64,000 bases of DNA from Oscillospiraceae bacterium. GTDB lineage: Bacteria; Bacillota; Clostridia; Oscillospirales; Acutalibacteraceae. A program made the translations under genes and the position numbers. How positions within the stretch are numbered: position 1 is the stretch's first letter; the number at the start of each line of letters is the position of its first letter. Below are positions 1 through 64,000 of the stretch, one piece after another. The notes under the pieces were generated by a model, which worked only from the letters and a program-made list of their open reading frames with translations, did not search any database and was not told the DNA's origin. The stretch spans positions 62,001-126,000 of the forward strand of contig CAJTCU010000004.1 in NCBI GenBank assembly GCA_910574935.1, in the 5' to 3' direction.

Positions 1-1432
1 AAAGATAATCCATAATGGTTTGGCCCGTGCTCTGTTTAAACAATGTGCATAAATACGCCTTACTAATATTCATTTGTACCGCCAGCTCATCCAGAGTCCA
101 CTGCTTTGCATATTCATTCTGTAGCAACCGCTTCACTTGATTGGTTACATTTCCATATGTTTTGTTCTGGCTTTCCCACATGTTTTGAACAGCGCCATGA
201 AAATATGAAACCAGGCACTTCTTCAAACTCTCCACATTTGTCTGTCGGAATATCTTCCCTATGGTCTCGTTCTGCTTTTTCATATCCATTGTATCCTGAT
301 CGCTGAGAGCTGTATAAATCTTCTGCACAAAATGAAAGCAAAAGTTCTTAATATCTTTTTCGTCAATAGCGTCCACGGACAGAAGCCTAATAAATATTTG
401 CTCAACTTCTGTTTCAATCTTTCCCTCTTCCATATAATTGCCAATGTCCAGATGGAGGCCGTCCAGATAGTGGTACATGGAGTTCATATCCGCAGGTTCC
501 TGCTTCTGAGCATCTGTTGCAATATAAACGCCGCTTCCGTGAATAAACTGGTCTCTTTGAACCGAGAGTGCCATCTGAAATGAATTGGCTAAATCCATAA
601 AGCCATGTCCTAAAGTCCCCGCCACAATAGAAACAGGTATTTGTAAGGTGTCAAATATAGTCTCTCTAACTCTCTCGTAGAACTTTGTCACACCTTCTAA
701 TTCCAGATCCACCCCTTGAACAAAACCCACCAGCTGTTCTTTATCCTCTTGACAAACAAAGCCTCTCCATTCTTGGCTGATGAGCTCCGATACAATATTT
801 CCTACCGCAAAAGTGTAGAGATACTTTTCTTTTTCCGAACTGCTGAAAGTCTCATACTCTGTAACACGGAGAATAAAGACATTAACCGGCTCTTCTTCGT
901 CAATATCCAGCCCAAGAAATTCCAAATCTCTACGGGTGGATTCAACACTCTTTGCCCTTGAGCCCAGTAGGCGGAGAAAATACTTTTCCTTTAATAATGG
1001 AATACTACGGTAGAGGAGCACTTCCATTTTCTCTAGTTCATTTTTCCGAGCCCGATTTCCATCCAGTTGTGTTACAATCCGCAGAATCGCCTCCTCTAAT
1101 TCCGCAAAATTTACAGGCTTTAGGATGTAGTCCTCGGCATGAAACCGCATGGCCGTTTTCAGCATCTGTACATCAGAATATCCGCTTACAAAGAGCACCG
1201 GGATCCGCAGTCCCGCCTCCCAAAGTTTTTCGATCAATACGGTCCCGTCCATATGGGGCATTTTCACGTCGCAGATCAAAATATCTGGGCGGCAGGCCAA
1301 AATTTTTTCCAGGGCAATGTCCCCATCCTCCGCATCACCAATAATCTCTATTCCATACTTATTCCAATCAAAATAGTTTTCCAGCCCTGTGCGCACTGTT
1401 TCTTCATCGTCTACGATAAAGGCTTGATACAT
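1..1432 (-). CDS. Response regulator, AraC-type (YesN-like), C-terminus cut by window edge
   Basis: An open frame runs leftward from an ATG at 1432 off the window edge with no stop. The first ~120 residues are a receiver domain: acidic pair in FIVDDEE, phospho-acceptor Asp55 in ILICDVKMPHMDG and the conserved lysine in YILKPVNF. After a ~270-residue linker the frame reaches the first helix-turn-helix of an AraC domain (LDELAVQMNISKAYLCTLFK) just before the edge. This is the architecture of YesN-type regulators, usually paired with a YesM-type histidine kinase and controlling sugar or glycan uptake; the kinase is not in the window. The AGGAGG site lies 8 nt before the start. A 10-bp-arm inverted repeat sits directly upstream and could be an operator. 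A role in controlling nearby glycan genes such as the fucosidase is inference. Confidence 0.88.
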   Translation of the reverse strand, partial: MYQAFIVDDEETVRTGLENYFDWNKYGIEIIGDAEDGDIALEKILACRPDILICDVKMPHMDGTVLIEKLWEAGLRIPVLFVSGYSDVQMLKTAMRFHAEDYILKPVNFAELEEAILRIVTQLDGNRARKNELEKMEVLLYRSIPLLKEKYFLRLLGSRAKSVESTRRDLEFLGLDIDEEEPVNVFILRVTEYETFSSSEKEKYLYTFAVGNIVSELISQEWRGFVCQEDKEQLVGFVQGVDLELEGVTKFYERVRETIFDTLQIPVSIVAGTLGHGFMDLANSFQMALSVQRDQFIHGSGVYIATDAQKQEPADMNSMYHYLDGLHLDIGNYMEEGKIETEVEQIFIRLLSVDAIDEKDIKNFCFHFVQKIYTALSDQDTMDMKKQNETIGKIFRQTNVESLKKCLVSYFHGAVQNMWESQNKTYGNVTNQVKRLLQNEYAKQWTLDELAVQMNISKAYLCTLFKQSTGQTIMDYL

Positions 1433-1457
1433 TCTTCATCCTCCTGATCTGTGATCC

Positions 1458-1488
1458 CATTTGCTAATAGGCAAATTGTTAGCAAATG
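1458..1488. promoter_or_regulatory. Perfect 10-bp inverted repeat upstream of the response regulator
   Basis: CATTTGCTAA and TTAGCAAATG form perfect arms separated by 11 nt, starting about 25 nt upstream of the regulator start codon. The arms are AT-rich with a short spacer and no T-run follows, which suits a dimeric regulator binding site (possibly autoregulation) better than a terminator. Binding is inferred from symmetry only. Confidence 0.45.
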
Positions 1489-1512
1489 ACCGGTAAACAA
1501 ATTTCCAAATAA

Positions 1513-1539
1513 GGAAAAGCGGGAGAACCAACCTCCCGC
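1513..1539 (-). terminator. Rho-independent terminator downstream of the FAD oxidoreductase gene
   Basis: On the minus strand GCGGGAG and CTCCCGC form a perfect 7-bp stem around a 7-nt loop, followed by TTTTCC. It would end minus-strand transcripts coming from the oxidoreductase gene at 1878-3146. Confidence 0.55.
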
Positions 1540-1701
1540 CCTTTGTCTATCTTACCGGGAACAAGGAACAATCTCAATAATCCCCGCCACCCTCGTTATC
1601 TTAGCCTTTGCAAAACAATGGACGCACCCATGTCATGCTCTCTAAAACTAAGTATTACTTAAATATCTTGGACTTATCTCCCCATAAAATTTCCAATTTC
1701 T

Positions 1702-1881
1702 TTAAGGCAATACCGCACAATTCTAAGTACCGTATTGCACAGTCAGATTTTTCTTCAGAGTGTACAGATTGAGCGCCGTCCATCTCACCATTGACCAGCG
1801 AAAGCTGTGCGCTATCACGGAAAATCTGCAAGCAAGACGGTGCTTAAGGCGCCACCCGCGAATGGTGCGGGGTTGCCTTAA
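1702..1881. mobile_element. MITE-like element, family 1, copy 1 (180 bp)
   Basis: The element begins TTAAGGCAATACCGCAC and ends GTGCGGGGTTGCCTTAA, so its termini are near-perfect 17-bp inverted repeats. It is nearly identical to the copy at 16581-16738 but carries 22 extra bases around 1770-1792. The right ~40 bases fold back on themselves (TTAAGGC pairs with GCCTTAA, ACCCGC with GCGGGT-like bases). No coding capacity is seen. The right terminus supplies the TAA stop codon of the FAD oxidoreductase gene. A non-autonomous element moved in trans by a transposase elsewhere is the simplest reading. Confidence 0.75.
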
Positions 1882-3146
1882 TACATAGCGCCGTTCTTCT
1901 TTAGCAGCCCATGCAGGGCATCAATCTCCACCTCTTTGGGAGAAACTGATTTTTTCACAGCCAAAGAAGCTGCCAAGCCCGCCGCTTCGCCCAGGCAGCA
2001 GACAATGGGCAGAATGCGGGTAGAAGCCTGGGCCTCATGAGTTTCAGAGATACACCGGCCCGCCACCAAAAGATTGCGAATCTCTTTAGGCAACAGAGAA
2101 CGGTATGGGATAGAGTAATACTGTCCCTCTGGGAAATAATAGTGGCTTGTACCGCCGCCCTCTGGGTTGTGGATGTCAATATCATAGTTTCCCAGGGCGA
2201 TAGAGTCCTCGAACATTTTGCAGGATACCAGGTCCTCTTGGTTTAGAACATACTCGCCCACCAACTTGCGGCTTTCCCGAATACCGATCTCCGCACCAGT
2301 GGACAGCAGACAGGCATTTTGGAACCCATCGATATTCTCCCGCAAGAAGTCATAAAGCTCAAAAACATACTCCCGCACCTCAATTTCCGCTTTGGTAAGG
2401 TCCTCTGGGTCTACAGGGTTATATTTTACGGCGCGGGTAGAGTTAAAATGCAGCACTCCATCCATCACGGTGTGGAAAATCAGCACACATTCATAGTGGT
2501 TCTTAATCTTTCCCTGTTCCTTAAACTGCTGGTAAAGGGGTGTGATTTTCTCCCGGTTAGCCAGATATTTCTCAATATCAACATTGCCCAGCCGGAAGCA
2601 CAATGTCATAGGCTGGCACAGATGGTCCCTCTCTCTTCCCAACACATAACCACAACCAGCCATTGCCCCCAGGGCCATGTCCCCGGTAGCATCGATGAAA
2701 ATATTTCCTTCTATCTCCTGAATGCCAGAGGCAGCACTGGCCACCTGAATGGACTGTATCTTTCCGCCCTCTGTTTTCACCCCCACCAAACAGCAGTGGT
2801 ACAGCAGATGTACCCCGCTCTTCAAAGCCATACGGTTTAAGATAATCTTTAGGTATTCTTCGTTAAACGTATTGACATTCGTATGCCTTCTGTTAGGATG
2901 GTATTGATCTGAAAAGCGGTTTAGTTCCTCCCGTATTTCCAGAAAAATCCCCTGAGAGAGCTCTGTAAAGACGCCATTGATCTTTGTGGCATTTACCATA
3001 AAGGGGTTGACCAAAGAATTCCCCGCGGCCCCGCCCAGAGAGTTCCCCTTTTCCACCAGCAGCACGTCTGCGCCCTCTCTGGCTGCGGCAATGGCCGCCG
3101 CGGCGCCGGTAAACCCTCCGCCGACCACTACAATGTCATGTTTCAT
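1878..3146 (-). CDS. FAD-dependent oxidoreductase (FAD_oxidored family)
   Basis: A 422-residue cytoplasmic flavoprotein. The N-terminus carries the Rossmann dinucleotide motif VVVGGGFTGAAAAIAAAREG followed by the acidic residue in LLVEKG, and a second FAD contact IFIDATGDMALGAMAG lies near residue 150. The C-terminal LLVAGRCISETHEAQASTR completes the FAD site, as in the FAD_oxidored family (PF12831), whose substrates are mostly unknown. The start has AAAGGAG about 9 nt upstream and a TTGCAA-17-CATAAT promoter further up. The last codons and TAA stop lie in the terminal repeat of the family 1 element, so the natural C-terminus may have been changed slightly by insertion. Substrate unknown. Confidence 0.85.
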   Translation of the reverse strand: MKHDIVVVGGGFTGAAAAIAAAREGADVLLVEKGNSLGGAAGNSLVNPFMVNATKINGVFTELSQGIFLEIREELNRFSDQYHPNRRHTNVNTFNEEYLKIILNRMALKSGVHLLYHCCLVGVKTEGGKIQSIQVASAASGIQEIEGNIFIDATGDMALGAMAGCGYVLGRERDHLCQPMTLCFRLGNVDIEKYLANREKITPLYQQFKEQGKIKNHYECVLIFHTVMDGVLHFNSTRAVKYNPVDPEDLTKAEIEVREYVFELYDFLRENIDGFQNACLLSTGAEIGIRESRKLVGEYVLNQEDLVSCKMFEDSIALGNYDIDIHNPEGGGTSHYYFPEGQYYSIPYRSLLPKEIRNLLVAGRCISETHEAQASTRILPIVCCLGEAAGLAASLAVKKSVSPKEVEIDALHGLLKKNGAMY

Positions 3147-3182
3147 AATGATATTGCTCCTTTCACTTGTGGGCTTTATCTT

Positions 3183-3211
3183 ATTATGGAGAATTCACGC
3201 TCCTTTTGCAA
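3183..3211 (-). promoter_or_regulatory. Sigma-A promoter for the FAD oxidoreductase
   Basis: On the minus strand: TTGCAA, 17-nt spacer, CATAAT, about 40 nt upstream of the start codon at 3146. Confidence 0.55.
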
Positions 3212-3287
3212 TGCACTGAATTTGAAATAATAGGATAATCTTTTGAAATCAAACGGACACTAGAACCGCTTATCACCACACATAGTC

Positions 3288-3474
3288 TAGAGCTTGTTTG
3301 AAAATAGAGGAAATGACGAATTTTGGGCCAGAAGGGGACAATTTCAAGGAGAAGAACCGCTGTAGTTAGCTGCGCTAACTACGTCACTCTGGCGATTGAC
3401 GAGGATTTTCGACGTAGAAAGCGGCCTCTTCTGGCCCCAAAAGACGACGTTTTCGATTTTTCAAACAAGCCCTA
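3288..3474. mobile_element. MITE-like element, family 2, copy A (187 bp)
   Basis: Termini TAGAGCTTGTTTGAAAA and TTTTTCAAACAAGCCCTA are inverted repeats bounded by TA. The two halves are long imperfect complements (GGGCCAGAAG pairs with CTTCTGGCCC), so the whole element can fold as a hairpin. Related copies lie at 4977-5141 and 27568-27731, both in the opposite orientation. Copy A has about 22 additional central bases including a perfect 9-bp stem (GTAGTTAGC/GCTAACTAC). No protein is encoded. The TA flanks suggest mobilisation by a mariner/IS630-type enzyme, which is inference. Confidence 0.75.
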
Positions 3475-3584
3475 GATGCTCAATCGCAAAGAAGATAATT
3501 GTGAACACGGCTCTTCGTCTTTTGAAATGAAATACCGCATAATCTGTCAGGCTTCAGCCACTCTATTAGCAAAGAGGTGATCGT

Positions 3585-4883
3585 ATGGACTCAATTTGGA
3601 CAAACGTAAATGGTTTGCCCCAGTTCCATCCTTTAAAGGGTGATCTGCATACCGATGTACTCATTATAGGCGGTGGAATGGCGGGGGTTTTATGCGCCCA
3701 CCAACTGGCAAAGGCCGGTGTGGACTATGCCCTGGTAGAAGCCAACTGCATTGGCAGCGGTATTACCAGGAATACTACTGCAAAGATTACATCCCAGCAT
3801 GGTCTAATCTATGATAGATTACTCCAAAAATCCGGCGCGGAAATAGCAAGGCTGTATTTACAAGCAAACCAGGAAGCATTAGGCAAGTTTAAAGAGCTTT
3901 GCCAAGAGATTAACTGTGACTTTGAGGAAAGAGACGCTTTCGTATACTCGCTGGACGACCGAGAAAAAATTGAGAGAGAGGTAGCGGCGTTGAAGCATCT
4001 AGGCTTTGCCGCCTTCTTCCATACAGCGCTACCTCTGCCCTTCCCCATAGCAGGAGCCATTCAGTTTCCCAGTCAGGCACAGTTCCATCCCCTAAAATTT
4101 CTATACTCAATCGCCCGAGATCTGAGAATTTTTGAGCACACAAAAGTGCTGGAGCTGATGCCTGGAAAAGCCCGAACCACAAGAGGGACAATAATGGCAA
4201 AGAAAATTATCATTGCTACGCACTTCCCCCTTTTAAACAAACACGGCGGTTATTTTCTCAAACTATATCAACAGCGTTCCTATGTGTTAGCCCTGGAGGG
4301 CGCGCCGGATATAGGTGGCATGTATATAGATCAACAGGTATCCGGACTTAGTTTGCGCAATTACGGCGGTCTCCTACTGTTGGGAGGAGGAAGCCATCGA
4401 ACGGGAAAATCCGGCGGTTGGCAGGAGCTAGAGTCCTTTGCCCAGCGTTTTTATCCTGGCGCAAAGGTTTCCACTAAATGGGCCACGCAAGACTGCATGA
4501 GTTTGGACGCAGTTCCTTACATTGGCCAATACTCTAAAAATACACCCAATCTCTTTGTTGCCACAGGCTTTAACAAATGGGGAATGACCTCCTGCATGGC
4601 TGCCGCTTCTTTGCTAGCAGATTTGGTTCTTGGCCGCAAAAACGAATACGCCCACCTGTTTCGACCATCACGCAGCATCTTTTGTCCACAGCTGGCCTAT
4701 AATGCCATAGAAGCCATTGTAGGTCTATTAGCTCCCGCGGGTCCCCGCTGTCCACACATGGGCTGTGCGCTGAAATATAACGCCGCAGAGCACAGTTGGG
4801 ACTGTCCCTGCCATGGCTCTCGGTTCGATAAGAATGGTAGACTTATAGATAACCCAGCAACCGATGATAAAAAGAAAATATAG
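3585..4883 (+). CDS. FAD-dependent oxidoreductase with C-terminal Rieske [2Fe-2S] domain (YhfW-like)
   Basis: A 432-residue fusion. Residues ~20-350 form a DAO-type FAD domain: LIIGGGMAGVLCAHQLAKAG with the acidic residue in ALVEAN, and the FAD-binding end NLFVATGFNKWGMTSCMAA. Residues ~385-430 are a Rieske centre, CPHMGCALKYN...WDCPCHGSRF, with both Cys-x-His and Cys-x-x-His ligand pairs. The layout matches the B. subtilis YhfW family; electrons presumably pass between the iron-sulfur centre and FAD, with the substrate unknown. The C-terminus ends soon after the Rieske strand, slightly short for the family. The start ATG has AGAGGTG 6 nt upstream. The gene stands alone, with one family 2 element on each side in opposite orientations. 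Confidence 0.88.
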   Translation: MDSIWTNVNGLPQFHPLKGDLHTDVLIIGGGMAGVLCAHQLAKAGVDYALVEANCIGSGITRNTTAKITSQHGLIYDRLLQKSGAEIARLYLQANQEALGKFKELCQEINCDFEERDAFVYSLDDREKIEREVAALKHLGFAAFFHTALPLPFPIAGAIQFPSQAQFHPLKFLYSIARDLRIFEHTKVLELMPGKARTTRGTIMAKKIIIATHFPLLNKHGGYFLKLYQQRSYVLALEGAPDIGGMYIDQQVSGLSLRNYGGLLLLGGGSHRTGKSGGWQELESFAQRFYPGAKVSTKWATQDCMSLDAVPYIGQYSKNTPNLFVATGFNKWGMTSCMAAASLLADLVLGRKNEYAHLFRPSRSIFCPQLAYNAIEAIVGLLAPAGPRCPHMGCALKYNAAEHSWDCPCHGSRFDKNGRLIDNPATDDKKKI

Positions 4884-4976
4884 CCTTTGCTATTTCCCTC
4901 TGACACCCTCTTCTCTGTCCTATGTTTCTATTTTCTCTGAACTCCCTTTTTCAGAAAAATTCATCCTGTTTTTAAC

Positions 4977-5141
4977 TAGAGCTTGTTTAAAACCTCGAAA
5001 ACCCCGTCTTTTTGGCCAGAAGAGGCCCTTTTCCGCGTGGAAAATTCTCGTCAACCGCTCGGTTGACTTGCAGGGTTCTCCTTGCAATGGACCGCCTCTG
5101 GTCCAAAATTCCTCTTTCTCTCTATGTTCAAACAAGCCCTA
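4977..5141. mobile_element. MITE-like element, family 2, copy B (165 bp)
   Basis: Begins TAGAGCTTGTTTAAAA and ends TGTTCAAACAAGCCCTA; it aligns end to end with copy A when reverse complemented. The centre is a perfect 8-bp stem (GTCAACCG/CGGTTGAC, 2-nt centre) different in sequence from that of copy C. Short open frames crossing it on both strands are artefacts of the repeat. Confidence 0.75.
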
Positions 5142-5212
5142 AAAGAAATGACGGACTTCTGGCGAAAAGACGCCTTTGATAAATTCCTCCCAAAAACCCA
5201 TGGCCTGATCTA

Positions 5213-5241
5213 TTTACAAAACAAAAAAATCACTCTATAAT
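5213..5241 (+). promoter_or_regulatory. Sigma-A promoter for the alpha-L-fucosidase gene
   Basis: TTTACA, 17-nt spacer, TATAAT: near consensus. About 110 nt of leader follow, with GC-rich dyads around 5250-5320 (GGAACGGGAGCACGTTCC) that could be regulatory. The rest of 5142-5212 shows no gene. Confidence 0.7.
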
Positions 5242-5357
5242 AGGGTTGGACTCTGCGCCCCGAAAAGCGGCCTGGAGCCCGGTCGTGCCGGAACGGGAGC
5301 ACGTTCCGCCGGCGCAAAATTTCTGACCAATTTATGGAAAAACAGGAGGAAAATGAG

Positions 5358-6734
5358 ATGATGGAATTTCTTCAACAGGCTGCCCAGGTAAAGCCCTCGG
5401 CCCGGCAGCTAGCCTGGTACGAAATCGGGCAATATGCCTTTATCCACTTTGGGGTGAATACCTATACGGACAAAGAATGGGGCGATGGAACAGAAGCGGA
5501 ATCCATCTTTGACCCCAAAAAACTGGACTGCGACCAATGGGTTCGGGCCGCCAAATCCGCTGGGCTAAAGGGCATTGTTCTCACTGCCAAGCACCACGAC
5601 GGTTTTTGTCTATGGCCCTCTCAGTACACGGAGCATTCGGTGAAAAATTCACCGGGAAGCCCGGATGTGGTCCGGGCCTGCTCCGAAGCCTGTGCCCGAT
5701 GTGGGCTAAAGTTTGGCTTTTACCTCTCCCCCTGGGACCGAAATTCCCCGCTGTATGGTACAGAGGCCTACAATGACTATTTTTGTAACCAGCTGGAAGA
5801 ACTGCTTACCGGCTACGGCCCTATCTTCTATGTATGGTTCGATAATGCCTGCGGCGAGGGACCTGGCGGAAAAAAGCAGGTTTATGACTTTGACCGCTAT
5901 TTCCAGCTGATTCGGAAGCACCAGCCCCAAGCTGTGATCTTCAACGACTACGGCCCCGACGTGCGCTGGTGTGGCAACGAGGCCGGAAAGCCCCGGCGTT
6001 CGGAATGGGCTGTGGTACCAAAAGAGCTCTGCAAAAATGCCCCAACCCAAACCGGTCCTGGCCCTCTGGCAGACCAAGGTACTTTGGACTACCTTTATAA
6101 TACAGAGGAAATGGTAGGCGACCTGCCGGTGATCCTCTATTCCAAAGGCCTGGTCTTTACCCCTGCGGAGATAGACACCTCCATCCGTCCTGGGTGGTTC
6201 TGGCACCCCCAGGAGGAGCCCCACAGTCTGGAACGGCTGTTTCACATTTGGCTCTCCAGTGTGGGGGCAAACGCGGGGCTAAACCTGAATCTTCCCCCCA
6301 ACCGGGATGGGCTCATTGACCAGCGGGACGTGGACCGCCTAGCTCAGCTGGGCGAACTGCTTGAAAAGGAGTTTGGACACCCTTTAAAGACCCAGATGAT
6401 TCCAGAGAAAACCGAACATACCACCCAGCCTGTCTACCGGATTCAGGTGCCAGAAAACTGCCCAGAGGTGCGGTATGTAGAGCTGCGGGAGGATATTGCC
6501 CAGGGGCAGCGGGTGGAAAGCTTTCGGATTGAGGCCCAAAGCGAAGACGGCAGCCGCTTCCCCCTGTTTCAAGGGACTACCATTGGCAACCGAAAGATCT
6601 GCCAGCTGGCAGATCCCTTTGCGGATCAGAACCAACTGACGAGAACGATTGCCACCGGAGTCCATTCCATCCGGGTGCGGGTCACAGCTGCCCGGGGTCC
6701 AGTGGCGATGAAAGAGATTATCCTATACGCTTGA
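5358..6734 (+). CDS. Alpha-L-fucosidase, glycoside hydrolase family 29
   Basis: Releases alpha-linked L-fucose from oligosaccharides such as host mucin or milk glycans. The 458-residue protein has the GH29 barrel: YAFIHFGVNTYTDKEWGDG near the N-terminus, LTAKHHDGFCLWPS, GFYLSPWDRNSP, and FYVWFDNACGEG with the expected nucleophilic aspartate. A C-terminal beta domain follows from about residue 350. No signal peptide is seen, so it is probably cytoplasmic and acts on imported glycans. An in-frame ATG exists at 5334, but AGGAGG at 5344-5349 sits ideally before the ATG at 5358, which I take as start. It is monocistronic behind a strong promoter. It matches functionally with the mucin-type peptidase at 41-46 kb. 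Confidence 0.92.
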   Translation: MMEFLQQAAQVKPSARQLAWYEIGQYAFIHFGVNTYTDKEWGDGTEAESIFDPKKLDCDQWVRAAKSAGLKGIVLTAKHHDGFCLWPSQYTEHSVKNSPGSPDVVRACSEACARCGLKFGFYLSPWDRNSPLYGTEAYNDYFCNQLEELLTGYGPIFYVWFDNACGEGPGGKKQVYDFDRYFQLIRKHQPQAVIFNDYGPDVRWCGNEAGKPRRSEWAVVPKELCKNAPTQTGPGPLADQGTLDYLYNTEEMVGDLPVILYSKGLVFTPAEIDTSIRPGWFWHPQEEPHSLERLFHIWLSSVGANAGLNLNLPPNRDGLIDQRDVDRLAQLGELLEKEFGHPLKTQMIPEKTEHTTQPVYRIQVPENCPEVRYVELREDIAQGQRVESFRIEAQSEDGSRFPLFQGTTIGNRKICQLADPFADQNQLTRTIATGVHSIRVRVTAARGPVAMKEIILYA

Positions 6735-6942
6735 CCGCGCAATGTGTTTTACTTATCTTAACGCTTCGTAGCAAGGTTCGGCTGGTGAGAATGGGCAAAT
6801 GAGCGCCAACAACTAACTACTATATGGTAAAGGATGCGTGGTAGGAATTGGAAAAACTATTTTGCTGGGTATGGGAGCATTCTATGCCAATGGCACACAG
6901 CCGCCAAGCATGACGGCTGCCGAGAAACAGCCTCTTACCTCC

Positions 6943-6971
6943 TTGCCAGATTCATCCAAATATGTTATGAT
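6943..6971 (+). promoter_or_regulatory. Sigma-A promoter for the degV-like gene
   Basis: TTGCCA, 17-nt spacer, TATGAT, about 60 nt before the ATG at 7031. The preceding 6735-6942 shows no gene or clear terminator. Confidence 0.6.
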
Positions 6972-7030
6972 AAAGAAAAGTCTTGTCCCCGCGTTTTCCT
7001 CTGAATGCTGGGACGAAAGGAATGGTGTCC

Positions 7031-7873
7031 ATGTCCATCCGCATTATCACAGACTCTGCCTCTGACATTGTCTCCCCACAGCGGGACTATGTTACGATTC
7101 TTCCCATGACCATTAGCTTTGGGGACCGGCATTACCAGGACGGAGTAGACTTGACCCACCGCCAATTTTACGAGCAGCTTATTGAGGGCGACACCCTGCC
7201 CCTTACCAGTCAGGTGAGCCCCGGCCAGTTTGCCGACGCTTTTCGAGATGCGGTAAAAGAAGGACACTCGGTGGTGGCTGTCACCTTATCTCAAAAGCTT
7301 TCTGGTACCTGGCAGAGCGCCTGCTTAGCTGCCCAGGACTACCCAGGACAGGTGTTCGTGGTGGACAGTGCAAACGCTACTATTGGAGAAATGATTCTAG
7401 TGGAACGGGCCCTGGAGCTAGCAGACCAGGGACTGGCCGCAGAAGAAATCGCCGGAATTTTGGAGGAGGAGAAAAAGCGGATCCGGCTCATTGCCCTGCT
7501 GGACACCTTGGAATATCTAAAGCGCGGCGGGCGCATTTCTCCCACCACGGCTCTGGTGGGTGGGCTGCTCTCGGTAAAGCCCGTGGTGGCTGTACAAGAG
7601 GGCGAAGTGGTCGTGTTAGGCAAGGCCCGGGGTTCTAAAAATGGAAACAGCTTGCTGGTGCAGGAGATCGAGAAAACCGCTGGGGTAGATTTTTCCCGGC
7701 CCTATTGCCTGGGCTACACGGGTCTGAGCGATGCGGTTCTACAAAAATATATTGCAGACAGCCGTCAACTATGGCAGAACCACACCGACACCCTCCCTAT
7801 TTGCACTGTGGGCGGGACCATTGGCACCCATGTAGGACCTGGCGCGGTGGCTGTGGCGTTTTTTTGCAAATAG
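7031..7873 (+). CDS. DegV family fatty-acid-binding protein
   Basis: A 280-residue cytoplasmic protein of the DegV/FakB family. The N-terminal IRIITDSASDIVSP is the signature loop that contacts the bound fatty acid carboxylate; VTLSQKLSGTWQSA and FVVDSANATIGEMILVERA are the next conserved segments, and GGRISPTTALVGGLLSVKPVV lies in the C-terminal half. In Firmicutes such proteins hand fatty acids to the kinase FakA or act as uncharacterised lipid carriers. An upstream in-frame ATG at 6983 lies only 12 nt past the -10 box and has no ribosome site; AAAGGA precedes the ATG at 7031 by 9 nt, so that start is chosen. Single gene with its own promoter. Confidence 0.9.
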   Translation: MSIRIITDSASDIVSPQRDYVTILPMTISFGDRHYQDGVDLTHRQFYEQLIEGDTLPLTSQVSPGQFADAFRDAVKEGHSVVAVTLSQKLSGTWQSACLAAQDYPGQVFVVDSANATIGEMILVERALELADQGLAAEEIAGILEEEKKRIRLIALLDTLEYLKRGGRISPTTALVGGLLSVKPVVAVQEGEVVVLGKARGSKNGNSLLVQEIEKTAGVDFSRPYCLGYTGLSDAVLQKYIADSRQLWQNHTDTLPICTVGGTIGTHVGPGAVAVAFFCK

Positions 7874-7920
7874 GATTTTTTTGCAAATTCTTTTATCTTT
7901 CCTCAAAAACACAGAATATG

Positions 7921-7951
7921 GCGGGCAGAGTATATAAAACACCCTGCCCGC
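7921..7951. terminator. Hairpin after the degV-like gene
   Basis: GCGGGCAG and CTGCCCGC form a perfect 8-bp stem, followed by TAAAATTTAT. The T-run is weak, so it may be a terminator or simply a 3' stabilising hairpin. It lies in the convergent gap with the MBL hydrolase gene. Confidence 0.4.
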
Positions 7952-8097
7952 TAAAATTTATACGCTACTACAGCTTGTGGCTAGATGGCATGGACACATT
8001 ATAGACAAAAAAACTTCAAAAGATTCAAATTACAAGTTCATCGACCTATATCCCGTCAAACATGCCCATGAAGGTGGCAAGGATATATTTTCCTTAA

Positions 8098-8895
8098 TTA
8101 ATTGTCATCATAAAGCCGCTCTGGATCGTAGCAGAAGTACGTGGTAACCCCATGGGCCTCGCGATGGAACTCCAACTTATCTCCCTGCCAGGGTTCTTTT
8201 GAAGGCTCACCTTGCAGGCTTCTATCCAGCAATCCCTGAACAATAAAAAATAAATCTTCTATGTACTGGCCAGTCAGTTGCACCGGGGACTGATTGCGGT
8301 GCCCAGGGTAGACAAGCAGCTGGGGGCACTGGCGGATATTCTGACGCAGGGCCTCTAGGGATTCCTTCAGCCGTACCAGAGGGCTGCAGCAAGGCAACTG
8401 CATCCAGATAAGACCTCCCCCACCAATAGCATCCCCCGAGAAAAGCAACTGGCGCTCTTTATCCAGTGCCGCCATAGAACCCCTGGAATGTCCATCCAGG
8501 CTAATGGTCTCAAAGCAAAAACCGCCCAAGTCAAAGACCATGCCAGGGGTCAGGTCCAAAAACCAGTCCGGCTCTTGGCCGTAGTCCATCGTTTCCTTTA
8601 GCAGAGCATAGTCCAGACGGCTCATATAGATCGGAACCCCAGCCTGGTGCAGCTCCTCCACGGCTACACCCGCGTGGTCCAGGTGTCCGTGGGTGATGAA
8701 CACAGAAAGGGGCTTTGGGGTAATTTTTCGAATTTCCTCATAAAGGCCGGTGACAGTTTGCAGGGCGTCCACCAGCAGTGCTCTTTCTGTACCAACAATA
8801 AGATAGGCGTCCACATAGGGGCCATTTTCGTTAGCCTCATTGAACTGCCAGATATTTTCAGCAATCTGGACCGGGGGCTGGACATGATTATTCAT
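8098..8895 (-). CDS. MBL-fold metallo-hydrolase
   Basis: A 265-residue metallo-beta-lactamase-fold protein. The zinc motif is THGHLDHAG (HxHxDH), followed by further ligands in SLDGHSRGSM, FSGDAIGGG and YPGHRNQ. The spacing suits the general glyoxalase II/hydrolase branch; the substrate cannot be told from sequence. An upstream in-frame ATG at 8928 exists, but GAGAGG sits correctly before the ATG at 8895 and the 8928 codon lies inside the promoter spacing, so 8895 is used. It has its own promoter and is separate from recQ. Confidence 0.85.
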   Translation of the reverse strand: MNNHVQPPVQIAENIWQFNEANENGPYVDAYLIVGTERALLVDALQTVTGLYEEIRKITPKPLSVFITHGHLDHAGVAVEELHQAGVPIYMSRLDYALLKETMDYGQEPDWFLDLTPGMVFDLGGFCFETISLDGHSRGSMAALDKERQLLFSGDAIGGGGLIWMQLPCCSPLVRLKESLEALRQNIRQCPQLLVYPGHRNQSPVQLTGQYIEDLFFIVQGLLDRSLQGEPSKEPWQGDKLEFHREAHGVTTYFCYDPERLYDDN

Positions 8896-8918
8896 AGTTT
8901 CTGCCTCTCTTTTATTAT

Positions 8919-8947
8919 AGTTTATCATAGCTGTAAAGGGCTGTCAA
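8919..8947 (-). promoter_or_regulatory. Promoter for the MBL hydrolase
   Basis: On the minus strand TTGACA, 17-nt spacer, TAAACT. The leader would be very short (about 20 nt). Confidence 0.5.
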
Positions 8948-8977
8948 ATATTCAGCTGCCTGAACAGGCAATCTTAT

Positions 8978-10831
8978 TTAGATTTGATCTTTCTTCCACT
9001 GGACAATTTTTTCTATAAACAGCTTGCCATAACGAACCGCCTTGACCTCCCCCACTCCGGAAACCTGCCGGAACTCCTCCAAGGTCTCAGGCTGTTTGAC
9101 CGACATATCCATCAAGGTAGCATTGCTGAATACCGTATAGGCAGGGGCTCCCTGGGCTACAGCCAGCTGGGCCCGCAAGGCCCGCAGGACTTCGAACAGA
9201 CCCATATCTGCCGAAGAGGAGAACGCCCCCTTTTTTGCCGGAACTCTGGCGCCGGTTTTGGTGGCTTGGGTCTGAACGCTGCGCTGTACATAGACCACCC
9301 GCTCCCCTTGGAACAGAACCGCTTTCGCTTGGGAAGTCAGCCGTAATACCGGATAGTCCTGACCGTCCAGGTAGAGGTAGCCCTTATCCAGCAGGCAGTC
9401 TATGTACCCCCGAATCTGCGAGGGCTTTATTTCCCGCATAATGCCATAGGTGGGCAACTGGTTTAGATCCAGCTGGCGTACTTTTTGGGTGTTTCCGCCG
9501 TGGAGCATTTGCACAACCAATGCGGCTCCCAGGCTTCGGCGGTACTTTTTCTCCACACGGGCCACGGCGGAGAGGATCTTCTGGGCTTCCAGTGTAATGT
9601 CCCACATTTCCACCACGCCGGTGCAGTTACCACAGTTTCCGCAGCGCGCCGGAGCCTCTTCGCCGAAGTACTCCAGCAGCCGGGCCCGCAGGCAATCCCC
9701 AGTGCGGCAGTAACCCTCCATCTGCTCCAAGCGGCTCAGGTCCTGACGCCGTACCTGTTCCCGCTCATCCGGAGAGAGCGCCTGGTTCTCAGAGGCATTA
9801 TTAATCAGGAACTTGGCCGTGTACACATCCCCTGGAGAAAAAAGCAGCACACAATGGGCAGGCTCCCCGTCCCGGCCGGCCCGGCCAGCCTCTTGGTAAT
9901 AATTCTCTATATTTTTAGGCATATTATAGTGCACGACAAAGCTTACGTTAGACTTATCAATGCCCATGCCAAAGGCGTTGGTGGCCACCATCACCCGGGC
10001 CTGATCAAAAACAAAAGCCTCCTGGTTGGCCCTTCGCTCCTGATCCTCCAAACCTGCGTGGTAGCGGGTAGCAGACAGATGGTGGTCTAACAGCTGTTGG
10101 CACACAGCCTCCACAGTTTTGCGGGTGGAGCAGTAAACAATGCCGCTCTGCTGAGACCGCTGAGCCACATAGTCCAGCAGCCAAGCCTCCTTATTCTTTG
10201 GCCTGACCACCTCTAGGAACAGATTAGGCCGGTCAAAGCCTGTAGCGGCTCTCAGAGGAGAGACCAGGGGCAGCAGCTTTTCGATGTCCTCCCGCACCTG
10301 AGCCGTGGCTGTGGCTGTAAAGGCTCCTACCGCCGGACGTCGAGACAGGCTGGCGATAAATTGAGAAATGCCCAGATAGCTGGGGCGGAAGTCTTGGCCC
10401 CATTGGGAAACACAGTGGGCCTCGTCTACAGCCAACAGGGGCACCTCTACCTGCCGGACCAAGGCCTGGAACCCTGGGGCATTCAAGCGTTCAGGCGCCA
10501 CGTAGAGAATCTTATACTCCCCCCTCCGGGCCCGCCGCAGCACCTGGTCCATCTGCCCGGAGGTCAAGGAAGAATTGAGAAAAGCGGCGGGGGCCCCAGC
10601 CTGGGTCAGAGCGGCTACCTGGTCCTTCATGAGAGAGATAAGCGGCGAAACCACCAGACTGAGCCCAGGCAGCAACAGGGCTGGCAGCTGGTAGCAGACG
10701 CTCTTCCCCGCGCCGGTGGGCATCACCCCCAGCACGTCTTGGCCAGCCAGCAGGGCGTCTACCAGCGCTTCCTGTCCAGGGCGAAAAGCCTGGTGGCCAA
10801 AATATAGCTTTAAAGCTTCCGTCTTGTTCAC
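8978..10831 (-). CDS. recQ: ATP-dependent DNA helicase RecQ
   Basis: A 3'-5' DNA helicase of recombination and fork repair, 617 residues. Visible in order: Walker A GVMPTGAGKSVCYQLP, LVVSPLISLMKDQV, DEAH box AVDEAHCVSQWGQDFRPSY, GAFTATAT, GIVYCSTRK, ATNAFGMGIDKSNV, HYNMPKNIENYYQEAGRAGRDG, the RecQ zinc site CRTGDCLRARLLEYF...CGNCGNC, a winged-helix region, and a C-terminal HRDC domain from about residue 535. The start is a GTG that overlaps the pepF stop in a GTGA junction, so translation of the two is probably coupled. Confidence 0.95.
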   Translation of the reverse strand: MNKTEALKLYFGHQAFRPGQEALVDALLAGQDVLGVMPTGAGKSVCYQLPALLLPGLSLVVSPLISLMKDQVAALTQAGAPAAFLNSSLTSGQMDQVLRRARRGEYKILYVAPERLNAPGFQALVRQVEVPLLAVDEAHCVSQWGQDFRPSYLGISQFIASLSRRPAVGAFTATATAQVREDIEKLLPLVSPLRAATGFDRPNLFLEVVRPKNKEAWLLDYVAQRSQQSGIVYCSTRKTVEAVCQQLLDHHLSATRYHAGLEDQERRANQEAFVFDQARVMVATNAFGMGIDKSNVSFVVHYNMPKNIENYYQEAGRAGRDGEPAHCVLLFSPGDVYTAKFLINNASENQALSPDEREQVRRQDLSRLEQMEGYCRTGDCLRARLLEYFGEEAPARCGNCGNCTGVVEMWDITLEAQKILSAVARVEKKYRRSLGAALVVQMLHGGNTQKVRQLDLNQLPTYGIMREIKPSQIRGYIDCLLDKGYLYLDGQDYPVLRLTSQAKAVLFQGERVVYVQRSVQTQATKTGARVPAKKGAFSSSADMGLFEVLRALRAQLAVAQGAPAYTVFSNATLMDMSVKQPETLEEFRQVSGVGEVKAVRYGKLFIEKIVQWKKDQI

Positions 10832-12633
10832 ACCTGGTTCAGCTCTTCCGTCAGGGCGCAGATCTCGTCAATCATACCGCCAATGGTCTCAATCGTGTCC
10901 AGCAAAGGCTCATCAGTGGCAATGTCCACCCCGGCCATTTGGGCCAGTTCCAGGGGCGTGCCGGTGCTGCCCGCAGCTAACACCCGCTTCCAGTCCTCCA
11001 CAGCGGGCTGACCCTCTTTCTCTATGCGTTTGCAGGCTTGGGTGGCCACCGTTAGGCCCGCGCTATAGGTGTAGGAATACAGACCCATATAGTAGTGGGG
11101 CTGGCGCATCCAGGTCAGTTCCGCGCCCTCGGTCAATTCCACCGCATCCCCCCAAAAACGCTCCAGGGTTTCCTTCATCAACCGGTTCAGGGTCTCGGCC
11201 TGGAGGCTGCCGCCCTGATCAACAATTTTATAGACTTCCCGCTGGTAGGCAGCCTCCAGCAGGTGGGTAACAAAGTTGTGATAATAGGTATTACCCACCA
11301 TATTGCTGAGTACCCATCGCCGGAAGCGCTTGTCATTGCTGGTGTTCAGCAAATAGTGGCCCATAATCAGCTCGTTCATAGTAGAGGGAGCCTCTACAAA
11401 ATAGGTGGAGACCTCTGTGTCGAACAAAGACTGGGCTTTGTTGCAAGCCTTAAAGTGCCCTGCGTGGCCCAGTTCGTGGGCCAGGGTAAACACATCGGAC
11501 ATCCGTTGGTGCCAAGAGAGAAGAATATAGGAGTGGTTGCCATAGGGACTGGCGCAGAAGCCGCCGGTAGATTTACCCTGGTTTTGGGCAAAGTCCACCC
11601 AGCGTTCCCGGTAGGCGGCGCGGACCATCTCCCCATACTCTTCACCTAAAATGGACAGGCCCTTCTCAATATACTGCTTAGATTCCTCCACTGTAACGGC
11701 AGGGGCATAGTCCGGGTCCACAGTAAGCTTTAGATCCGCATAGGTCATGGAGTCCAGGTTGTGGATCTTTTGCAGCAGCCGGGCGTATTTTTGCATATGG
11801 GGGGCCAGCTTTGTCATAATCAGGTCGATCTGCCGGTCATACATCGCTCGGGTTACCTGCTGGTCGAAGAGCAGAGAGTCGAACACCGAGTCAAAGCCCC
11901 GCAGGGTGGCTAGGGTCTTTTCCGTCTGCACCGCGCTTTGATAGGCGGCGGCAGTGACATTTTGGTATTCCCGCAGCTTCTGAGAAAAGGTTCGGAACGC
12001 CTCTCGGCGCACAGCGGTACGAGGGTCATATTCATAGTTATCCTCAAATAAGGAATAGCCCAGAGGGTATTCCTCTTCCCCAGCGTTGAAAGAGGGAAAG
12101 CTCATGTCCGCCAGTTTGGCCATATTGTACACTGTATACGGGGTGTTCAGGGTAGGTCCTAGGGCGGCAAGGACCCGTTCGGTCTCCGGCTGAAGCTGAT
12201 GAGGCTTCCAGCGCAGCAGCTTTTTCAGATAACCACAGCTGGGTCCCCCCTGGGCCACAGCCGCCTGTAGGGTCTCTTCCGGCTGGGCGATAATTTCGCT
12301 GTCAATAAAGCTCAGGCGGCTTAGAAGTTCAGAGCTCAGCCGGGACATTTTCTCGTCCTCCTCCTGAAGCTTTGGGTCTGTGAAATCCACCGAAGCGGCC
12401 AGGTTCCGGTAGCTGCCGGTCAGGGTCAACAGCCGGACCAGCTCTTGGTAGTCCTCCAGGCAGTCCAGAATGCGCTGGGGAGTGGTCAGATTGCCCGGAT
12501 AGGTCTGCTCCAGCTCCTGGGTCAAGGACTTGGCTTTTTCCACATCAGCTAAAAAAGCCTCCTCGTTGGCATAGATGGCCGACAGGTCCCAGGTCAGTTT
12601 TACGGGCACATCTTTTCTCTGTAATAATTCCAT
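10828..12633 (-). CDS. pepF: Oligoendopeptidase F (M3 family)
   Basis: A 601-residue cytoplasmic zinc peptidase cleaving oligopeptides. The M3 zinc motif is TLAHELGHAGHF (HExxH) near residue 385, with the downstream glutamate in YFVEAPSTMNE. The N-terminal helical region RKDVPVKLTWDLSAIYANEE is typical of the PepF/M3 family. The length equals the family norm. The ribosome site AAAGGAG lies 9 nt upstream. The 3' end overlaps recQ by 4 nt. Confidence 0.94.
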   Translation of the reverse strand: MELLQRKDVPVKLTWDLSAIYANEEAFLADVEKAKSLTQELEQTYPGNLTTPQRILDCLEDYQELVRLLTLTGSYRNLAASVDFTDPKLQEEDEKMSRLSSELLSRLSFIDSEIIAQPEETLQAAVAQGGPSCGYLKKLLRWKPHQLQPETERVLAALGPTLNTPYTVYNMAKLADMSFPSFNAGEEEYPLGYSLFEDNYEYDPRTAVRREAFRTFSQKLREYQNVTAAAYQSAVQTEKTLATLRGFDSVFDSLLFDQQVTRAMYDRQIDLIMTKLAPHMQKYARLLQKIHNLDSMTYADLKLTVDPDYAPAVTVEESKQYIEKGLSILGEEYGEMVRAAYRERWVDFAQNQGKSTGGFCASPYGNHSYILLSWHQRMSDVFTLAHELGHAGHFKACNKAQSLFDTEVSTYFVEAPSTMNELIMGHYLLNTSNDKRFRRWVLSNMVGNTYYHNFVTHLLEAAYQREVYKIVDQGGSLQAETLNRLMKETLERFWGDAVELTEGAELTWMRQPHYYMGLYSYTYSAGLTVATQACKRIEKEGQPAVEDWKRVLAAGSTGTPLELAQMAGVDIATDEPLLDTIETIGGMIDEICALTEELNQV

Positions 12634-12754
12634 GACGCTTCTCCTTTTGGGGTATATTTTCTATACACGATATTTAGCTTAGGTGATACCATCCGGCAGT
12701 CGCCGGCTTACAGGCAGGCATATATGGGACGTGCGAGAGAAATGCTTGAAAGGC

Positions 12755-15439
12755 TTAAGGATAAGAACGTGACGGACGCTCCCGGTGGTCGATCCCGGAG
12801 TTCCGGCGCTTTATGACCTTTCGCCAAGCCCACAGAACCAGCAACAATGTAGCCGTGGCCCCAGAGATGGCGGCCCCCAACCAGAATGGGCGGCAGCGAT
12901 AGGTCATTACCACCTGGTGGTCTCCCGCCGGGATCTCCACCCCGCACAGGCCGCATTGGATGTTCCGCAGGATCGCTTTTTCTCCATCAATAGTTACGGA
13001 CCAGTTCTCGTTATAGGGGATGGAGATAAAGGCCATACCCGGGCTCTCCCGCCGGGTGGAAAAGGAGATACGGTTGGTCTCCCGTAAAATATCTTGAACG
13101 CCGCTCTCCCTTAGCCGAAGGGTAGTTTCCTCTAAAAAAGAGGGGTCCACCGCGTAGATTTTCATGGAGTCAAACCTGTACTCGCCCTCCCAGTTGAACT
13201 TTAGCCGGATAACGTTCTGTTCCTCTGGCTGATAGCCCACGCTGACTAGGAAGTTCTGGTACCCGCAATAAAAGCGATTCACCGGACGGGCGGCGTTCAG
13301 CACGTTTGTTGTCTTGCCGCAGCCCGCGAAAAAGGCGATCATCCCTTTTTTGGGATCGGCCATATTGCTCTCCAGGCCGTCGAACACCACGCACAGCTCC
13401 TGCCCCTTTATAGGCGCGAATTCCAGGTCCACGTGGCCCTGGTCCTTCTCCACCCGAATCATCCCCTCTTCCACCCGGGCGTTCTGGCTGGTCTCCTGCC
13501 GCCAAATAAAAGGCAGCTCCTCAACAGTCAGGTCTGTCTGAGCTTGGGGCAGAGTGGTCTCGTCCTCTGTCACAGCGGCCTGTAGCATTAACTGCTGAAG
13601 TGCAAAGGGAGACTCCGCCTCTTGGAGAGAGGCCACCCCATCGTACACCGTGACCAGGGGTAGGGCGTATTCGTTTTCATAGATCTCATAGCCGTCCTGT
13701 GCCGCTGCCTGGGTGGTAAAACCATAAGGCAGTTCATGGGTCTTGCCCGCCTCAATGGCATAATACCGTACGCCTAATAGGCTCATCATCATACTTTGCC
13801 ACCTGGGCCCATAATACTGCTGGCCGCAGGAGCGGTTGTAGTACATGGCCCCCTGGAACTGGGTGGTGCCCGGGTCGATCATGCTGTAGTAATAACTCAT
13901 AGTACCGTGGCCCGAGAGCAGAGCCCGGTTATAGGGCTGGGTGGGGCTGCTGTCGGTGCGGTAGTTGGGGTCCTCCACCACCTGCTCCATCAGGGGCTCC
14001 ACCACCCCCAGCCGCTGGGCGTTGGCCTGGGTGCGGCTCATGTAGGCGGTGTAGTTGCCGGCTTCATTCGGCCAGAATAGGCTGGTTCCAGTCACCAGCA
14101 CTCCTGCCGCAGCCAAGAAGGACACTGCTCCCGGCAGCCAGGTGCGAAGCTTCTCTCTTCGGCTATAGGCAGCTACCAGCAGGTAACTCGCCCACAAAAA
14201 GGCCAGCTGGCACCAGGTGGTAATTTTTATGGGCGAGGGCAGCAGGCAGAGCCCTGTTAGTAAAATCAAAAGTCCACCGGTCATCCCCAACTGCCGCCTG
14301 CCCAGCTGGCCCAACAAAGAAAACCCCCGGGCAAAACAGAAACAGATTCCTGCGATAAAGGCCCAGATCCACCGGTTGGTCACATAGCTAAAAGCATTGA
14401 ACATAGATCCGAAAAAGGGCACCAGAGTAAAGAAGAGCAGCACGGCCATGCACAGCTTTTCCTCCCGAAACTTTCCTTTGGGAGCAGTAAGGGCCAGCAG
14501 AGCAAAGACCAGTACTGCTCCGCTCAAGGCCACGTAGAAATAGTGGTACTCATAAACAGAAACTAGCCCTGCCGCATAGTGGGTAAAGTAGGCTTCTGAA
14601 TACAGTAACAAATCTTGCTCTACAGAAAGCAACCGCTCGGACTGGAGCATAGAGTTGAGACAAGGCAGCAGGATGGGCGCGGCCAAAGCGGTACCAGCCA
14701 GGGCCCAAAGAAAAAAACGCAGTACCCAGCCTCCCAGGCAACGCAGGGGCTGGCCCCAGAACAAGAAAAAGTAACGCAGGAAGGCGTACAACACCACCAA
14801 AATCACCAGCATATAGAAAAAGTAGAAGCTGCTCACCGCGCTGTGGAACACCGCCAGAACAAACAGCTTGGGGTCCTTTCTCTTGTAGAGGCGCTCTACC
14901 CCCAGAAGCAACAGGGGCAAGTCGATCATGGGGATGGAAAAGGCGCTGTGAAAGATGGCGGGCCGCAGCCCATAGCCAGAGAACACATAGGCCACCGCCG
15001 CCAAGGCCCCGGGCAGGGGGGCACAGTCCCGTTCCTTTAAAAAGGCGCAAAAGGCCAGCCCTGCCAGGTACAACCGCAGGGCAATCATTAAAGAGTAGCC
15101 ATAGGGAGCCAGAGAGGCTGGAAACAGGGCGCTGAGCAGCGAGAGGGGTTCGCCGATGATATAATAGCTTAGGGTAGAGAACACATCAACCCCCAGTCCG
15201 ATGCTGTATTCCCACTGGGGAAACTGAAAGCCTTTTCCCACAAAAAAAGAGGCAAAGGCCCGGCGTAGCTGTTCGCCGTAGTAAAGGAAAGAAGGGTAGT
15301 GCTGCATACTGGAGTCGCCCTGGTAGATAAAGGTCTTGTGGGTAAGGAAGAAGGGCCCGAACACCAGCCCAAAGCACAGGGCAAAGCAGAGGGTATAGAC
15401 CCAAAGGGGGTGTTTTTTTAGCTTGTTGAGATATTTCAT
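12755..15439 (-). CDS. YfhO family membrane glycosyltransferase
   Basis: An 894-residue polytopic membrane protein. The first ~430 residues hold about a dozen hydrophobic segments, then a large extracytoplasmic domain (~460-850), and a last membrane segment near 865 with a basic tail. Beginning and end match the YfhO family (PF09586), e.g. FIYQGDSSMQHYPSFLYYGE after the first segment. In B. subtilis YfhO works with CsbB: CsbB makes a lipid-linked GlcNAc and YfhO transfers the sugar to lipoteichoic acid outside the cell. The CsbB-like gene lies just upstream on the same strand, 123 nt away. AAGGAG precedes the ATG. Ligand specificity here is inferred. Confidence 0.85.
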   Translation of the reverse strand: MKYLNKLKKHPLWVYTLCFALCFGLVFGPFFLTHKTFIYQGDSSMQHYPSFLYYGEQLRRAFASFFVGKGFQFPQWEYSIGLGVDVFSTLSYYIIGEPLSLLSALFPASLAPYGYSLMIALRLYLAGLAFCAFLKERDCAPLPGALAAVAYVFSGYGLRPAIFHSAFSIPMIDLPLLLLGVERLYKRKDPKLFVLAVFHSAVSSFYFFYMLVILVVLYAFLRYFFLFWGQPLRCLGGWVLRFFLWALAGTALAAPILLPCLNSMLQSERLLSVEQDLLLYSEAYFTHYAAGLVSVYEYHYFYVALSGAVLVFALLALTAPKGKFREEKLCMAVLLFFTLVPFFGSMFNAFSYVTNRWIWAFIAGICFCFARGFSLLGQLGRRQLGMTGGLLILLTGLCLLPSPIKITTWCQLAFLWASYLLVAAYSRREKLRTWLPGAVSFLAAAGVLVTGTSLFWPNEAGNYTAYMSRTQANAQRLGVVEPLMEQVVEDPNYRTDSSPTQPYNRALLSGHGTMSYYYSMIDPGTTQFQGAMYYNRSCGQQYYGPRWQSMMMSLLGVRYYAIEAGKTHELPYGFTTQAAAQDGYEIYENEYALPLVTVYDGVASLQEAESPFALQQLMLQAAVTEDETTLPQAQTDLTVEELPFIWRQETSQNARVEEGMIRVEKDQGHVDLEFAPIKGQELCVVFDGLESNMADPKKGMIAFFAGCGKTTNVLNAARPVNRFYCGYQNFLVSVGYQPEEQNVIRLKFNWEGEYRFDSMKIYAVDPSFLEETTLRLRESGVQDILRETNRISFSTRRESPGMAFISIPYNENWSVTIDGEKAILRNIQCGLCGVEIPAGDHQVVMTYRCRPFWLGAAISGATATLLLVLWAWRKVIKRRNSGIDHRERPSRSYP

Positions 15440-15562
15440 AGGCGCTCCTTGTGGGTGGAGATTTTTGAGGTAGCGGGTAATGTGTGCAAGGCCGCGAGAC
15501 GCTGTCTCGCGCTATGCAGGGGCCAAACGTCGCTCCTGGACCTGTCAACTGATTCCCGTCTT

Positions 15563-16531
15563 TCAGGTTGGAGCTTCTTTATCGTCGCTGCTCTCCCGCA
15601 AAAGGTAGATGGGCCTATGCTTGGCCTCTAGATAAGTCTTTGCCAAATACTGGCCGATGATGCCCAAAGACAGCTGAATGGACCCACCGATCAGTAGCAA
15701 AAGACAGGCCAGGGTGGGAAAACCCGCCACCGGGTCGCCCCAAATTAGGGTCTTGACAAAGATTACCAGCATCCCCACAAAAGCCGCCAGGCAGAACAGA
15801 ATGCCCAAAATAGAGGCAATGGAAAGGGGCGCGGTAGAAAAGGCCACAATGCCGTCGATGGAGTAGAGCAGCAGCTTCCAGAAGGACCAGGAGGTCTCGC
15901 CGGCCACCCGCTCGACGTTTTCGTAAGGAATCCACTTGGTGCGAAAGCCCACCCAGCCGAAAATACCTTTAGAAAAGCGGTTGTACTCGTCCATTTGCAG
16001 CAGGGCGTCCACCGCCGGGCGGCTCAGCATCCGAAAGTCCGAGGCCCCGTCCACAAACTCCGCCTTAGAGATTTTGTTGGTCACCTTGTAGAACATCCGG
16101 GCGAAAAAGGAGCGGATGGGCGGCTCACCCCTGCGGTCCACCCGGCGGGCGGCGGCAATGTCATAGCCCTCATCCCGCAGAGCCAGAAACATCTCCTCCA
16201 GCATAGCGGGGGGATGCTGAAGGTCAGCGTCCATTACCACCACATAGTCGCCCCGGGCGTGCTGAAACCCGGCAAACAGCGCCGCCTCTTTGCCGAAGTT
16301 CCGGGAAAAGGAGAAGTACCGCACCTGGGGCCCATCTTCGGGGTCTTGGGCAGCAAAGCCCCGCAGCACCGCCAAGGTGCCGTCCCGAGAGCCGTCATCA
16401 ATAAACAGCACCTCGCAGGCCAGCTGGTGCTTGTCCCGCAGCCCGGCGGCGGCTTTCCGCACGGCGGGCAGAAAAAAGGACAGGGCGGCCTCTTCGTTAT
16501 AGCATGGGACTATAATAGAAAGCAGTTTCAT
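15563..16531 (-). CDS. Family 2 glycosyltransferase, CsbB/GtrB (polyprenyl-phosphate sugar) type
   Basis: A 322-residue GT2 enzyme. It starts with SIIVPCYNEEAALSFFLPAV, has the DxD-type motif VVMDADLQHPPAML and the acidic LFIDDGSRDGT, and ends with two membrane segments (~233-255 and ~268-292). This matches DPM1/GtrB/CsbB proteins that load a sugar from UDP or GDP onto undecaprenyl phosphate on the cytoplasmic face. Gene order with the YfhO gene downstream supports a lipid-linked sugar pathway for cell-surface polymer decoration. A 158-bp repeat element lies about 50 nt upstream of its start, where the promoter would be expected, so the element may influence its transcription. Confidence 0.9.
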   Translation of the reverse strand: MKLLSIIVPCYNEEAALSFFLPAVRKAAAGLRDKHQLACEVLFIDDGSRDGTLAVLRGFAAQDPEDGPQVRYFSFSRNFGKEAALFAGFQHARGDYVVVMDADLQHPPAMLEEMFLALRDEGYDIAAARRVDRRGEPPIRSFFARMFYKVTNKISKAEFVDGASDFRMLSRPAVDALLQMDEYNRFSKGIFGWVGFRTKWIPYENVERVAGETSWSFWKLLLYSIDGIVAFSTAPLSIASILGILFCLAAFVGMLVIFVKTLIWGDPVAGFPTLACLLLLIGGSIQLSLGIIGQYLAKTYLEAKHRPIYLLRESSDDKEAPT

Positions 16532-16580
16532 CTTAATGAGTTACTCCTCTCAGGGGTCGCGTCCCGACGGGGCGCGTAGC

Positions 16581-16738
16581 TTAAGGCAATGCCGCACAAT
16601 TCTAAGTACCGTATTGCGCAGTCAGATTTTTCGTCAGAGTGTACAGATTGACAAGCGAAAGCTGTGCGCTATCACGGAAAATCTGCAAGCAAGACGGTGC
16701 TTAAGGCGCCACCCGCGAATGGTGCGGGGTTGCCTTAA
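16581..16738. mobile_element. MITE-like element, family 1, copy 2 (158 bp)
   Basis: TTAAGGCAATGCCGCAC at one end and GTGCGGGGTTGCCTTAA at the other give the same terminal inverted repeats as the copy at 1702-1881, in the same orientation. It lacks the 22 central bases of copy 1. No coding capacity. It separates the CsbB-like gene from a decayed region. Confidence 0.75.
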
Positions 16739-17013
16739 GGTTTATTTTACCATGAAACGGCAGGTTTGGCAATAGGCTCTTCGGTCCAGGACAGTTCAAG
16801 TGTGTTGCTAAAAGGGGAAAGATATGAGCCTGTAACCCAATGCCAGTAGAAGATTGAGCGTCTATGGTATCGGCATTTTTTCAGGAAATTTATACTAATT
16901 TTTATTTGTCAATCAACAGGTCCTCTATCCCCCGGAAATTCAGTGTCTTCACGGCTTTTGGGCCTTGCCCGCCTGCCCTTTTCCCTTATGAGAGAATTTA
17001 AGGGAAAACCTCG

Positions 17014-17182
17014 TCAGCTGTTGGTCACTGCCTTGTCCAGAAGTCTTGCGCTGGAACGCTTTGCCTCCCTGGTGGCGTGGGCATAGATGTGCATGGTCCT
17101 GTTGACATCCGAGTGACCCAACAGCTCCTGCACATCCTTGGGGGCCGCGCCGTGGAAGAGAAGATTACTGGTGAACGGGTGC
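17014..17182 (-). pseudogene. Tyrosine integrase relic (C-terminal ~55 residues)
   Basis: Read on the minus strand from 17182, the frame gives HPFTSNLLFHGAAPKDVQEL, LLGHSDVNRTMHIYAH and ends in LLDKAVTNS with a TGA at 17014. This is the conserved C-terminal part of phage or ICE-type tyrosine recombinases: the active-site LLGH histidine motif and the nucleophilic tyrosine in MHIYAH. There is no start codon and nothing recognisable of the upstream catalytic or arm-binding domains, so it is a truncated remnant. It lies ~600 bp from tRNA-Val, a typical attachment site, suggesting a lost genomic island. Confidence 0.8.
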
Positions 17183-17703
17183 CAATATAATCATCAATTA
17201 TGTTCAATATTTGGGCGCTTCTGCGCCTTCGCTGTGCGCGGATAGGCCCTGATATTTCAGGATATTCAATATTTTACACCCTTACAACGCCGGTAGCCGC
17301 TGGGGGCGTTTGCAACACAGGGACTTGGAAATTAACTTTCAAGGGACTAATACACCCTATCCGGGTAGGGGCGGCATAAATCCACATAATCAATGCTCCC
17401 TCTTCAGAAAACTTAACCGTGTTCAGTATACCATGGTATCAGGCAAAATGGAACCCCCGCCACGGCCACAAAAAGCCATTGGCGGGGTGTTTTCGGCCTA
17501 CTCTTACAATAGGCCGGGAATCAGCTACTATGACGAAAGAAAAATTGATGGAAATGGGCCTAGCTAAAAAATCGGGGGTGGGCGTGCTTTTTCTTCCGGA
17601 AATAAGTGAATACCCACATAGGGAACTGGGGCCTTTTAGAATGTCTTGCAAGTGCCTAATTTGCCGTCACGCCGTGACGGTCCTTTTTGAGCCCTCTAAA
17701 CGC
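17183..17703. other. Decayed non-coding stretch between integrase relic and tRNA-Val
   Basis: No convincing gene. Short open frames here have no ribosome site or homologous look. One fragment starting near 17530 (MTKEKLMEMGLAKK) faintly resembles the start of phage scaffold proteins but runs into unrelated sequence. I regard the stretch as remains of an excised or degraded element. The adjoining 16739-17013 likewise shows nothing. Confidence 0.4.
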
Positions 17704-17733
17704 GAAAATTCCCCGGATTTCCGGGGAATTTTC
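17704..17733 (-). terminator. Terminator of tRNA-Val
   Basis: GAAAATTCCCCGG and CCGGGGAATTTTC are perfect 13-bp arms around a 4-nt loop, with the T-run built into the 3' arm. It lies 30 nt past the tRNA 3' end in the direction of transcription. Confidence 0.65.
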
Positions 17734-17762
17734 GGGGTGGCATCTTTTAAGATGTATAAACA

Positions 17763-17839
17763 TGGTGGGCGCTAACGGACTTGAACCGCTGACCCCCTGC
17801 ACGTCAAGCAGGTGCTCTAGCCAGCTGAGCTAAGCGCCC
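17763..17839 (-). tRNA. tRNA-Val(GAC)
   Basis: The minus strand reads a full cloverleaf: acceptor GGGCGCT/AGCGCCC, D-arm TTAGCTCAGCTGGCTAGAGC, anticodon stem CCTGC/GCAGG around the loop TTGACGT (anticodon GAC), and T-arm with GGTTCAAGTCC. A genomically encoded CCA follows the discriminator A. Length 77 nt with CCA. Confidence 0.95.
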
Positions 17840-17852
17840 TTTTTCTTAACCT

Positions 17853-17881
17853 ATTATACACCATGTTTTAAAGAAAAGCAA
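17853..17881 (-). promoter_or_regulatory. Promoter of tRNA-Val
   Basis: On the minus strand TTGCTT, 17-nt spacer, TATAAT, 13 nt before the tRNA 5' end. The remaining 17882-18185 is AT-rich and shows no gene. Confidence 0.65.
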
Positions 17882-18185
17882 GCCCATTTTTCATTTTTTT
17901 ACAGATATATGCAAACCGCTTTCCTGTTCACACTGGAGCAGACCCTCCTCCCTCCAAAAAGGCCCACTGCTTTTCAGTATTTTACCACTAGAAACGCGCT
18001 CTCTGCCATCACCCGTCCGCCGTCTTTTCACCCATCAGGGGGCCCATCTTCCGTATCAAAACCTCTCTTGTATAAAAAATAACACTTACAATTTTCCTTA
18101 AACCTGACCTTATGAAAAAAGCTAGTATTTCTCTGGTTTTAAAACAGATGATCGAGAGAAAGCAGCCTCCCTAAATCCGCTTTCC

Positions 18186-19004
18186 TTATTTACCATGAAA
18201 ATGTTCCAAAAAGGAATGCTCTCCCCTGCTGTCTTTATAGCCAGGAAAAGTCTCTAGGCACACGGAATGTACGCTGGTAAAAATATTTTTTTCTACATTG
18301 GGGTTGGTCTTTTTTAGACTGGCCAGGAGTTCCTTGACCTCTTGGCGCTTGGAAGTCCCGCAGGCAGCGTTTTCTGTAAAGCGGCAAGCGCATTGCAAAA
18401 ACGCCAGGCTGTTATAGCGCTTCCAATCCAGAATAGCCTCTTCCTGCACCCGGTACAGGGGGCGGATCAGCTGCATCCCAGGGAAATTTCTGCTGTGCAG
18501 CTTAGGCGGCATACATTGCAGCTGGGCCCCATAGAACATTGCCATCACTGTGGTCTCAATCACATCGTTAAAGTGGTGCCCCAGGGCAATCTTATTGCAC
18601 CCTAGCTCTTGGGCCTGACGGTACAAGTGGCCCCGGCGCATTCGGGCGCACAGGTAGCAGGGAGATTTTTCCGCCCAGTCTGCCACTGAGAAAATATCTG
18701 TCTCAAAAAGATGGAGCGGCACCTGTAAAAGCGCCGCGTTCTCCTCCAGCCTGGTCCGGTTTTCGGGACTATAACCCGGGTCCATGGCAATAAATGCCAG
18801 CTCAAAGGGAACCTCTGTGTAACGTCGCAAAAGCTGCATCAACTTGGCTAGCAGCATAGAGTCCTTTCCCCCCGAGACGCACACCGCCACCCGATCACCC
18901 GGCTCTATCAGCCGGTAGGTCTTTACCCCAGCGATAAATGGGGCCCAGATCTGTTTACGGTATTTTTTTGTCAGGCTGCGTTCCGCCTGTTCCCATAGTT
19001 CCAC
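18186..19004 (-). CDS. TtcA-like tRNA thiolation / PP-loop ATPase
   Basis: A 272-residue adenylating enzyme of the TtcA/TilS superfamily. The PP-loop is VAVCVSGGKDSMLLAKL; a CxxC pair lies in SPCYLCARMRRGHLY and a further cysteine group near the C-terminus in LQCACRFTENAACGTSKR, as in TtcA proteins that use an iron-sulfur cluster to make 2-thiocytidine in tRNA. IALGHHFNDVIETTVMAMFY is the conserved mid-motif. The frame extends upstream over the next gene, but that part is tcdA read out of frame; a GTG at 19004 with AGGAGG 7 nt upstream is the start, 2 nt after the tcdA stop. Exact target base is inferred. Confidence 0.82.
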   Translation of the reverse strand: MELWEQAERSLTKKYRKQIWAPFIAGVKTYRLIEPGDRVAVCVSGGKDSMLLAKLMQLLRRYTEVPFELAFIAMDPGYSPENRTRLEENAALLQVPLHLFETDIFSVADWAEKSPCYLCARMRRGHLYRQAQELGCNKIALGHHFNDVIETTVMAMFYGAQLQCMPPKLHSRNFPGMQLIRPLYRVQEEAILDWKRYNSLAFLQCACRFTENAACGTSKRQEVKELLASLKKTNPNVEKNIFTSVHSVCLETFPGYKDSRGEHSFLEHFHGK

Positions 19005-19006
19005 CG

Positions 19007-19726
19007 CTACCCCTCCTCTGCAATTCCAGCTAGGTCCTTCACTACCTCCCCTGCCAGGATAAGCCCGGCCACCGAGGGCACAAAAGCCACGCTGCCCGGT
19101 ACAGGCCGCTGGTCTCCACTGGAGGGAATTTCCCGGGGCGGCTCCTGGGAGTAAACCACCTTCAGCCTGTCCACCCCCAGGCGGCGCAGCTCTTTGCGTA
19201 TAATCCGCGCCAGAGGACACACCGAGGTTTCGTAAACATCCGCCACCCGAAACGCCGTGGGATCCATCTTGTTTCCCGCGCCCATGCAGCTGACCACTGG
19301 CACGCCCAACTGCCAGGCCCGGTGAATGATGGCAAGCTTTCCAGTAACCATGTCGATAGCGTCCAAAATGTAGTCATACTGGGCAAAATCTAGCTCCTCC
19401 GCTGTGTCTGGGGTGTAAAAAAGCTCCCATTCTCTTATTTTTATGGTTGGATTAATGCTTTGCAGCCGCTCCGCCGCAGCCCGCACTTTAGGCTGGCCCA
19501 GAGTCTGGGTGGTGGCGAACAGCTGGCGGTTCAGGTTGGTGACGGAGTATTGGTCCCCGTCAATAAGGTCCAGGGCTCCCACCCCGCAACGAGTCAGGGC
19601 CTCGGCGGCGTAGCTCCCCACCCCCCCCAGACCGAACACCGCCACCCGGGCCTTTTGCAGGCGTCTCACCGCGTCTTGGCCCAGAAGCAGAGATTCTCTT
19701 TCAAGAGGCGTTTCCATTTTAAACAT
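19007..19726 (-). CDS. tcdA: tRNA threonylcarbamoyladenosine dehydratase (TcdA/CsdL, E1-like)
   Basis: An E1-like ATP-dependent dehydratase that cyclises t6A to ct6A at tRNA position 37. The nucleotide site VAVFGLGGVGSYAAEAL, the DLIDGDQYSVTNLNRQLFA motif and DYILDAIDMVTGKLAIIHRA are all present, and VSCMGAGNKMDPTAFRVADV is the typical TcdA centre. Length ~240 is normal. GTG at 19732, ATG at 19726 and ATG at 19717 are all possible starts near AGGTGA; I list 19726 but the choice is uncertain. It is directly followed by the TtcA-like gene, forming a tRNA-modification pair. Confidence 0.88.
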   Translation of the reverse strand: MFKMETPLERESLLLGQDAVRRLQKARVAVFGLGGVGSYAAEALTRCGVGALDLIDGDQYSVTNLNRQLFATTQTLGQPKVRAAAERLQSINPTIKIREWELFYTPDTAEELDFAQYDYILDAIDMVTGKLAIIHRAWQLGVPVVSCMGAGNKMDPTAFRVADVYETSVCPLARIIRKELRRLGVDRLKVVYSQEPPREIPSSGDQRPVPGSVAFVPSVAGLILAGEVVKDLAGIAEEG

Positions 19727-19761
19727 CTTCACCTAATTTACTTTTTGACTATAGGCTTCTA

Positions 19762-20364
19762 TCATAGATAAGCTCTATTTGGTGGATCACAATCTTCCAG
19801 ATCGCCTAGCAACGCTCTAAAGCGAAATGTATCTGGCTTATTACAGAAATAACCATAATAAATATTGATATCTTTATCAGCAAACCGCTGGTTGAGTTGA
19901 TCAAAAAAATTTTTCATCTGTCCTTTTGAAAAAAAATTGTAGTAATCATACCGTTCAAATTCCTCGTCGTGCCCACCCAAATATCTCTCTTCTCTAGAAA
20001 TATACGGATATTTTATTTCTGTACCTAAGACACTGTTAATGCCAATGACCGCATCTCTAATCTCTCCACTTAAGGAAAATTGAGAAGAAAACAACGTCCG
20101 CCTCCTGTATAGCCTCACATTTGCTATCTTTTCACTCCTTTCTGGATATTTTGTAAAGGCCCATTCAGTATACCGTCCCCTTTTAACTATTTTAACCTCT
20201 CCTCTATAGTAGTTTTTTACACACTCTACCACATAATCGGAGACAAAAGAAACCCTTCTGTATGCCGAGTCCACGAACTCGTCCATATCTACCGGCTTGA
20301 TTTCCGGTTCTACCTTATACGAGCCCTCCGCTTCAACAACCGCTTTCAATTTAGTATAATCCAT
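19762..20364 (-). CDS. Hypothetical protein, unknown function
   Basis: A 200-residue soluble protein I do not recognise. It is rich in Tyr, Arg, Phe and acidic residues (e.g. EERYLGGHDEEFERYDYYNF) and has no signal peptide or membrane segment. Base composition is clearly more AT-rich than its neighbours, which hints at acquisition. The longer frame starts at 20439, but AGGAA lies 8 nt before the ATG at 20364, so that start is chosen. It precedes tcdA by 35 nt on the same strand. The C-terminus (FRFRALLGDLEDCDPPNRAYL) suggests a compact alpha/beta domain; no function is proposed. Confidence 0.6.
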   Translation of the reverse strand: MDYTKLKAVVEAEGSYKVEPEIKPVDMDEFVDSAYRRVSFVSDYVVECVKNYYRGEVKIVKRGRYTEWAFTKYPERSEKIANVRLYRRRTLFSSQFSLSGEIRDAVIGINSVLGTEIKYPYISREERYLGGHDEEFERYDYYNFFSKGQMKNFFDQLNQRFADKDINIYYGYFCNKPDTFRFRALLGDLEDCDPPNRAYL

Positions 20365-20510
20365 GCTCATTTCCTGTTTCCCAATTGAAAAGATTTGCTT
20401 CCTTTTTCTTTGCCCACTTAAGGAGAATATCGTCCCCACAGCCCAACATACTTGCTGAACGGCACAGCCTCAGCCCCTATAAACATCTTTCTATAGACCT
20501 CTCCTCTCAT

Positions 20511-20631
20511 TTATTTCTTCCAGGAAAAGATCATTTTGGGCATTTTACAGATAAGGCAGCCCCTTAAAACCAAAGTTGGGTCCCGGTATTTCGTATCCAC
20601 ACACCAAGCACACAAAGCGTTCGCCGGTACG
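20511..20631 (-). pseudogene. Broken duplicate of a rubredoxin domain
   Basis: On the minus strand one frame reads TGERFVCLVCGYEIPGPNFG then a stop, and the next frame continues CLICKMPKMIFSWKK. Together they match the C-terminal rubredoxin of the intact gene at 21472-22173 ([20 protein letters not shown] ... [15 protein letters not shown]) with frameshifts and a small loss around DNWS. Both cysteine pairs are still readable. It appears to be a decayed partial copy of the neighbouring gene's 3' end. Confidence 0.75.
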
Positions 20632-20644
20632 GTGCTTTTTTCTT

Positions 20645-20959
20645 TTACCAGAGCACAAACCCCACCATCAATAGGACTGACACCCCGATGCGGATGATGT
20701 GGTGCAATGGGTGAAGCTTTCCGCTCTTTTTCCCATTGAGAATGGCCGCCGTGCAAATCATCCCGCAGCCTATTAAGGCTGCGGGCCAGTCAAACGCCCA
20801 GCCCAACCGGCAGAAAAGCGCTCCCGCCGTAAGTACGCAGGCGCCCCCGGACATCAGCAGCGCCCGGGGCAGAGGACCCTCCTTTTTGATTTGCGCCCCC
20901 GCCGCCACTATGGACAACGTCCCAAACAGCAGAGCGGATATACAGACTGCAATTTGCAT
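20645..20959 (-). CDS. Small membrane protein, unknown
   Basis: A 104-residue protein with about four hydrophobic segments: MQIAVCISALLFGTLSIVAA, ALLMSGGACVLTAGALFC, WPAALIGCGMICTAAIL and IIRIGVSVLLMVGFVLW. No family recognised. The frame extends further up but GAGGG 8 nt before the ATG at 20959 marks the start. It lies between the rubredoxin relic and a structured non-coding stretch. Confidence 0.6.
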   Translation of the reverse strand: MQIAVCISALLFGTLSIVAAGAQIKKEGPLPRALLMSGGACVLTAGALFCRLGWAFDWPAALIGCGMICTAAILNGKKSGKLHPLHHIIRIGVSVLLMVGFVLW

Positions 20960-20994
20960 TTTTATTCCCTCTTTTTGGTTATTTTGGAAGTAAC

Positions 20995-21215
20995 CGATGG
21001 CCTCCGGCAGTGGAGAGTTGGCTTTGCCAACTCTTGAGCTCTGAGTCTCACCTGCCGGTCCGCAGCTTGTCTGCCACGGACAGACGCTCACCCCCTGAGA
21101 ACCCCAGCACTTTTTGAAAAGACGCTGGTCCCCGTTGGGGAGCGTTCAGCGCCGACCGGGTCGGGGAGGCTCCCCAGTGGGAAATGTTCCGCCCCCACCG
21201 AGCCGGCAGGTAAGA
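20995..21215. repeat. Hairpin-rich non-coding stretch with terminal inverted repeats
   Basis: The stretch holds AGAGTTGG/CCAACTCT (21014-21034), then a unit bounded by ACCTGCCGG at 21050-21058 and its exact complement CCGGCAGGT at 21203-21211. Inside are further dyads (GTCTG/CAGAC, CCCC/GGGG, CCGAC/GTCGG). No ribosome site supports the open frame across it. It could be a third kind of short inserted element or a structured RNA; only one copy is in the window. 20960-20994 and 21216-21277 show nothing more. Confidence 0.4.
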
Positions 21216-21277
21216 CCAGACGAGATAAACTTTTACTGTTCCTTCGCCAAAGGTCCTCAAGGTCTATCCTGCGGCGT

Positions 21278-21460
21278 TTACTCCGGCGGCTGGGGCCAGA
21301 ACGTCAGGGCCAGGCCCACCGCCCCTACCAGCAGAAACACCACCGGCCAGGGAATCTCGAACATCAGCAGATCAAACCAGCGCCACTGCATAGCCTGAAA
21401 ACAGACCGCCAGCAGCAGGCTAAAAAGCACAAGCCCTAACCCTTTTATACGTCTTTCCAT
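21278..21460 (-). CDS. Small membrane protein (60 aa)
   Basis: A 60-residue protein with two hydrophobic segments (LGLVLFSLLLAVCFQAM and WPVVFLLVGAVGLALTFW) and a basic start MERRIKG. AGGAG lies 9 nt before the ATG. It begins 11 nt after the stop of the flavin reductase-rubredoxin gene, so it is probably cotranscribed with it. No family recognised. Confidence 0.55.
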   Translation of the reverse strand: MERRIKGLGLVLFSLLLAVCFQAMQWRWFDLLMFEIPWPVVFLLVGAVGLALTFWPQPPE

Positions 21461-21471
21461 AAACGCCGCTC

Positions 21472-22173
21472 CTACTTCTTCCGGGAAAAGGCCTTTTTCG
21501 GCATTTTGCAAATGGGGCAGCTCCAGTTGTCCGGCAGCTCCTCAAAGCCGAAGTTGGGGTCTCGGTACTCGTAGCCGCACACCGAGCACACAAAGCGCTC
21601 GCCTGTGATGCGCTCGCCGTTGAGCTGGGGCGGAAGGTAGGTAGGGGCCTTTTTGGGCGAGACGCCCCGAAGCTTTTCCACATAGTACTGATAGGTCATG
21701 GGCTTATAGGGCTCGTGTTTACCGGCCACCTCCCGGCCCCCGGTAATGTCGCTGCCAGCCACGATTTCCGCGATAAAGATTTCCTGGCCGCCGGCTCGCA
21801 TTTTGTTCTTCACCTGACACAAAAACCAGCAGCAGGTGTTTTCTTTGATCACCGGCACGCCCTCCAGCAGCACCTTATGGCGGATATTGTCCAGCTTGCC
21901 GCCGTAACGCCCGGTGGTAAAGCCCAGCGCGCCAATCACCGTGGCTGGGGTCTCCTCGGACAAAACAGAAATGGTGAACACCCCGTTTTCCTCTATGCAC
22001 TGGCAGCTGTAGTTTTCGGTGTTCATGCTAAGGGCCACCAGGGGTGGGGCCGAGGGCGAGGTCTTTGTCACCTGCATTACCGTATTGACAATGCAGGCGC
22101 TGGGTCCCTGCTGGTCCTTTACCCCAATGGCGTACATACCGTAAGATATATTGCCTAAAACCAAAGGCTTCAT
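21472..22173 (-). CDS. Flavin reductase-rubredoxin fusion (high molecular weight rubredoxin type)
   Basis: A 233-residue electron-transfer protein. Residues 1-160 are a flavin reductase-like FMN-binding domain (starts [40 protein letters not shown]), and residues ~190-233 a rubredoxin with both iron-binding pairs, CSVCGY and CPICKM. The same fusion is known as Hrb in Moorella, where it passes NADH-derived electrons to flavodiiron proteins in oxidative or nitrosative stress. No flavodiiron gene is in the window. A decayed copy of its 3' end lies about 0.9 kb downstream. AAAGGAG precedes the start by 12 nt, a little far. Confidence 0.9.
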
Positions 22174-22222
22174 GGGTGCTTTTGCTCCTTTCGGTGTGAT
22201 GTATTTAATGGCCTCCGGCGGC

Positions 22223-22252
22223 TTAAGGAACTTCTTGAAAGAAGTTCCTTAA
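22223..22252. terminator. Perfect 14-bp hairpin between glyA and the flavin reductase gene
   Basis: TTAAGGAACTTCTT and AAGAAGTTCCTTAA pair perfectly around a 2-nt centre. It sits downstream of glyA (minus strand) but has no following T-run, so factor-independent termination is doubtful. The sequence TGGCCTCCGGC next to it recurs beside the hairpin-rich stretch at 20996. Confidence 0.4.
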
Positions 22253-22320
22253 AGCATCTTCAAGAACTTTTTCTGTTTGCTCTCCTTTGGCTTGGGAGAA
22301 ACATTACGCGGGATTTTTTC

Positions 22321-23577
22321 TTACTGATACAGAGGGTACCGCTGGCAGATCGTCTCTACCATGCCCCGCAGCTTCTGTATGTTTCCCTCAAAACCGTCCT
22401 CCATAGCCAGGGCGATACAGGCCGCAATCTGGTCCATATCAGGCTCCTTCAGGCCCCGGGTGGTCACAGCCGGGGTGCCCAGCCGCACGCCGCTGGTGAC
22501 AAAGGGACTGCGCCGTTCGCCGGGAACTGTGTTCTTGTTTGCGGTAATATAGACCTCGTCCAGCCGGCGCTCCAGCTCTTTGCCGGTAAGTTCCAGGTTC
22601 TTTAAGTCCACCAGCATCAGGTGGTTGTCGGTGCCGCCGGAGACCAGCTTGACCCCCCGGTTCATCAGGCCCTGGGCCAGGGCGGCAGCGTTCTTCACCA
22701 CCTGCCGGCCGTACTCTTTAAAAGCGGGCGACAGGGCCTCGCCTAAACATACGGCCTTGGCAGCGATAATATGCATCAGAGGCCCGCCCTGGGTGCCCGG
22801 GAAAATAGCCTTGTCAATCTGCTTGGCGTACTGCTCTTTGCACAGGATCAGCCCGCCCCGGGGCCCCCTCAGGGTCTTATGGGTGGTGGTGGTTACCACG
22901 TCGGCATAGGGAACCGGGCTCTGGTGGCAGCCCGCCGCGATAAGCCCGGCGATATGGGCCATGTCCACCATCAGATAGGCCCCGCAGGCGTCGGCAATCT
23001 CCCGAAATTTGATAAAGTCAATGGCCCGGGGGTAGGCGCTGGCCCCAGCCACAATGAGCTTGGGTTGTTCCTTCTTTGCCAGGTCCATCACCTTGTCATA
23101 GTCAATGTATCCGGTATCCGGGTCCACGCCGTAGGCCACAAAGCGATACAGAGCCCCGGACATATTCACCGGCGAACCATGGGACAGGTGCCCGCCCTCG
23201 GAAAGATTCATGCCCAGCACCGTATCGCCGGGCTGCAAAAGAGCAAAGTACACCGCCAGGTTGGCCTGGGCCCCCGAGTGGGGCTGCACGTTGGCGTGTT
23301 CTGCCCCGAAGAGCTTGCAGGCCCGGTCCCGGGCGATGTCCTCCACCCTATCCACATACTGGCAGCCTCCGTAGTACCGGTGGGCCGGGTATCCCTCGGC
23401 GTACTTATTGGTCAGCACACTGCCCATAGCGGCCATCACCGCCGGGGAGACAATGTTCTCCGAGGCAATCAGCTCCAGGTTGCGGCGCTGGCGGCCCAGC
23501 TCCTGCTCCATGGCAGCTCCCACGTCGGGGTCCTGGGCGGTTACAAAACCGATGGTATCCATTAGTTCATTAAACAT
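22321..23577 (-). CDS. glyA: Serine hydroxymethyltransferase
   Basis: PLP enzyme interconverting serine and glycine with transfer of the one-carbon unit to tetrahydrofolate, feeding purine and thymidylate synthesis. The 418-residue protein shows [51 protein letters not shown], the PLP lysine motif [16 protein letters not shown], and [19 protein letters not shown]. Length is standard. AGGAGG lies 6 nt before the ATG, and a TATAAT box is visible about 25 nt further up without a good -35. Confidence 0.97.
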
Positions 23578-23681
23578 AGTGCTCCTCCTAAAATAAATTA
23601 TAAGTTTAAAGTATTAGAAAACATTACGCAGCCCAGGCGCCTAGCCTCCCTGGACCCCAGCTGTATCCATCTTAATCCTGC

Positions 23682-24164
23682 TCACCGCAAGAAGACTCCT
23701 TCCGCCAAGTTTACGAATAGATCCGGCTCTTTTAGCGCATAGGTCTGGCCCTTCCACCAGCCAGTGATCCAATTGGCCCCGGCGTCTAGTTCCCGGCCAT
23801 CCTTCAGAACATAGGTAATCGTCACGTCAGGCCCCAACGCCTCCGAATTCTCCGAAACCGGAGTAAAAACCTGATAGTTCAGGTGGTTCAGCAGTTTTAC
23901 CGCCAGCTCGATCTGCTCCGGGTCCGTCACCTCCCGGACCTTGCCAGACTCCAAAAACTCCACCCGCACCGACATCACTTGGTCCGGTTTTGGTACGCCC
24001 AACAGTGGGACTCCATTTCGGGCAATGAAAAAAACCGTGGTAAGCACCGCCACCAGTAGGCAGCTTACCAGAGGGCGGAGCGCCCGCTTCCAAAGAGGTT
24101 CTTTTTTCCCACTTTGTTCTTTCTCTTGGGCTGCGGCGCCCATAAAAAACTCGTTCATCCCCAT
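23682..24164 (-). CDS. Membrane-anchored hypothetical protein
   Basis: A 160-residue protein with one N-terminal membrane segment (residues ~28-47, LRPLVSCLLVAVLTTVFFIA) and an outward C-terminal domain of ~110 residues containing VRVEFLESGKVREVTDPEQI and VTITYVLKDGREL. The strand-rich C-terminal part looks like the small extracytoplasmic domains found in Firmicutes, with no assigned role. It follows coaBC by 9 nt on the same strand and is probably cotranscribed. Two ATGs (24164, 24158) share a run of G as the ribosome site; the first is used. Confidence 0.65.
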   Translation of the reverse strand: MGMNEFFMGAAAQEKEQSGKKEPLWKRALRPLVSCLLVAVLTTVFFIARNGVPLLGVPKPDQVMSVRVEFLESGKVREVTDPEQIELAVKLLNHLNYQVFTPVSENSEALGPDVTITYVLKDGRELDAGANWITGWWKGQTYALKEPDLFVNLAEGVFLR

Positions 24165-24173
24165 TCCCCCCCC

Positions 24174-25385
24174 CTACTGGGAGCCAGCTGGTCTCATTTG
24201 AACCAGCCGGTCTAATAGCCGATGGGCCGCCTCCTCCTTACTTAACAAAGGCAGCTGCTCTTCCCCCTGGCGGCTAATCAGCGTCAGCACATTGGTAGAG
24301 ACCCCAAAACCCGCGCCCTCCTGGGTTAGAGAATTAGCGGCCACTAGGTCCAGGTTTTTCTTTTCCAGCTTTTTCCGGCTGTTATCGATGAGACTCTCCG
24401 TCTCCATACTAAAGCCGCACAGCAGCTGCCCCGGGGCTTTATGCTGACCCAGCCATAGCAGAATATCATCCGTGCGCGCTAGATCCAACTTTAGGCCGTC
24501 GCTTTCTCCTGCCGCTTTTTTAATCTTGTGTTCCGCCACAGAGGCAGGCCGGTAGTCGGCCACTGCCGCCGCTTTTATAATAAGATCCTGCTCCCCCGCC
24601 CGGCTGGTTACTGCGTCGAACATGTCTTTCGCGCTCACCACGTCCACTATTTCCACAAAAGCGGGCTTTTTCAAAGCGGTAGGCCCGCTGACCAGGGTGA
24701 CCCTCGCCCCCCGGGCTGCGGCGGCCCGGGCCAGCTGGTAGCCCATCCTTCCAGAGGAATGGTTGGTGAGAAACCGCACCGGGTCCACCGCCTCCTGGGT
24801 GGGACCGGCGGTGACCAGCACCCGCAGGCCAAAGAGATCTTTCGCATAGCGAATGGCATAGTCCACCGCCTCTAAAATCTCTTCGGGCTCGGGCATTTTC
24901 CCCAAACCTACCGCCCCACAGGCCAAGCGTCCGCTGGCAGGCTCAATAATCTGCCAGCCATAGCGGCGCAAGGTATTCAGATTGTCCTGGGTTACTGGGT
25001 TCTGGTACATGCGGGTATTCATGGCAGGGGCTGCCAGCTTGGGGCAGTCACAGGCCAAGATGGTGGTGGAGAGCATGTCGTCCGCAATGCCGTGGGCTGC
25101 TTTGGCCAGAATATTGGCAGTAGCTGGAGCCACCAGCAGCAGGCTGGCCTTATCGGCCAGGGCCACATGCTCTACATGGCTCTGGAAGTTCCGGTCAAAG
25201 GTATCGACCATAGTGCGGTTGTGGGTCAAAGAGTCGAAAGTGTGGGGGGCGATAAACTGAGTGGCATTTTGGGTCATAACCACCTCTACGTTATAGCCCC
25301 GCTGGGTCAGCTTAGAGGCCAGCGCCGCCCCTTTGAAGCAGGCAATACCGCCAGAAACCCCCAGGACCACCGTTTTCTTTTCCAT
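24174..25385 (-). CDS. coaBC: Bifunctional phosphopantothenoylcysteine decarboxylase / phosphopantothenate-cysteine ligase
   Basis: Catalyses two successive steps of coenzyme A synthesis. The N-terminal CoaC flavodomain starts VVLGVSGGIACFKGAALASKL and shows the active-site His in HVEHVALA, PAMNTRMYQNP, and the catalytic Cys in SGRLACGAVGLGKM. The CoaB half from about residue 187 has VLVTAGPTQEAVDPVRFLTN, SSGRMGYQLARAAAARGA, KAAAVADYRP, HKIKK and GFSMET. At 403 residues it is full length. It diverges from the ECF transporter and coaX, so three genes of the pantothenate-to-CoA route surround one regulatory region. Confidence 0.96.
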   Translation of the reverse strand: MEKKTVVLGVSGGIACFKGAALASKLTQRGYNVEVVMTQNATQFIAPHTFDSLTHNRTMVDTFDRNFQSHVEHVALADKASLLLVAPATANILAKAAHGIADDMLSTTILACDCPKLAAPAMNTRMYQNPVTQDNLNTLRRYGWQIIEPASGRLACGAVGLGKMPEPEEILEAVDYAIRYAKDLFGLRVLVTAGPTQEAVDPVRFLTNHSSGRMGYQLARAAAARGARVTLVSGPTALKKPAFVEIVDVVSAKDMFDAVTSRAGEQDLIIKAAAVADYRPASVAEHKIKKAAGESDGLKLDLARTDDILLWLGQHKAPGQLLCGFSMETESLIDNSRKKLEKKNLDLVAANSLTQEGAGFGVSTNVLTLISRQGEEQLPLLSKEEAAHRLLDRLVQMRPAGSQ

Positions 25386-25523
25386 ACGCTATTGTTTCCT
25401 TTCGTTACTTCCGTATCCCGCGCATAAGCTGGAGAACAGCAAGGGCTTTTGCCATTCCCGGCCTATTGAGCTCTTCATTTTGTACTCTTGTCTGCTTTCC
25501 TACACAAAATGTCCTTTTCTGAC

Positions 25524-25552
25524 AGTATAGCAAAAAAACCACGGCTTGTAAA
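25524..25552 (-). promoter_or_regulatory. Promoter of coaBC
   Basis: On the minus strand TTTACA, 17-nt spacer, TATACT, about 140 nt before the coaBC start. One arm of a long inverted repeat occupies the spacer. Confidence 0.65.
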
Positions 25553-25583
25553 GGTAATCCTTCTATATATCCGTGGTTTTTGC
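25530..25583. promoter_or_regulatory. Candidate operator: 13-bp inverted repeat between divergent CoA promoters
   Basis: GCAAAAAAACCACGG (25530-25544) and CCGTGGTTTTTGC (25571-25583) are inverted arms 26 nt apart, the left one with two extra A. The left arm lies between the -35 and -10 of the coaBC promoter; the right arm ends 18 nt upstream of the -35 of the transporter promoter. Position suggests a shared repressor or activator site, or looping between half-sites. No regulator gene is adjacent. Confidence 0.5.
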
Positions 25584-25601
25584 ATTTTTGTCCACTTCCT
25601 C

Positions 25602-25630
25602 TTGCAAACGCTCCGCCCAGCAGGTATAAT
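25602..25630 (+). promoter_or_regulatory. Promoter of the ECF S component / coaX operon
   Basis: TTGCAA, 17-nt spacer, TATAAT, about 135 nt before the ATG at 25768. Confidence 0.7.
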
Positions 25631-25767
25631 AGTATCTGCCCAGGCTGCTTTTCCAGCCTGTACTCTATACAAGTTTATTCTGGAGACAGGACTAGAATTC
25701 AAGGCGGTTTGGGTAAAATACAATTGCGCTGTATCCATAAATGGAACGGCAGCAGGAGGTACACATT

Positions 25768-26454
25768 ATGACAAATTCTACATCCACCCGCACCACAAAC
25801 TTACAGGGCCTGGTGCTCACCGGCCTGTTTGTGGCCATCCTTCTGGTCATGGGGTTCACACCCCTGGGGCTCATCGATCTGCCTATTATCAAGGCCACCA
25901 TTCTTCACGTGCCGGTCATCATCGGCTCGGTGCTGCTGGGCCCCTGGCGGGGCGGCTTTTTGGGCTTTGTGTTTGGAGTCATCAGTTTGTGGAAAAACAC
26001 CATGGCCCCCAGCCTGCTCAGTTTCGCCTTCTCCCCCCTGGTTCCAGTCCCCGGCCAGGCAAATGGCAGCCCCTGGGCGCTGGTGATCTGCTTTATTCCC
26101 CGTATTTTGGTGGGAATGGTCCCCTGGTTCGTGGTGCGGCTGTTTGAGCTGGTTCCTGGAAACAAAGCCGCCTGGAAAACCATTGGTTCCCTCTTTGCCG
26201 GTGCTATTGGGTCCATTGTAAACACGGCTTTGGTCATGGGGCTGATGGGCCTGGTGCTGGGAGAAGCCTTTGCTACGGCCAAAGATATTTCACTGGATAT
26301 GGTGGGCGGGGCCATTCTGACCATTGTTTTTGCCAACGGCATTCCCGAGGCCGTTGCGGCCACCATATTAACCCCAGTAGTCTGCCTCGGCGTCACCAAA
26401 GCGCTAAAACACGCCAGAATACTGGACAAATTGGATAAAACGGAGAAACTTTAA
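25768..26454 (+). CDS. ECF transporter S component, probably for pantothenate
   Basis: A 228-residue integral membrane protein with six hydrophobic segments, the substrate-binding part of an energy-coupling factor importer. The first segment LTGLFVAILLVMGFTPLGLI followed by LPIIKATILHVPVIIGSVLLGPWRGGFLGFVFGV is typical of S components. Its stop codon abuts the coaX start (TAAATG), and coaBC is divergent, so pantothenate (PanT) is the most likely cargo; that is inference from position. ATP-binding and T components must come from elsewhere, as in group II ECF systems. An in-frame ATG at 25741 exists, but AGGAGGT lies 7 nt before the ATG at 25768. Confidence 0.85.
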   Translation: MTNSTSTRTTNLQGLVLTGLFVAILLVMGFTPLGLIDLPIIKATILHVPVIIGSVLLGPWRGGFLGFVFGVISLWKNTMAPSLLSFAFSPLVPVPGQANGSPWALVICFIPRILVGMVPWFVVRLFELVPGNKAAWKTIGSLFAGAIGSIVNTALVMGLMGLVLGEAFATAKDISLDMVGGAILTIVFANGIPEAVAATILTPVVCLGVTKALKHARILDKLDKTEKL

Positions 26455-27228
26455 ATGATACTAACCATCGACATTGGAAATACCAATACCGTGTTGGGCT
26501 GCTGGCGGGATGGGAAACTGATCCTTACCCTGCGGCTGCACACCAACCGGGACCAAACCGCTGACGAATACTGCTTGCTCATTGGCAACCTGCTGAAAAG
26601 CCGGGACGTGAACCCCAAAGAGCTCTCGGGGGGCATTCTCTCCAGCGTGGTGCCCGAGTTGCGCATGGTGATGAAAAAAGCCATGGAACTGTTGACGGGC
26701 AAAACCTTTTTATGTGTGGGCGCGGGCCTAAAGACCGGACTGAACATTCGCATGGATAACCCGGCCCAGCTGGGCGCAGACCTGGTGGTGGACGCCATTG
26801 CCTCTTTGCACAAGTACCAGCCGCCCCTGGTAATCTTCGACATGGGCACTGCCACCACTATGTCCGTCATCGACAGTACCGGGGCCTATTTGGGCGGTAT
26901 GATTATCCCTGGGCTGCGGCTTTCGGTAGATGCCCTTAGCGCCCGGGCCGCCCAGCTGCCCTATATCCACCTAGGCCCGCCGGAGCGGTTTATTGGAAGC
27001 AATACTATTGACTGTATGCAAGCCGGGGCGGTATACGGCAGTGCCCTGATGATTGACGGCCTGATTGCCCGCGCCGAAGAGGAGTTGGGTCAGCCGGTGA
27101 CCGCCGTGGCTACCGGCGGGCTGATGGCCCTGATCCATCCATATTGCCGCCGCCCCCTGCACTATGACGAAAACCTGATGCTGGAGGGCCTGTATCTACT
27201 TTATAAGAAGAACGTAAAGTCCAAATAA
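26455..27228 (+). CDS. coaX: Type III pantothenate kinase
   Basis: Phosphorylates pantothenate, the first step of CoA synthesis, by the ASKHA-fold type III enzyme. The 257-residue protein has the phosphate-binding LTIDIGNTNTVLGCW, the NPAQLGADLVVDAIA segment with the catalytic aspartate, VIFDMGTATTMSVID and LGGMIIPGLRLSVDAL, all typical. Length is standard. It begins immediately after the transporter stop codon, implying coupled translation, and ends at a strong terminator. Confidence 0.96.
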   Translation: MILTIDIGNTNTVLGCWRDGKLILTLRLHTNRDQTADEYCLLIGNLLKSRDVNPKELSGGILSSVVPELRMVMKKAMELLTGKTFLCVGAGLKTGLNIRMDNPAQLGADLVVDAIASLHKYQPPLVIFDMGTATTMSVIDSTGAYLGGMIIPGLRLSVDALSARAAQLPYIHLGPPERFIGSNTIDCMQAGAVYGSALMIDGLIARAEEELGQPVTAVATGGLMALIHPYCRRPLHYDENLMLEGLYLLYKKNVKSK

Positions 27229-27231
27229 CAG

Positions 27232-27274
27232 ACAAGGGCGCGCCGCCGGATTTTGGGGCGCACCCTTGTTTTTT
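27232..27274. terminator. Bidirectional terminator after coaX
   Basis: ACAAGGGCGCGCC pairs with GGGCGCACCCTTGT (one mismatch region), followed by TTTTTT on the plus strand; the facing small gene ends inside it. Confidence 0.75.
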
Positions 27275-27440
27275 ACCGCTGGTCTTTTGGTTCGGAAAGA
27301 GCGTTTCTGCGGTAGGCCTCCAGCTCTTCCCGTGTGGTCAACTTCACGCCGCTTTGAATAATCTGGGTCTTTAGCAGTTCTGGCAGAGAGTCGAAGTAGG
27401 TCCTGGCCTGCATATCCATGCTTTGTTGTTCATTGCTCAT
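27273..27440 (-). CDS. Small conserved-looking protein (55 aa)
   Basis: A short gene with AAAAGGAGG 9 nt before its ATG, encoding a 55-residue soluble protein containing ARTYFDSLPELLKTQIIQSG and LTTREELEAYRRN. This pattern (short helix, SLP, QSG, then an EELE helix) recalls small uncharacterised proteins common in Clostridia; that resemblance is from memory. Its stop codon overlaps the coaX terminator, converging on coaX. No function is proposed. Confidence 0.6.
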   Translation of the reverse strand: MSNEQQSMDMQARTYFDSLPELLKTQIIQSGVKLTTREELEAYRRNALSEPKDQR

Positions 27441-27567
27441 GTGGCCGCCTCCTTTTATTTAAGTTCCTGTTTAGTTTGCCCGGTTTCGGGGAATAAATCA
27501 GGAGAACAACTTGTTTTTGCCTGTAGCTTTTGCTATTTCCGCCTACTATGACCATAAACAGACGGGC

Positions 27568-27731
27568 TAGGGCTTGTTGGAAACATCGAAAACGCCGTCT
27601 TTTTGCCCAGAAGCGGCCGCTTTCCGCGTCAAACCTCCTCGCCAATCGGAAGATTGTCTTGCGGTTTTTCCTTGCAATGGACCCCTTCTGGGCAATCATT
27701 CGTCATTTCCTCTATGTTTAAACACGCCCTA
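27568..27731. mobile_element. MITE-like element, family 2, copy C (164 bp)
   Basis: Begins TAGGGCTTGTTGGAAACAT and ends ATGTTTAAACACGCCCTA; same orientation as copy B and inverted relative to copy A. The outer stem reads TGCCCAGAAG/CTTCTGGGCA where copy A has GGGCCAGAAG/CTTCTGGCCC, so both arms changed together. The rest of 27441-27916 holds no gene. Confidence 0.75.
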
Positions 27732-27916
27732 CTGGCAGAATGCGTCTAAGAGAGCGTGCCGGTCAACCCAAAATTTCATTTTACTTGGGATTTTCTAAAA
27801 GAAAGACCTACAGACGGAGCGTTTTTCTAAATATAGGCTCCTTTCGTCAGCGTACCGCCGGCGAAAGAAGCTGGAAGCCGGTCCGTTAAACAACGCGCCC
27901 GGTTCTTGTCAGGCTC

Positions 27917-27945
27917 TTGCAAATCTGCTCCAAAAGCGTTATAAT
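27917..27945 (+). promoter_or_regulatory. Promoter of the nusB operon
   Basis: TTGCAA, 17-nt spacer, TATAAT, about 42 nt before the nusB start. Confidence 0.7.
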
Positions 27946-27987
27946 AGGTTGAATAACATCCAAATCCCACCAATTGGAGGATTTTTT

Positions 27988-28395
27988 ATGACCAGAAGGG
28001 AAGCCCGGGAACAGGCCTTCTGCCTATTGTTTGAACAAGCCTGTGCCGGTGAACAAATGGAGAACATCATAGGGGCCGCCGCAGAGGCTCGAGACCTGGT
28101 CCTGGACCCCTTTGCGGAAGAGTTGGCCTACGGCGCCGAGGAGCATCTGGAAAAAATTGACGAGACCATCAATGGCAGCGTAAAGGGCTGGAGCATCCGC
28201 CGTCTCTCCAAGGTGACCCTCTCCCTTTTGCGCATGGCTGTATATGAGCTGCTCTTTGAGAACTCCACTCCGGCCAGTATCACCATCAATGAAGCGGTAC
28301 TGCTGGCGAAAAAGTACGGCGGGCAGGGTGACGCTCCCTACCTCAACGGTGTACTGGGTACTGTGGCCCGGGGCCTGCCCCAGGAAAAGCTATGA
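27988..28395 (+). CDS. nusB: Transcription antitermination factor NusB
   Basis: An all-helical RNA-binding protein that with NusE binds boxA for rRNA antitermination. The 135-residue sequence shows TRREAREQAFCLLFE at the N-terminus and RLSKVTLSLLRMAVYELLF and SITINEAVLLAKKYGG in the C-terminal half, all NusB hallmarks. An in-frame ATG at 27949 sits 4 nt past the -10 box and cannot be used; TTGGAGG lies 7 nt before the ATG at 27988. It is the first gene of an operon reaching to about 33.99 kb. Confidence 0.95.
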   Translation: MTRREAREQAFCLLFEQACAGEQMENIIGAAAEARDLVLDPFAEELAYGAEEHLEKIDETINGSVKGWSIRRLSKVTLSLLRMAVYELLFENSTPASITINEAVLLAKKYGGQGDAPYLNGVLGTVARGLPQEKL

Positions 28396-29315
28396 CGGCC
28401 CTGGGGATTGATACCAGCAACTATACTACCTCTGCCGCCCTGTGTCTAAGCGGGAGTATTACGGAAAACCGCAAGTTGCCCCTGCCTGTAGCTTCCGGAA
28501 GCCGGGGGCTGCGCCAAAGCGACGCGGTATTTCACCACACCCGCCAGTTACCCCAGCTGCTGGGGGACCTGCTGCCCCAGCCAGGCCTAGGGGTCATTGG
28601 AGTATCTGTCAGCCCTCGAAGTGCGCCCGACTCCTATATGCCCTGCTTTCTAGTGGGAAAAGGTTACGCTCAGACATTAGGCACGGCCCTGGGGGTCCCA
28701 GTGGCGTTATACTCCCATCAGCAAGGCCACCTGGCGGCCGCGCTATACTCGGCAGGGCGGCTGGACCTATTGCAGGAAAAGTTCCTGGCTTTCCATGTGT
28801 CTGGTGGCACCACCGAGGCCGTGCTGGCCTCTCCCGGAGAGAACGGCCCCAGCGCCCAGGTGGTAGCGGCTTCTTTAGACCTAAAGGCCGGTCAGGCGGT
28901 GGACCGGGTGGGGCTGCTGCTGGGCCTGCGCTTTCCCTGTGGGCCCCAGCTGGAAGAGCTGGCCCTAAGCTGGCCAAAGGCCGTGGGGGCGAAGCCCTCT
29001 ATGAAAGGGGCAGACTGCTCTCTCTCGGGGCTGGAGAACCGCTGCGCCGCCATGCTGCGTCAGGGGTGTCAGCCTGCCGAGATCGCCCGATTTTGCATAG
29101 AGTCCATTGCCGCCGCTCTGGACGCCATGTGCGCCCGGCTGCTGGAAGAGCTGGGCCCTCTGCCCGTGGTGTTCTCCGGGGGGGTTTGCTCAAACTCTCT
29201 TTTGCGGCAGCGGCTGGAGGCCAAGTATGGCGCGGTTTTCGCCGCCCCCGAATTTTCCGCCGACAACGCCGCCGGAGTGGCGGTATTGGCATATTTAGCG
29301 AGGTTTTGTAAATGA
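28392..29315 (+). CDS. TsaD/Kae1-like ASKHA-fold protein (paralog of the t6A enzyme)
   Basis: A 307-residue member of the Kae1/TsaD/YeaZ superfamily. LGIDTSNYTTSAALC opens the nucleotide fold; the metal motif HxxxH is YSHQQGHLAAAL, and FHVSGGTTEAVL, FSGGVCSNSLLRQRL and SADNAAGVAVLAY are conserved. Overall it is more diverged and shorter than genuine TsaD (about 340). Linkage with nusB and xseA suggests a conserved lineage-specific gene; the universal TsaD should be elsewhere. Its start overlaps nusB by 4 nt (ATGA) and its end overlaps xseA by 4 nt, so it is expressed as part of the operon. True biochemical role unknown. Confidence 0.8.
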   Translation: MTALGIDTSNYTTSAALCLSGSITENRKLPLPVASGSRGLRQSDAVFHHTRQLPQLLGDLLPQPGLGVIGVSVSPRSAPDSYMPCFLVGKGYAQTLGTALGVPVALYSHQQGHLAAALYSAGRLDLLQEKFLAFHVSGGTTEAVLASPGENGPSAQVVAASLDLKAGQAVDRVGLLLGLRFPCGPQLEELALSWPKAVGAKPSMKGADCSLSGLENRCAAMLRQGCQPAEIARFCIESIAAALDAMCARLLEELGPLPVVFSGGVCSNSLLRQRLEAKYGAVFAAPEFSADNAAGVAVLAYLARFCK

Positions 29316-30505
29316 TCTCTTCTCTGCTCACCGTTACGCAGGTGAACCGCTTTCTCAAATCTTTGGTAGAGGGGGACGGCCGGCTAAATGATATTCTTAT
29401 CACCGGCGAAGTCTCTAACTTCACCGACCACTATAAGTCAGGTCACCTGTATTTTTCTTTAAAGGACGAGCATTCGGTGATCAAAGCCGTAATGTTCGCT
29501 TCCGCTGCCAAGCGGTTACGCTTCCGGCCCCGGGACGGCATGAAGGTAGTCATCCGGGGCCGGGTCTCTGTGTACGAGGCAGCGGGCCAGTACCAGCTTT
29601 ACGCTGAGGACATACAGCCCGATGGTCTGGGGGCTTTGGCCGCAGCGTTTGAGCAGCTGAAAGAACGCCTGGCCGCCGAGGGCCTTTTCAGCCAGGACCA
29701 CAAACGCCCCCTGCCCTATTTTCCCCAGCGCATTGGAGTAGTCACCTCTCCTACCGGCGCGGCAGTACAGGACATTTTACAAATTATTTCCCGGCGCTGG
29801 CCCATAGCCCAGGTGGTCTTTTGCCCAGTGCTGGTGCAGGGAGAGGACGCCCCCGCCCAGCTAATTGCCGCCCTGGAGGCCCTAAACCGGCAATCTGCCT
29901 GCGATGTAATCATTCTGGGCCGGGGTGGAGGCTCTATGGAGGACCTATGGGCCTTTAATGACGAGGGCCTCGCCCGGGCAGTAGTCGCCTCGGAGATCCC
30001 GGTGGTCTCTGCCGTGGGCCATGAGACGGATTTTACCATCTGCGACTTCGCCGCCGATCTGCGGGCTCCCACCCCCAGCGCCGCCGCCGAGCTGTGTACC
30101 CCTGACGGCCAGGAGATTCTGTGCAAGCTGGAGGCTCTACATCAATATTTTGGTAACCGGGCTCAGGAGCGGGTGGACCGCCTGCGCCAGGAGATAGACC
30201 TGCTGACGCGAAATTCGCCTCTTAGCGGGCCTCTAGAATACCTGCGGGGACGGCGGGCCGTGCTGGATGGAATTTCCGCCAATCTGGACCGGCTGAACCA
30301 AGAAAAGCTGCGAAACTGCCGCCAGACGCTTTCACTATTCAGCGGCAAGCTGGACGCCCTAAGCCCCCTGAAGATTCTGGCCCGGGGTTATGGGGCCATC
30401 TATACCGCCAACGGCAGGGCTGTGCGGGACCTGACCGCCCTGCCTGCCGGGGAAGAGCTGACCCTGCAAGCTGAAAAGGGAAAGCGGCAGGCAAGACTTC
30501 TGTAA
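29312..30505 (+). CDS. xseA: Exodeoxyribonuclease VII large subunit
   Basis: Catalytic subunit of exonuclease VII, degrading single-stranded DNA from both ends. The 397-residue protein has the N-terminal OB fold (VTQVNRFLKSLVEGDGRLND, HLYFSLKDEHSVIKAVMF), then the nuclease domain FPQRIGVVTSPTGAAVQDIL, DVIILGRGGGSMEDLWAFND and VSAVGHETDFTICDFAADLRAPTPSAAAEL, followed by a coiled-coil region and a short beta tail. The small subunit gene xseB lies about 640 nt downstream, separated by a broken acetyltransferase. Confidence 0.96.
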   Translation: MISSLLTVTQVNRFLKSLVEGDGRLNDILITGEVSNFTDHYKSGHLYFSLKDEHSVIKAVMFASAAKRLRFRPRDGMKVVIRGRVSVYEAAGQYQLYAEDIQPDGLGALAAAFEQLKERLAAEGLFSQDHKRPLPYFPQRIGVVTSPTGAAVQDILQIISRRWPIAQVVFCPVLVQGEDAPAQLIAALEALNRQSACDVIILGRGGGSMEDLWAFNDEGLARAVVASEIPVVSAVGHETDFTICDFAADLRAPTPSAAAELCTPDGQEILCKLEALHQYFGNRAQERVDRLRQEIDLLTRNSPLSGPLEYLRGRRAVLDGISANLDRLNQEKLRNCRQTLSLFSGKLDALSPLKILARGYGAIYTANGRAVRDLTALPAGEELTLQAEKGKRQARLL

Positions 30506-30570
30506 AAATGGCGCGTCATTGTTAAAGGAGTAGGCTTCTCGAAAACGAGACCCCAACCTATAATCAATCC

Positions 30571-31118
30571 ATGCTCCCGCAAAAAAAGAAGGATAAAACG
30601 GATAGAATACAGACCAGACGGCTGGCGATACGGGACTTTATGCCAGCGGGCGCTGAGTCTTTGCGGGAAATTTTCGAGAATCCGGAGACCATGAAGCACT
30701 GTGAGCCTGCCTATACCGATAGAAAAGACCCAGCGCTTCCTCCAGGCGTTCTGCATTGGTCGGCAGGGCGCCCGCTGTTTGGAAGGATACGGGCTCATGG
30801 GCTATCTGTTGTGCAAGCCCCTGGGCGAGAGCTCCCAGGAAGATGTGTATGCACTGGGAGTGGATCTTCCACCGGAGTTTCTTTCGGCAGGGCTGCGCCT
30901 GTGAGGCCTGCCGGGTTCTGGTGGACTATACCTTCGCCCAGCAAAACGCCCACAGGGTGATGCCCGAAGCTTATCGCCCTGGTAACGTCAGTGGGCCTTA
31001 TGAAAAAGCTGAGAATGCGCCAGGAGGGCCTCCAGCGCCCTCACGCCCGGGACAACTGACGGGAACTGGGCCGCCCCGCACCTTTACGGGCCGCTACGGG
31101 AAAAGTGGCGGCTCTTAA
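30571..31118 (+). pseudogene. GNAT acetyltransferase (RimJ/RimL-like), multiple frameshifts
   Basis: Three frames together spell one acetyltransferase. RIQTRRLAIRDFMPAGAESL starts in frame at 30571; PIEKTQRFLQAFCIGRQGA and GYLLCKPLGESSQEDVYALG follow in a second frame near 30704-30870; CRVLVDYTFAQQNAHRVMPE continues in a third; LMKKLRMRQEGLQRPHARDN and HLYGPLREKWRLLNS come in further frames to about 31118. The order and motifs match RimJ/RimL-type proteins. At least three indels make it non-functional. It interrupts the usually adjacent xseA and xseB. Confidence 0.8.
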
Positions 31119-31145
31119 ACTCAATAGGAAAGGAAAATAGATGAT

Positions 31146-31373
31146 ATGCCCGCGAAAAAGCTGAAATTTGAGGACGCTATGGCCCGTTTGCAGGAGATTG
31201 TGGCAAAGCTGGAATCCGGCGAGGCCACCCTGGAGGAATCTATGACACTATTTGAGGAGGGCGCTAAGCTTTCGGCCCTATGCTACAACACCCTGGACCG
31301 GGCCGAACTAAAGGTGCGGGAGCTTACCGCCCTAAAGCCCGAAGAGCCCAAGGAGGAGGAAGCCGATGATTGA
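31146..31373 (+). CDS. xseB: Exodeoxyribonuclease VII small subunit
   Basis: A 75-residue helical hairpin subunit of exonuclease VII. LKFEDAMARLQEIVAKLESG and LEESMTLFEEGAKLSALCYN are the canonical helices, with a charged C-terminal tail. GGAAAGGAAAA precedes the start. The 3' end overlaps ispA by 8 nt. Confidence 0.94.
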   Translation: MPAKKLKFEDAMARLQEIVAKLESGEATLEESMTLFEEGAKLSALCYNTLDRAELKVRELTALKPEEPKEEEADD

Positions 31374-32232
31374 CGCCGCCCTATGCCGGGAAGCCATTGA
31401 AAAGGCCCTGGACCAGGCCCTGCCCCAAACCGTGGGCCCCGCCGCTCAGGTCAACCAGGCCATGCGCTACAGCCTGCTATGCGGTGGTAAGCGAGTGCGG
31501 CCTCTGCTGGTCCTGGCTTTCTGTGATCTATGCGGCAGCTCTTGGCAAGAGGCCCTGCCCTTTGCCTGTGCCATTGAGATGGTCCACACCTATTCCCTTA
31601 TTCATGATGACCTGCCCTGCATGGACGATGACGACCTGCGCCGGGGCCGGCCCACCTGCCACAAAGCCTTTGGCGAGGCCATGGCCTTGTTGGCTGGGGA
31701 CGGTCTTTTGACCCAGGCTTTTTCCTGCGCCCTTAGCCACCCGGATTCGGCCAAAGCCGCCCGGGCCGCTGGGTGCCTGGCCCAATTGGCCGGGTACCGG
31801 GGCATGGTAGGAGGCCAGTGCATAGACCTATGCGCCAACGGAAAGACTGTGGACATGGAACTGCTACAGGCTATGGACGCTGGCAAGACCGTGGCCCTGA
31901 TCAGCGCCGCCTGCCAGATGGGCTGCGTGGCTGCCGGGGCCAAGGAACCCCTTTTGGATGCCGCCAGGCTCTATGCCCAAGGGGTGGGGATGGCCTTTCA
32001 GATTCGGGACGACATTCTGGACGTGTTGGGGGATGCTGCCAAGCTGGGGAAAAACACCGGCATGGATGCGGTCCGAGAGAAGCGCAATTATGTCTCCTTG
32101 CTAGGGGTGGAGGGGGCCCAGAAAATGGTGGAGTCCTACACCGCCGGGGCTCTGGAGGCCCTGTGGGCGTTCCCCGGGGACAGCGGCTTTTTGCGGAACT
32201 TTGCCCTATCCCTGGTCGGGCGGGAAAACTAA
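31366..32232 (+). CDS. ispA: Farnesyl/geranyl diphosphate synthase
   Basis: Condenses isopentenyl diphosphate with allylic diphosphates, feeding quinone and undecaprenyl lipid synthesis. The 288-residue prenyltransferase has CGGKRVRPLLVLA, the first aspartate-rich motif LIHDDLPCMDDDDLRRGRPT, the chain-length region just before it, GMVGGQCIDL, and the second motif FQIRDDILDVLGD with GKNTGMD after it. Length fits the FPP synthase group. GGAGGAAG lies inside xseB just before its ATG; the overlap implies coupled translation. Confidence 0.94.
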   Translation: MIDAALCREAIEKALDQALPQTVGPAAQVNQAMRYSLLCGGKRVRPLLVLAFCDLCGSSWQEALPFACAIEMVHTYSLIHDDLPCMDDDDLRRGRPTCHKAFGEAMALLAGDGLLTQAFSCALSHPDSAKAARAAGCLAQLAGYRGMVGGQCIDLCANGKTVDMELLQAMDAGKTVALISAACQMGCVAAGAKEPLLDAARLYAQGVGMAFQIRDDILDVLGDAAKLGKNTGMDAVREKRNYVSLLGVEGAQKMVESYTAGALEALWAFPGDSGFLRNFALSLVGREN

Positions 32233-32235
32233 AGG

Positions 32236-33129
32236 ATGCGCATCCTCACCCATACAATCCCAGCTCATTGGGACGGGGCCACGGTAAAGGCTTTTGCCAA
32301 GGGGGCCCTAGGGCTTTCCACCCGGGCCCTGGCCCAGCAAAAATATGAGGGCGGCATTTTGGTGAATGGCATCCCCTGCCACGCCAACGCCACGCTGGGG
32401 ACCGGAGACCGGCTGGAGTTTCCTCTTTTGGCAGAGGTGGTAGACTATCCGGCGGCGACGCTGCCCCTTACCATTCTGTACGAGGACCAGGATTTTCTCA
32501 TAGTGGACAAACCACCTTCTATGCCCGTGCACCCCTCTCCTGGCCACGATGCGGACAGTTTACTAAATGCCCTGGCCCACTATTACCATTCTACCGGTCA
32601 ATCCCACCGGGTGCGGCCCTTGTATCGCCTGGACCAGAACACCAGCGGCCTGATAGCCGTGGCCAAGCACCGGGCGGCGGCAGGGGCCCGGTTGACCAAA
32701 ACCTATTTTGCCCTGTGCGAAGGGCGGATGGAGGGCACCGGGACTGTTAACGTGCCCATTGGGCTGGGAGAGGACAGCAAGATCCGCCGGGTCTGTGGCC
32801 AGGGCCAGCGGGCCGTTACCCACTGGCAGGCTCTGGCCGGCGACGGAAGCCACACGCTACTGGCCCTGACCCTGGAGACCGGGCGTACCCACCAGATTCG
32901 GGCCCATCTTGCCTACCTGGGCCACCCCTTGGCAGGGGACGACCTGTACGGCGGCAGGACAGATCGTATTGGCAGGCAAGCCCTGCACTGCGGCTGTGTA
33001 GTTCTGGACTGTCCAGCGGTGCCCTTCAGCGGGCGCTTCACAGCGCCCTTTCCCCCGGACCTGCGCCGGGGGTTTCCCTGTTTGCAAGATGATTTTTTTA
33101 AGGAGGCCTTACTATGCCCGCCTGTATGA
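32236..33129 (+). CDS. RluA family rRNA pseudouridine synthase
   Basis: A 297-residue S4-plus-synthase protein converting uridine to pseudouridine in RNA. The N-terminal ~80 residues resemble an S4 RNA-binding domain (STRALAQQKYEGGILVNGIP). The catalytic motif PLYRLDQNTSGLIAVAKH contains the essential aspartate, and LTLETGRTHQIRAHLAYLGHPLAGDDLYGG completes the RluA signature. Between AVAK and KTYFAL only ~10 residues are found where RluC/RluD have ~19, i.e. a helix seems shortened in frame. Target uridine is unknown. The start is 3 nt after ispA. Confidence 0.88.
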   Translation: MRILTHTIPAHWDGATVKAFAKGALGLSTRALAQQKYEGGILVNGIPCHANATLGTGDRLEFPLLAEVVDYPAATLPLTILYEDQDFLIVDKPPSMPVHPSPGHDADSLLNALAHYYHSTGQSHRVRPLYRLDQNTSGLIAVAKHRAAAGARLTKTYFALCEGRMEGTGTVNVPIGLGEDSKIRRVCGQGQRAVTHWQALAGDGSHTLLALTLETGRTHQIRAHLAYLGHPLAGDDLYGGRTDRIGRQALHCGCVVLDCPAVPFSGRFTAPFPPDLRRGFPCLQDDFFKEALLCPPV

Positions 33130-33986
33130 CCCATCATCTTTTTGCCAAAGAGGTCCTGTCCCGGCTGGAAGCACCGGCGGCGGACCCCTGCGCCTACTAC
33201 TGGGGCGCCCAGGGGCCAGACTTTCTCTTCTGCCACCGATATTTCTACGCCCTGACCCACAAGGAGAGCAAAACCCTGAACCAGTTTGGCTCTGCCCTGC
33301 ACAAGTCACCTCCCTCCCAGACCCTGGGGGCCATGCGGGACTTCCTCAAGCAACATGAAAACCCCTCTTACCGCTCCTATGTGCTGGGGTTCCTCTGCCA
33401 CTACGCTTTGGATTCTACCGCCCACCCCTTTGTCAATGCCCGGGCTCAGGAGATGGCCCAAGAGCGCCCAGCAGAGAACCCCCAGACCATGCACGGGGAG
33501 ATAGAGGCCTCTCTGGACGCCATTATTCTACGGTGGCAAACCGGAATGCTGCCCTCTCAAGTGCCACTGAAAACCATGTTCCCCAAAAACGAGGGGGTGC
33601 AGCGGAAGATTGCCTGCCTCTACAAAGAGGTGCTGTTCCAGGTATACGGGGCCCAAGTTAGCGAAGAGGACCTGTACCAATCCACCAAAGACGCCCACTT
33701 TGTGTTTGCTTGCTGTACGGACCGCACTGGACTGAAACGGAGGGCTTTCCATATTTTGGAACAGGGCCGGCCTCACTACGTGACCTCCCACCTGGTGCCC
33801 ATCACCGAGGACCCAGACATTGACTTTGCCAATATGCAGCATATCCCCTGGACCTGGCAGGGGGAAACCCGGGACCGGGATTTTTTCCAGCTGTATGGGG
33901 AGGCTTTGGATCTGGCGGTCCGGTTGGGCGGCGGCCTGGACACAGTAGATTTTGCCGAGGCTACCGGCGAACGGCCTTTTGGATAA
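33114..33986 (+). CDS. Zinc-dependent phospholipase C-like protein
   Basis: A 290-residue protein of the zinc-dependent phospholipase C/S1-P1 fold family (PF00882). Likely metal ligands are in MTHHLFAKEV, YYWGAQGPDFLFCHRYF, GFLCHYALDSTAHPFVNAR and MHGEIEASLDAI. There is no signal peptide, unlike secreted clostridial phospholipases, so an internal phosphoesterase role is more likely. It overlaps the pseudouridine synthase by 16 nt with AAGGAGG before its ATG and is last in the nusB operon, followed by a strong terminator. Confidence 0.85.
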   Translation: MPACMTHHLFAKEVLSRLEAPAADPCAYYWGAQGPDFLFCHRYFYALTHKESKTLNQFGSALHKSPPSQTLGAMRDFLKQHENPSYRSYVLGFLCHYALDSTAHPFVNARAQEMAQERPAENPQTMHGEIEASLDAIILRWQTGMLPSQVPLKTMFPKNEGVQRKIACLYKEVLFQVYGAQVSEEDLYQSTKDAHFVFACCTDRTGLKRRAFHILEQGRPHYVTSHLVPITEDPDIDFANMQHIPWTWQGETRDRDFFQLYGEALDLAVRLGGGLDTVDFAEATGERPFG

Positions 33987-33990
33987 ACGT

Positions 33991-34035
33991 AAAAAAGCCC
34001 TGGCTTTCTTTAAGGTAAGAAGCCAGGGCTTTTTC
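33991..34035. terminator. Bidirectional terminator at the end of the nusB operon
   Basis: AAAAAAGCCCTGGCTT and AAGCCAGGGCTTTTT form a long stem with flanking A and T runs, usable from both strands. It would also stop minus-strand transcripts through the structured region at 34.1 kb. Confidence 0.85.
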
Positions 34036-34079
34036 TATTTTTTACAGCCCGATTGGGCCAGGTTTTTCTGAGTATGGAA

Positions 34080-34215
34080 AGGGCTACGGCAAAACCGTGG
34101 GTTGCTGGTCCCCGGTAAGAGCCCACCCAGCACCCACCGACCCGCCAGATGAAAGCTCTCTCTTAGACTTTCACGCCCTAAATCTCGGAAAGACCGAGCG
34201 CGTTAGGTAAGCCTC
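34080..34215 (-). ncRNA. Candidate structured RNA, family unknown
   Basis: A non-coding gap between convergent genes that folds into several helices. In minus-strand sense: an outer helix GGCTTAC/GTAGCC; CCTAA/TTAGG enclosing CTCGG/CCGAG; TGAAAG/CTTTCA; GTGGGTGCTGG pairing with CCAGCAACCCAC; and ACGG/CCGT, giving a multi-branched shape. It is GC-rich without an open frame, and the terminator at 34035-33991 lies downstream on that strand. Strand is inferred from the terminator. It could be an independent RNA or a long structured 3' UTR; I could not match it to 6S, RNase P, SRP or tmRNA. Confidence 0.45.
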
Positions 34216-34252
34216 CCTCTTCCCCCTTTTACCGCGTCTGTGGTCCACTGTT

Positions 34253-35386
34253 TTAGCCCTTATGTTCGTCGAATTTCGCCGACACCTCTTTTAGGTACTC
34301 GATGATTTCCAGGTGCTGCGGGCAATGGCCCTGGCACGCGCCACACTGGATGCAGTCGCCGGCCTTACCGCCCTCGCCGACCGCCTGGGTGTAGCGGTCC
34401 TTGGAACGCTCCTTATCACCATAAAGGGTCAGATTATTCATCGCAGAGAGAAGGCCGGGGATGTTGATCTTCTGGGGGCAGCCGTCCACGCAGTACTTAC
34501 AGCCAGTGCAGGGCACAGTGGGCAGGCTGTTCAACACGTCCACCACCTGACCGATGATCCCCTGCTCTTCTTGGGAGAGAGGCTGGAAGTTCGCCATATA
34601 GCTAAGGTTGTCCTCCATCTGCGGCAGGTCGCTCATACCAGAAAGCACCGTAACCAGCCCCTCCAAAGAGGCCGCGAAACGCACTGCCCAGGATGCTACC
34701 GAGGCGCTGGGATCCGCCTTCTTGAAGATTTCTTGGACCTGGGGGGTCATGGTGGCCAACGCGCCGCCCTTGACCGGCTCCATAATAATGACGGACTTGC
34801 CGTGCCGGCGGGCCACTTCATAACACTTGCGGGACTGCACCCCGTCGCTTTCCCAGTCGGCGTAGTTGATTTGCAGCTGCACAAACTCCGCTTCGGGATG
34901 CTTTTGCAGAATGTCCTCTAGTACGTCGGCAGTGTCATGGAAGGAGAAGCCAATATGCTTGGCCTTGCCCTGGGCTTTCAGCTCTTTAACAAAGTCCCAG
35001 GCACCCAGGTCATCCGCTTTTTGGGCAGATTCCTTACCCAGGGCGTGCAGCAGATAGAAGTCATAGTACGTAAGCCCAGCCCGGTCCAAGGACTCCTGGA
35101 AAATGCGTTCCATGTCGGCCCGGTCCTTCAGGTCCCAGATGGGCAGCTTTGTCGCGCACTGAAAGCTGTCGCGGGGGTAGCGGGCCACCACGGCCTCGCC
35201 CAAGGCCTTTTCGGACTGGCCTCCAATGTACACATAGGCGGTGTCAAAGTAGGTAAAGCCCTTTTCCATAAAGAGATCTACCATTTTTTTGGTCTGGTCC
35301 ATGTCCACCTGGTCGCCGTTCATGGGCAGGCGCATTAAGCCGAAGCCCAGCTTTTTGATGCTCTCGCCCAAATATTTTTCAGCCAT
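34253..35386 (-). CDS. Aldo/keto reductase with C-terminal 4Fe-4S ferredoxin-like domain
   Basis: A 377-residue oxidoreductase. The aldo/keto reductase barrel holds LGFGLMRLP, FDTAYVYIGGQSEKALGEAV with the catalytic tyrosine, and HIGFSFHDTADVLEDILQKH. The C-terminal ~90 residues carry two cysteine clusters, CTGCKYCVDGCPQKINIP and CIQCGACQGHCPQHLEI, for 4Fe-4S centres. This fusion is common in anaerobes; the substrate is unknown. A longer frame begins at 35416, but AGGAGG lies 7 nt before the ATG at 35386. It stands alone. Confidence 0.92.
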   Translation of the reverse strand: MAEKYLGESIKKLGFGLMRLPMNGDQVDMDQTKKMVDLFMEKGFTYFDTAYVYIGGQSEKALGEAVVARYPRDSFQCATKLPIWDLKDRADMERIFQESLDRAGLTYYDFYLLHALGKESAQKADDLGAWDFVKELKAQGKAKHIGFSFHDTADVLEDILQKHPEAEFVQLQINYADWESDGVQSRKCYEVARRHGKSVIIMEPVKGGALATMTPQVQEIFKKADPSASVASWAVRFAASLEGLVTVLSGMSDLPQMEDNLSYMANFQPLSQEEQGIIGQVVDVLNSLPTVPCTGCKYCVDGCPQKINIPGLLSAMNNLTLYGDKERSKDRYTQAVGEGGKAGDCIQCGACQGHCPQHLEIIEYLKEVSAKFDEHKG

Positions 35387-35466
35387 GAAAGTTCCTCCTG
35401 TTGGTATATATTTCATTTATTATACCACTTGGAGCAGGGTCCAAGTCAAGAGGGATTTTCGTCTTT

Positions 35467-36492
35467 TTATGTGCAGTTTTCACTTATATAATTATTTATG
35501 AAATTGCTATACAAAACAATCACCCCGTAACTATACGCGCTTGAGGCTACGGCAATTCCTTCTGCATAATAATTTGTTCCGCTTTTGCGGTATACAGGCC
35601 CTCCACTCATACCAGGTATAACCTCCATATACGTATATACACATGGTACATAACGCATTGAAAGGTCTCCTTCTATGCGGCCTGAGTTTTCATACATGAC
35701 GTTATCATTCCATCTACTACTCGTTTGATAATCTTTTGGATAACCATTAATATAATAAGTAGTGTTAACCATAGAATCATAGTTATTGACTACACGACGG
35801 CCTAAAGGCACCACATTTACAGTCAATGCACTGTCAAGTTTGACAATCCCCCAATCATCATATACGCCTTTAGAAGTGTAGTCAGGGCTTAACTTTTCTT
35901 CATCGGCATATCCTGGATTTTTTACATAGTCACCACCGACCGCTAGTTTATGCCCCAACCGATATTGCTTGTAGCTTCCTCCGGAAGCACCCACATAAAC
36001 AGCTACATGATTTGCGTAACCATAATCCTTTGTATACAACAAATGTCCAGCCGTCATTACATACCTATTATTTATTAGCCACCCTGTACCATATGTAATG
36101 TAATCTTCCATCCCGCTCTTAACAAATCTTACACCCAAAAGACAAGTACTAGCGTATTGATTTGTCGGAGAAGTTATTTTTTTGAAATTATTCACAAAAC
36201 GAGGGTCCATTGTAGGTTCAACTGGTAAGTCATCTTCTTCCTCAATACCAGGAATGATTTCTGGTGCATCTGTAAACTCATACTCACTAACCGGTATAAA
36301 TTCTGTCTCATCGGTATTAATGTCGTGTGTGTATACGCCTCCGCTTCCCCCAGAAGTAGAGACTAACATTTCATGCATACCGTCTTTTTCATCGTCCAGG
36401 GAAGTCGCCGCCATTCCTGTAGTTGTTACTGAAAACACAAGGACCAACGACAAGACCAAAGAAATGAATTTCTTTAATAATGATTTATTCAT
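35467..36492 (-). CDS. Secreted trypsin-like serine protease (V8/glutamyl endopeptidase type)
   Basis: A 341-residue exported protease of the S1B type. Residues 1-29 are a signal peptide (KKFISLVLSLVLVFSVTTTG, cleavage near MAA). An acidic propeptide-like stretch to about residue 105 precedes the catalytic domain: His in YVMTAGHLLY, Asp in VYDDWGIVKL, Ser in IPGMSGGPVY. AAAGGAG precedes the ATG. The gene is distinctly AT-richer than its surroundings, suggesting transfer. It is third in a probable operon behind two Ig-like exported proteins (26-nt gap), which may be partners, substrates or inhibitors. Confidence 0.88.
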   Translation of the reverse strand: MNKSLLKKFISLVLSLVLVFSVTTTGMAATSLDDEKDGMHEMLVSTSGGSGGVYTHDINTDETEFIPVSEYEFTDAPEIIPGIEEEDDLPVEPTMDPRFVNNFKKITSPTNQYASTCLLGVRFVKSGMEDYITYGTGWLINNRYVMTAGHLLYTKDYGYANHVAVYVGASGGSYKQYRLGHKLAVGGDYVKNPGYADEEKLSPDYTSKGVYDDWGIVKLDSALTVNVVPLGRRVVNNYDSMVNTTYYINGYPKDYQTSSRWNDNVMYENSGRIEGDLSMRYVPCVYTYMEVIPGMSGGPVYRKSGTNYYAEGIAVASSAYSYGVIVLYSNFINNYISENCT

Positions 36493-36518
36493 TTTTATTT
36501 CTCCTTTGTTAACGAAAG

Positions 36519-37097
36519 TTATAAATCTAACGTAAGTTCAAACGTACAATACGTGGGGCCAAACACTACTCTGTATTCACCTCGATTCTTGAAGGCCTCT
36601 TTGGGAACTTCCAGTGTAAGCGGTGTTGAGCCGGGTTCATATACATGCCCCATGCCGGGAATAACTGCTCCCGATAGGGCATTCCGGCGTTCAACGCTAT
36701 AGACTGTGTACCACCTGCCCTCTGAACGGTAGTCCAGGTCCATGGGCAAGATGTTGTGCACCTCCTGCTCATTTTCCAACAATAGATTGAGTGTCACCGT
36801 GCCCTCGGTCTCGTCCACGTCCAGGCCGGTGAAGGACAGGCTGACCCCCTCTGTACTGGTGCGTTCCGGGGCCTCTACCCAGGCCAGGCCCAGCGGCAAG
36901 CCGCAGCTGCGGTTGACAGCGCCTACCCCCTGCATCACCTTAATCATCACGGTGCCGGGAGCGCCTATTTTGCGCGGGGTGGGCTCGGGCCCTGGCGGGG
37001 CGGCGGGCTGCTGGCGCAGGGCCACGGCTGCCACCGCGCCTACAACCAGCACCAGGGCGCAGCTCAACAGTAAGATTACCTTTGTCTTTTTCTTCAT
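36519..37097 (-). CDS. Exported Ig-like domain protein, paralog 2
   Basis: A 192-residue protein with an N-terminal basic-hydrophobic export segment (KKKTKVILLLSCALVLVVGA), a Pro-rich linker (PAAPPGPEPTPRKIG) and a beta-rich domain with LSFTGLDVDETEGTVTLNLL, EGRWYTVYSVERR, and VYEPGSTPLTLEVPKEAF followed by GEYRVVFG. The layout resembles the bacterial Ig-like domains of small Firmicutes exported proteins (Big_14 type). It overlaps the upstream paralog by 4 nt (ATGA). The two proteins are near-identical in some blocks and quite different in others. Function unknown. Confidence 0.7.
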   Translation of the reverse strand: MKKKTKVILLLSCALVLVVGAVAAVALRQQPAAPPGPEPTPRKIGAPGTVMIKVMQGVGAVNRSCGLPLGLAWVEAPERTSTEGVSLSFTGLDVDETEGTVTLNLLLENEQEVHNILPMDLDYRSEGRWYTVYSVERRNALSGAVIPGMGHVYEPGSTPLTLEVPKEAFKNRGEYRVVFGPTYCTFELTLDL

Positions 37098-37708
37098 GTC
37101 AATTCCTTTCCCTTAAACTGGAAGCCGTCCGGCGTTACCTCAAATGTACAGTAGGCCGTAGGCCCCAATACCATTCGATACTGTCCTCGATTCTTGAAGG
37201 CCTCTTTGGGAAAATCTAGCTTAAGCGGTGTTGAGCCAGGTTCATACGCTATTGCTAGGGGAGTTATGTAACCCGCTAGCAATTCCATCCTCTCAAAACT
37301 ATAGACCGTATACCATTTTCCATCTGAAAGGTAATCAAGTTCTTTTGGTGAACACTCGAAAGAATCATCCAGCCAGCCCTCATTTTCCAGCAATAGATTA
37401 AGTGTCACCGTGCCCTCGGTCTCGTCCACGTCCAGGCCGGTGAAGGACAGGCTGACCCCCTCTGTACTGGTGCGTTCCGGGGCTTCTACCCAGGCCAGGC
37501 CCAGCGGCAGGCCGCAACTAGTATATACCGCGTTTATCCCATGCATTACCTTAATCGTCACGATTCTGACTTCACCTATTTTACGCGGGGTGGGTTCGGG
37601 CCCCGGCGGGGCGGCGGGCTGCTGGCGCAGGGCCACGGCTGCCACCCCGCCTACAACCAGCACCAGGGCGCAGCTCAACAGTAGGAGTACCTTTGTCTTT
37701 TTTTTCAT
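37094..37708 (-). CDS. Exported Ig-like domain protein, paralog 1
   Basis: A 204-residue paralog of the next gene. The first ~45 residues and the block WVEAPERTSTEGVSLSFTGL are almost identical in both, while the segments around residues 48-65 and 115-150 differ. It has the same export segment, Pro-rich linker and Ig-like end (YEPGSTPLKLDFPKEAFKNR). AAGGAGG precedes the ATG. It heads a three-gene operon with the V8-type protease, transcribed away from an ABC exporter. Confidence 0.7.
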   Translation of the reverse strand: MKKKTKVLLLLSCALVLVVGGVAAVALRQQPAAPPGPEPTPRKIGEVRIVTIKVMHGINAVYTSCGLPLGLAWVEAPERTSTEGVSLSFTGLDVDETEGTVTLNLLLENEGWLDDSFECSPKELDYLSDGKWYTVYSFERMELLAGYITPLAIAYEPGSTPLKLDFPKEAFKNRGQYRMVLGPTAYCTFEVTPDGFQFKGKELT

Positions 37709-37758
37709 TCCACCCCTCCTTTTGTTATGGAAGCTACGCGCGTGTCTTCTTTAAATTA

Positions 37759-37787
37759 ATAGTAATACCAATTTGGTAAAATGTCAA
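37759..37787 (-). promoter_or_regulatory. Promoter of the Ig-like/protease operon with palindromic operator
   Basis: On the minus strand TTGACA, 17-nt spacer, TACTAT. A perfect palindrome TACCAATTTGGTA occupies 37766-37778, inside the spacer, where a bound repressor would block polymerase. Confidence 0.65.
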
Positions 37788-37843
37788 TAGGTTATTCAAA
37801 AAAATTAACCTCTACAGGTTTTGTATCGTCCTTTCGTTTCGTC

Positions 37844-37872
37844 TTGACAAACTCCAGAAATTTTGATATCCT
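37844..37872 (+). promoter_or_regulatory. Promoter of the ABC exporter gene
   Basis: TTGACA, 17-nt spacer, TATCCT. Directly after the -10 box stands AATACCAGTTT, matching one half of the palindrome at the divergent promoter (AATACCAATTT). Confidence 0.6.
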
Positions 37873-38047
37873 AATACCAGTTTCTACAGAAAGAGGGAAA
37901 GCCTTTTGGCGATAAAACGAATTATCTCCCCGGTACAGCTGAACAGCGCTGCCAGCCGGCCGTATCGGGGTAAATCAAATTTTTTCCACCGCTGACAGCC
38001 GCAGCTGTACTGTTCCCGATACTATCATATTGTAAAGGAGTACAGTA
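37873..38047 (+). promoter_or_regulatory. Structured 5' leader of the ABC exporter gene
   Basis: About 175 nt without an open frame, containing complementary pieces: CCCCG (37928) with CGGGG (37965), and GGTACAGCTG (37932) with CAGCTGTAC (38002). Alternative pairing is possible, so an attenuator or other leader control is conceivable; no known riboswitch is recognised. Confidence 0.35.
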
Positions 38048-39754
38048 ATGCGTTACCTAAAAACTGTTCTGCAAAAAAACCGCTGCACCCTGGCCGTCTG
38101 CCTTGGCTTAGGAATTTTTAATTCCTTTATGGCAATTTACAAAGTAAGCTATTTTCAAAAATTGGTGGATGGTCTAGCAGGTGGGAACCTTCCGCTGGGG
38201 TCCATTCTCACCTACGGATTAATTATGGCGGTTCTTTACCTGATGAACTATATAGATAATTATCCCAGCGAAAAACTGAGCCACAGCCTGTTTCTAGACT
38301 TCAAGCTGCTGGCCTTAGAGAAATCCGGCTCCATCCTCTACGCTGGCTACCAAAAAATTGGTACGGGCCGGCTGGTGCAGGTCATCGAAAATGGCGCCCA
38401 GGCTGGCCGGGACATGCTGGCTGGTTTTTGGCTTCAGCTCTTTCGGGAGCTGGCGCCTACTGTGGTTTTTAGCGTCTATTTTATCTGGCAGGCCAGCCCT
38501 TTGATTACCTGTGTGCTGCTGTCCGGGTATGCGGTCATATTCCTTGTGACAAACCTTCTGCTGCGTTCCCTCTACCAGCTAAAAGAACGAATTCTCAACA
38601 ACGAGGAGCTGTTAAACCACTTCCTGGTGCGGGGCTTAATGGAAATGGTGGTCTTTCGCCTGGAGCGGCAGTTCCCCACCGAGTTACAGAAAGCCCGCCG
38701 GGCCAAAGGGGACATTGTGGACTCTAAGGTAAAGATGACTCTCATTCACGAGGCTTTCTTTACCATTTTTGTTTTGCTGGTAGCCCTGCTGGATGTGGGC
38801 ATTCTATGGTTCGCCTGGCACACCCACAGTCTCAGTGTGGGCACTGTGGTGGCCCTAATCTCCCTTATTGAAAGCGCCTACATGCCTATTGCCATCTTTA
38901 ACGTGCTCTTTGTCCAGTACAAGCTGAACCGGGCCGCTTTTTCTCGGCTCCAGAACTTTTTGGAACAGGAGGACGACCCCCGGTTGGAACAAGGGCTGAA
39001 ACTGGAAGCGCTGGATGGAGACGTGGAAATTTCTGGACTCAGCTTTGCCTATGAAGGCCGGGACATTTTTCAGAACTTGGATCTACACATCCGGCCCAAA
39101 GAAAAGGTGGCCTTTGTGGGCGAGAGCGGCTCGGGTAAGTCCACCCTGGTCAAGCTTTTGGCCGGGCTATTAAAGTATCCGTCCGGCAGCGTCCGGCTGG
39201 ATGGTCACGAGCTTTCCCTGCTGAACTTAAACAGCCTTTACCAGCACATCTGCTATTTTTCTCAGGACCCGCCAGTGTTTGACGGTACATTACGAGAAAA
39301 CCTGGTGTTCGACCAGAATATTGCCGATGCCCCTCTGCTGGAGGCCTTGAGACGGGTCCAGCTTTCCCACCTGGCCCAGGGCCCCCAGGGACTAGCCCTC
39401 CCCATTGGGGAACGGGGAACCAGCCTCTCCGGCGGAGAAAAACAGCGGCTGGCCCTGGCCCGGCTGCTTCTGCAAAATCCCCAACTGGTTCTCTTGGACG
39501 AGGGCACCTCGGCTATGGACAACCTGACTGAAGAATTTGTCATGAACCAGCTGATCTCTCTGCTAGAAAACTGCACCGTGATTGCCGTTGCCCACCGGCT
39601 CAGCTCTATAGCTGGCTTTGACCGTATTGTGGTTTTCCGCCAGGGAAGAATCGTGGCCCAGGGCTCCTATCAACAGTTAATGACCCACAGCCCCTATTTT
39701 GCTCAGCTGTACACGGCTAGCGTGCGGGAGCCAGACAGTCCATCACTGCCTTAA
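38048..39754 (+). CDS. ABC transporter, fused permease and ATPase (exporter type)
   Basis: A 568-residue half-transporter expected to work as a dimer. Residues 1-300 carry about six membrane segments, starting FNSFMAIYKVSYFQKLVDGL. The ATPase has Walker A VAFVGESGSGKSTLVKLLAG, Q-loop HICYFSQDPPVFDGTLRENL, signature SLSGGEKQRLALARLL, Walker B LVLLDEGTSAMD and the switch His in VIAVAHRLSS. The family exports peptides, lipids or drugs. AAAGGAG lies 8 nt before the ATG. Divergence from the Ig-like/protease operon with a shared half-operator suggests co-regulation; cargo is unknown. Confidence 0.9.
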   Translation: MRYLKTVLQKNRCTLAVCLGLGIFNSFMAIYKVSYFQKLVDGLAGGNLPLGSILTYGLIMAVLYLMNYIDNYPSEKLSHSLFLDFKLLALEKSGSILYAGYQKIGTGRLVQVIENGAQAGRDMLAGFWLQLFRELAPTVVFSVYFIWQASPLITCVLLSGYAVIFLVTNLLLRSLYQLKERILNNEELLNHFLVRGLMEMVVFRLERQFPTELQKARRAKGDIVDSKVKMTLIHEAFFTIFVLLVALLDVGILWFAWHTHSLSVGTVVALISLIESAYMPIAIFNVLFVQYKLNRAAFSRLQNFLEQEDDPRLEQGLKLEALDGDVEISGLSFAYEGRDIFQNLDLHIRPKEKVAFVGESGSGKSTLVKLLAGLLKYPSGSVRLDGHELSLLNLNSLYQHICYFSQDPPVFDGTLRENLVFDQNIADAPLLEALRRVQLSHLAQGPQGLALPIGERGTSLSGGEKQRLALARLLLQNPQLVLLDEGTSAMDNLTEEFVMNQLISLLENCTVIAVAHRLSSIAGFDRIVVFRQGRIVAQGSYQQLMTHSPYFAQLYTASVREPDSPSLP

Positions 39755-39797
39755 CCATCCGGCGGCGACTCTAGGCTTTACAGCAGTAAAATTAAGA

Positions 39798-39830
39798 AAA
39801 GACCAGCTGATTGACTCAGCTGGTCTTTTT
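39798..39830. terminator. Bidirectional terminator between the ABC exporter and the SLH protein
   Basis: AAAGACCAGCTGA and TCAGCTGGTCTTTTT pair perfectly around TTGAC-type loop bases, with A and T runs on either side; serves both converging genes. Confidence 0.85.
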
Positions 39831-39852
39831 CTATTGATATTGGGCTAATTGG

Positions 39853-41163
39853 TCATGCGATCTTCTGACAAAAACGGGTGACAATGGCCGCCGCCTCGGC
39901 GCGAGTGGCAAAGCCCTTGGGCTCTAGCTTGCCTCCGCCCTTTCCATTAATAAGTCCGGTCCCTACAGCCCAGGGAATCGCCTCTTTGGCAAACTTCGAG
40001 ACCTGATCTCTATCAACAAACTGCTCCATATTCCCTTGGGCGGACAGATCGTAACCCTTATACTTGGCATAACGGTACAGGATGGTAGCCATCTGCTCCC
40101 GAGTAATTTTGTCGTTGGGCCCAAAGCGTCCGTTCCCATAACCATCCACAATGTCATTGGCAGTGGCCCAGGCGATGGGCTCTGTGTACCAGCGGCCAGG
40201 GGCCACATCGGTAAACTGGTTGCTCCCCTGTTTGGGAGAACCCTCCAGTCGATGGAGGATGGCCACCAGCATTCCCCGGCTGGTGTGTCCCGCAGGCTCA
40301 AAAAGGGTATCGGTACTGCCCTTCATCATGCCCCGGTCATACACATACTGAATATACTCGTAATACCACTTGCCCTCCTCCACATCGGTAAAGGGCATCT
40401 TTGGAGACTGCAAGGGCACGAATACCCCTTGCAAGGTCACTGGCGCGGCCGGCATGGTAAAGGCGTACCGCCCTTCCCCCAAGTCCTCCAAGGGCAGCGC
40501 TGTACCGTCTGTTTTAGAAACCTTGAAAGACTCCAGCCGGTACCCTTGGTCTGGGGTTGTCTGTACCTCCACTCGTTGGTTTTCCCGGGCGGTGGATGGC
40601 GCTGTAACCGTGCCGTGAAGGGCCCCGGACCCAGAGATGCTGTAGAATTCTCCCAGCTCCACGCTATTGGGGTCCCGCGTTACCTCCACCTCCTCCATAT
40701 AGAAGGAGTTGCCAGCGCCCGGACCATTTTGAATCATATCATAGTCCAGCAGGGCCAGCAGGGCTTTTTCCGGAACCACCCCCTGGCCGTTAGCAGTCAG
40801 TTCACCCAAAGCCAGCGTACTCTGGTGGTTCAGAGCGTACGCAGAAACCAGGTACAAGGTCACTGTTGTTTTGCCACTGCTCTGGCTCACCAGGGTGGAA
40901 AAGTTCGGACTAAAGCCGTTTTCAGGCTTCAGGGCTACCTCGCTGGGCTGGTAGGTCCCGTTTAGCGTAATTTCCATCTGCACGCCATGAATCACTTTTT
41001 CTGGGGCAATACCTGTCACCGTCAGGAGGACATTTCCCTGCTCCGTTTGGCGGTAGGATAGTTGGGTCCTAGAAGCTTCCGCAGCCAGAGATCGCGCCGG
41101 CATCCCCAAGACCACAGCCGCCGCCAAGGTAACGGAAAGTAGCAAACTAACAATTTTTCTCAT
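39853..41163 (-). CDS. SLH-anchored surface protein with a cohesin-like N-terminal domain
   Basis: A 436-residue exported protein. A signal peptide covers residues 1-28 (KIVSLLLSVTLAAAVVLG). Residues ~32-165 form a beta-sandwich resembling cohesin: NVLLTVTGIAPEKVIHGVQM, a phrase ALKPENGFSPNFSTL, and STLALGELTANGQG near its end. A second beta module (~180-250, APVTLQGVFVP) precedes three SLH repeats (FTDVEEGKWYYEYIQYVYDR; FTDVAPGRWYTEPIAWAT; the third ends AEAAAIVTRF), which attach proteins to cell-wall polymers. It follows the dockerin-bearing M60 peptidase by 3 nt with AGGAGG inside that gene. The SLH part is certain; the cohesin call is a fold-level judgement. Confidence 0.85.
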   Translation of the reverse strand: MRKIVSLLLSVTLAAAVVLGMPARSLAAEASRTQLSYRQTEQGNVLLTVTGIAPEKVIHGVQMEITLNGTYQPSEVALKPENGFSPNFSTLVSQSSGKTTVTLYLVSAYALNHQSTLALGELTANGQGVVPEKALLALLDYDMIQNGPGAGNSFYMEEVEVTRDPNSVELGEFYSISGSGALHGTVTAPSTARENQRVEVQTTPDQGYRLESFKVSKTDGTALPLEDLGEGRYAFTMPAAPVTLQGVFVPLQSPKMPFTDVEEGKWYYEYIQYVYDRGMMKGSTDTLFEPAGHTSRGMLVAILHRLEGSPKQGSNQFTDVAPGRWYTEPIAWATANDIVDGYGNGRFGPNDKITREQMATILYRYAKYKGYDLSAQGNMEQFVDRDQVSKFAKEAIPWAVGTGLINGKGGGKLEPKGFATRAEAAAIVTRFCQKIA

Positions 41164-41166
41164 AGT

Positions 41167-44100
41167 TTAGTTTCCCTCCTCCAAACGAATTTCCGGCAAA
41201 TCTGTGCCCCCGGGACTGTTGGTCCACAGGGTTTGTGCCGTGGTGCGCCTGGGGCCTGCGGGGTTGTTGGGGTCGTCCAGGCAGTCCATTTGTACCATGA
41301 TCTGGCTGGGCAGCAGGTTTACCCCGTCGCAGTGGGTGGCTCCTTGCAGCTCGGCCTCTTTTTGTACATTGGGAATGAACAGGAACAGGCCATTGCTAAT
41401 CTCGCTAACCTCTCCGTCGGCTGGCACCTCGGCAAACATTAGGGTCTCGCCATCTATATCCCGCTGAGACTCTTCCACCTTCACCTCTTCTGTGCCATCT
41501 TCGTTCACCACTGTTTTGGTAGTGGTGAATTTGCCCCGAACCCGGATAGAATTATAGATGGGATTGCCCCGGTAAGTTCCGGCTATAACCAGAGTACCCT
41601 TTTTCACCACCTGCTGGCTGCCGCCCTCTCCATAAGTATAATCCTCTGAAAGCCGCCCTACAAAACCAGAGGCGTCAGTTAAAAAGGCTACGTCATCGCC
41701 CACATAGCTTAACAGCCTTACATTAGAGGTTGTAAGGATGCCGCTGGGATCTGTGACCACAATCTTCTTCACATCGTAGGTCCAGATACGGGCATCCCCG
41801 GCAGCCGCGCCGGGCTTAGTGAAGTAGTGCAGCACAGCGTCCTTCTCGTCAACAGAGGCCACCCCCTGACCAAAATCTTTCTGGAAGGTAAAGACCTTGC
41901 CATCCTTGTCGGTAATCTCCACCGTATACGCTCCAGATGTCGGTACGCCCATGATCTTTAGGCCGGAAACAGCGGTTTCCTCTTCCAGCTCAAACACCAG
42001 AGAGCCGCCGGTATTGGCCACCCTGTAGCTGCTGGCGGGTACCGTTTTGTCATAGGCAATGCGGATCTGGTTGGTGCTGGCCGTATGGACCAGATTGCCC
42101 AGGGTATCATAGGTTTTCACCGTATAGCTGTAGGTCAGATGGTTGCCCGCGCTGATCTCGTCGGTATACAGCAAACCGCCGCTGAAGCTGTTTTCCGGCA
42201 CAAAGGCAATGGCCTTATTATTACGAAGGATCTCATATCCCTGCACGTTGGTCCCGCTGCCGGAGAGTTTTAGCTCCACCTGGGTGTCGCCCTTCTTCTC
42301 CGCTGTAACCATGAGTTCCGCATAACCTTGAGACGTATTGTTCAGCCGGTTCCTGCGGCTCTGGTCGTTTAAGTACCAGATGGCCCGGGTCTCCTTACTA
42401 TAGGTGGACAGGCGAGCGAGTACGTTGTCGCTCAGTTTCATGCCCCAGTGGGTGAAAAAGTCCGTCAGATTCCGACCCGCCACGCCGCTGGCGGTAAGCG
42501 CCACCTTTTCGTCATAACTCAGATTCAGGCCAGCCAGGTCTTTTAGATATTCCCCAGACTTCCAGGCTTTAAAGAAACGGTTGTAGAAGTCCATGGGCTG
42601 GTCCTTGCCGTCATAGGCCAGATGCAGCTGCCAGTACATAGCCAGCTGTACGAACACATCGTTGGAGGCCCCCAGCTGGCCTTGAGCGGTTTTGTTAAAC
42701 ACCGCGGCATACTTTCCACTGTTCTCCAGCCGGGACGGGAGGATATTGGCCCCGCCATCATAGGTCTGAACCATCAGAGAGTACAGGTTATTGGTAATCT
42801 CCGCCCGGCCCAGCTTATCCATGTTATGGCCGATCTCATGGGCGATGCCCCAGCCGAACAGACCGTTGGACGTAGCGCCTGAGCCAAGCTGGCTGATAGG
42901 CCTACCGCCTACCATGCCCGCGCAGGAATTGTATCCAATACCAATGTGGTTTCCCGCCGCGTACATAAACGCGCCGGAGAACATTTGCATACACCGCACA
43001 TTCTGCCGGGACTGCATGTCGTTCTTGGAATAGGTGTTGTCAATGCCTTGGGTCGTCTTGCAGATATGCATTAGATCCTCCCAGGCCAGCACCGCGTTAA
43101 ATAAGCTCTCGCTTTTGGCGCCCAGGGTGGGCGCACTATTCTGCACCGCCAGCGCCGGCAGGGAAAGCAGCATAGTGGGTGTAGAAATTTCCGTGACATT
43201 CAGGCAGCTGGTGGTTTTATTAGTATTGTTAAAATTATTTTTTGCCACATAATTTTCCAGCTCTTCCAGGTAGCTGGTAATAGCGTTCCGCTTGGCTGCC
43301 TCGGTCATGGCATACCAGTTGGAAAGCTCCAACACAGGGACGTCCGTTGCCCGACGCACGTGCAGCTGAACGTTCTGGGGGTCCGGTCCTGTATAGGTAA
43401 AGTACAGGCTGCCGCCCCGCTCGGTATTCTGGCTGCCAATCTTAGGCGTTAGCAGAATGTTCCGGCCATTTTGCACCTCTCCCATGGAGCTGAGCCACTG
43501 GGAGGCCTCGGCGTTAAACTGCGAGGCATACACCGTCAGCTTGCCCCCCTGGGGAATGCCCTGGGCATACACAGTAATCTCCTGGTTGGCTTTGGCCGCC
43601 ACGCCCAGGGGCTGTAGCTCGCTGCCACCCTGGCTGTATTTGGCGCTGTCCGCCCCGCTGCTTCGGGATTGAACTCCATTTAGCATAGCCCCGCTGCTGG
43701 AACTGCCGTTCAAAAGCTCCTGGGCCAGGGCCAGCTCGTCTCGCAGAGCCTGAATATGCAGATAATAATATTTTTCATCACTATTGAGCCGAGCCAGCAA
43801 GCTGTCGATCTTCGCCTTATCTACCCCAGGTTTTAACTGGGTACGCAGCTCACTGGTAAACAGGCCTGCGATCTCCTCGGGCAGGCAGTGGGCCGGGTCG
43901 TACTCCATAAACATCAGCTCCGAGCAGTTCACCAGGTTATAGGCTGCCTGCTCTACGGCCACACTGATCTGCTTTACCTGTTTCTCTGGTCCAAAAGGCA
44001 ACACCCCAAAGCGTTTACTGGGAATACTGCTCTGGTTGGGAATATTGGGCCAAGTGAGCACGTCCCCGCCGCCGGTACCGCCGTTGTTGTCCTGGCCGCC

Positions 44101-46116
44101 TCGCTGGGGGTCGGGCACCAGCAAATGGCCCTTCTGAGAAAGGTCCTCTCCCTCGTACCAAACTTGAATGCTATACGCCCGCAGGTAACGGGGATAATTG
44201 CCATCCAGCCGAGGCGCCCACAGCACAGCCTGAAGATCCACCGGCTCCTTGAAGGTAACGATTACGTGTTCGTTACCATACCAGTTCCGAGCAGTCCAGT
44301 GGGTACGGTAGTCTCCGTCAATGAGATTGTTGGGGGAAAAAGGCGCGGCCTGGGTGTACTCGCCGGGCGCATAGTTATTGGGGTCCGCCAGACGGATGCT
44401 CTCGATCTTGGAGCGGTCCAGCAGGCCGGACTTAGGCAGGTCTGCCGGGGGAGAGTAGTCCACTGCCCGGGGGGTCCCCTCGGAAATTCGGGACTGGCCG
44501 CTTTTGCCAATCTCGTTGCCAGCCACTACATACACCGAATAGGTAACGCCATTTTTTAGGGAGGGAATATTTACATTGGTAGATACCAGCTGGCCGCCTG
44601 CCTGCCGGTATGCCTGCTGAGAATCCTTTTCCTTATAATATACCTCATAAAAAGTGGCAGACTCCGCCGCTTTCCAAGAAACCGCCAAAGCGCTGTCCAG
44701 CTCGGTGATAGACACCATATCCGGGGCATTGGGCTTTTTGGCTGGCTGCGGCGTGGCTGAAACCGCCGGGCAGGCCTCGCCGGACCAGCCCTCGGCAGTG
44801 GGCGTTACCTGGAACCAATATGTCTTTAGGTTGTCCAGCCCACTAATCTGGGCATAGGGCGTAGTAACATCCAGCGTCTTTACACTTCCCGCGCTGCCGT
44901 CGGGCCAATAAGCCACCTGATAGCCGGTGACGTTGGGCAGGCCCCGCCACTTGAGATTTACCAGCTCACTGCCCGCTGTAGCCGTTAGGCCAGAGACCAC
45001 CCGGTTGGGGGCCACAGGGTTTTCGGGCACAATATCCTTCAAAAACTGGATGGACTCTACAGAGACCGTGCCCGTCTCTGTAGCTGTCACCGTAATGGTG
45101 ATTTTCTTCACGGGCACTCGTTTGCCTAGAACAATGGTAATGGTGGCGCTGCCCTCCCTGGGGTCAATGGCCCTTACGCCGGCAGGCAGGGCGGTATCCA
45201 TGGGAATATTCTCCGTCTCCCCAGTGGTATACTCCACTGCCACGGTTCCGGACTGAATGCCCCCCACCCTGGGGGTCACAATGGTCACCTGCTCCATTTC
45301 CACCGGCGTGGTAAAGCCAATGGGGAGCTCCACCGATCCCCCGGCAGCGGCAATAGACACCCCAGAGTCCGAGCTCCCGGCGCTAAACAGACCATCCCAG
45401 CTGCCCGAAACCAGCTGCACCGCCGACAAGGCGTCCAGGTCCACAGGAGGCGCCAGCAGGGCGCCATCCAGCAGTTCCGCATCTCCCTGGGCCCCAATAT
45501 TGCAGTTTAGATATGCCAGGTCTACCACGTCAATCTTCTCGTCGCCATTAAAATCATACGTAGCATAGCTGGCTCTGTCTCCAGAGGCCAGATGTTGGGA
45601 AAGCTGTTCCCGGTCCGCCGCGTCTACCACGCCATCTCCGTTCACATCTCCAAGGGTAAAGGTGGCGTCTCCGGTGCCCAAGTTTAGGTGGCGGGAGTAC
45701 TCCCCCAAAACCACCTCTTGGGTGTAGGTTTTATATCCCTGTCCTGTAAAAGTGAGGGTGTAGGTATCTCTGGGCAGATCAAATATGGTAAAAGCAATAT
45801 ACTTGGGCCAGCCGGTGGCGTCCTGGCCGCCATCAGCGTTCCGGGCCTCCAGCGCGGCCTGATATTGCCCCAAGACTGTAGCCTCTGTATCCCACAGTTC
45901 AATCTGTCCCAGCTCTTCCTCCCCACGGCGCAGGGTAACCCTTACATCGTGGTTTTGCAGAGCATCCAGGGATTGGGCGTAGTCCAGACGTAACGTGGCC
46001 TGAAGCTGCCCGGTAACCAAATCCGCCTGAGGGGTAGCCGCCGCCTGGACCGGTATTCCGGAAAACAGCAGCGCAGCCGCCATAAACGCGGACAAAAGCC
46101 TGGTGCGTAGTTTCAT
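41167..46116 (-). CDS. Secreted M60 (enhancin/mucinase-type) metallopeptidase with dockerin, FN3 and discoidin modules
   Basis: A 1649-residue exported peptidase. In order: signal peptide (1-27); a CnaB-like beta domain (~30-150); a dockerin-like pair of calcium loops (~157-207: DVNGDGVVDAADREQL and DFNGDEKIDVVDLAYL); a beta domain to ~365; two FN3 domains (~370-560); a discoidin/F5-8C-type domain (~575-750, IDGDYRTHWTARNWYGNEH); a helical stretch; then the M60 unit with HEIGHNMDKLGRAE at 1093-1106 (HExxHx8E). M60 enzymes cleave mucins and other O-glycoproteins. The C-terminal ~400 residues are FN3-like and beta-rich. AAAGGA is 8 nt before the ATG at 46116; an ATG at 46122 is too close. It forms an operon with the SLH protein. 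Confidence 0.92.
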   Translation of the reverse strand: MKLRTRLLSAFMAAALLFSGIPVQAAATPQADLVTGQLQATLRLDYAQSLDALQNHDVRVTLRRGEEELGQIELWDTEATVLGQYQAALEARNADGGQDATGWPKYIAFTIFDLPRDTYTLTFTGQGYKTYTQEVVLGEYSRHLNLGTGDATFTLGDVNGDGVVDAADREQLSQHLASGDRASYATYDFNGDEKIDVVDLAYLNCNIGAQGDAELLDGALLAPPVDLDALSAVQLVSGSWDGLFSAGSSDSGVSIAAAGGSVELPIGFTTPVEMEQVTIVTPRVGGIQSGTVAVEYTTGETENIPMDTALPAGVRAIDPREGSATITIVLGKRVPVKKITITVTATETGTVSVESIQFLKDIVPENPVAPNRVVSGLTATAGSELVNLKWRGLPNVTGYQVAYWPDGSAGSVKTLDVTTPYAQISGLDNLKTYWFQVTPTAEGWSGEACPAVSATPQPAKKPNAPDMVSITELDSALAVSWKAAESATFYEVYYKEKDSQQAYRQAGGQLVSTNVNIPSLKNGVTYSVYVVAGNEIGKSGQSRISEGTPRAVDYSPPADLPKSGLLDRSKIESIRLADPNNYAPGEYTQAAPFSPNNLIDGDYRTHWTARNWYGNEHVIVTFKEPVDLQAVLWAPRLDGNYPRYLRAYSIQVWYEGEDLSQKGHLLVPDPQRGGQDNNGGTGGGDVLTWPNIPNQSSIPSKRFGVLPFGPEKQVKQISVAVEQAAYNLVNCSELMFMEYDPAHCLPEEIAGLFTSELRTQLKPGVDKAKIDSLLARLNSDEKYYYLHIQALRDELALAQELLNGSSSSGAMLNGVQSRSSGADSAKYSQGGSELQPLGVAAKANQEITVYAQGIPQGGKLTVYASQFNAEASQWLSSMGEVQNGRNILLTPKIGSQNTERGGSLYFTYTGPDPQNVQLHVRRATDVPVLELSNWYAMTEAAKRNAITSYLEELENYVAKNNFNNTNKTTSCLNVTEISTPTMLLSLPALAVQNSAPTLGAKSESLFNAVLAWEDLMHICKTTQGIDNTYSKNDMQSRQNVRCMQMFSGAFMYAAGNHIGIGYNSCAGMVGGRPISQLGSGATSNGLFGWGIAHEIGHNMDKLGRAEITNNLYSLMVQTYDGGANILPSRLENSGKYAAVFNKTAQGQLGASNDVFVQLAMYWQLHLAYDGKDQPMDFYNRFFKAWKSGEYLKDLAGLNLSYDEKVALTASGVAGRNLTDFFTHWGMKLSDNVLARLSTYSKETRAIWYLNDQSRRNRLNNTSQGYAELMVTAEKKGDTQVELKLSGSGTNVQGYEILRNNKAIAFVPENSFSGGLLYTDEISAGNHLTYSYTVKTYDTLGNLVHTASTNQIRIAYDKTVPASSYRVANTGGSLVFELEEETAVSGLKIMGVPTSGAYTVEITDKDGKVFTFQKDFGQGVASVDEKDAVLHYFTKPGAAAGDARIWTYDVKKIVVTDPSGILTTSNVRLLSYVGDDVAFLTDASGFVGRLSEDYTYGEGGSQQVVKKGTLVIAGTYRGNPIYNSIRVRGKFTTTKTVVNEDGTEEVKVEESQRDIDGETLMFAEVPADGEVSEISNGLFLFIPNVQKEAELQGATHCDGVNLLPSQIMVQMDCLDDPNNPAGPRRTTAQTLWTNSPGGTDLPEIRLEEGN

Positions 46117-46140
46117 GTTCATCTTCCTTTCTACAGTAAG

Positions 46141-46189
46141 TTGGCGATAGAATACATCGCAGCAAGGAGTTCAACCAAATAATCGCCAA
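46141..46189. promoter_or_regulatory. 8-bp inverted repeat in the leader of the M60 operon
   Basis: TTGGCGAT (46141-46148) and ATCGCCAA (46182-46189) are perfect complements 33 nt apart between promoter and start codon. It may be an operator pair or an mRNA stem just before the ribosome site. Confidence 0.4.
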
Positions 46190-46213
46190 ATTTGACAATC
46201 TCTGTAATAAAAT

Positions 46214-46242
46214 ATTATATCAACTTCTCCTTTGGCTGGCAA
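46214..46242 (-). promoter_or_regulatory. Promoter of the M60/SLH operon
   Basis: On the minus strand TTGCCA, 17-nt spacer, TATAAT; about 95 nt of leader. Confidence 0.7.
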
Positions 46243-46273
46243 GATGCTATTTTGCACAATTTGTCTTTTCTTG

Positions 46274-46313
46274 AAAAAAGGAAGCCCCTGCGGTACCAGG
46301 AGCTCACTTTTTT
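46274..46313. terminator. Bidirectional terminator between the acetyltransferase and the M60 operon
   Basis: AGCCCCTG and CAGGAGCT pair with one mismatch around 6 nt, flanked by AAAAAA and TTTTTT. Confidence 0.6.
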
Positions 46314-46388
46314 CTATATCATTCGTTAATACCAAGGACTGCACACAATACCATGTAGAAGCCATTCCACTTTATCGTCTTAAAGGCC

Positions 46389-46480
46389 CTTAGCTTCGTA
46401 TTACACAGTCAGATTTTCCATTAGCGGACACAGGCCGCGCACAGTCATTCCCGCAATCAGCAAGCAAATTTTGTGTACTA
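46389..46480. repeat. Possible relic of a family 1 element
   Basis: CGTATTACACAGTCAGATTT resembles the family 1 interior (CGTATTGCACAGTCAGATTT), and CAGCAAGCAAATTTTG recalls its CTGCAAGCAAG part, but no terminal repeats remain. Confidence 0.35.
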
Positions 46481-46499
46481 TAACCAAACAAGATAATCC

Positions 46500-47081
46500 T
46501 CAAGGCTCTGGCTGTGAATTCTGCGACACGGCTTTAAAATAGTCCTCTCGCAGCAGGGAGTAGCACACGTCATCACAAATCTTTCCATCAAAGCGCTTAC
46601 TAGCCCAGGGGACGACCCCCTCCCGGCGGAAGCCGCACTTTTCAATGACCCTCTTTGACCGCAAGTTATCCGCATAGTGGCTAATGCCCATTACATCTAC
46701 CTTTCGTTTCTCAAAGGCATAGTGCACCATAGCCCCCAGGGCCTCGGTCATATAGCCCTGGCCCCACTGGTCCCGGCGCAGCTCGTAGCCTACGGAGAGG
46801 CTATTCACATGAAAACGGCGCAGATCCGTTTGAAACTTGATGCGTCCCACCACCTCGCCAGTATCCTTTAGCGTAATGGCATAGCACATCTCATTGCGGA
46901 CATCCCGGGCCAGCATAGAGGCCGCCTCTTCCAAATTTTGGACTGGCCGGCATCCGGCGGGCGCCATTACCTCCAGGTCTGAAACGATCCTGACATAATC
47001 CGCCAGATCTCTGTGCTTCCACCGCCGTAAAACCAGCCGCCTGGTCTCCATCTGGTCCCTAAACCTTTGAAAGAATTTCAC
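46500..47081 (-). CDS. GNAT acetyltransferase (RimJ/RimL type)
   Basis: A 193-residue acetyl-CoA-dependent transferase. METRRLVLRRWKHRDLADYV opens the fold; SVGYELRRDQWGQGYMTEAL is the acetyl-CoA site, and NLRSKRVIEKCGFRREGVV the end motif. Such proteins acetylate ribosomal proteins or small molecules; the target is unknown. The start appears to be a GTG at 47081 behind AGGAG; an internal ATG at residue 11 is the alternative. Next to, but apparently separate from, the methyltransferase gene upstream. Confidence 0.85.
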   Translation of the reverse strand: MKFFQRFRDQMETRRLVLRRWKHRDLADYVRIVSDLEVMAPAGCRPVQNLEEAASMLARDVRNEMCYAITLKDTGEVVGRIKFQTDLRRFHVNSLSVGYELRRDQWGQGYMTEALGAMVHYAFEKRKVDVMGISHYADNLRSKRVIEKCGFRREGVVPWASKRFDGKICDDVCYSLLREDYFKAVSQNSQPEP

Positions 47082-47124
47082 CGGTCTCCTCTCCCCTCTG
47101 CCACCGGTGCGGCAAAACGCCTGA

Positions 47125-48240
47125 TTATTTCCACTTGAAGTACTGGTAAAACTGACAGCGTATCATCCCATTATACAGCTTCCGGCGCTTGTCCGCCGGC
47201 CGGCCGAACAGCGTCTCAAAGGTCTCATCTGGGGTGATCACCCCGTAGCTCCACCCTTGCCGGCGCTGAAACACCCGGCCCATGTCCCGATAGATCTTTG
47301 CCGCGGCTTTCTGGTCCAGCAGGCGCTGACCATAGGGCGGGTTGCACACCACGCAGCCAAAGGGGCCCTCTTCATAAAAATCCAGAATTGCCCTCTCTTT
47401 CACAGCCACGGCCCCCGCCACCCCGGCACGCCGGACATTTTCCAGGCTTAGCGCCACTGCGGCGGGATCAATATCATATCCCGTGGCGTGAAAACCCACG
47501 TCCTGCCCTTCCAAATCTCGGGCCCGGTCCCTTTCCCTCTGCCAAAGAGTCTGGGAAGTTTCCCGCCAGGCCTCTGCCGCAAAGGGCCGGTTTACCCCCG
47601 GAGCCCTATTTTTTGCCAGCAGGGCCGCTTCAATAAGCAGAGTCCCCGAGCCGCAGAAAGGGTCAAAGAAACTTCCGTCCGGCCGCACCCGCATTAGCTT
47701 GACCAAAGCCGCCGCCAAAGTCTCTTTAATGGGTGCAACAGAAGAGGCGGGGCGGTAGCCTCTTTTGTGCAGACCCGCCCCGCTGGCGTCTATGGTGATA
47801 CTCGCCTGATCCTTCATGATACGGAACCGCACCCGGTGCTGGGGCCCCTCCTCTGAAAACCATCCCAGCCGGTACCGGGTTTTCAGACGTTCTACAATGG
47901 CTTTTTTGATAACGGCCTGGCAGTCTGGCACACTGTGCAGCCGGCTGTTTAGGCTGCTGCCCGTTACGGGAAAAGCGTCCTCTTTTCCCAGGAACTCCTC
48001 CCAGTGCAGGGCTTTTACCCCCTGGAAGAGTTCCTCAAAACTTGCCGCCCGGAACTCACCCAAAAGCAGGCCTATCCGTTCCGCGTAACGGCTGTTGATA
48101 TTGGCCCGGGCCAGCAACTCCGGCCCCCCGGAAAACAGCACCCGGCCGTTCTCCGCCCGCACCTCTTCACAGCCCATCTCTCTTAGTTCTTCTGCCACCA
48201 GGCCTTCTACGCCCAGCAGACAGGGAGCGCAATAGTTCAT
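47125..48240 (-). CDS. THUMP-domain RNA methyltransferase (RlmL/YpsC family)
   Basis: A 371-residue class I RNA guanine-N2 methyltransferase. The N-terminus has a ferredoxin-like plus THUMP region (~1-155), and the catalytic part shows FFDPFCGSGTLLIEAALLAKN for SAM binding and the NPPY motif VVCNPPYGQRLLDQ. This matches YpsC/RlmL-N proteins that methylate 23S rRNA. Its ATG overlaps the hpf stop by 4 nt (ATGA), so it is translated with hpf. Exact rRNA position is inferred from family. Confidence 0.92.
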   Translation of the reverse strand: MNYCAPCLLGVEGLVAEELREMGCEEVRAENGRVLFSGGPELLARANINSRYAERIGLLLGEFRAASFEELFQGVKALHWEEFLGKEDAFPVTGSSLNSRLHSVPDCQAVIKKAIVERLKTRYRLGWFSEEGPQHRVRFRIMKDQASITIDASGAGLHKRGYRPASSVAPIKETLAAALVKLMRVRPDGSFFDPFCGSGTLLIEAALLAKNRAPGVNRPFAAEAWRETSQTLWQRERDRARDLEGQDVGFHATGYDIDPAAVALSLENVRRAGVAGAVAVKERAILDFYEEGPFGCVVCNPPYGQRLLDQKAAAKIYRDMGRVFQRRQGWSYGVITPDETFETLFGRPADKRRKLYNGMIRCQFYQYFKWK

Positions 48241-48764
48241 TTCTCTTCCGGCACCAGCAGGCCGTATTCCCCGTTCTTCCGGTGGTAGACCACATTGATT
48301 TCTCCTGTCTGGTCATCCCGGAACATAAAGAACTCGTGGTTCAGCATGTTCATCTGCATAATAGCCTCTTCAGCGGTCATCACCTTCACCACAAAGCGTT
48401 TGGTGCGGGAAACCGCCAGCTCTTCTTCTGGCTCGTCGTAGTAGGCATCCGCAAATTCCATGCCCGGGTTTACCTTCTTTGCTTTTTCCAGGCGGGTCTT
48501 GTTCCGGCGCATCTGCCGTCCCAGGGCGGCCACTACATGATCCAGGGCCTCGTTCATGTCTTGAGAGGTCTCTTCTGCCCGACAGATAATGCCCCTCTGG
48601 CGAATGGTTATCTCAACAGTCTGGCGGTTGCGCTCCACAGTTACAGTGACCACAGCCTCGGCGTCCTCGTCGAAGATACGGTCGAATTTGGCCAATTTCT
48701 TCTCGGCCAGCTCTTTAAAATTGTTGCGGAGATTCACTTTTCTGCCAATAATGGTAATTTTCAT
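48237..48764 (-). CDS. hpf: Ribosome hibernation promoting factor, long form
   Basis: Binds the 30S subunit and drives formation of inactive 100S dimers in stationary phase. The 175-residue protein has the N-terminal HPF/YfiA domain (MKITIIGRKVNLRNNFKELA; QTVEITIRQRGIICRAEETS) and the C-terminal dimerisation domain (MTAEEAIMQMNMLNHEFFMF ... VYHRKNGEYGLLVPE), so it is the long form typical of Firmicutes. AAGGAGG lies 8 nt before the ATG; the leader contains a GTCCGC/GCGGAC hairpin at 48784-48799. Confidence 0.95.
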   Translation of the reverse strand: MKITIIGRKVNLRNNFKELAEKKLAKFDRIFDEDAEAVVTVTVERNRQTVEITIRQRGIICRAEETSQDMNEALDHVVAALGRQMRRNKTRLEKAKKVNPGMEFADAYYDEPEEELAVSRTKRFVVKVMTAEEAIMQMNMLNHEFFMFRDDQTGEINVVYHRKNGEYGLLVPEEK

Positions 48765-48818
48765 GTTTCTTTCCTCCTTCTATGTCCGCTCCCGCGGACC
48801 CACTTTCTATGTATCCAT

Positions 48819-48847
48819 ATTTTAGCACAATTTACAAAAGATTGCAA
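48819..48847 (-). promoter_or_regulatory. Promoter of hpf
   Basis: On the minus strand TTGCAA, 17-nt spacer, TAAAAT, about 55 nt upstream of the start. Confidence 0.65.
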
Positions 48848-48921
48848 GGCCCAGAGAGAAAACTATTGCTTTTAATTATAGAGGTTTCAAACTCCAGGCT
48901 TTCGGCACACAATGCCCTCTC

Positions 48922-49761
48922 TTACAGCGTAACGGTCTTATGTCTAGTCACGTGGCAGCCCACATTCACTGCCACAGGTAACCCCGCAATGTGAGTGGGG
49001 TACGTCTCAATATTTACGCACAAGGCCGTTACCCTGCCTCCAAAGCCTTGGGGACCCACCCCGGTGGCATTCACTGCCTCCAGCATCTTGGCCTCCAGCC
49101 CGGCGTAATAGGGGTCTGGGTTCCGCTGGTCCACATCCCGGCAAAGAGCCTGCTTGGCCAGCTGGGCACATAGCTCAAAGTCGCCGCCAATGCCCACCCC
49201 CAGCACCACTGGGGGACAGGGGTTGCCTCCCGCCTCTTTTACGGTTTCTGCCACAAAGCGGAGGATGTCCTCCTCTCCTGCCGCCGGAGTAAACATTTTT
49301 AGGCGGCTCATGTTCTCGCTGCCAAAGCCCTTGGGGGCCACGGTCAGCTTCAGCTGGTCCCCGGGCACCAGCCGCACGTGCAGCACAGCTGGGGTGTTGT
49401 CTCCGGTATTTTCCCTGCGCAGAGGGTCCCCCACCACCGAGCACCTTAGCAGCCCTTTAAGATAACCCGCCCGGACTCCCTGGTTCACCGCATCCTCAAA
49501 GCTTCCGTTAATATGTACCTCCTGACCCACCTGGGCAAACACCACGGCCATACCGGTGTCTTGGCAGATAGGGACCTGCATCTCTCGGGCCGCATCCAAA
49601 TTTCGGGCCAAGTCCTCCATCACTGGCTTGGCAATGGGGCTGGTCTCTTGGGTGGCCGCGCCTCGTACCAGAGCCTCCAGGCTAGGGGGCAACTCTCGAT
49701 TTGCCTCAACACAAAGATGCTCCACCGCTTTTGTGATCTCTTTGGCATCGATCTCTCGCAT
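48922..49761 (-). CDS. Class I fumarate hydratase, alpha (N-terminal) subunit
   Basis: Iron-sulfur hydro-lyase subunit of the fumarase/L(+)-tartrate dehydratase family. The 279-residue protein shows the cluster ligand motif VPICQDTGMAVVF, a second cysteine segment in NPCPPVVLGVGIGGDFELCA, NTGDNTPAVLHVRLVPGD and PKGFGSENMSRLKMFTPAAG. The two-subunit form normally needs a beta subunit encoded directly downstream, but here hpf follows and no beta gene lies within the window on either side, so the partner must be elsewhere or lost. Its start follows a decayed stretch; no clear promoter seen beyond a TATAAT at 49945-49960. Confidence 0.9.
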   Translation of the reverse strand: MREIDAKEITKAVEHLCVEANRELPPSLEALVRGAATQETSPIAKPVMEDLARNLDAAREMQVPICQDTGMAVVFAQVGQEVHINGSFEDAVNQGVRAGYLKGLLRCSVVGDPLRRENTGDNTPAVLHVRLVPGDQLKLTVAPKGFGSENMSRLKMFTPAAGEEDILRFVAETVKEAGGNPCPPVVLGVGIGGDFELCAQLAKQALCRDVDQRNPDPYYAGLEAKMLEAVNATGVGPQGFGGRVTALCVNIETYPTHIAGLPVAVNVGCHVTRHKTVTL

Positions 49762-49789
49762 TTTTGCCTACCTCTATTCCCTTATATTT

Positions 49790-50100
49790 TTAGCAGTTCT
49801 GTCAAGCGTTCCGTGCGCCAGCCCGGCGTGTATGAAAGCTCCGCCAGCTGTTCCTTTGCTAAAGGTATACCCGGCCAGTAGCTCCACCCCTGCCAAATAG
49901 CGGCTGGCCTGTCTGCTGGAAAAGGTTTTAGGCAGACGAGTCAGTCTACTATTATAAATATAATATATATTTTTTCTCCTGCTTGTCCAGTACGTAGTGG
50001 ACCATAGCCCGTTGAACGCACAAAACCCAGGCGTTCCAGGCGGCGCAGAGCCTGCACAGTGGACATGGAGTCGCCGTAAAAGTATAGAAAGGGGGTGCTA
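49790..50100 (-). pseudogene. Decayed coding remnant upstream of the fumarase gene
   Basis: The minus strand carries two short coding-like pieces. Near 50085-49945 a frame reads MSTVQALRRLERLGFVRSTG, which looks like a winged-helix recognition segment. Near 49945-49792 another frame reads GIPLAKEQLAELSYTPGWRT and ends in ERLTELLKI with a TAA shortly before the fumarase start. Neither has a full domain. They may be fragments of one or two lost genes; no family is assigned. Confidence 0.4.
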
Positions 50101-50184
50101 GCATCCCCCACTTGCCCTCTTCATCTTATAGCGCCAGAATCTGCCGGCCCATTTTCCTTACTTTGCAAATTACAACCATCCTTA

Positions 50185-50216
50185 AAACAAAAACCGGCAG
50201 AGCTACCCCCGCCGGT
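50185..50216 (-). terminator. Terminator of the yab/divIC operon
   Basis: On the minus strand ACCGGC and GCCGGT enclose 14 nt and are followed by TTTTTGTTTT, 57 nt after the yabR stop. Confidence 0.7.
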
Positions 50217-50272
50217 ATGTGTTTTGTATCGTTCATGCTTTCTTTCTGCGGCCTGCGGCCAATAGGCCCTCT

Positions 50273-50770
50273 TTATTGCTTCTGCCCTCTGCGGGAATAA
50301 CCCCGGCGGCTCTCGTTGCCACGCTTCAGGTCAGACATCTTTTCGTCACTGGTCTGCTTAAAACGGGACATCATGTCCTCAAAGCTTCCGCTGTCGTTGC
50401 GGCGGCCCTGCCACTCAAAGTCGCCTGGACGGCCGGGTCCTGGCTGCGGCTCTGGGCGGGGCTGTCTGGGGGGCCTAGGCCCCGGCTTTCTATCTCCTTT
50501 TGGCCCCGGTCGGCGAGAACGCTGCTGCTCTTCCGGCGGAAGGGCCTTTTTAATAGAAAGGCTGATCTTGCCGTCTTCGTTAATAGCCAGCACCTTCACC
50601 TTTACCACCTGTCCCTCGGTAACGAAGTCCCGAATCTCGTTCACAAAGGTAGGCGCAATTTCCGAGATATGCACCATTCCGGTCTGTCCGCCCTCAAAGC
50701 CCACAAAGGCTCCAAACTTTGTAATGCCGGTCACTTTACCCTCATAAATTTCTCCAACCTCAAGCCGCAT
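50273..50770 (-). CDS. S1 domain RNA-binding protein (YabR-like)
   Basis: A 165-residue protein with one S1 domain (residues 1-72: GEIYEGKVTGITKFGAFVGF, GMVHISEIAPTFVNEIRDFV, VKVKVLAINEDGKISLSIKK) and a low-complexity Pro/Arg/Gly tail with GPRPPRQPRPEPQPGPGRPG. This matches YabR/general stress protein 13 of the B. subtilis yab cluster, thought to bind RNA or ribosomes. AGGAGG lies 12 nt before the ATG. It is last in the conserved order yabP-yabQ-divIC-yabR. Confidence 0.9.
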   Translation of the reverse strand: MRLEVGEIYEGKVTGITKFGAFVGFEGGQTGMVHISEIAPTFVNEIRDFVTEGQVVKVKVLAINEDGKISLSIKKALPPEEQQRSRRPGPKGDRKPGPRPPRQPRPEPQPGPGRPGDFEWQGRRNDSGSFEDMMSRFKQTSDEKMSDLKRGNESRRGYSRRGQKQ

Positions 50771-50833
50771 GATAAAGCGCTATCCTCCTCAAAGATTTTG
50801 ACTCTTTTCTGTTCTGTCGCCCAGCAAAGAACC

Positions 50834-51181
50834 TTAGTCGCCGCCTACGTCCACAAACACCCGCTCGTCAGGTCTGGCATAGCCCAGGTCCCTGCGGGCC
50901 CGCCGTTCGGCATAGTCCTGTAGGGCCCCTTCTTCGTTATCCAGGGTGTCTTTCAGCTCTTTATTCTTCTGATTTTGGGTATCCAGCAGCTCTTGCAGCT
51001 CTTGCAGCTGCTCTCGCTTTTCGACAATCTGGATCTGCCGCTCTACCAGAGACAGAAGCACCACCCCCGCCAAACAGAACACGGCCAGCTTTAGGAGAAA
51101 GCCACCCTTATATTTATTGCTGTGTTTTCCTCTGCTCAAAAGCGCTGCCTCCCTCTTGCCAATACGCTGGGTTATCTCCAT
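50834..51181 (-). CDS. divIC: Septum formation initiator, DivIC/FtsB type
   Basis: A 115-residue bitopic membrane protein of the divisome. A basic N-terminus (~1-27) leads to a membrane segment (LLKLAVFCLAGVVLLSLV) and then an extracytoplasmic coiled coil rich in Leu, Gln and Glu (REQLQELQELLDTQNQKNKE), ending ARRDLGYARPDERVFVDV, the typical DivIC/FtsB tail. Position between yabQ and yabR matches B. subtilis divIC. Confidence 0.9.
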   Translation of the reverse strand: MEITQRIGKREAALLSRGKHSNKYKGGFLLKLAVFCLAGVVLLSLVERQIQIVEKREQLQELQELLDTQNQKNKELKDTLDNEEGALQDYAERRARRDLGYARPDERVFVDVGGD

Positions 51182-51199
51182 TCCATTATATACTAGTTT

Positions 51200-51664
51200 T
51201 CATAAGTTTTTCAAGTGCTTTTTGCGATTTTTCTTCCTCGGCCCGAATTTTTTTCTCTTTTTACCGGCTTTTGGGGGCCTAGGCAGCTTATTTTTCAGAA
51301 AAACAAAAGCCCTTAGCAGCGGCCTGCCCACCAACCGCCCAAACAAGGCCCCCAGCTTTGCCCTTAACCATTTTAGGCCCCGGGCCAGCCTGCCCAGCAG
51401 CGGGGCCAGGGCGGCCACCATCCCCCAGCCGCCCAAAAGCTGCAAAGACACCTGAAAGAAGCGTAGCCGGCCTTTATCCAAAGCCAGAGCGCAAAGAAAG
51501 GCCGCCGCGGCGCACACCACACAGAAAAGCACATCCATTATCGCCTGGCAAAACCTGCCGCCCCGCAGCAACAGCCGGATAAGCTGAAGCAGCAGAAAAA
51601 ACAGCCCCAGCAAAGCGCCGGTTCCCATACACAGGCCCCAGGCGGGCCAGGTAACGGCGGTCAT
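51200..51664 (-). CDS. yabQ: Spore cortex biosynthesis protein YabQ
   Basis: A 154-residue membrane protein needed for spore cortex in B. subtilis. Several hydrophobic segments (GLCMGTGALLGLFFLLLQLI; AIMDVLFCVVCAAAAFLCAL; LLGGWGMVAALAPLLG) are followed by a strongly basic tail (GKKRKKFGPRKKNRKKHLKN). Sequence is weakly conserved across the family; the call relies on topology and its place after yabP. It overlaps yabP by 4 nt. Confidence 0.85.
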   Translation of the reverse strand: MTAVTWPAWGLCMGTGALLGLFFLLLQLIRLLLRGGRFCQAIMDVLFCVVCAAAAFLCALALDKGRLRFFQVSLQLLGGWGMVAALAPLLGRLARGLKWLRAKLGALFGRLVGRPLLRAFVFLKNKLPRPPKAGKKRKKFGPRKKNRKKHLKNL

Positions 51665-51930
51665 TTAAACAGCCTGCCGAAAAAGGACAGGGCCGGGCCG
51701 CTCTCTGTATAAGAAACCGCGCCCACCCTCCCCTTTACCAGCATGTCGCCTGTGTCCGAGTTTAGGCTGTCAATATGCAGGGCCTCGCCCTTAATGTTCA
51801 GCTGGCCCAGGTCGGTCTGGGCGGTGATCAGCTCGTCACTGAAAAAATCCACCCGTTTAATACCTGTGGCCGACAGGCGCTCCCGGCCCTCTACTGTCAG
51901 ACTGTGCTTTTTTACCGGCTGCTCCGCCAT
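51661..51930 (-). CDS. yabP: Sporulation protein YabP
   Basis: An 89-residue YabP/YqfC family protein, required for normal spore maturation and made in the mother cell. LTVEGRERLSATGIKRVDFF and LGQLNIKGEALHIDSLNSDT are the family segments. The frame opens at an ATG at 51939, but AAGGGG is 9 nt before the ATG at 51930, which is preferred. Overlap with yabQ supports one operon. Confidence 0.9.
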   Translation of the reverse strand: MAEQPVKKHSLTVEGRERLSATGIKRVDFFSDELITAQTDLGQLNIKGEALHIDSLNSDTGDMLVKGRVGAVSYTESGPALSFFGRLFK

Positions 51931-51989
51931 ATGCTCCATCCCCTTCCATTGGGAATGTATATGCTAAGGCCAGGGCCGATATGACGGGT

Positions 51990-52235
51990 TTACTCCTCGA
52001 TGATCTTATAGAGGTCCGCCGCAGCTTCTTTGCGCACTACCTCCGCCACCGAGAGTACCTGGGCCTTTAGCACCCGCTCCCCCAGGTGCAGCTCCAGCAC
52101 GTCGCCCTCTTTTACATTATAAGAGGCACGGGCAATATTTCCATTCACCAGCACCCGGCCCGCGTCGCAGGCCTCGTTGGCCACCGTGCGGCGCTTAATC
52201 AAGCGGGAGATCTTTAGATATTTATCCAGTCTCAT
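51990..52235 (-). CDS. rqcP: S4-domain protein YabO/RqcP
   Basis: An 81-residue RNA-binding protein made of a single S4 domain: MRLDKYLKISRLIKRRTVAN, EACDAGRVLVNGNIARASYN and VKEGDVLELHLGERVL. RqcP acts with RqcH on obstructed 50S subunits during alanine tailing in bacterial ribosome quality control. Its place before yabP is conserved in Firmicutes. AAGGTG precedes the ATG by 8 nt. Confidence 0.92.
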   Translation of the reverse strand: MRLDKYLKISRLIKRRTVANEACDAGRVLVNGNIARASYNVKEGDVLELHLGERVLKAQVLSVAEVVRKEAAADLYKIIEE

Positions 52236-52289
52236 AAAGTATCACCTTTTTAAATTTTTTATCTTGTTGCACAGTATCTTTTCCCCAGC

Positions 52290-52323
52290 AAAAAAGGGCC
52301 AGCCACCTTTGCGGCCCGCCCTT
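52290..52323 (-). terminator. Terminator of the HU gene
   Basis: On the minus strand AAGGGCGGGCC pairs with GGCCCTT around a G-rich loop and is followed by TTTTTTGC, 10 nt past the hup stop. Confidence 0.7.
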
Positions 52324-52333
52324 GTGCCATTTC

Positions 52334-52615
52334 TTACTTTTTACCGTTCACCGCGTCCTTCAGACCCTGGCCCACCTTAAAAGCAGGAGCTTTCGAGGCG
52401 GCAATCTCCATGCTCTCGCCGGTACGGGGGTCGCGGCCAAAACGGGCGGCGCGCTCGCGCACCTCAAAGGTGCCGAACCCTACCAGCTGCACCTTATCCC
52501 CTTTTACAAGGGCTTCGGTAATGCTGTCTACTACGGCCTTCACCGCGGCGTCGGCATCTTTTTTAGTCAGGCCGGATCTCTCGGCCACATCTGCGATCAG
52601 CTCGGATTTGTTCAT
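52334..52615 (-). CDS. hup: DNA-binding protein HU
   Basis: A 93-residue nucleoid protein that bends [23 protein letters not shown] is the classic start, with [20 protein letters not shown] and the DNA-contacting arm [21 protein letters not shown] longer frame starts at 52654, but GGGAGG lies 9 nt before the ATG at 52615. It lies between spoVB and rqcP, as in many Clostridia. Confidence 0.96.
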
Positions 52616-52703
52616 AGTCTGGCTACCTCCCAAAATTAGTCCGTGCGCCCACAACTAGGCCCACGGCTTTTTTCTATTCTGTCAAATAACATTTGCAATC
52701 ATA

Positions 52704-54446
52704 TCACATCCATCCCTGTTTTTCAAGCATTTTTGCAATTTTTTGTCCCTTGGGCAGCATGATCAGATCCTTTTTCGCCAGAGACCGGGTGGCCAACAGC
52801 CCCCAAACATATACTGCCGCCCCACAAAAGATCGCGGCCCCTGTAGAAACCGCCCGACCCAGGGCCAACTTTTCCAGGCCCAGATGCGCCCCCCAGGCCG
52901 CCAACCCGCATAAAACCGCGCAGCCCAGGGGCTTTAAAAACAGCCGCCCCACTGAAAACCGTACCCCCGTGACCCGCCCCAGGCACCACAGCTGGGAGGT
53001 TACCAAAAACAAATAACACAAAAGTGTGCCTGCCCCGGCCCCTTGAATATTTACCTGGGGCACACCACACAGCAGCCAGTTCACCCCCACCTTAATGGCC
53101 ATGGCCCCGGCCAGCAGCTTTACCGGCAGGTCCGCCCGGCCAGCAGCTTGCAGCATACTGGACACTGGTGTGCTTAGGGCGGCGAACAGGGACGCAGGCC
53201 CCAGGGTCAGCAAAACCCCGGCCACAATGGGGGTGGCTCCGCCCTGTCCATACAGCAATTCCGATATGGGCCCTGCCAGGGCCGTAAGTCCCAGCCCCGC
53301 CGGAAAACACACCAAGGCTGTGATGCCCAGCACAGACTCCATGCGCTCCTTCAGCTGGGGACGGTCTTGCCGGGCCCAGGCCTCGGTTACAGCAGGCAGG
53401 GCACTCATGCCAATGGCCTGGGTCAGGGCGGGCACCAGCAAGTACAGGGTCATGGCCAGGGTATAACAACCATAGAGGAAGGTGGGTACCGACTGGGGGT
53501 GATCCAGGTATACCTGGGGGATCATCCCCTGGTAAGCCCCCAGCAGCGCCTCTGGCGCCCCTTCCATCAGCCCGGCCAGGCGGCTTTGGAGAAAAGTGGC
53601 ATCTATTAGCCCAGCCGCGTTCATGGTAATGGACCCAGCCGCCACCGGTCCGGTAATACGCAGCAGGGCCTTGGCTGTTTGGCCCCAGCTTTTGGCCGGG
53701 GGCGACTGCCGCAGCCCGCGCAGGGCGATACCGTCGCCTTTCAGCTTCCAGCGCAGACTCATATACAGCAGGGCCCCCAGGGACCCCGCCGTTACCCCCA
53801 GCACAGCCCCAGCGGCGGCAAAGGACAGAATAAGAAACTGGGCCTGGTCCGCCCCCGCCGCCTTTATTCCCAGTACGGTACCCTTTTGGGCAAACTCTTT
53901 GCCGCCCCATGCCACCACCAGGTAAGCCGCCCCCAGCCCCAGTACCAGCTTCACCGCTGCCTCAATGATCTCAGATACCGCTGTGGGCGTCATATCCCGC
54001 AGACCTTCATAGTATCCTCTGTACACGGCCCCGGCACAGGCAAAGAGGATGGCCGGGGTCAAGGCCAGCATGGGGGGCAGGGCGTACTGGTTTCCGGTGA
54101 CCAGACGGCAATACAGGGGAGCCAGCAGGGTCACCAGCGCCGCGCCCCCAAATCCGAACAGAAGGAAAATGGGCCCAGCGGTAGATTTCACGGCCCGCAC
54201 GTCGTTCCAGCGGCCCAGAGAGGCGTTTTCGCTGACCAGCCGGGATACTGCCACTGGAAAACCCGCAGTAGCCAGGCTAAAAATGGGGCCATAAAAATTA
54301 TAAGCCGCATTGAATAGACCCATACCGTACTCACCGATCACATGCTGTAAAGGGATTTTGAACAGCGCTCCAATGACCTTGACCACAGCCATGCCTGCGG
54401 TCAAAATCACCGCGCCATATAAAAAGCTCTGTTTTTTCTGCTTCAA
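52704..54446 (-). CDS. spoVB: Stage V sporulation protein B-like flippase (MOP superfamily)
   Basis: A 580-residue membrane protein with about 14 segments, of the polysaccharide/lipid II flippase type needed for spore cortex. It opens FLYGAVILTAGMAVVKVIGALFKIPLQHVIGEYGMGLFNAAYNFYG in family style (shown here only as the pieces VKVIGALFKIPL and GEYGMGLFNAAYNFYG). YRGYYEGLRDMTPTAVSEII is another SpoVB mark. The start appears to be a TTG at 54446 with GGAG 8 nt upstream. It precedes the hup-yab block, consistent with the spoVB/yabM position; MurJ-like paralogs cannot be excluded. Confidence 0.88.
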   Translation of the reverse strand: MKQKKQSFLYGAVILTAGMAVVKVIGALFKIPLQHVIGEYGMGLFNAAYNFYGPIFSLATAGFPVAVSRLVSENASLGRWNDVRAVKSTAGPIFLLFGFGGAALVTLLAPLYCRLVTGNQYALPPMLALTPAILFACAGAVYRGYYEGLRDMTPTAVSEIIEAAVKLVLGLGAAYLVVAWGGKEFAQKGTVLGIKAAGADQAQFLILSFAAAGAVLGVTAGSLGALLYMSLRWKLKGDGIALRGLRQSPPAKSWGQTAKALLRITGPVAAGSITMNAAGLIDATFLQSRLAGLMEGAPEALLGAYQGMIPQVYLDHPQSVPTFLYGCYTLAMTLYLLVPALTQAIGMSALPAVTEAWARQDRPQLKERMESVLGITALVCFPAGLGLTALAGPISELLYGQGGATPIVAGVLLTLGPASLFAALSTPVSSMLQAAGRADLPVKLLAGAMAIKVGVNWLLCGVPQVNIQGAGAGTLLCYLFLVTSQLWCLGRVTGVRFSVGRLFLKPLGCAVLCGLAAWGAHLGLEKLALGRAVSTGAAIFCGAAVYVWGLLATRSLAKKDLIMLPKGQKIAKMLEKQGWM

Positions 54447-54662
54447 AGCATCATCTCCAGACGTCTAAGTAAGGGCGTGGGCTTTTTTTCAAGAGGTAAA
54501 ATAGGGGGAGAATTTACCTGTTCCAGCACATCCAAGGCTTTGGAACAAGGAGCGGGGTAAGCGCCCATCCAAAGCCGCGAACCCACCGGCAGGCTGGCGG
54601 AACCCCCAAATCCCTGAAAAAGGCTTGGCTTAACAATATATATTCACCGGTCCAACTCCCAA

Positions 54663-54691
54663 TTGCTTTTTCTTGGAAAACATTGTATAAT
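54663..54691 (+). promoter_or_regulatory. Promoter of the transketolase operon
   Basis: TTGCTT, 17-nt spacer, TATAAT, about 78 nt before the start at 54769. The rest of 54447-54662 holds no gene. Confidence 0.65.
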
Positions 54692-54768
54692 ATTTTTCGA
54701 GCAGAAATGTCTTTTAAAAAAAGACAGACTACTCTATGGATCCATCTACAACGGAAAGGATTGAGCAT

Positions 54769-55608
54769 ATGGACGCAGAAAAAATCAAAAGCCTACGGCG
54801 CACCGCGGCAAAGGTCCGCATGGGTGTTGTGGAGGGCGTGTACAACGCGAAGTCCGGCCACCCGGGCGGTTCGCTGTCCGCCGCCGACATTTTCACCTAC
54901 CTGTATTTTCAAGAGCTGAACATCGACCCACAGAATCCCAAAGCTCCCGACCGGGACCGCTTTGTCCTCTCTAAAGGCCACTGCGCCCCAGGGCTGTATT
55001 CTACCCTGGCCCAGCGGGGGTATTTCTCCCCTGAGGAGCTGAAAAAGTTGCGGCATATTGGCGCCATGCTCCAGGGCCATCCGGATATGAAAGGCACTCC
55101 CGGCGTGGACATGAGCACCGGCTCTTTGGGCCAGGGAATTTCCGCCGCCGCAGGCATGGCCCTAGCTGCCAAGATGGACCATAAGGGCTACCGGGTGTAC
55201 GCCCTCTTGGGAGACGGAGAAATTCAAGAAGGGCAAGTGTGGGAGGCCGCTATGTTTGCCGCCCACCACGGGCTGGACAACCTGTGCGTGGTAGTGGATT
55301 CCAACGGCCTACAGATAGACGGCGACGTAAACAAAGTGGCGGGGATTGAGCCACTGGACCAAAAGTTCCGTTCCTTTGGCTTCGAGGTAGTTCTGGCTGA
55401 CGGCCACGATTTTGAGAGCTTAGAAAAAGCTTTTGCCGCTGCCCGGGCCTGCCAGGGCAAGCCCTTTGCCATTATCGCCAAGACTACCAAGGGTAAGGGC
55501 GTTAGCTTTATGGAAAACCAAGCGGGCTGGCACGGCAAAGCCCCCAACCAGGAACAGTACGAGACCGCCATACAGGAGCTAAACCAGGCGCTGGAAGCTT
55601 TAAATTAG
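54769..55608 (+). CDS. Transketolase, N-terminal subunit
   Basis: The thiamine-diphosphate-binding half of a split transketolase, 279 residues. AKSGHPGGSLSAADIFTYLY and the ThDP/Mg motif LLGDGEIQEGQVWEAAMFAA with VVVDSNGLQIDG are clear, and FAIIAKTTKGKGVSFMEN ends the domain. It moves two-carbon units in the non-oxidative pentose phosphate pathway together with the C-terminal subunit at 55983. In-frame ATG at 54736 exists, but AAAGGA is 8 nt before the ATG at 54769. A frameshifted VOC gene lies between the two halves. Confidence 0.94.
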   Translation: MDAEKIKSLRRTAAKVRMGVVEGVYNAKSGHPGGSLSAADIFTYLYFQELNIDPQNPKAPDRDRFVLSKGHCAPGLYSTLAQRGYFSPEELKKLRHIGAMLQGHPDMKGTPGVDMSTGSLGQGISAAAGMALAAKMDHKGYRVYALLGDGEIQEGQVWEAAMFAAHHGLDNLCVVVDSNGLQIDGDVNKVAGIEPLDQKFRSFGFEVVLADGHDFESLEKAFAAARACQGKPFAIIAKTTKGKGVSFMENQAGWHGKAPNQEQYETAIQELNQALEALN

Positions 55609-55624
55609 CAAAAGCCGTACAAAA

Positions 55625-55965
55625 ATGTTTCAGCTACGCTGTATCACCAGTCTCTCTCCGGCTCCGGAAGAGCTGGCAAAATTTTATGAAACAGTGTTTG
55701 AGACAACCGCCAACCAGCTGGTTCCCGCCTGCTGGGGCGTAACTTTCGTTTTCACCCACACCAGCAAAAAGGCGACGTGCCTGCCGGCAGCTTCGGGCTG
55801 GAGTTTGAGGTGGAGGCCGTGGACGCCCAGTACAGCCGGCTTACCACCGCCGGACCGCGGCCCAGCGCTCCGCCTGCCGCCCATCCCTGGGGCTGGCGGG
55901 CCTTTGGAATAATGGACCTGGAAGGGGACCACCTGGACTTGGTACAATATGTAGGGCAAGAATAG
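55625..55965 (+). pseudogene. VOC/glyoxalase-like protein with one frameshift
   Basis: A frame starting MFQLRCITSLSPAPEELAKF gives the beginning of a glyoxalase-fold protein; from about 55740 a second frame takes over: RFHPHQQKGDVPAGSFGLEF, EVEAVDAQYSRL, and GIMDLEGDHLDLVQYVG ending at 55965. Joined, they make a complete ~113-residue VOC protein with the usual metal-site ends. Only one indel is needed, so a sequencing error or a recent mutation is equally possible. It lies between the transketolase halves in the same direction. Confidence 0.75.
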
Positions 55966-55982
55966 AAAGGAAGGCTGTGTGA

Positions 55983-56927
55983 ATGGCTGATATAGTTAAA
56001 AAAGCGACAAGAGAGAGCTTTGGCGAGGCCCTGGTAGAGCTGGGCCGGACCAACCCGGACATTGTGGTGCTGGTGGCCGACCTGGCCGACGCCACAAAGG
56101 TTGAAAACTTTGGCAAGGCTTACCCGGACCGCTTCATCGAGTGCGGCATTGCGGAGAGCAACATGGTGGGCGTGGCCGCGGGCCTGGCCAGCTGCGGCAA
56201 GATTCCCTTTGCCACCAGTTTTGCCATGTTCTCGGCAGGCCGGGCCTTTGAGCAGGTGCGCAACTCTGTGGGCTATCCCCACCTCAATGTAAAGATCGTG
56301 GGCTCCCACGCGGGTATTTCTGTGGGCGAGGACGGCGCCACCCACCAGTGCTGTGAGGACATCGCCCTTATGCGCTCCATCCCCGGCATGGTAGTGCTGA
56401 ATCCTGCCGACCACTATGAAATGTTTGCCGCCGTAAAGGCCGCTGTAGAGCACCAGGGCCCGGTATACATTCGCCTGGGCCGCCTGGCGGTGGAAAGCTG
56501 TAACAACAACGAGGACTATCACTTTGAAATTGGCAAGGGCATTACTCTGCGAGAGGGCGCAGATCTTACCGTTATTGCCACCGGCCTGATGGTAGGCGAA
56601 GCCATCAAGGCCGTGGACGCCCTAAAGGACCAGGGCGTTCACGCCCGGCTGATCGACATGCACACCATCAAGCCCCTGGACAAGGACCTGGTGGTAAAGG
56701 CAGCCAAGGAGACCGGCCGCATCGTCACCGTGGAGGAGCACAACGTCATCGGTGGTTTGGGCGAGGCTGTAGCCGCCTGCTTAGGCGAGGAGTGCCCGGT
56801 TCCCTTAACCCGAATGGGTGTGCAGGATGTGTTCGGCCACTCGGGCCCCGCGGTAGACCTGCTGAAAGAGTTCGGCCTGTGCGCCCAGGGCATCGAAGCC
56901 ACCGTCAAAAAGGTGTTGGGCAAGTGA
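55983..56927 (+). CDS. Transketolase, C-terminal subunit
   Basis: The pyrimidine-binding plus C-terminal half of split transketolase, 314 residues. FIECGIAESNMVGVAAGLAS contains the glutamate that activates ThDP; HAGISVGEDGATHQCCEDIA and the C-terminal VTVEEHNVIGGLGEAVA are conserved. Works with the N-terminal subunit encoded upstream. AAAGGAAGG lies 10 nt before the ATG. The downstream acetyltransferase starts inside its last codons. Confidence 0.94.
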   Translation: MADIVKKATRESFGEALVELGRTNPDIVVLVADLADATKVENFGKAYPDRFIECGIAESNMVGVAAGLASCGKIPFATSFAMFSAGRAFEQVRNSVGYPHLNVKIVGSHAGISVGEDGATHQCCEDIALMRSIPGMVVLNPADHYEMFAAVKAAVEHQGPVYIRLGRLAVESCNNNEDYHFEIGKGITLREGADLTVIATGLMVGEAIKAVDALKDQGVHARLIDMHTIKPLDKDLVVKAAKETGRIVTVEEHNVIGGLGEAVAACLGEECPVPLTRMGVQDVFGHSGPAVDLLKEFGLCAQGIEATVKKVLGK

Positions 56928-57361
56928 CATCTGTAACTGTCCGGGAAGCCGCTTTTGCCGACGCCGGGACCCTGGTCCAGCTCAACCGTATCTGCATGGG
57001 CTATGACTATCCCGCAGAAAAAGCCGCCGCCCAGCTGGAAACGCTGCTGAACAGCGGCCGGGATAAAATCCTGGTGGCAGAACGGGAGGGCCGGGTGATG
57101 GGCTACGTCCATCTGGTGGACTACAACCTGCTCTACGCGGACCCCATGAAGAACGTCATGGGCATTGCCGTGGACCCGGCCTGCCGCCGCCAAGGCATTG
57201 GCAGGGCGCTGCTAAAAGCTGGCGAGGCCTGGGCCAAAGAAACCGGCGCGGCCGGGGTGCGGCTGGTCTCGGGCGAAAGCCGGGCGGACGCCCACGCCTT
57301 TTACCGGGCCCTGGGGTACACAGGCACAAAGATGCAGCTCAACCTAAAGAAAATGTTCTAA
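56924..57361 (+). CDS. GNAT acetyltransferase (RimI-like)
   Basis: A 145-residue acetyltransferase. TSVTVREAAFADAGTLVQLN begins the fold, VMGIAVDPACRRQGIGRALL is the acetyl-CoA pyrophosphate site (R/QxxGxG/A), and AHAFYRALGYTGTKMQLNL the end. The frame extends upstream across transketolase in a wrong frame; the GTG at 56924 overlaps the transketolase stop (GTGA) and AAGGTG stands before it, so translation is coupled. Target unknown. Confidence 0.85.
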   Translation: MTSVTVREAAFADAGTLVQLNRICMGYDYPAEKAAAQLETLLNSGRDKILVAEREGRVMGYVHLVDYNLLYADPMKNVMGIAVDPACRRQGIGRALLKAGEAWAKETGAAGVRLVSGESRADAHAFYRALGYTGTKMQLNLKKMF

Positions 57362-57366
57362 AAGAG

Positions 57367-57405
57367 AAAAACCGAGCGGAGCCAGGACGGCTTTGCTCGG
57401 TTTTA
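57367..57405 (+). terminator. Terminator of the transketolase operon
   Basis: AAAACCGAGC and GCTCGGTTTT form a perfect stem, with GAGCC/GGCTT pairing continuing inside. Confidence 0.8.
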
Positions 57406-57518
57406 ATTGATTTCAGGGGGTTTTTAAAGAAAGGGATCTATTACCGGGGGTGCTGGTTCCCCTTGGGAAACGGTCCAGCGCCGGCCGGGCCGGCAGACAA
57501 AACCCAAAAGCCCCGTCG

Positions 57519-58207
57519 CTACCAGGGGCGGCATCCCTTGGTCCAGCCTTTCTCTTTCCAATACGCCGCATCGGCGGGATTCCAGGCAGCTTTCTTCTGC
57601 ATCCATCCCAGCACCAAAAAGTACAGTCTGGTTTTCAGTCCTGGCTTTACCCGGCCGTTCCTCATTAAGAGCTTTTTTGCCAATTGGTCCGTTTTCCGCC
57701 GGGCCTGGTCCTTCTTTTTGGGGCTCACCCGTTCCCAGGCAGTCTCGGCCACGGCCAGCCCCAAACGCTCTATCCGGCCCACGCCCCAGTAAAAGAGGCT
57801 ATGAGCCATATCTTGATTGGCGGAGCCCATCCCCGCCCCTGCCGCAGTGGAAACCGCCACGGCCTGCTTGACAAACATACTCTCCTGGGGCGATGCACCA
57901 TCCAGCGGTAGCCGTAGTGGTCCAGCAGGGCCTTCATGGCCCCGGTGACATGGTACACATACACGGGACTTGCCAGAATGATTATATCCGCGCCATCCAG
58001 GGCCCGGGTAATGGGCAAAAGCTTCTGGTAGTGGGGACACTGGGTCTCGGACTGGGTAAAACACGTACAGCAGCCTGTGCAGAAGCTGCCGAAATCTCTG
58101 GGCAGGAAAAATTCCGTTATCTCGCCTCCCAGTTTTTCCGCCAGCATCCAAGCCACATGGTATGTAGAGCCCCGGTGGTTCTGCCCGTGCACAATCGTAA
58201 TTCTCAT
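57519..58207 (-). pseudogene. Flavodoxin-like NAD(P)H-dependent oxidoreductase with one frameshift
   Basis: The first frame from 58207 reads MRITIVHGQNHRGSTYHVAW, CTGCCTCF and IIILASPVYVYHVTGAMKAL, an FMN-binding flavodoxin-like fold. At about 57895, within a run of four C, the reading must shift to continue ESMFVKQAVAVSTAAGAGMG and YWGVGRIERLGLAVAETAWE to 57519. Joined it gives ~229 residues, a normal length for this family. A single homopolymer indel may be an assembly error. Its start overlaps the MATE transporter stop by 4 nt. Confidence 0.78.
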
Positions 58208-59604
58208 GCGCCCTGCCCTTCCTTTGTCAACTCCAGCCGCTTCATGGCGTTTTTCTTAATGATCATGTAGCAAGGCCAGCCAATAAGTGCCGTAATCACC
58301 CAGGTCACCGGGTAAGAGAGGAACAGCACCTCCCACAGGGGCCAAACGGCAAACACAGTATACACCCATACCACCCGCAGAGCGCACACGCCAAAAATGG
58401 TAATGACCATTGGGGTTAGGGAAGAGCCCAGACCCCGCATGCCGCCCACAAAGATGCCCATAGCCCCGCATGTAAAATACGTACAGCAAATTACCAGCAG
58501 CCGCTGACGGCCATAAGCGATTACCGCTGGGTCCGAGGAGTAGATGCCCAGCAGGGGGTTGGCGGCCAGATACGCCCCCACCCCCAGCACCAGGCCCACC
58601 CCAGTAACCAGGCCCATGCAAATCCACATCACTCGTTTTACCCGGTCCAGCTTTTTGGCCCCAAAGTTCTGACCCACAAAACTTTGCACCGCCTGGTTAA
58701 AAGCGTCCATAGCGGTCCACACAAAGCCCTCAATATTGGCCCCCGCAGTACTGCCCGCCATAGCCACCGAGCCAAAGGAGTTTACTGTGGACTGGATGAG
58801 CACATTGGAAATGGAGAACATAGCCCCTTGAATCCCCGCCGGAATGCCGATACGAGTCATTTCCAGTAGTTTGCGTTTATAAATGCGCAGATGCCGCAGG
58901 TCCAGCCGATACACACTCTCGCTGCGCACCAAACAAAGGAGCACCAGCCCCGCCGAGATGCACTGGGAAATCACCGTGGCCAGGGCTACCCCCGCCACTC
59001 CCATGTGCAGGGCAATGACAAAAAACAGGTTTAGGATGACATTTACTACTCCAGCCGTTAAAAGGAAATACAGGGGGCGCTGGGTGTCCCCCACTGCCCG
59101 CAGCACCGCCGCGCCAAAGTTGTACAGCATGCTGGCAGGCATGCCCGCGAAAATAATGCGCATGTATAGCACCGACTGGTCAATAACATCCTCCGGGGTA
59201 TCCATCATTTGCAGCAGCGGCCGGGAAAGACTGATGCCAATAAAGATCAGCGCTATGCCACAGCCCCCTGCCGTAAGAATGGCTGTGTGCACGGTCTCGG
59301 AAAGGTCCTTGCCCTGGCCCGCCCCGTAGTACCTGGCCACCAGCACATTGACCCCAATGGACAGGCCAATGAACAGGTTGACGATTAAGTTATTCAGCGC
59401 CGAGGTAGACCCCACCGCGGCCAAAGACTGGTTCCCCGCAAAGCGGCCTACCACTACAATATCCGCCGCATTAAACAGCAGCTGCAAAATGCCCGAAAGG
59501 GCCAGCGGCACCGAAAAACGCACCAGCTTACCCAATAAGGGCCCCTCTGTCATATTGATCTCAAAGGAATTGCGCCGCATTCGCGGCCTTAGCTTAAATC
59601 TCAT
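58204..59604 (-). CDS. MATE family efflux transporter
   Basis: A 466-residue membrane protein with twelve hydrophobic segments, exporting drugs or metabolites in exchange for cations. MTEGPLLGKLVRFSVPLALS starts the first MatE repeat, VVVGRFAGNQSLAAVGSTSA is a family signature, and the second repeat begins near residue 235 (MTRIGIPAGIQGAMFSISNV). The ATG at 59604 has AAAGAGG about 13 nt upstream, rather far; the Met at residue 18 is an alternative start. Cotranscribed with the flavodoxin-like gene downstream. Substrate unknown. Confidence 0.92.
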   Translation of the reverse strand: MRFKLRPRMRRNSFEINMTEGPLLGKLVRFSVPLALSGILQLLFNAADIVVVGRFAGNQSLAAVGSTSALNNLIVNLFIGLSIGVNVLVARYYGAGQGKDLSETVHTAILTAGGCGIALIFIGISLSRPLLQMMDTPEDVIDQSVLYMRIIFAGMPASMLYNFGAAVLRAVGDTQRPLYFLLTAGVVNVILNLFFVIALHMGVAGVALATVISQCISAGLVLLCLVRSESVYRLDLRHLRIYKRKLLEMTRIGIPAGIQGAMFSISNVLIQSTVNSFGSVAMAGSTAGANIEGFVWTAMDAFNQAVQSFVGQNFGAKKLDRVKRVMWICMGLVTGVGLVLGVGAYLAANPLLGIYSSDPAVIAYGRQRLLVICCTYFTCGAMGIFVGGMRGLGSSLTPMVITIFGVCALRVVWVYTVFAVWPLWEVLFLSYPVTWVITALIGWPCYMIIKKNAMKRLELTKEGQGA

Positions 59605-59798
59605 GTTAAATCATACGCCTCTTTCAAAAAATACTTTCCTAAACCCTATGCTCATAGTTGCATATTATACTATTGCTTCGGGGGGTTGTGCAAGCCCTTT
59701 TTGGCATTTAAGTAAAAAAGTGAAGAAAAAAGGCGAAATCTACCGGAAATATTGTAGAGGTTTCTCTCCCGTTCTTTGGAGGAAAGCTAAGGAAGCGC

Positions 59799-59827
59799 TT
59801 GCTATTTCCACCATTATGGGGTATACT
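59799..59827 (+). promoter_or_regulatory. Promoter before the MIF-like gene and purine cluster
   Basis: TTGCTA, 17-nt spacer, TATACT, about 47 nt before the start at 59875. No purine riboswitch is recognised in the short leader. Confidence 0.6.
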
Positions 59828-59874
59828 GGCAGTGATTAGAATTACCATGCTGAAACGCGAAAGGATGATAAATC

Positions 59875-60198
59875 ATGCCATTTATGGACATCAAAGCCAG
59901 CTGCCCGGTCAACTCCCAGCAAGAGGTTCAGTTAAAAAGCGCCCTGGGCCGGGCCATTGCCCTTATTCCCGGCAAAACGGAAAGCCACCTGATGCTTCGG
60001 GTAGAGGACAACTGCCGCATGTGGTTTGCCGGGGAACAAGAGGGGCCCATTGTTATGGTGGAGGTGGCCATCTATGGCAGTGCCAGCGCCCAGGCTGTCT
60101 CGGACTTTGGCCGAGAGGCGGTGGCCTTGATTAAAAAAGAACTGGGCGCGGCCCATGTATACCTAAACCTGCGCCAGTCCACAGATTGGTCATTTTAA
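59875..60198 (+). CDS. MIF/tautomerase-like protein
   Basis: A 107-residue protein resembling macrophage migration inhibitory factor and phenylpyruvate tautomerase. After Met removal it begins with proline (MPFMDIKASCPV), the catalytic base of the superfamily. ALGRAIALIPGKTESHLMLR matches the MIF helix and following strand, and VYLNLRQSTDWSF gives the usual C-terminal strands. AAAGGA is 10 nt before the ATG. It precedes purE by 27 nt and is likely cotranscribed. Whether it has tautomerase activity or another role is open. Confidence 0.8.
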   Translation: MPFMDIKASCPVNSQQEVQLKSALGRAIALIPGKTESHLMLRVEDNCRMWFAGEQEGPIVMVEVAIYGSASAQAVSDFGREAVALIKKELGAAHVYLNLRQSTDWSF

Positions 60199-60225
60199 TA
60201 AAAAGGAAAAAGGAGATTTTGCATC

Positions 60226-60717
60226 ATGAAAAAAGTAGCCATTATTATGGGCAGCGACAGTGATATAAATGTGGTGGCCCCTGCCAAAAAGCGTCTGGAC
60301 GCCCTAGGCATTCCGGTGGAGGCCCATATCATTTCCGCCCACCGTACCCCAGAAGCCGCCGCTGCCTTTGCCAAAGCTGCGGCTGAAGAGGGTTTTGGGG
60401 TTCTTATTGCCGCGGCGGGCAAGGCCGCCCACCTGGCTGGAGCCCTGGCAGCCAACAGCACCCTGCCCGTGATTGGCATTCCGGTAAAGTCCTCTACTCT
60501 GGACGGCCTGGACGCCCTGCTCTCTACTGTGCAGATGCCCTCGGGCATCCCTGTGGCCACAGTGGCCATTGACGGCGCGGACAATGCGGCCCTGCTGGCC
60601 GCCCAGATTTTGGCCCTGGGAGACGAGAGCCTGGCCGCCCGGCTCCTTCAGCTGAAGGAGGACCTGCGCCTGGCCGCCCAAGAAAAGGACCAGGCTCTGC
60701 AAAACCGGAAGTGGTAA
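60226..60717 (+). CDS. purE: N5-carboxyaminoimidazole ribonucleotide mutase
   Basis: Catalyses N5-CAIR to CAIR in purine synthesis (class I PurE when PurK is present). The 163-residue protein shows [20 protein letters not shown], the catalytic [17 protein letters not shown] and [17 protein letters not shown] with PVIGIPV. AAAAGGAG stands about 14 nt upstream. It starts the pur genes in this window; purK is not seen. Confidence 0.95.
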
Positions 60718-60789
60718 AAGACGCCCGCGCAAATCCCTTTACCAAAGAGATTTTATCTTACAGTTTTTCCAGAAAGGAATCTTGTTGCC

Positions 60790-62019
60790 ATGAAAAAAAG
60801 TCTTATGAGAAAATATGCCAAGCTGGCTGTTTGTACAGGCGCAAATCTGCAAAAGGGCCAGGGCGTGGTGATTAATGCCAGTGTCAGTGAGCATGAGTTT
60901 GCGGAAATGGTGGCCGAGGAGGCCTACCGGGCAGGAGCCAAGTGGGTCTATATGGCCTGGGGGGACCAGGCCCTTACCAAGCTGGCCTACCGCCACGAGT
61001 CTGTAACCCAGCTTTCCACCGTGTGGGAATGGGAAAAGGCCCGGCAGCAGTTCTATGTAGACCAGCTGCCCGCACTAATTGCCATTGCTTCTAACGACCC
61101 AGACGGCATGAAGGGCGTAAACGTGACCAAGTTGCAAAAGAGCATGGCCGCAAGGGGCAAGATTTTAAAGCCCTACAGCGACCAAATGGATAATAAACGC
61201 CAGTGGACTATTGTAGCCGTGCCCTCTAAAAAATGGGCTAAAAAGGTGTTTCCAGGGGAGCGTACCGGCGCCGCCGTGGAATTGCTGTGGAACGAGATTC
61301 TGCGGGCCGTGCGGGTAACCGAGGACAACGACCCAGTGGCCCAGTGGGAACAGCACAACCAAACCCTTCATGAAAAATGTGAAGCCCTAAATGCCCTAGA
61401 CCTGGAGTATCTGCACTATGAGAGCCCCAACGGCACGGACTTCACTTGCTGGCTTATTCCCGGCAGCCGTTGGCATGGAGGCAGTGACAAACTGCTAAAC
61501 GGGGTCACCTTTAACCCCAACATGCCCAGCGAGGAGGTCTTTATCTCTCCCATGCGGGGCAAATGCCAGGGCAGGCTGGTTTCTACCCTGCCCCTCTCTT
61601 ATCAGGGCACGGTCATTCCGCAGTTCTCGATGGATTTTCAGGATGGAAAAGCGGTGGCCGTGCATGCCCAGGAGCACCAGGAGCTACTGGAAAAGATGAT
61701 CACTGTGGACGAGGGCGCCTGTATGCTGGGCGAACTGGCCCTGGTGCCGGACGACTCCCCCATTTCAAACTCTGGGGTGCTGTTCTACAACACGCTGTTT
61801 GATGAAAACGCGGCCTGTCATGTGGCGGTGGGCGCGGGCTTCAACGAAACCTTGCCGGGATTTGAAAACATGAGCGACGAAGAGCTGAAGGAGGCCGGTA
61901 TTAACGACTCCATTATCCATACCGATTTTATGATTGGCAGTAAGGAGCTAAACATCACCGGCCACACCCGGGACGGAAGAGACGTGGCTATTTTCCAGGG
62001 AGGAAACTGGGCTATTTAA
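60790..62019 (+). CDS. M29 family aminopeptidase (AmpS/PepS-like)
   Basis: A 409-residue two-metal aminopeptidase removing N-terminal residues from peptides. RKYAKLAVCTGANLQKGQGV opens the family; putative metal ligands lie in NMPSEEVFISP, VDEGACMLGELALV, FDENAACHVAVGAG and IIHTDFMIGS. Length and motifs match AmpS/AmpT. AAAGGAA precedes the ATG by 10 nt. It sits between purE and purM in the same direction, an unusual guest in a purine cluster. Confidence 0.93.
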   Translation: MKKSLMRKYAKLAVCTGANLQKGQGVVINASVSEHEFAEMVAEEAYRAGAKWVYMAWGDQALTKLAYRHESVTQLSTVWEWEKARQQFYVDQLPALIAIASNDPDGMKGVNVTKLQKSMAARGKILKPYSDQMDNKRQWTIVAVPSKKWAKKVFPGERTGAAVELLWNEILRAVRVTEDNDPVAQWEQHNQTLHEKCEALNALDLEYLHYESPNGTDFTCWLIPGSRWHGGSDKLLNGVTFNPNMPSEEVFISPMRGKCQGRLVSTLPLSYQGTVIPQFSMDFQDGKAVAVHAQEHQELLEKMITVDEGACMLGELALVPDDSPISNSGVLFYNTLFDENAACHVAVGAGFNETLPGFENMSDEELKEAGINDSIIHTDFMIGSKELNITGHTRDGRDVAIFQGGNWAI

Positions 62020-62122
62020 GAACTGGGACGGATAGCCCGGCGCCCCTACTTCTGAACTTCTATCTTTTTATAACTTCACCACACCTACTTATTGATTATT
62101 CCCTTTAGAAAGGACATTCCCC

Positions 62123-63292
62123 ATGATGAACAACAGCGAAAACCAGGGCCTGGCTCCACAGCAGGAGCCCGCCCTGAAAAGCTATAGCGACAGCTACAAA
62201 GCCGCCGGAGTGGACGTGACGGCAGGCTATGAGTCTGTCGAGCTAATGAAAAAACACGTGGCCCGCACCGTAATCCCCGGGGTGGTCTCCGGCATCGGCG
62301 GTTTTGGCGGGCTGTTCGCGCCGGACCTCTCCGGTATGAAAGAGCCTGTGCTGGTCTCTGGCACAGATGGCGTGGGCACCAAGCTGAAAATCGCCATGCT
62401 GATGGACAAGCACGACACCATTGGCATCGACGCAGTGGCCATGTGCGTCAACGACGTGGTATGCTGCGGAGCCCGGCCCCTTTTCTTCCTGGACTACATT
62501 GCCTGCGGCAAAAACTACCCGGAAAAAATCGCCCAGATTGTGGCCGGTGTGGCCGAAGGCTGTGTGCAAGCGGGCTGCGCCCTTATCGGCGGCGAGACCG
62601 CCGAGCACCCGGGCATGATGCCTGCCGACGACTATGACCTGGCCGGGTTCACGGTGGGTGTGGTGGATAAGGCTAAGGTCATTGACGGCAGTAAGCTGCG
62701 GGCTGGAGATCTGCTGATTGGGGTTAAGTCCTCTGGCGTACACTCCAACGGCTTCTCTTTGGTGCGCAAGGTTTTCGGCATTGGCCGGATGGAGGGCGAT
62801 GCAGACACCTCTTTGGTAGGGGCGGCTATGGGCCTGGCGGTGTCTGTGGCAAAGATGATCAGCAGCGATCAAGAAATCATTAACCGCTACTATGATGAGC
62901 TAGGCTGCACCCTGGGCGAGGCCCTGCTGGCCCCCACCCGCATTTATGTAAAACCCGTGCTGGCAGCCGTTCAGGCAGCGGAGGTAAAAGCCATTTCCCA
63001 CATCACTGGCGGTGGATTCTACGAGAACATTCCCCGGATGCTAAAGCCCGGCCTTACTGCCAAGATCGACAAAAACGCTCTGCCCCAGCTGCCCATCTTT
63101 GACCTGATCCAGAGCACTGGGGGCATCCCGGAGCGGGATATGTACAACACCTTTAACATGGGGGTGGGCCTGTGCATAGCCGTTTCAAAAGACACCGCCC
63201 AAGCCGCTTTGGACGCCCTGAACGGGGCAGGTGAGGAAGCCTTTGTCATGGGCGAAGTGGCCGAGGGCGGCCAGGGGGTGCTCTTATGCTGA
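62123..63292 (+). CDS. purM: Phosphoribosylformylglycinamidine cyclo-ligase (AIR synthetase)
   Basis: Closes FGAM to AIR with ATP in purine synthesis. The 389-residue protein begins with ~25 variable residues before [20 protein letters not shown], so it is longer than the usual ~345. [60 protein letters not shown] and [17 protein letters not shown] are signature segments. AAAGGA lies 8 nt before the ATG. It overlaps purN by 7 nt. Confidence 0.96.
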
Positions 63293-63912
63293 GCATCGGC
63301 GTACTGGTCTCTGGTGGCGGCACCAATTTACAGCAGCTTATCGACGCCCAGGCAGCGGGAAAGCTGTGCGGGGGACAGATCCGCGTGGTGATCTCCAGCA
63401 AACCGGGGGTGTTTGCTCTGGAGCGGGCTCAGCGGGCGGGCATTGAGGCCGTCACCCTGTCCCGGAAAGACTATCTGGATGTGGAGGCCTACAGCCAAGC
63501 TCTTATTGCCGCCCTACAAGAGCGGGGGGTGGATCTGGTGGTGCTTTCGGGGTTTCTCACCATTACCAGCGACAGCTTTGTACAGGCTTTCCCCAACCGT
63601 ATTATGAACGTGCACCCGGCCCTGCTGCCCGCCTTTGGCGGCAAGGGCTACTATGGCCTACACGTGCACGAGGCGGTACTGGCCCGGGGCTGTAAGGTGA
63701 CGGGAGCCACTGTGCACTTTGCCAACGAGGTCTGCGACGGCGGGCCTATCATCCTGCAAAAGGCCGTAGCGGTCCAGGAGGACGATACCCCCGAGACCCT
63801 GCAAAAGCGGGTGATGGAAGAGGCCGAATGGCAGCTGCTACCAGAAGCCGTGGCCCTGTTCTGCCAGGGGCGGCTGACCGTGGAGGAAGGGAAGGTTTTC
63901 ATCGCTACCTAG
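63286..63912 (+). CDS. purN: Phosphoribosylglycinamide formyltransferase
   Basis: Transfers a formyl group from 10-formyl-THF to GAR. The 208-residue enzyme has [57 protein letters not shown] with the catalytic Asn-His, and [20 protein letters not shown] with the catalytic aspartate. Its start lies inside purM. The product AIR pathway then needs purC, purD, purH genes, which are not in the window. Confidence 0.96.
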
Positions 63913-63925
63913 GAGGTCAAAGAGC

Positions 63926-64000
63926 GTGAAAACAAAAGACGCCAAAGTGGAACGGTTCCATTTTGACGCGCTTATACATATTGACTGGGCTCAACCTGCT
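63926..64000 (+). CDS. Partial ORF after purN, cut by window edge
   Basis: A GTG with AGGAGG 9 nt upstream opens a frame of 25 codons to the window end (KTKDAKVERFHFDALIHIDW). It does not look like the start of PurH or PurD. Translation signals and position 13 nt after purN suggest a real operon member; too short to assign. Confidence 0.5.
   Translation, partial: MKTKDAKVERFHFDALIHIDWAQPA

Follow-up and report, generated by a model that had tools for sequence, protein, structure and literature searches.

An M60 peptidase with a dockerin and a candidate cell-surface anchor encoded by adjacent genes in Oscillospirales

Results

The window, a stretch of 64,000 nucleotides from an Oscillospiraceae bacterium, carries on its minus strand two adjacent genes, coding for a large M60 peptidase and for a smaller protein with SLH repeats. 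The features of the pair and its flanks, together with a distant GH29 gene, are as follows.

41167..46122, minus strand: M60 peptidase gene, 1651 aa (open reading frame and Pfam; signal peptide read by eye)
45658..46020, minus strand: N-terminal CarboxypepD_reg/PEGA-like domain, about residues 35-155, adjoining the dockerin (weak Pfam matches; boundaries approximate, by eye)
45505..45654, minus strand: type I dockerin, residues 157-206 (Pfam Dockerin_1, 6e-9; genome scan, 3.6e-10)
44476..44724, minus strand: fibronectin type III domain, residues 467-549, the best of two stretches (Pfam)
44143..44346, minus strand: F5/8 type C (discoidin) domain, residues 593-660 (Pfam)
42442..43029, minus strand: M60 catalytic domain, residues 1032-1227 (Pfam Peptidase_M60, E = 3.2e-19)
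42826..42840, minus strand: HEIGH zinc motif, residues 1095-1099 (motif reading)
39853..41163, minus strand: anchor gene, 436 aa (open reading frame and Pfam; signal peptide read by eye)
40669..41082, minus strand: N-domain, residues 28-165, a beta-sandwich of the cohesin/CBM fold group and candidate dockerin receptor (predicted fold; no Pfam match)
40417..40632, minus strand: divergent InlB B-repeat (PF18998), residues 178-249 (Pfam, 1.9e-8)
40273..40395, minus strand: SLH repeat 1 (Pfam)
40087..40215, minus strand: SLH repeat 2 (Pfam)
39889..40020, minus strand: SLH repeat 3 (Pfam)
46214..46242, minus strand: promoter-like site TTGCCA-17-TATAAT, with TG before the second hexamer (consensus match only, 11/12)
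39797..39829, minus strand: terminator-like stem 3' of the anchor gene, 14 pairs (pattern match only)
5334..6734, plus strand: GH29 gene (PF01120, 9.5e-36)

Both reading frames are open. That of the peptidase runs to 1651 aa from the first ATG and to 1649 aa from the next one, two codons on, where a reading of the sequence alone (hereafter the sequence-only reading) had placed its start. The domains which that reading had named on the enzyme were borne out by Pfam. PF13402 scored 70 bits (cut-off 25.8), and the zinc motif HEIGHNMDKLGRAE, from residue 1095, consists of HEIGH and a following E that fit HEXXHX(8,28)E, the pattern given for M60-like proteins in PMC3267712. The fn3 match covers two stretches (E = 3.6e-13) and the F5_F8_type_C match has an E-value of 1.4e-7. 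The dockerin scored 36.4 bits with PF00404 (cut-off 22.9) and contains two calcium-loop motifs, beginning at residues 159 and 190, supporting the view that this module is a true dockerin.

The anchor gene begins 3 nt past the peptidase TAA and has GGAGG a short way upstream, inside the peptidase gene. Read-through of the stop codon was considered and rejected: TAA ACT ATG is in frame in the window, but the two genes of several other species lie in different or overlapping frames. The three SLH repeats expected in the second protein were recovered with E = 1.3e-32. Between them and the N-domain lies the InlB B-repeat, which the sequence-only reading had not named and which, by eye, is missing from three orthologues (L105, L122 and L123). 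The promoter and terminator calls flanking the pair are weak, since the region has 7 promoter-like and 11 terminator-like sites, compared with 4.6 and 7.7, respectively, expected from shuffled sequences. Wall anchoring by SLH repeats is linked to a CsaB-type pyruvyl transferase; the window genome encodes such an enzyme (222.3 bits, cut-off 213.1) and has 75 SLH matches.

We then compared the locus with related genomes. An M60 gene is present in 12 of 29 genomes of the genus, and N-domain matches (E<=3.1e-23) were found in 10 of the 29, all within those 12 and each encoded directly downstream of the M60 gene. A sample of 394 genomes of the order yielded 31 M60 genes, spread over 29 of the genomes; in 20 cases an SLH gene with an N-domain comes next, and the M60 frame is intact in 18 of these. 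Over all sets, 28 intact M60 genes have such a gene next to them (10 from the genus, 15 more from the order sample and 3 from genome contigs), a count drawn from related species and not from independent events. A Pfam dockerin is present at E<=0.01 in 27 of these 28 peptidases, two genes with broken frames (G405 and G539) being omitted, and the N-domain and SLH repeats share one frame in 27 of the 28 partners. Weak N-domain matches (E 0.0018-0.008 in a family search, 0.001-1 in another) were left uncounted, and a match in G335 was dropped, as it sits in what we read as a FolC-like frame. The pairs come from several families, and the comparison supports conservation of the two genes as a unit in further families of the Oscillospirales. 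Their joint retention by many related bacteria makes it probable that the second protein keeps the M60 peptidase attached to the cell surface.

The manner of anchoring differs in some other M60 loci. In three of them (L215, L216 and L218) the partner N-domain, detected with a held-out HMM at E-values of 8.5e-8, 5.6e-14 and 1.2e-14, respectively, is joined not to SLH repeats but to a C-terminal membrane segment with a basic tail, as read by eye; the dockerin of L216 falls under the curated Pfam cut-off and Pfam found none in L218. Three further peptidases (L142, L143 and L213) have no partner and carry SLH repeats in cis. Pfam detected no dockerin in any of the three at E<=0.1, and no N-domain was found in their loci (best E 0.64). 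Since these partnerless enzymes carry their own SLH repeats, the anchor of an M60 peptidase appears to be supplied either in cis or by the next gene, and these exchanges of anchor (partner SLH, partner membrane segment, cis SLH) fit a tethering role for the second protein.

Tethering could also proceed through another part of the peptidase, such as the CarboxypepD_reg/PEGA-like domain, with the dockerin serving as a structural calcium module. A mirror-tree scan along the M60 peptidase, in search of the part that co-varies with the N-domain (31 pairs, after dropping the near-duplicate L100), did not single out the dockerin, whose window ranked 29 of 79, below windows within residues 51-142 (CarboxypepD_reg/PEGA-like) and 591-702 (around the F5/8C region), but this is a weak test on a 50-residue module. 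Likewise, two of the cis-anchored enzymes (L143 and L213) retain, by eye, two dockerin-like calcium-loop motifs despite their own SLH repeats, which means that dockerin-like sequence can also occur where the partner is absent. Against this, Pfam finds a dockerin in 27 of 28 SLH-partnered peptidases and in 0 of 3 cis-anchored ones at E<=0.1, and we consider attachment through another part unlikely.

The N-domain of the second protein was predicted to fold with pLDDT 87.5 and pTM 0.81 into nine strands, in agreement with the beta-sandwich proposed earlier. Its proposed identity as a cohesin, by contrast, found no support in sequence comparisons. The Pfam Cohesin profile (PF00963) gave no match at E<=10 in the window protein and 10 N-domains, nor at E<=1 in 10 further partner proteins. 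Alignment of a profile of 33 N-domains (including that of L219, whose downstream gene, at a held-out HMM E of 0.14, was not counted as having an N-domain) with one of 30 cohesins by hhalign gave a score of 15.8, which is not significant (P 0.052); it was equalled by 4 of 200 block-shuffled cohesin profiles and reached by at least 6 of 33 windows of the M60 alignment. A search of PDB sequences with the N-domain profile returned only two WD-40 chains (E 0.44 and 0.79).

In Foldseek searches cohesins were prominent in the lists for both N-domain models, and those of Clostridium perfringens (2vo8, 2jh2, 2w1n) were among the nearest folds in the matches listed. Query-normalised TM-scores for model 1 were low, 0.26-0.51 among the 50 matches listed. 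Cellulose-binding domains (3ndy, 6qfs) and a Vibrio GH20 matched as well as cohesins did, and for model 2 the best E-value belonged to a cellulose-binding construct, such domains surpassing cohesins in TM-score. The predicted folds are thus about as close to cellulose-binding modules as to cohesins, with low TM-scores, raising the possibility that the N-domain serves as a carbohydrate-binding module and that the SLH protein is an adhesin for mucus or wall with no tie to the peptidase beyond a shared operon. CBM2 and CBM3 modules expose a conserved aromatic platform, whereas the 33 N-domains have no conserved tryptophan and only one invariant aromatic residue, Tyr104, which speaks weakly against a CBM. 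Moreover, partner gene and N-domain are missing together from the locus where the peptidase has SLH repeats in cis, and we regard this explanation, too, as improbable.

The window genome, a draft that is 99.97% complete, encodes two dockerins at E<=0.001, and none of its proteins passes the Pfam cut-off for a cohesin, leaving the peptidase dockerin without another recognised receptor there. Although 8 of the 29 genomes of the genus do have cohesins over the Pfam cut-off, this absence and the pairing of the genes in 28 intact cases from several families make it very improbable that the dockerin has its cohesin at another place in the genome, or in a neighbouring species, and that the adjacent gene is unrelated.

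Discussion

We propose, with a probability of roughly 0.55, that the two genes form one surface unit in which the SLH protein is a dedicated anchor whose N-domain receives the peptidase, the dockerin being the likeliest point of contact. The secreted peptidase would itself have no wall anchor, its dockerin lying next to an X-module-like domain. The SLH repeats of the second protein would hold a wall polymer while its N-domain, of the cohesin/CBM fold group, would receive the enzyme. The outcome would be a surface peptidase consisting of one enzyme and one anchor and directed at glycoproteins, for example mucin. More tentatively, at slightly under even odds, the N-domain may be the first member of a receptor family for dockerins that has gone unrecognised, lies outside Pfam Cohesin and serves M60 glycopeptidases throughout the order as a dedicated partner, its anchor exchanged between SLH repeats and a membrane segment and dropped where the enzyme has SLH repeats in cis. 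If so, such a one-to-one tether could account for further 'orphan' dockerins in gut bacteria.

Cellulosome proteins of the OlpA and SdbA type are secreted and SLH-anchored, and bind cellulosomal enzymes or scaffoldins through a cohesin recognised by its sequence. The second protein likewise combines a receptor module, here a candidate one, with SLH repeats, but its N-domain lies outside Pfam Cohesin. The cohesin-dockerin glycosidase pairs of C. perfringens offer a precedent for the pairwise, non-scaffold assembly proposed here, although they appear to join glycosidases together (PMC12997984) and not, as here, one peptidase to a wall anchor.

Related in lineage is the mucinolysome of Limousia (PMC12997984), whose genomes were annotated as Anaeromassilibacillus or Acutalibacteraceae, the family of Acutalibacter, in the original databases. 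It also includes dockerin-bearing peptidases, has mucin as its substrate, and contains a wall-anchored cohesin protein, cSca5, to which the present anchor may be likened. Limousia genomes, however, encode 3-6 cohesin scaffoldins and up to 22 dockerin CAZymes, in contrast to one peptidase and one anchor here, and cSca5 has an LPxTG anchor in place of SLH repeats and a cohesin where we recognise none; the main text of that paper does not mention SLH, S-layer, M60 or PF13402. The enzyme itself resembles M60-like (PF13402) mucinases of the BT4244 type in its catalytic family, zinc motif and companion F5/8C (CBM32) and FN3 modules (PMC3267712). Mucinase activity was demonstrated for BT4244, and among 415 M60-like proteins surveyed in that study a dockerin occurred in 2 and SLH in 1; its main text does not mention 'cohesin'.

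The pair had been described as a minimal cellulosome-like unit for host mucin. With one enzyme and one anchor, it is a minimal relative of both cellulosomes and the Limousia mucinolysome, but the label overstates the case: we found one candidate receptor and no scaffold, and the window genome, with two dockerins and no cohesin over the cut-off, shows no scaffoldin with several cohesins serving several dockerin enzymes. Mucin may well be the substrate, because of the M60 family to which the enzyme belongs. The GH29 fucosidase that had been adduced in favour of mucin use does exist, about 34 kb from the pair on the opposite strand; the argument from it is weak, since no signal peptide is visible by eye at its N-terminus.

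The Limousia study began from genomes with both a Pfam dockerin and a Pfam cohesin (PMC12997984). A survey of cellulosome-like systems that needs both would overlook the present unit, because Pfam misses the candidate receptor. Should the pairing prove real, gut commensals would keep mucin-type peptidases on their wall by means of a private dockerin lock, an idea directly testable with two small domains.

Architecture of the M60 locus

The M60 peptidase and the protein proposed to anchor it are encoded by neighbouring genes on the minus strand:

41167-46122, minus strand: peptidase gene, with Pfam matches to M60, dockerin type I, FN3 and F5/8C
39853-41163, minus strand: anchor gene, with three SLH repeats and one InlB-type repeat

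The anchor gene starts 3 nt past the peptidase stop codon and its GGAGG sits within the peptidase gene. Pfam matches and gene coordinates agree with the M60 domain, dockerin, three SLH repeats and 3-nt gap described in a sequence-only reading of this locus. By eye, the peptidase has a signal peptide, and Pfam recognised no wall anchor in it. The window genome (4.17 Mb in 109 contigs) contains CsaB and 75 SLH matches; Acutalibacter sp. and Neglectibacter sp. records are among the nearest named loci. At the gene junction (41161-41169), stop and start lie in one frame as TAA ACT ATG, and several other species differ here.

This arrangement suggests a model in which the peptidase would be exported via its signal peptide without a wall anchor of its own, SLH repeats of the anchor protein would supply wall attachment, and the adjacent N-domain (the predicted N-terminal beta-sandwich of the anchor protein) would receive the dockerin. 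Since the genome scan found two dockerins and no cohesin above the Pfam cut-off in the window genome, the adjacent N-domain would be the most economical dockerin receptor, and we infer that the anchor protein acts in this role. A mirror-tree scan, in which the dockerin window ranks 29/79, is of no help for the dockerin-receptor step.

Conservation of the gene pair

Among 29 genomes of the genus, M60 is present in 12 and the N-domain (E<=3.1e-23) in 10, all of them among the 12; eight more with weak N-domain matches (E 0.001-1) were left out of the count. In 10/10 the N-domain gene lies immediately downstream of M60. The genome scan gave a Pfam dockerin (E<=0.001) in 9/10 paired peptidases, and the dockerin of the tenth, from genome G312, was read from the sequence. 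A further scan, of genome_contigs, returned 12 loci, 8 of which match genus genomes already counted. In three others (L122-L124, titled Oscillibacter, Oscillospiraceae and Pseudoflavonifractor) the M60 has dockerin loops and the SLH gene comes next; L125 is truncated at its upstream side.

In the order sample, 31 M60 genes were found across 29/394 genomes, two rows of genome G539 being taken as one broken gene. By our own reading, 20/31 are followed by an SLH plus N-domain gene (M60 intact in 18, three of these pairs being genus members), 4/31 by a differently ending gene, 1/31 has SLH in cis and 6/31 show no such downstream gene and no cis SLH (L214, L220, L221, L223 and the two genes of L217). 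Altogether, 28 intact M60 genes have an SLH partner (10 + 15 + 3), which supports conservation of the pair in other families of the order. N-domain and SLH share a single frame in 27/28 partners; at L211 a stop separates them, and L201 has a short partner frame with one SLH repeat.

Exchange of the anchor

The N-domain is carried on SLH repeats in most partners. Those of L105, L122 and L123 lack the InlB repeat (by eye). At L215, L216 and L218 the N-domain sits on a C-terminal membrane segment with a basic tail (by eye); the L216 protein (3072-4175, minus strand) has a FIVAR match (6.5e-6, under the curated cut-off) and no SLH. Across loci, the constant elements are peptidase and N-domain and the variable one is the anchor. 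These anchor swaps are the strongest new evidence for the proposed tethering.

M60 peptidases at L142, L143 and L213 carry three SLH repeats in cis. Neither an N-domain nor a partner gene was found at these loci (best E 0.64, 33-sequence HMM).

A Pfam dockerin (E<=0.01) is present in 27/28 intact peptidases with an SLH partner and in 3/4 with another downstream gene (L215, L216 and L219, with L216 under the curated cut-off); the fourth, L218, has two loops seen by eye only. Pfam found no dockerin at E<=0.1 in the three cis-SLH peptidases (L142 being truncated at the contig start), and L143 and L213 retain two Ca-loop motifs (by eye) despite SLH in cis. Of the 6 M60s lacking both partner and cis SLH, two were scanned over their N-terminal parts (one L217 gene and L220), and neither had a dockerin. 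The relation of dockerin to partner is an association, not a series of independent events, since the species are related.

Fold of the N-domain

The N-domains form a coherent family. In a hold-one-out HMM test of 21 members, 20 were recovered at E<=8.5e-8 and L219 was not recovered by the HMM of the others; the first HMM (16 sequences) left L202, L203, L210, L215, L218 and L219 undetected at E<0.01. Residues 28-172 of the window anchor gave no Pfam match at E<=10.

AlphaFold models were confident for the window N-domain (pLDDT 87.5, pTM 0.81) and its L122 orthologue (pLDDT 90.2, pTM 0.83). With the window model, cohesin titles made up about two-thirds of the best 50 Foldseek rows (own count; query-normalised TM-scores 0.26-0.51), and the only 4 matches at E<=0.001 were two cohesins and two Vibrio GH20. 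Of the 7 matches that the L122 model gave at 0.001, three were to cellulose-binding domains or constructs of CBM2 type (6qfs twice, and 3ndy with the best E-value, 2.4e-4). Cohesins made up another three (2vo8, and 2jh2 twice), and the last was a GH20. TM-scores were higher for the cellulose-binding domains (0.48-0.51) than for the cohesins (0.36-0.43). Profile-profile alignment of the N-domains with 30 cohesins of the class was collinear, and its score of 15.8 was not significant: 4/200 block-shuffled profiles and several M60-alignment windows (up to 18.1) reached or exceeded it, and the reversed profile scored 12.8. No tryptophan is conserved across 33 N-domains. Because of the Foldseek, profile-profile and tryptophan results, we place the predicted N-domain only in the cohesin/CBM2/CBM3 fold group, whose members share a superfamily, as a possible cohesin. 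In the sequence-only reading this domain looks like a cohesin; the fold predictions are about as close to cellulose-binding modules as to cohesins, and Pfam and profile-profile comparison do not support the assignment.

Relation to mucin and to known systems

Mucinase activity has been demonstrated for one M60-like enzyme, BT4244 (PMC3267712). The F5/8C and FN3 modules adduced for mucin use are confirmed by Pfam and are among the companions recorded for M60-like domains (PMC3267712). The GH29 gene, also adduced, exists:

5334-6734: GH29 gene, signal peptide not visible

It contributes little to the mucin case because no signal peptide is visible. A survey of 415 M60-like proteins lists dockerin on 2 and SLH on 1, so that each had already been noted (PMC3267712), and a mucinolysome has been published for Limousia (PMC12997984). 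Among the matches listed, no open-licence title or abstract opening described an M60-dockerin/SLH-anchor gene pair.

Other genes of the window and genus

Within 35467-37708 of the window, a trypsin-like protease gene adjoins two open frames, 36519-37097 and 37094-37708, for which Pfam gave nothing at E<=1e-5. The window's own genome has just one further dockerin match, C-terminal in a 501-aa frame (L139, 6950-8452, minus strand) with a hydrophobic segment at its N-terminus; no partner was identified for it. Dockerin-bearing frames of 452-562 aa occur in 21/29 genus genomes (genome-scan count). In some species of the genus, cohesin-type domains precede Cadherin-like repeats, at L048 and L053 (Pfam) and at L049, L051 and L052 (by eye), and these genes adjoin no dockerin gene as far as scan positions show. 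Genome G307 gave a cohesin match of 25.6 bits in the genome scan, but no cohesin was listed when the full-length L141 protein was run against Pfam at E<=0.001. Proteins of about 2,200 residues from L141 (3477-10106, minus strand; G307) and L140 (7839-14000, minus strand; G315, cut) combine a dockerin-like repeat, a cohesin-like domain and SLH repeats on a single chain, the former with an additional S8 subtilase domain.
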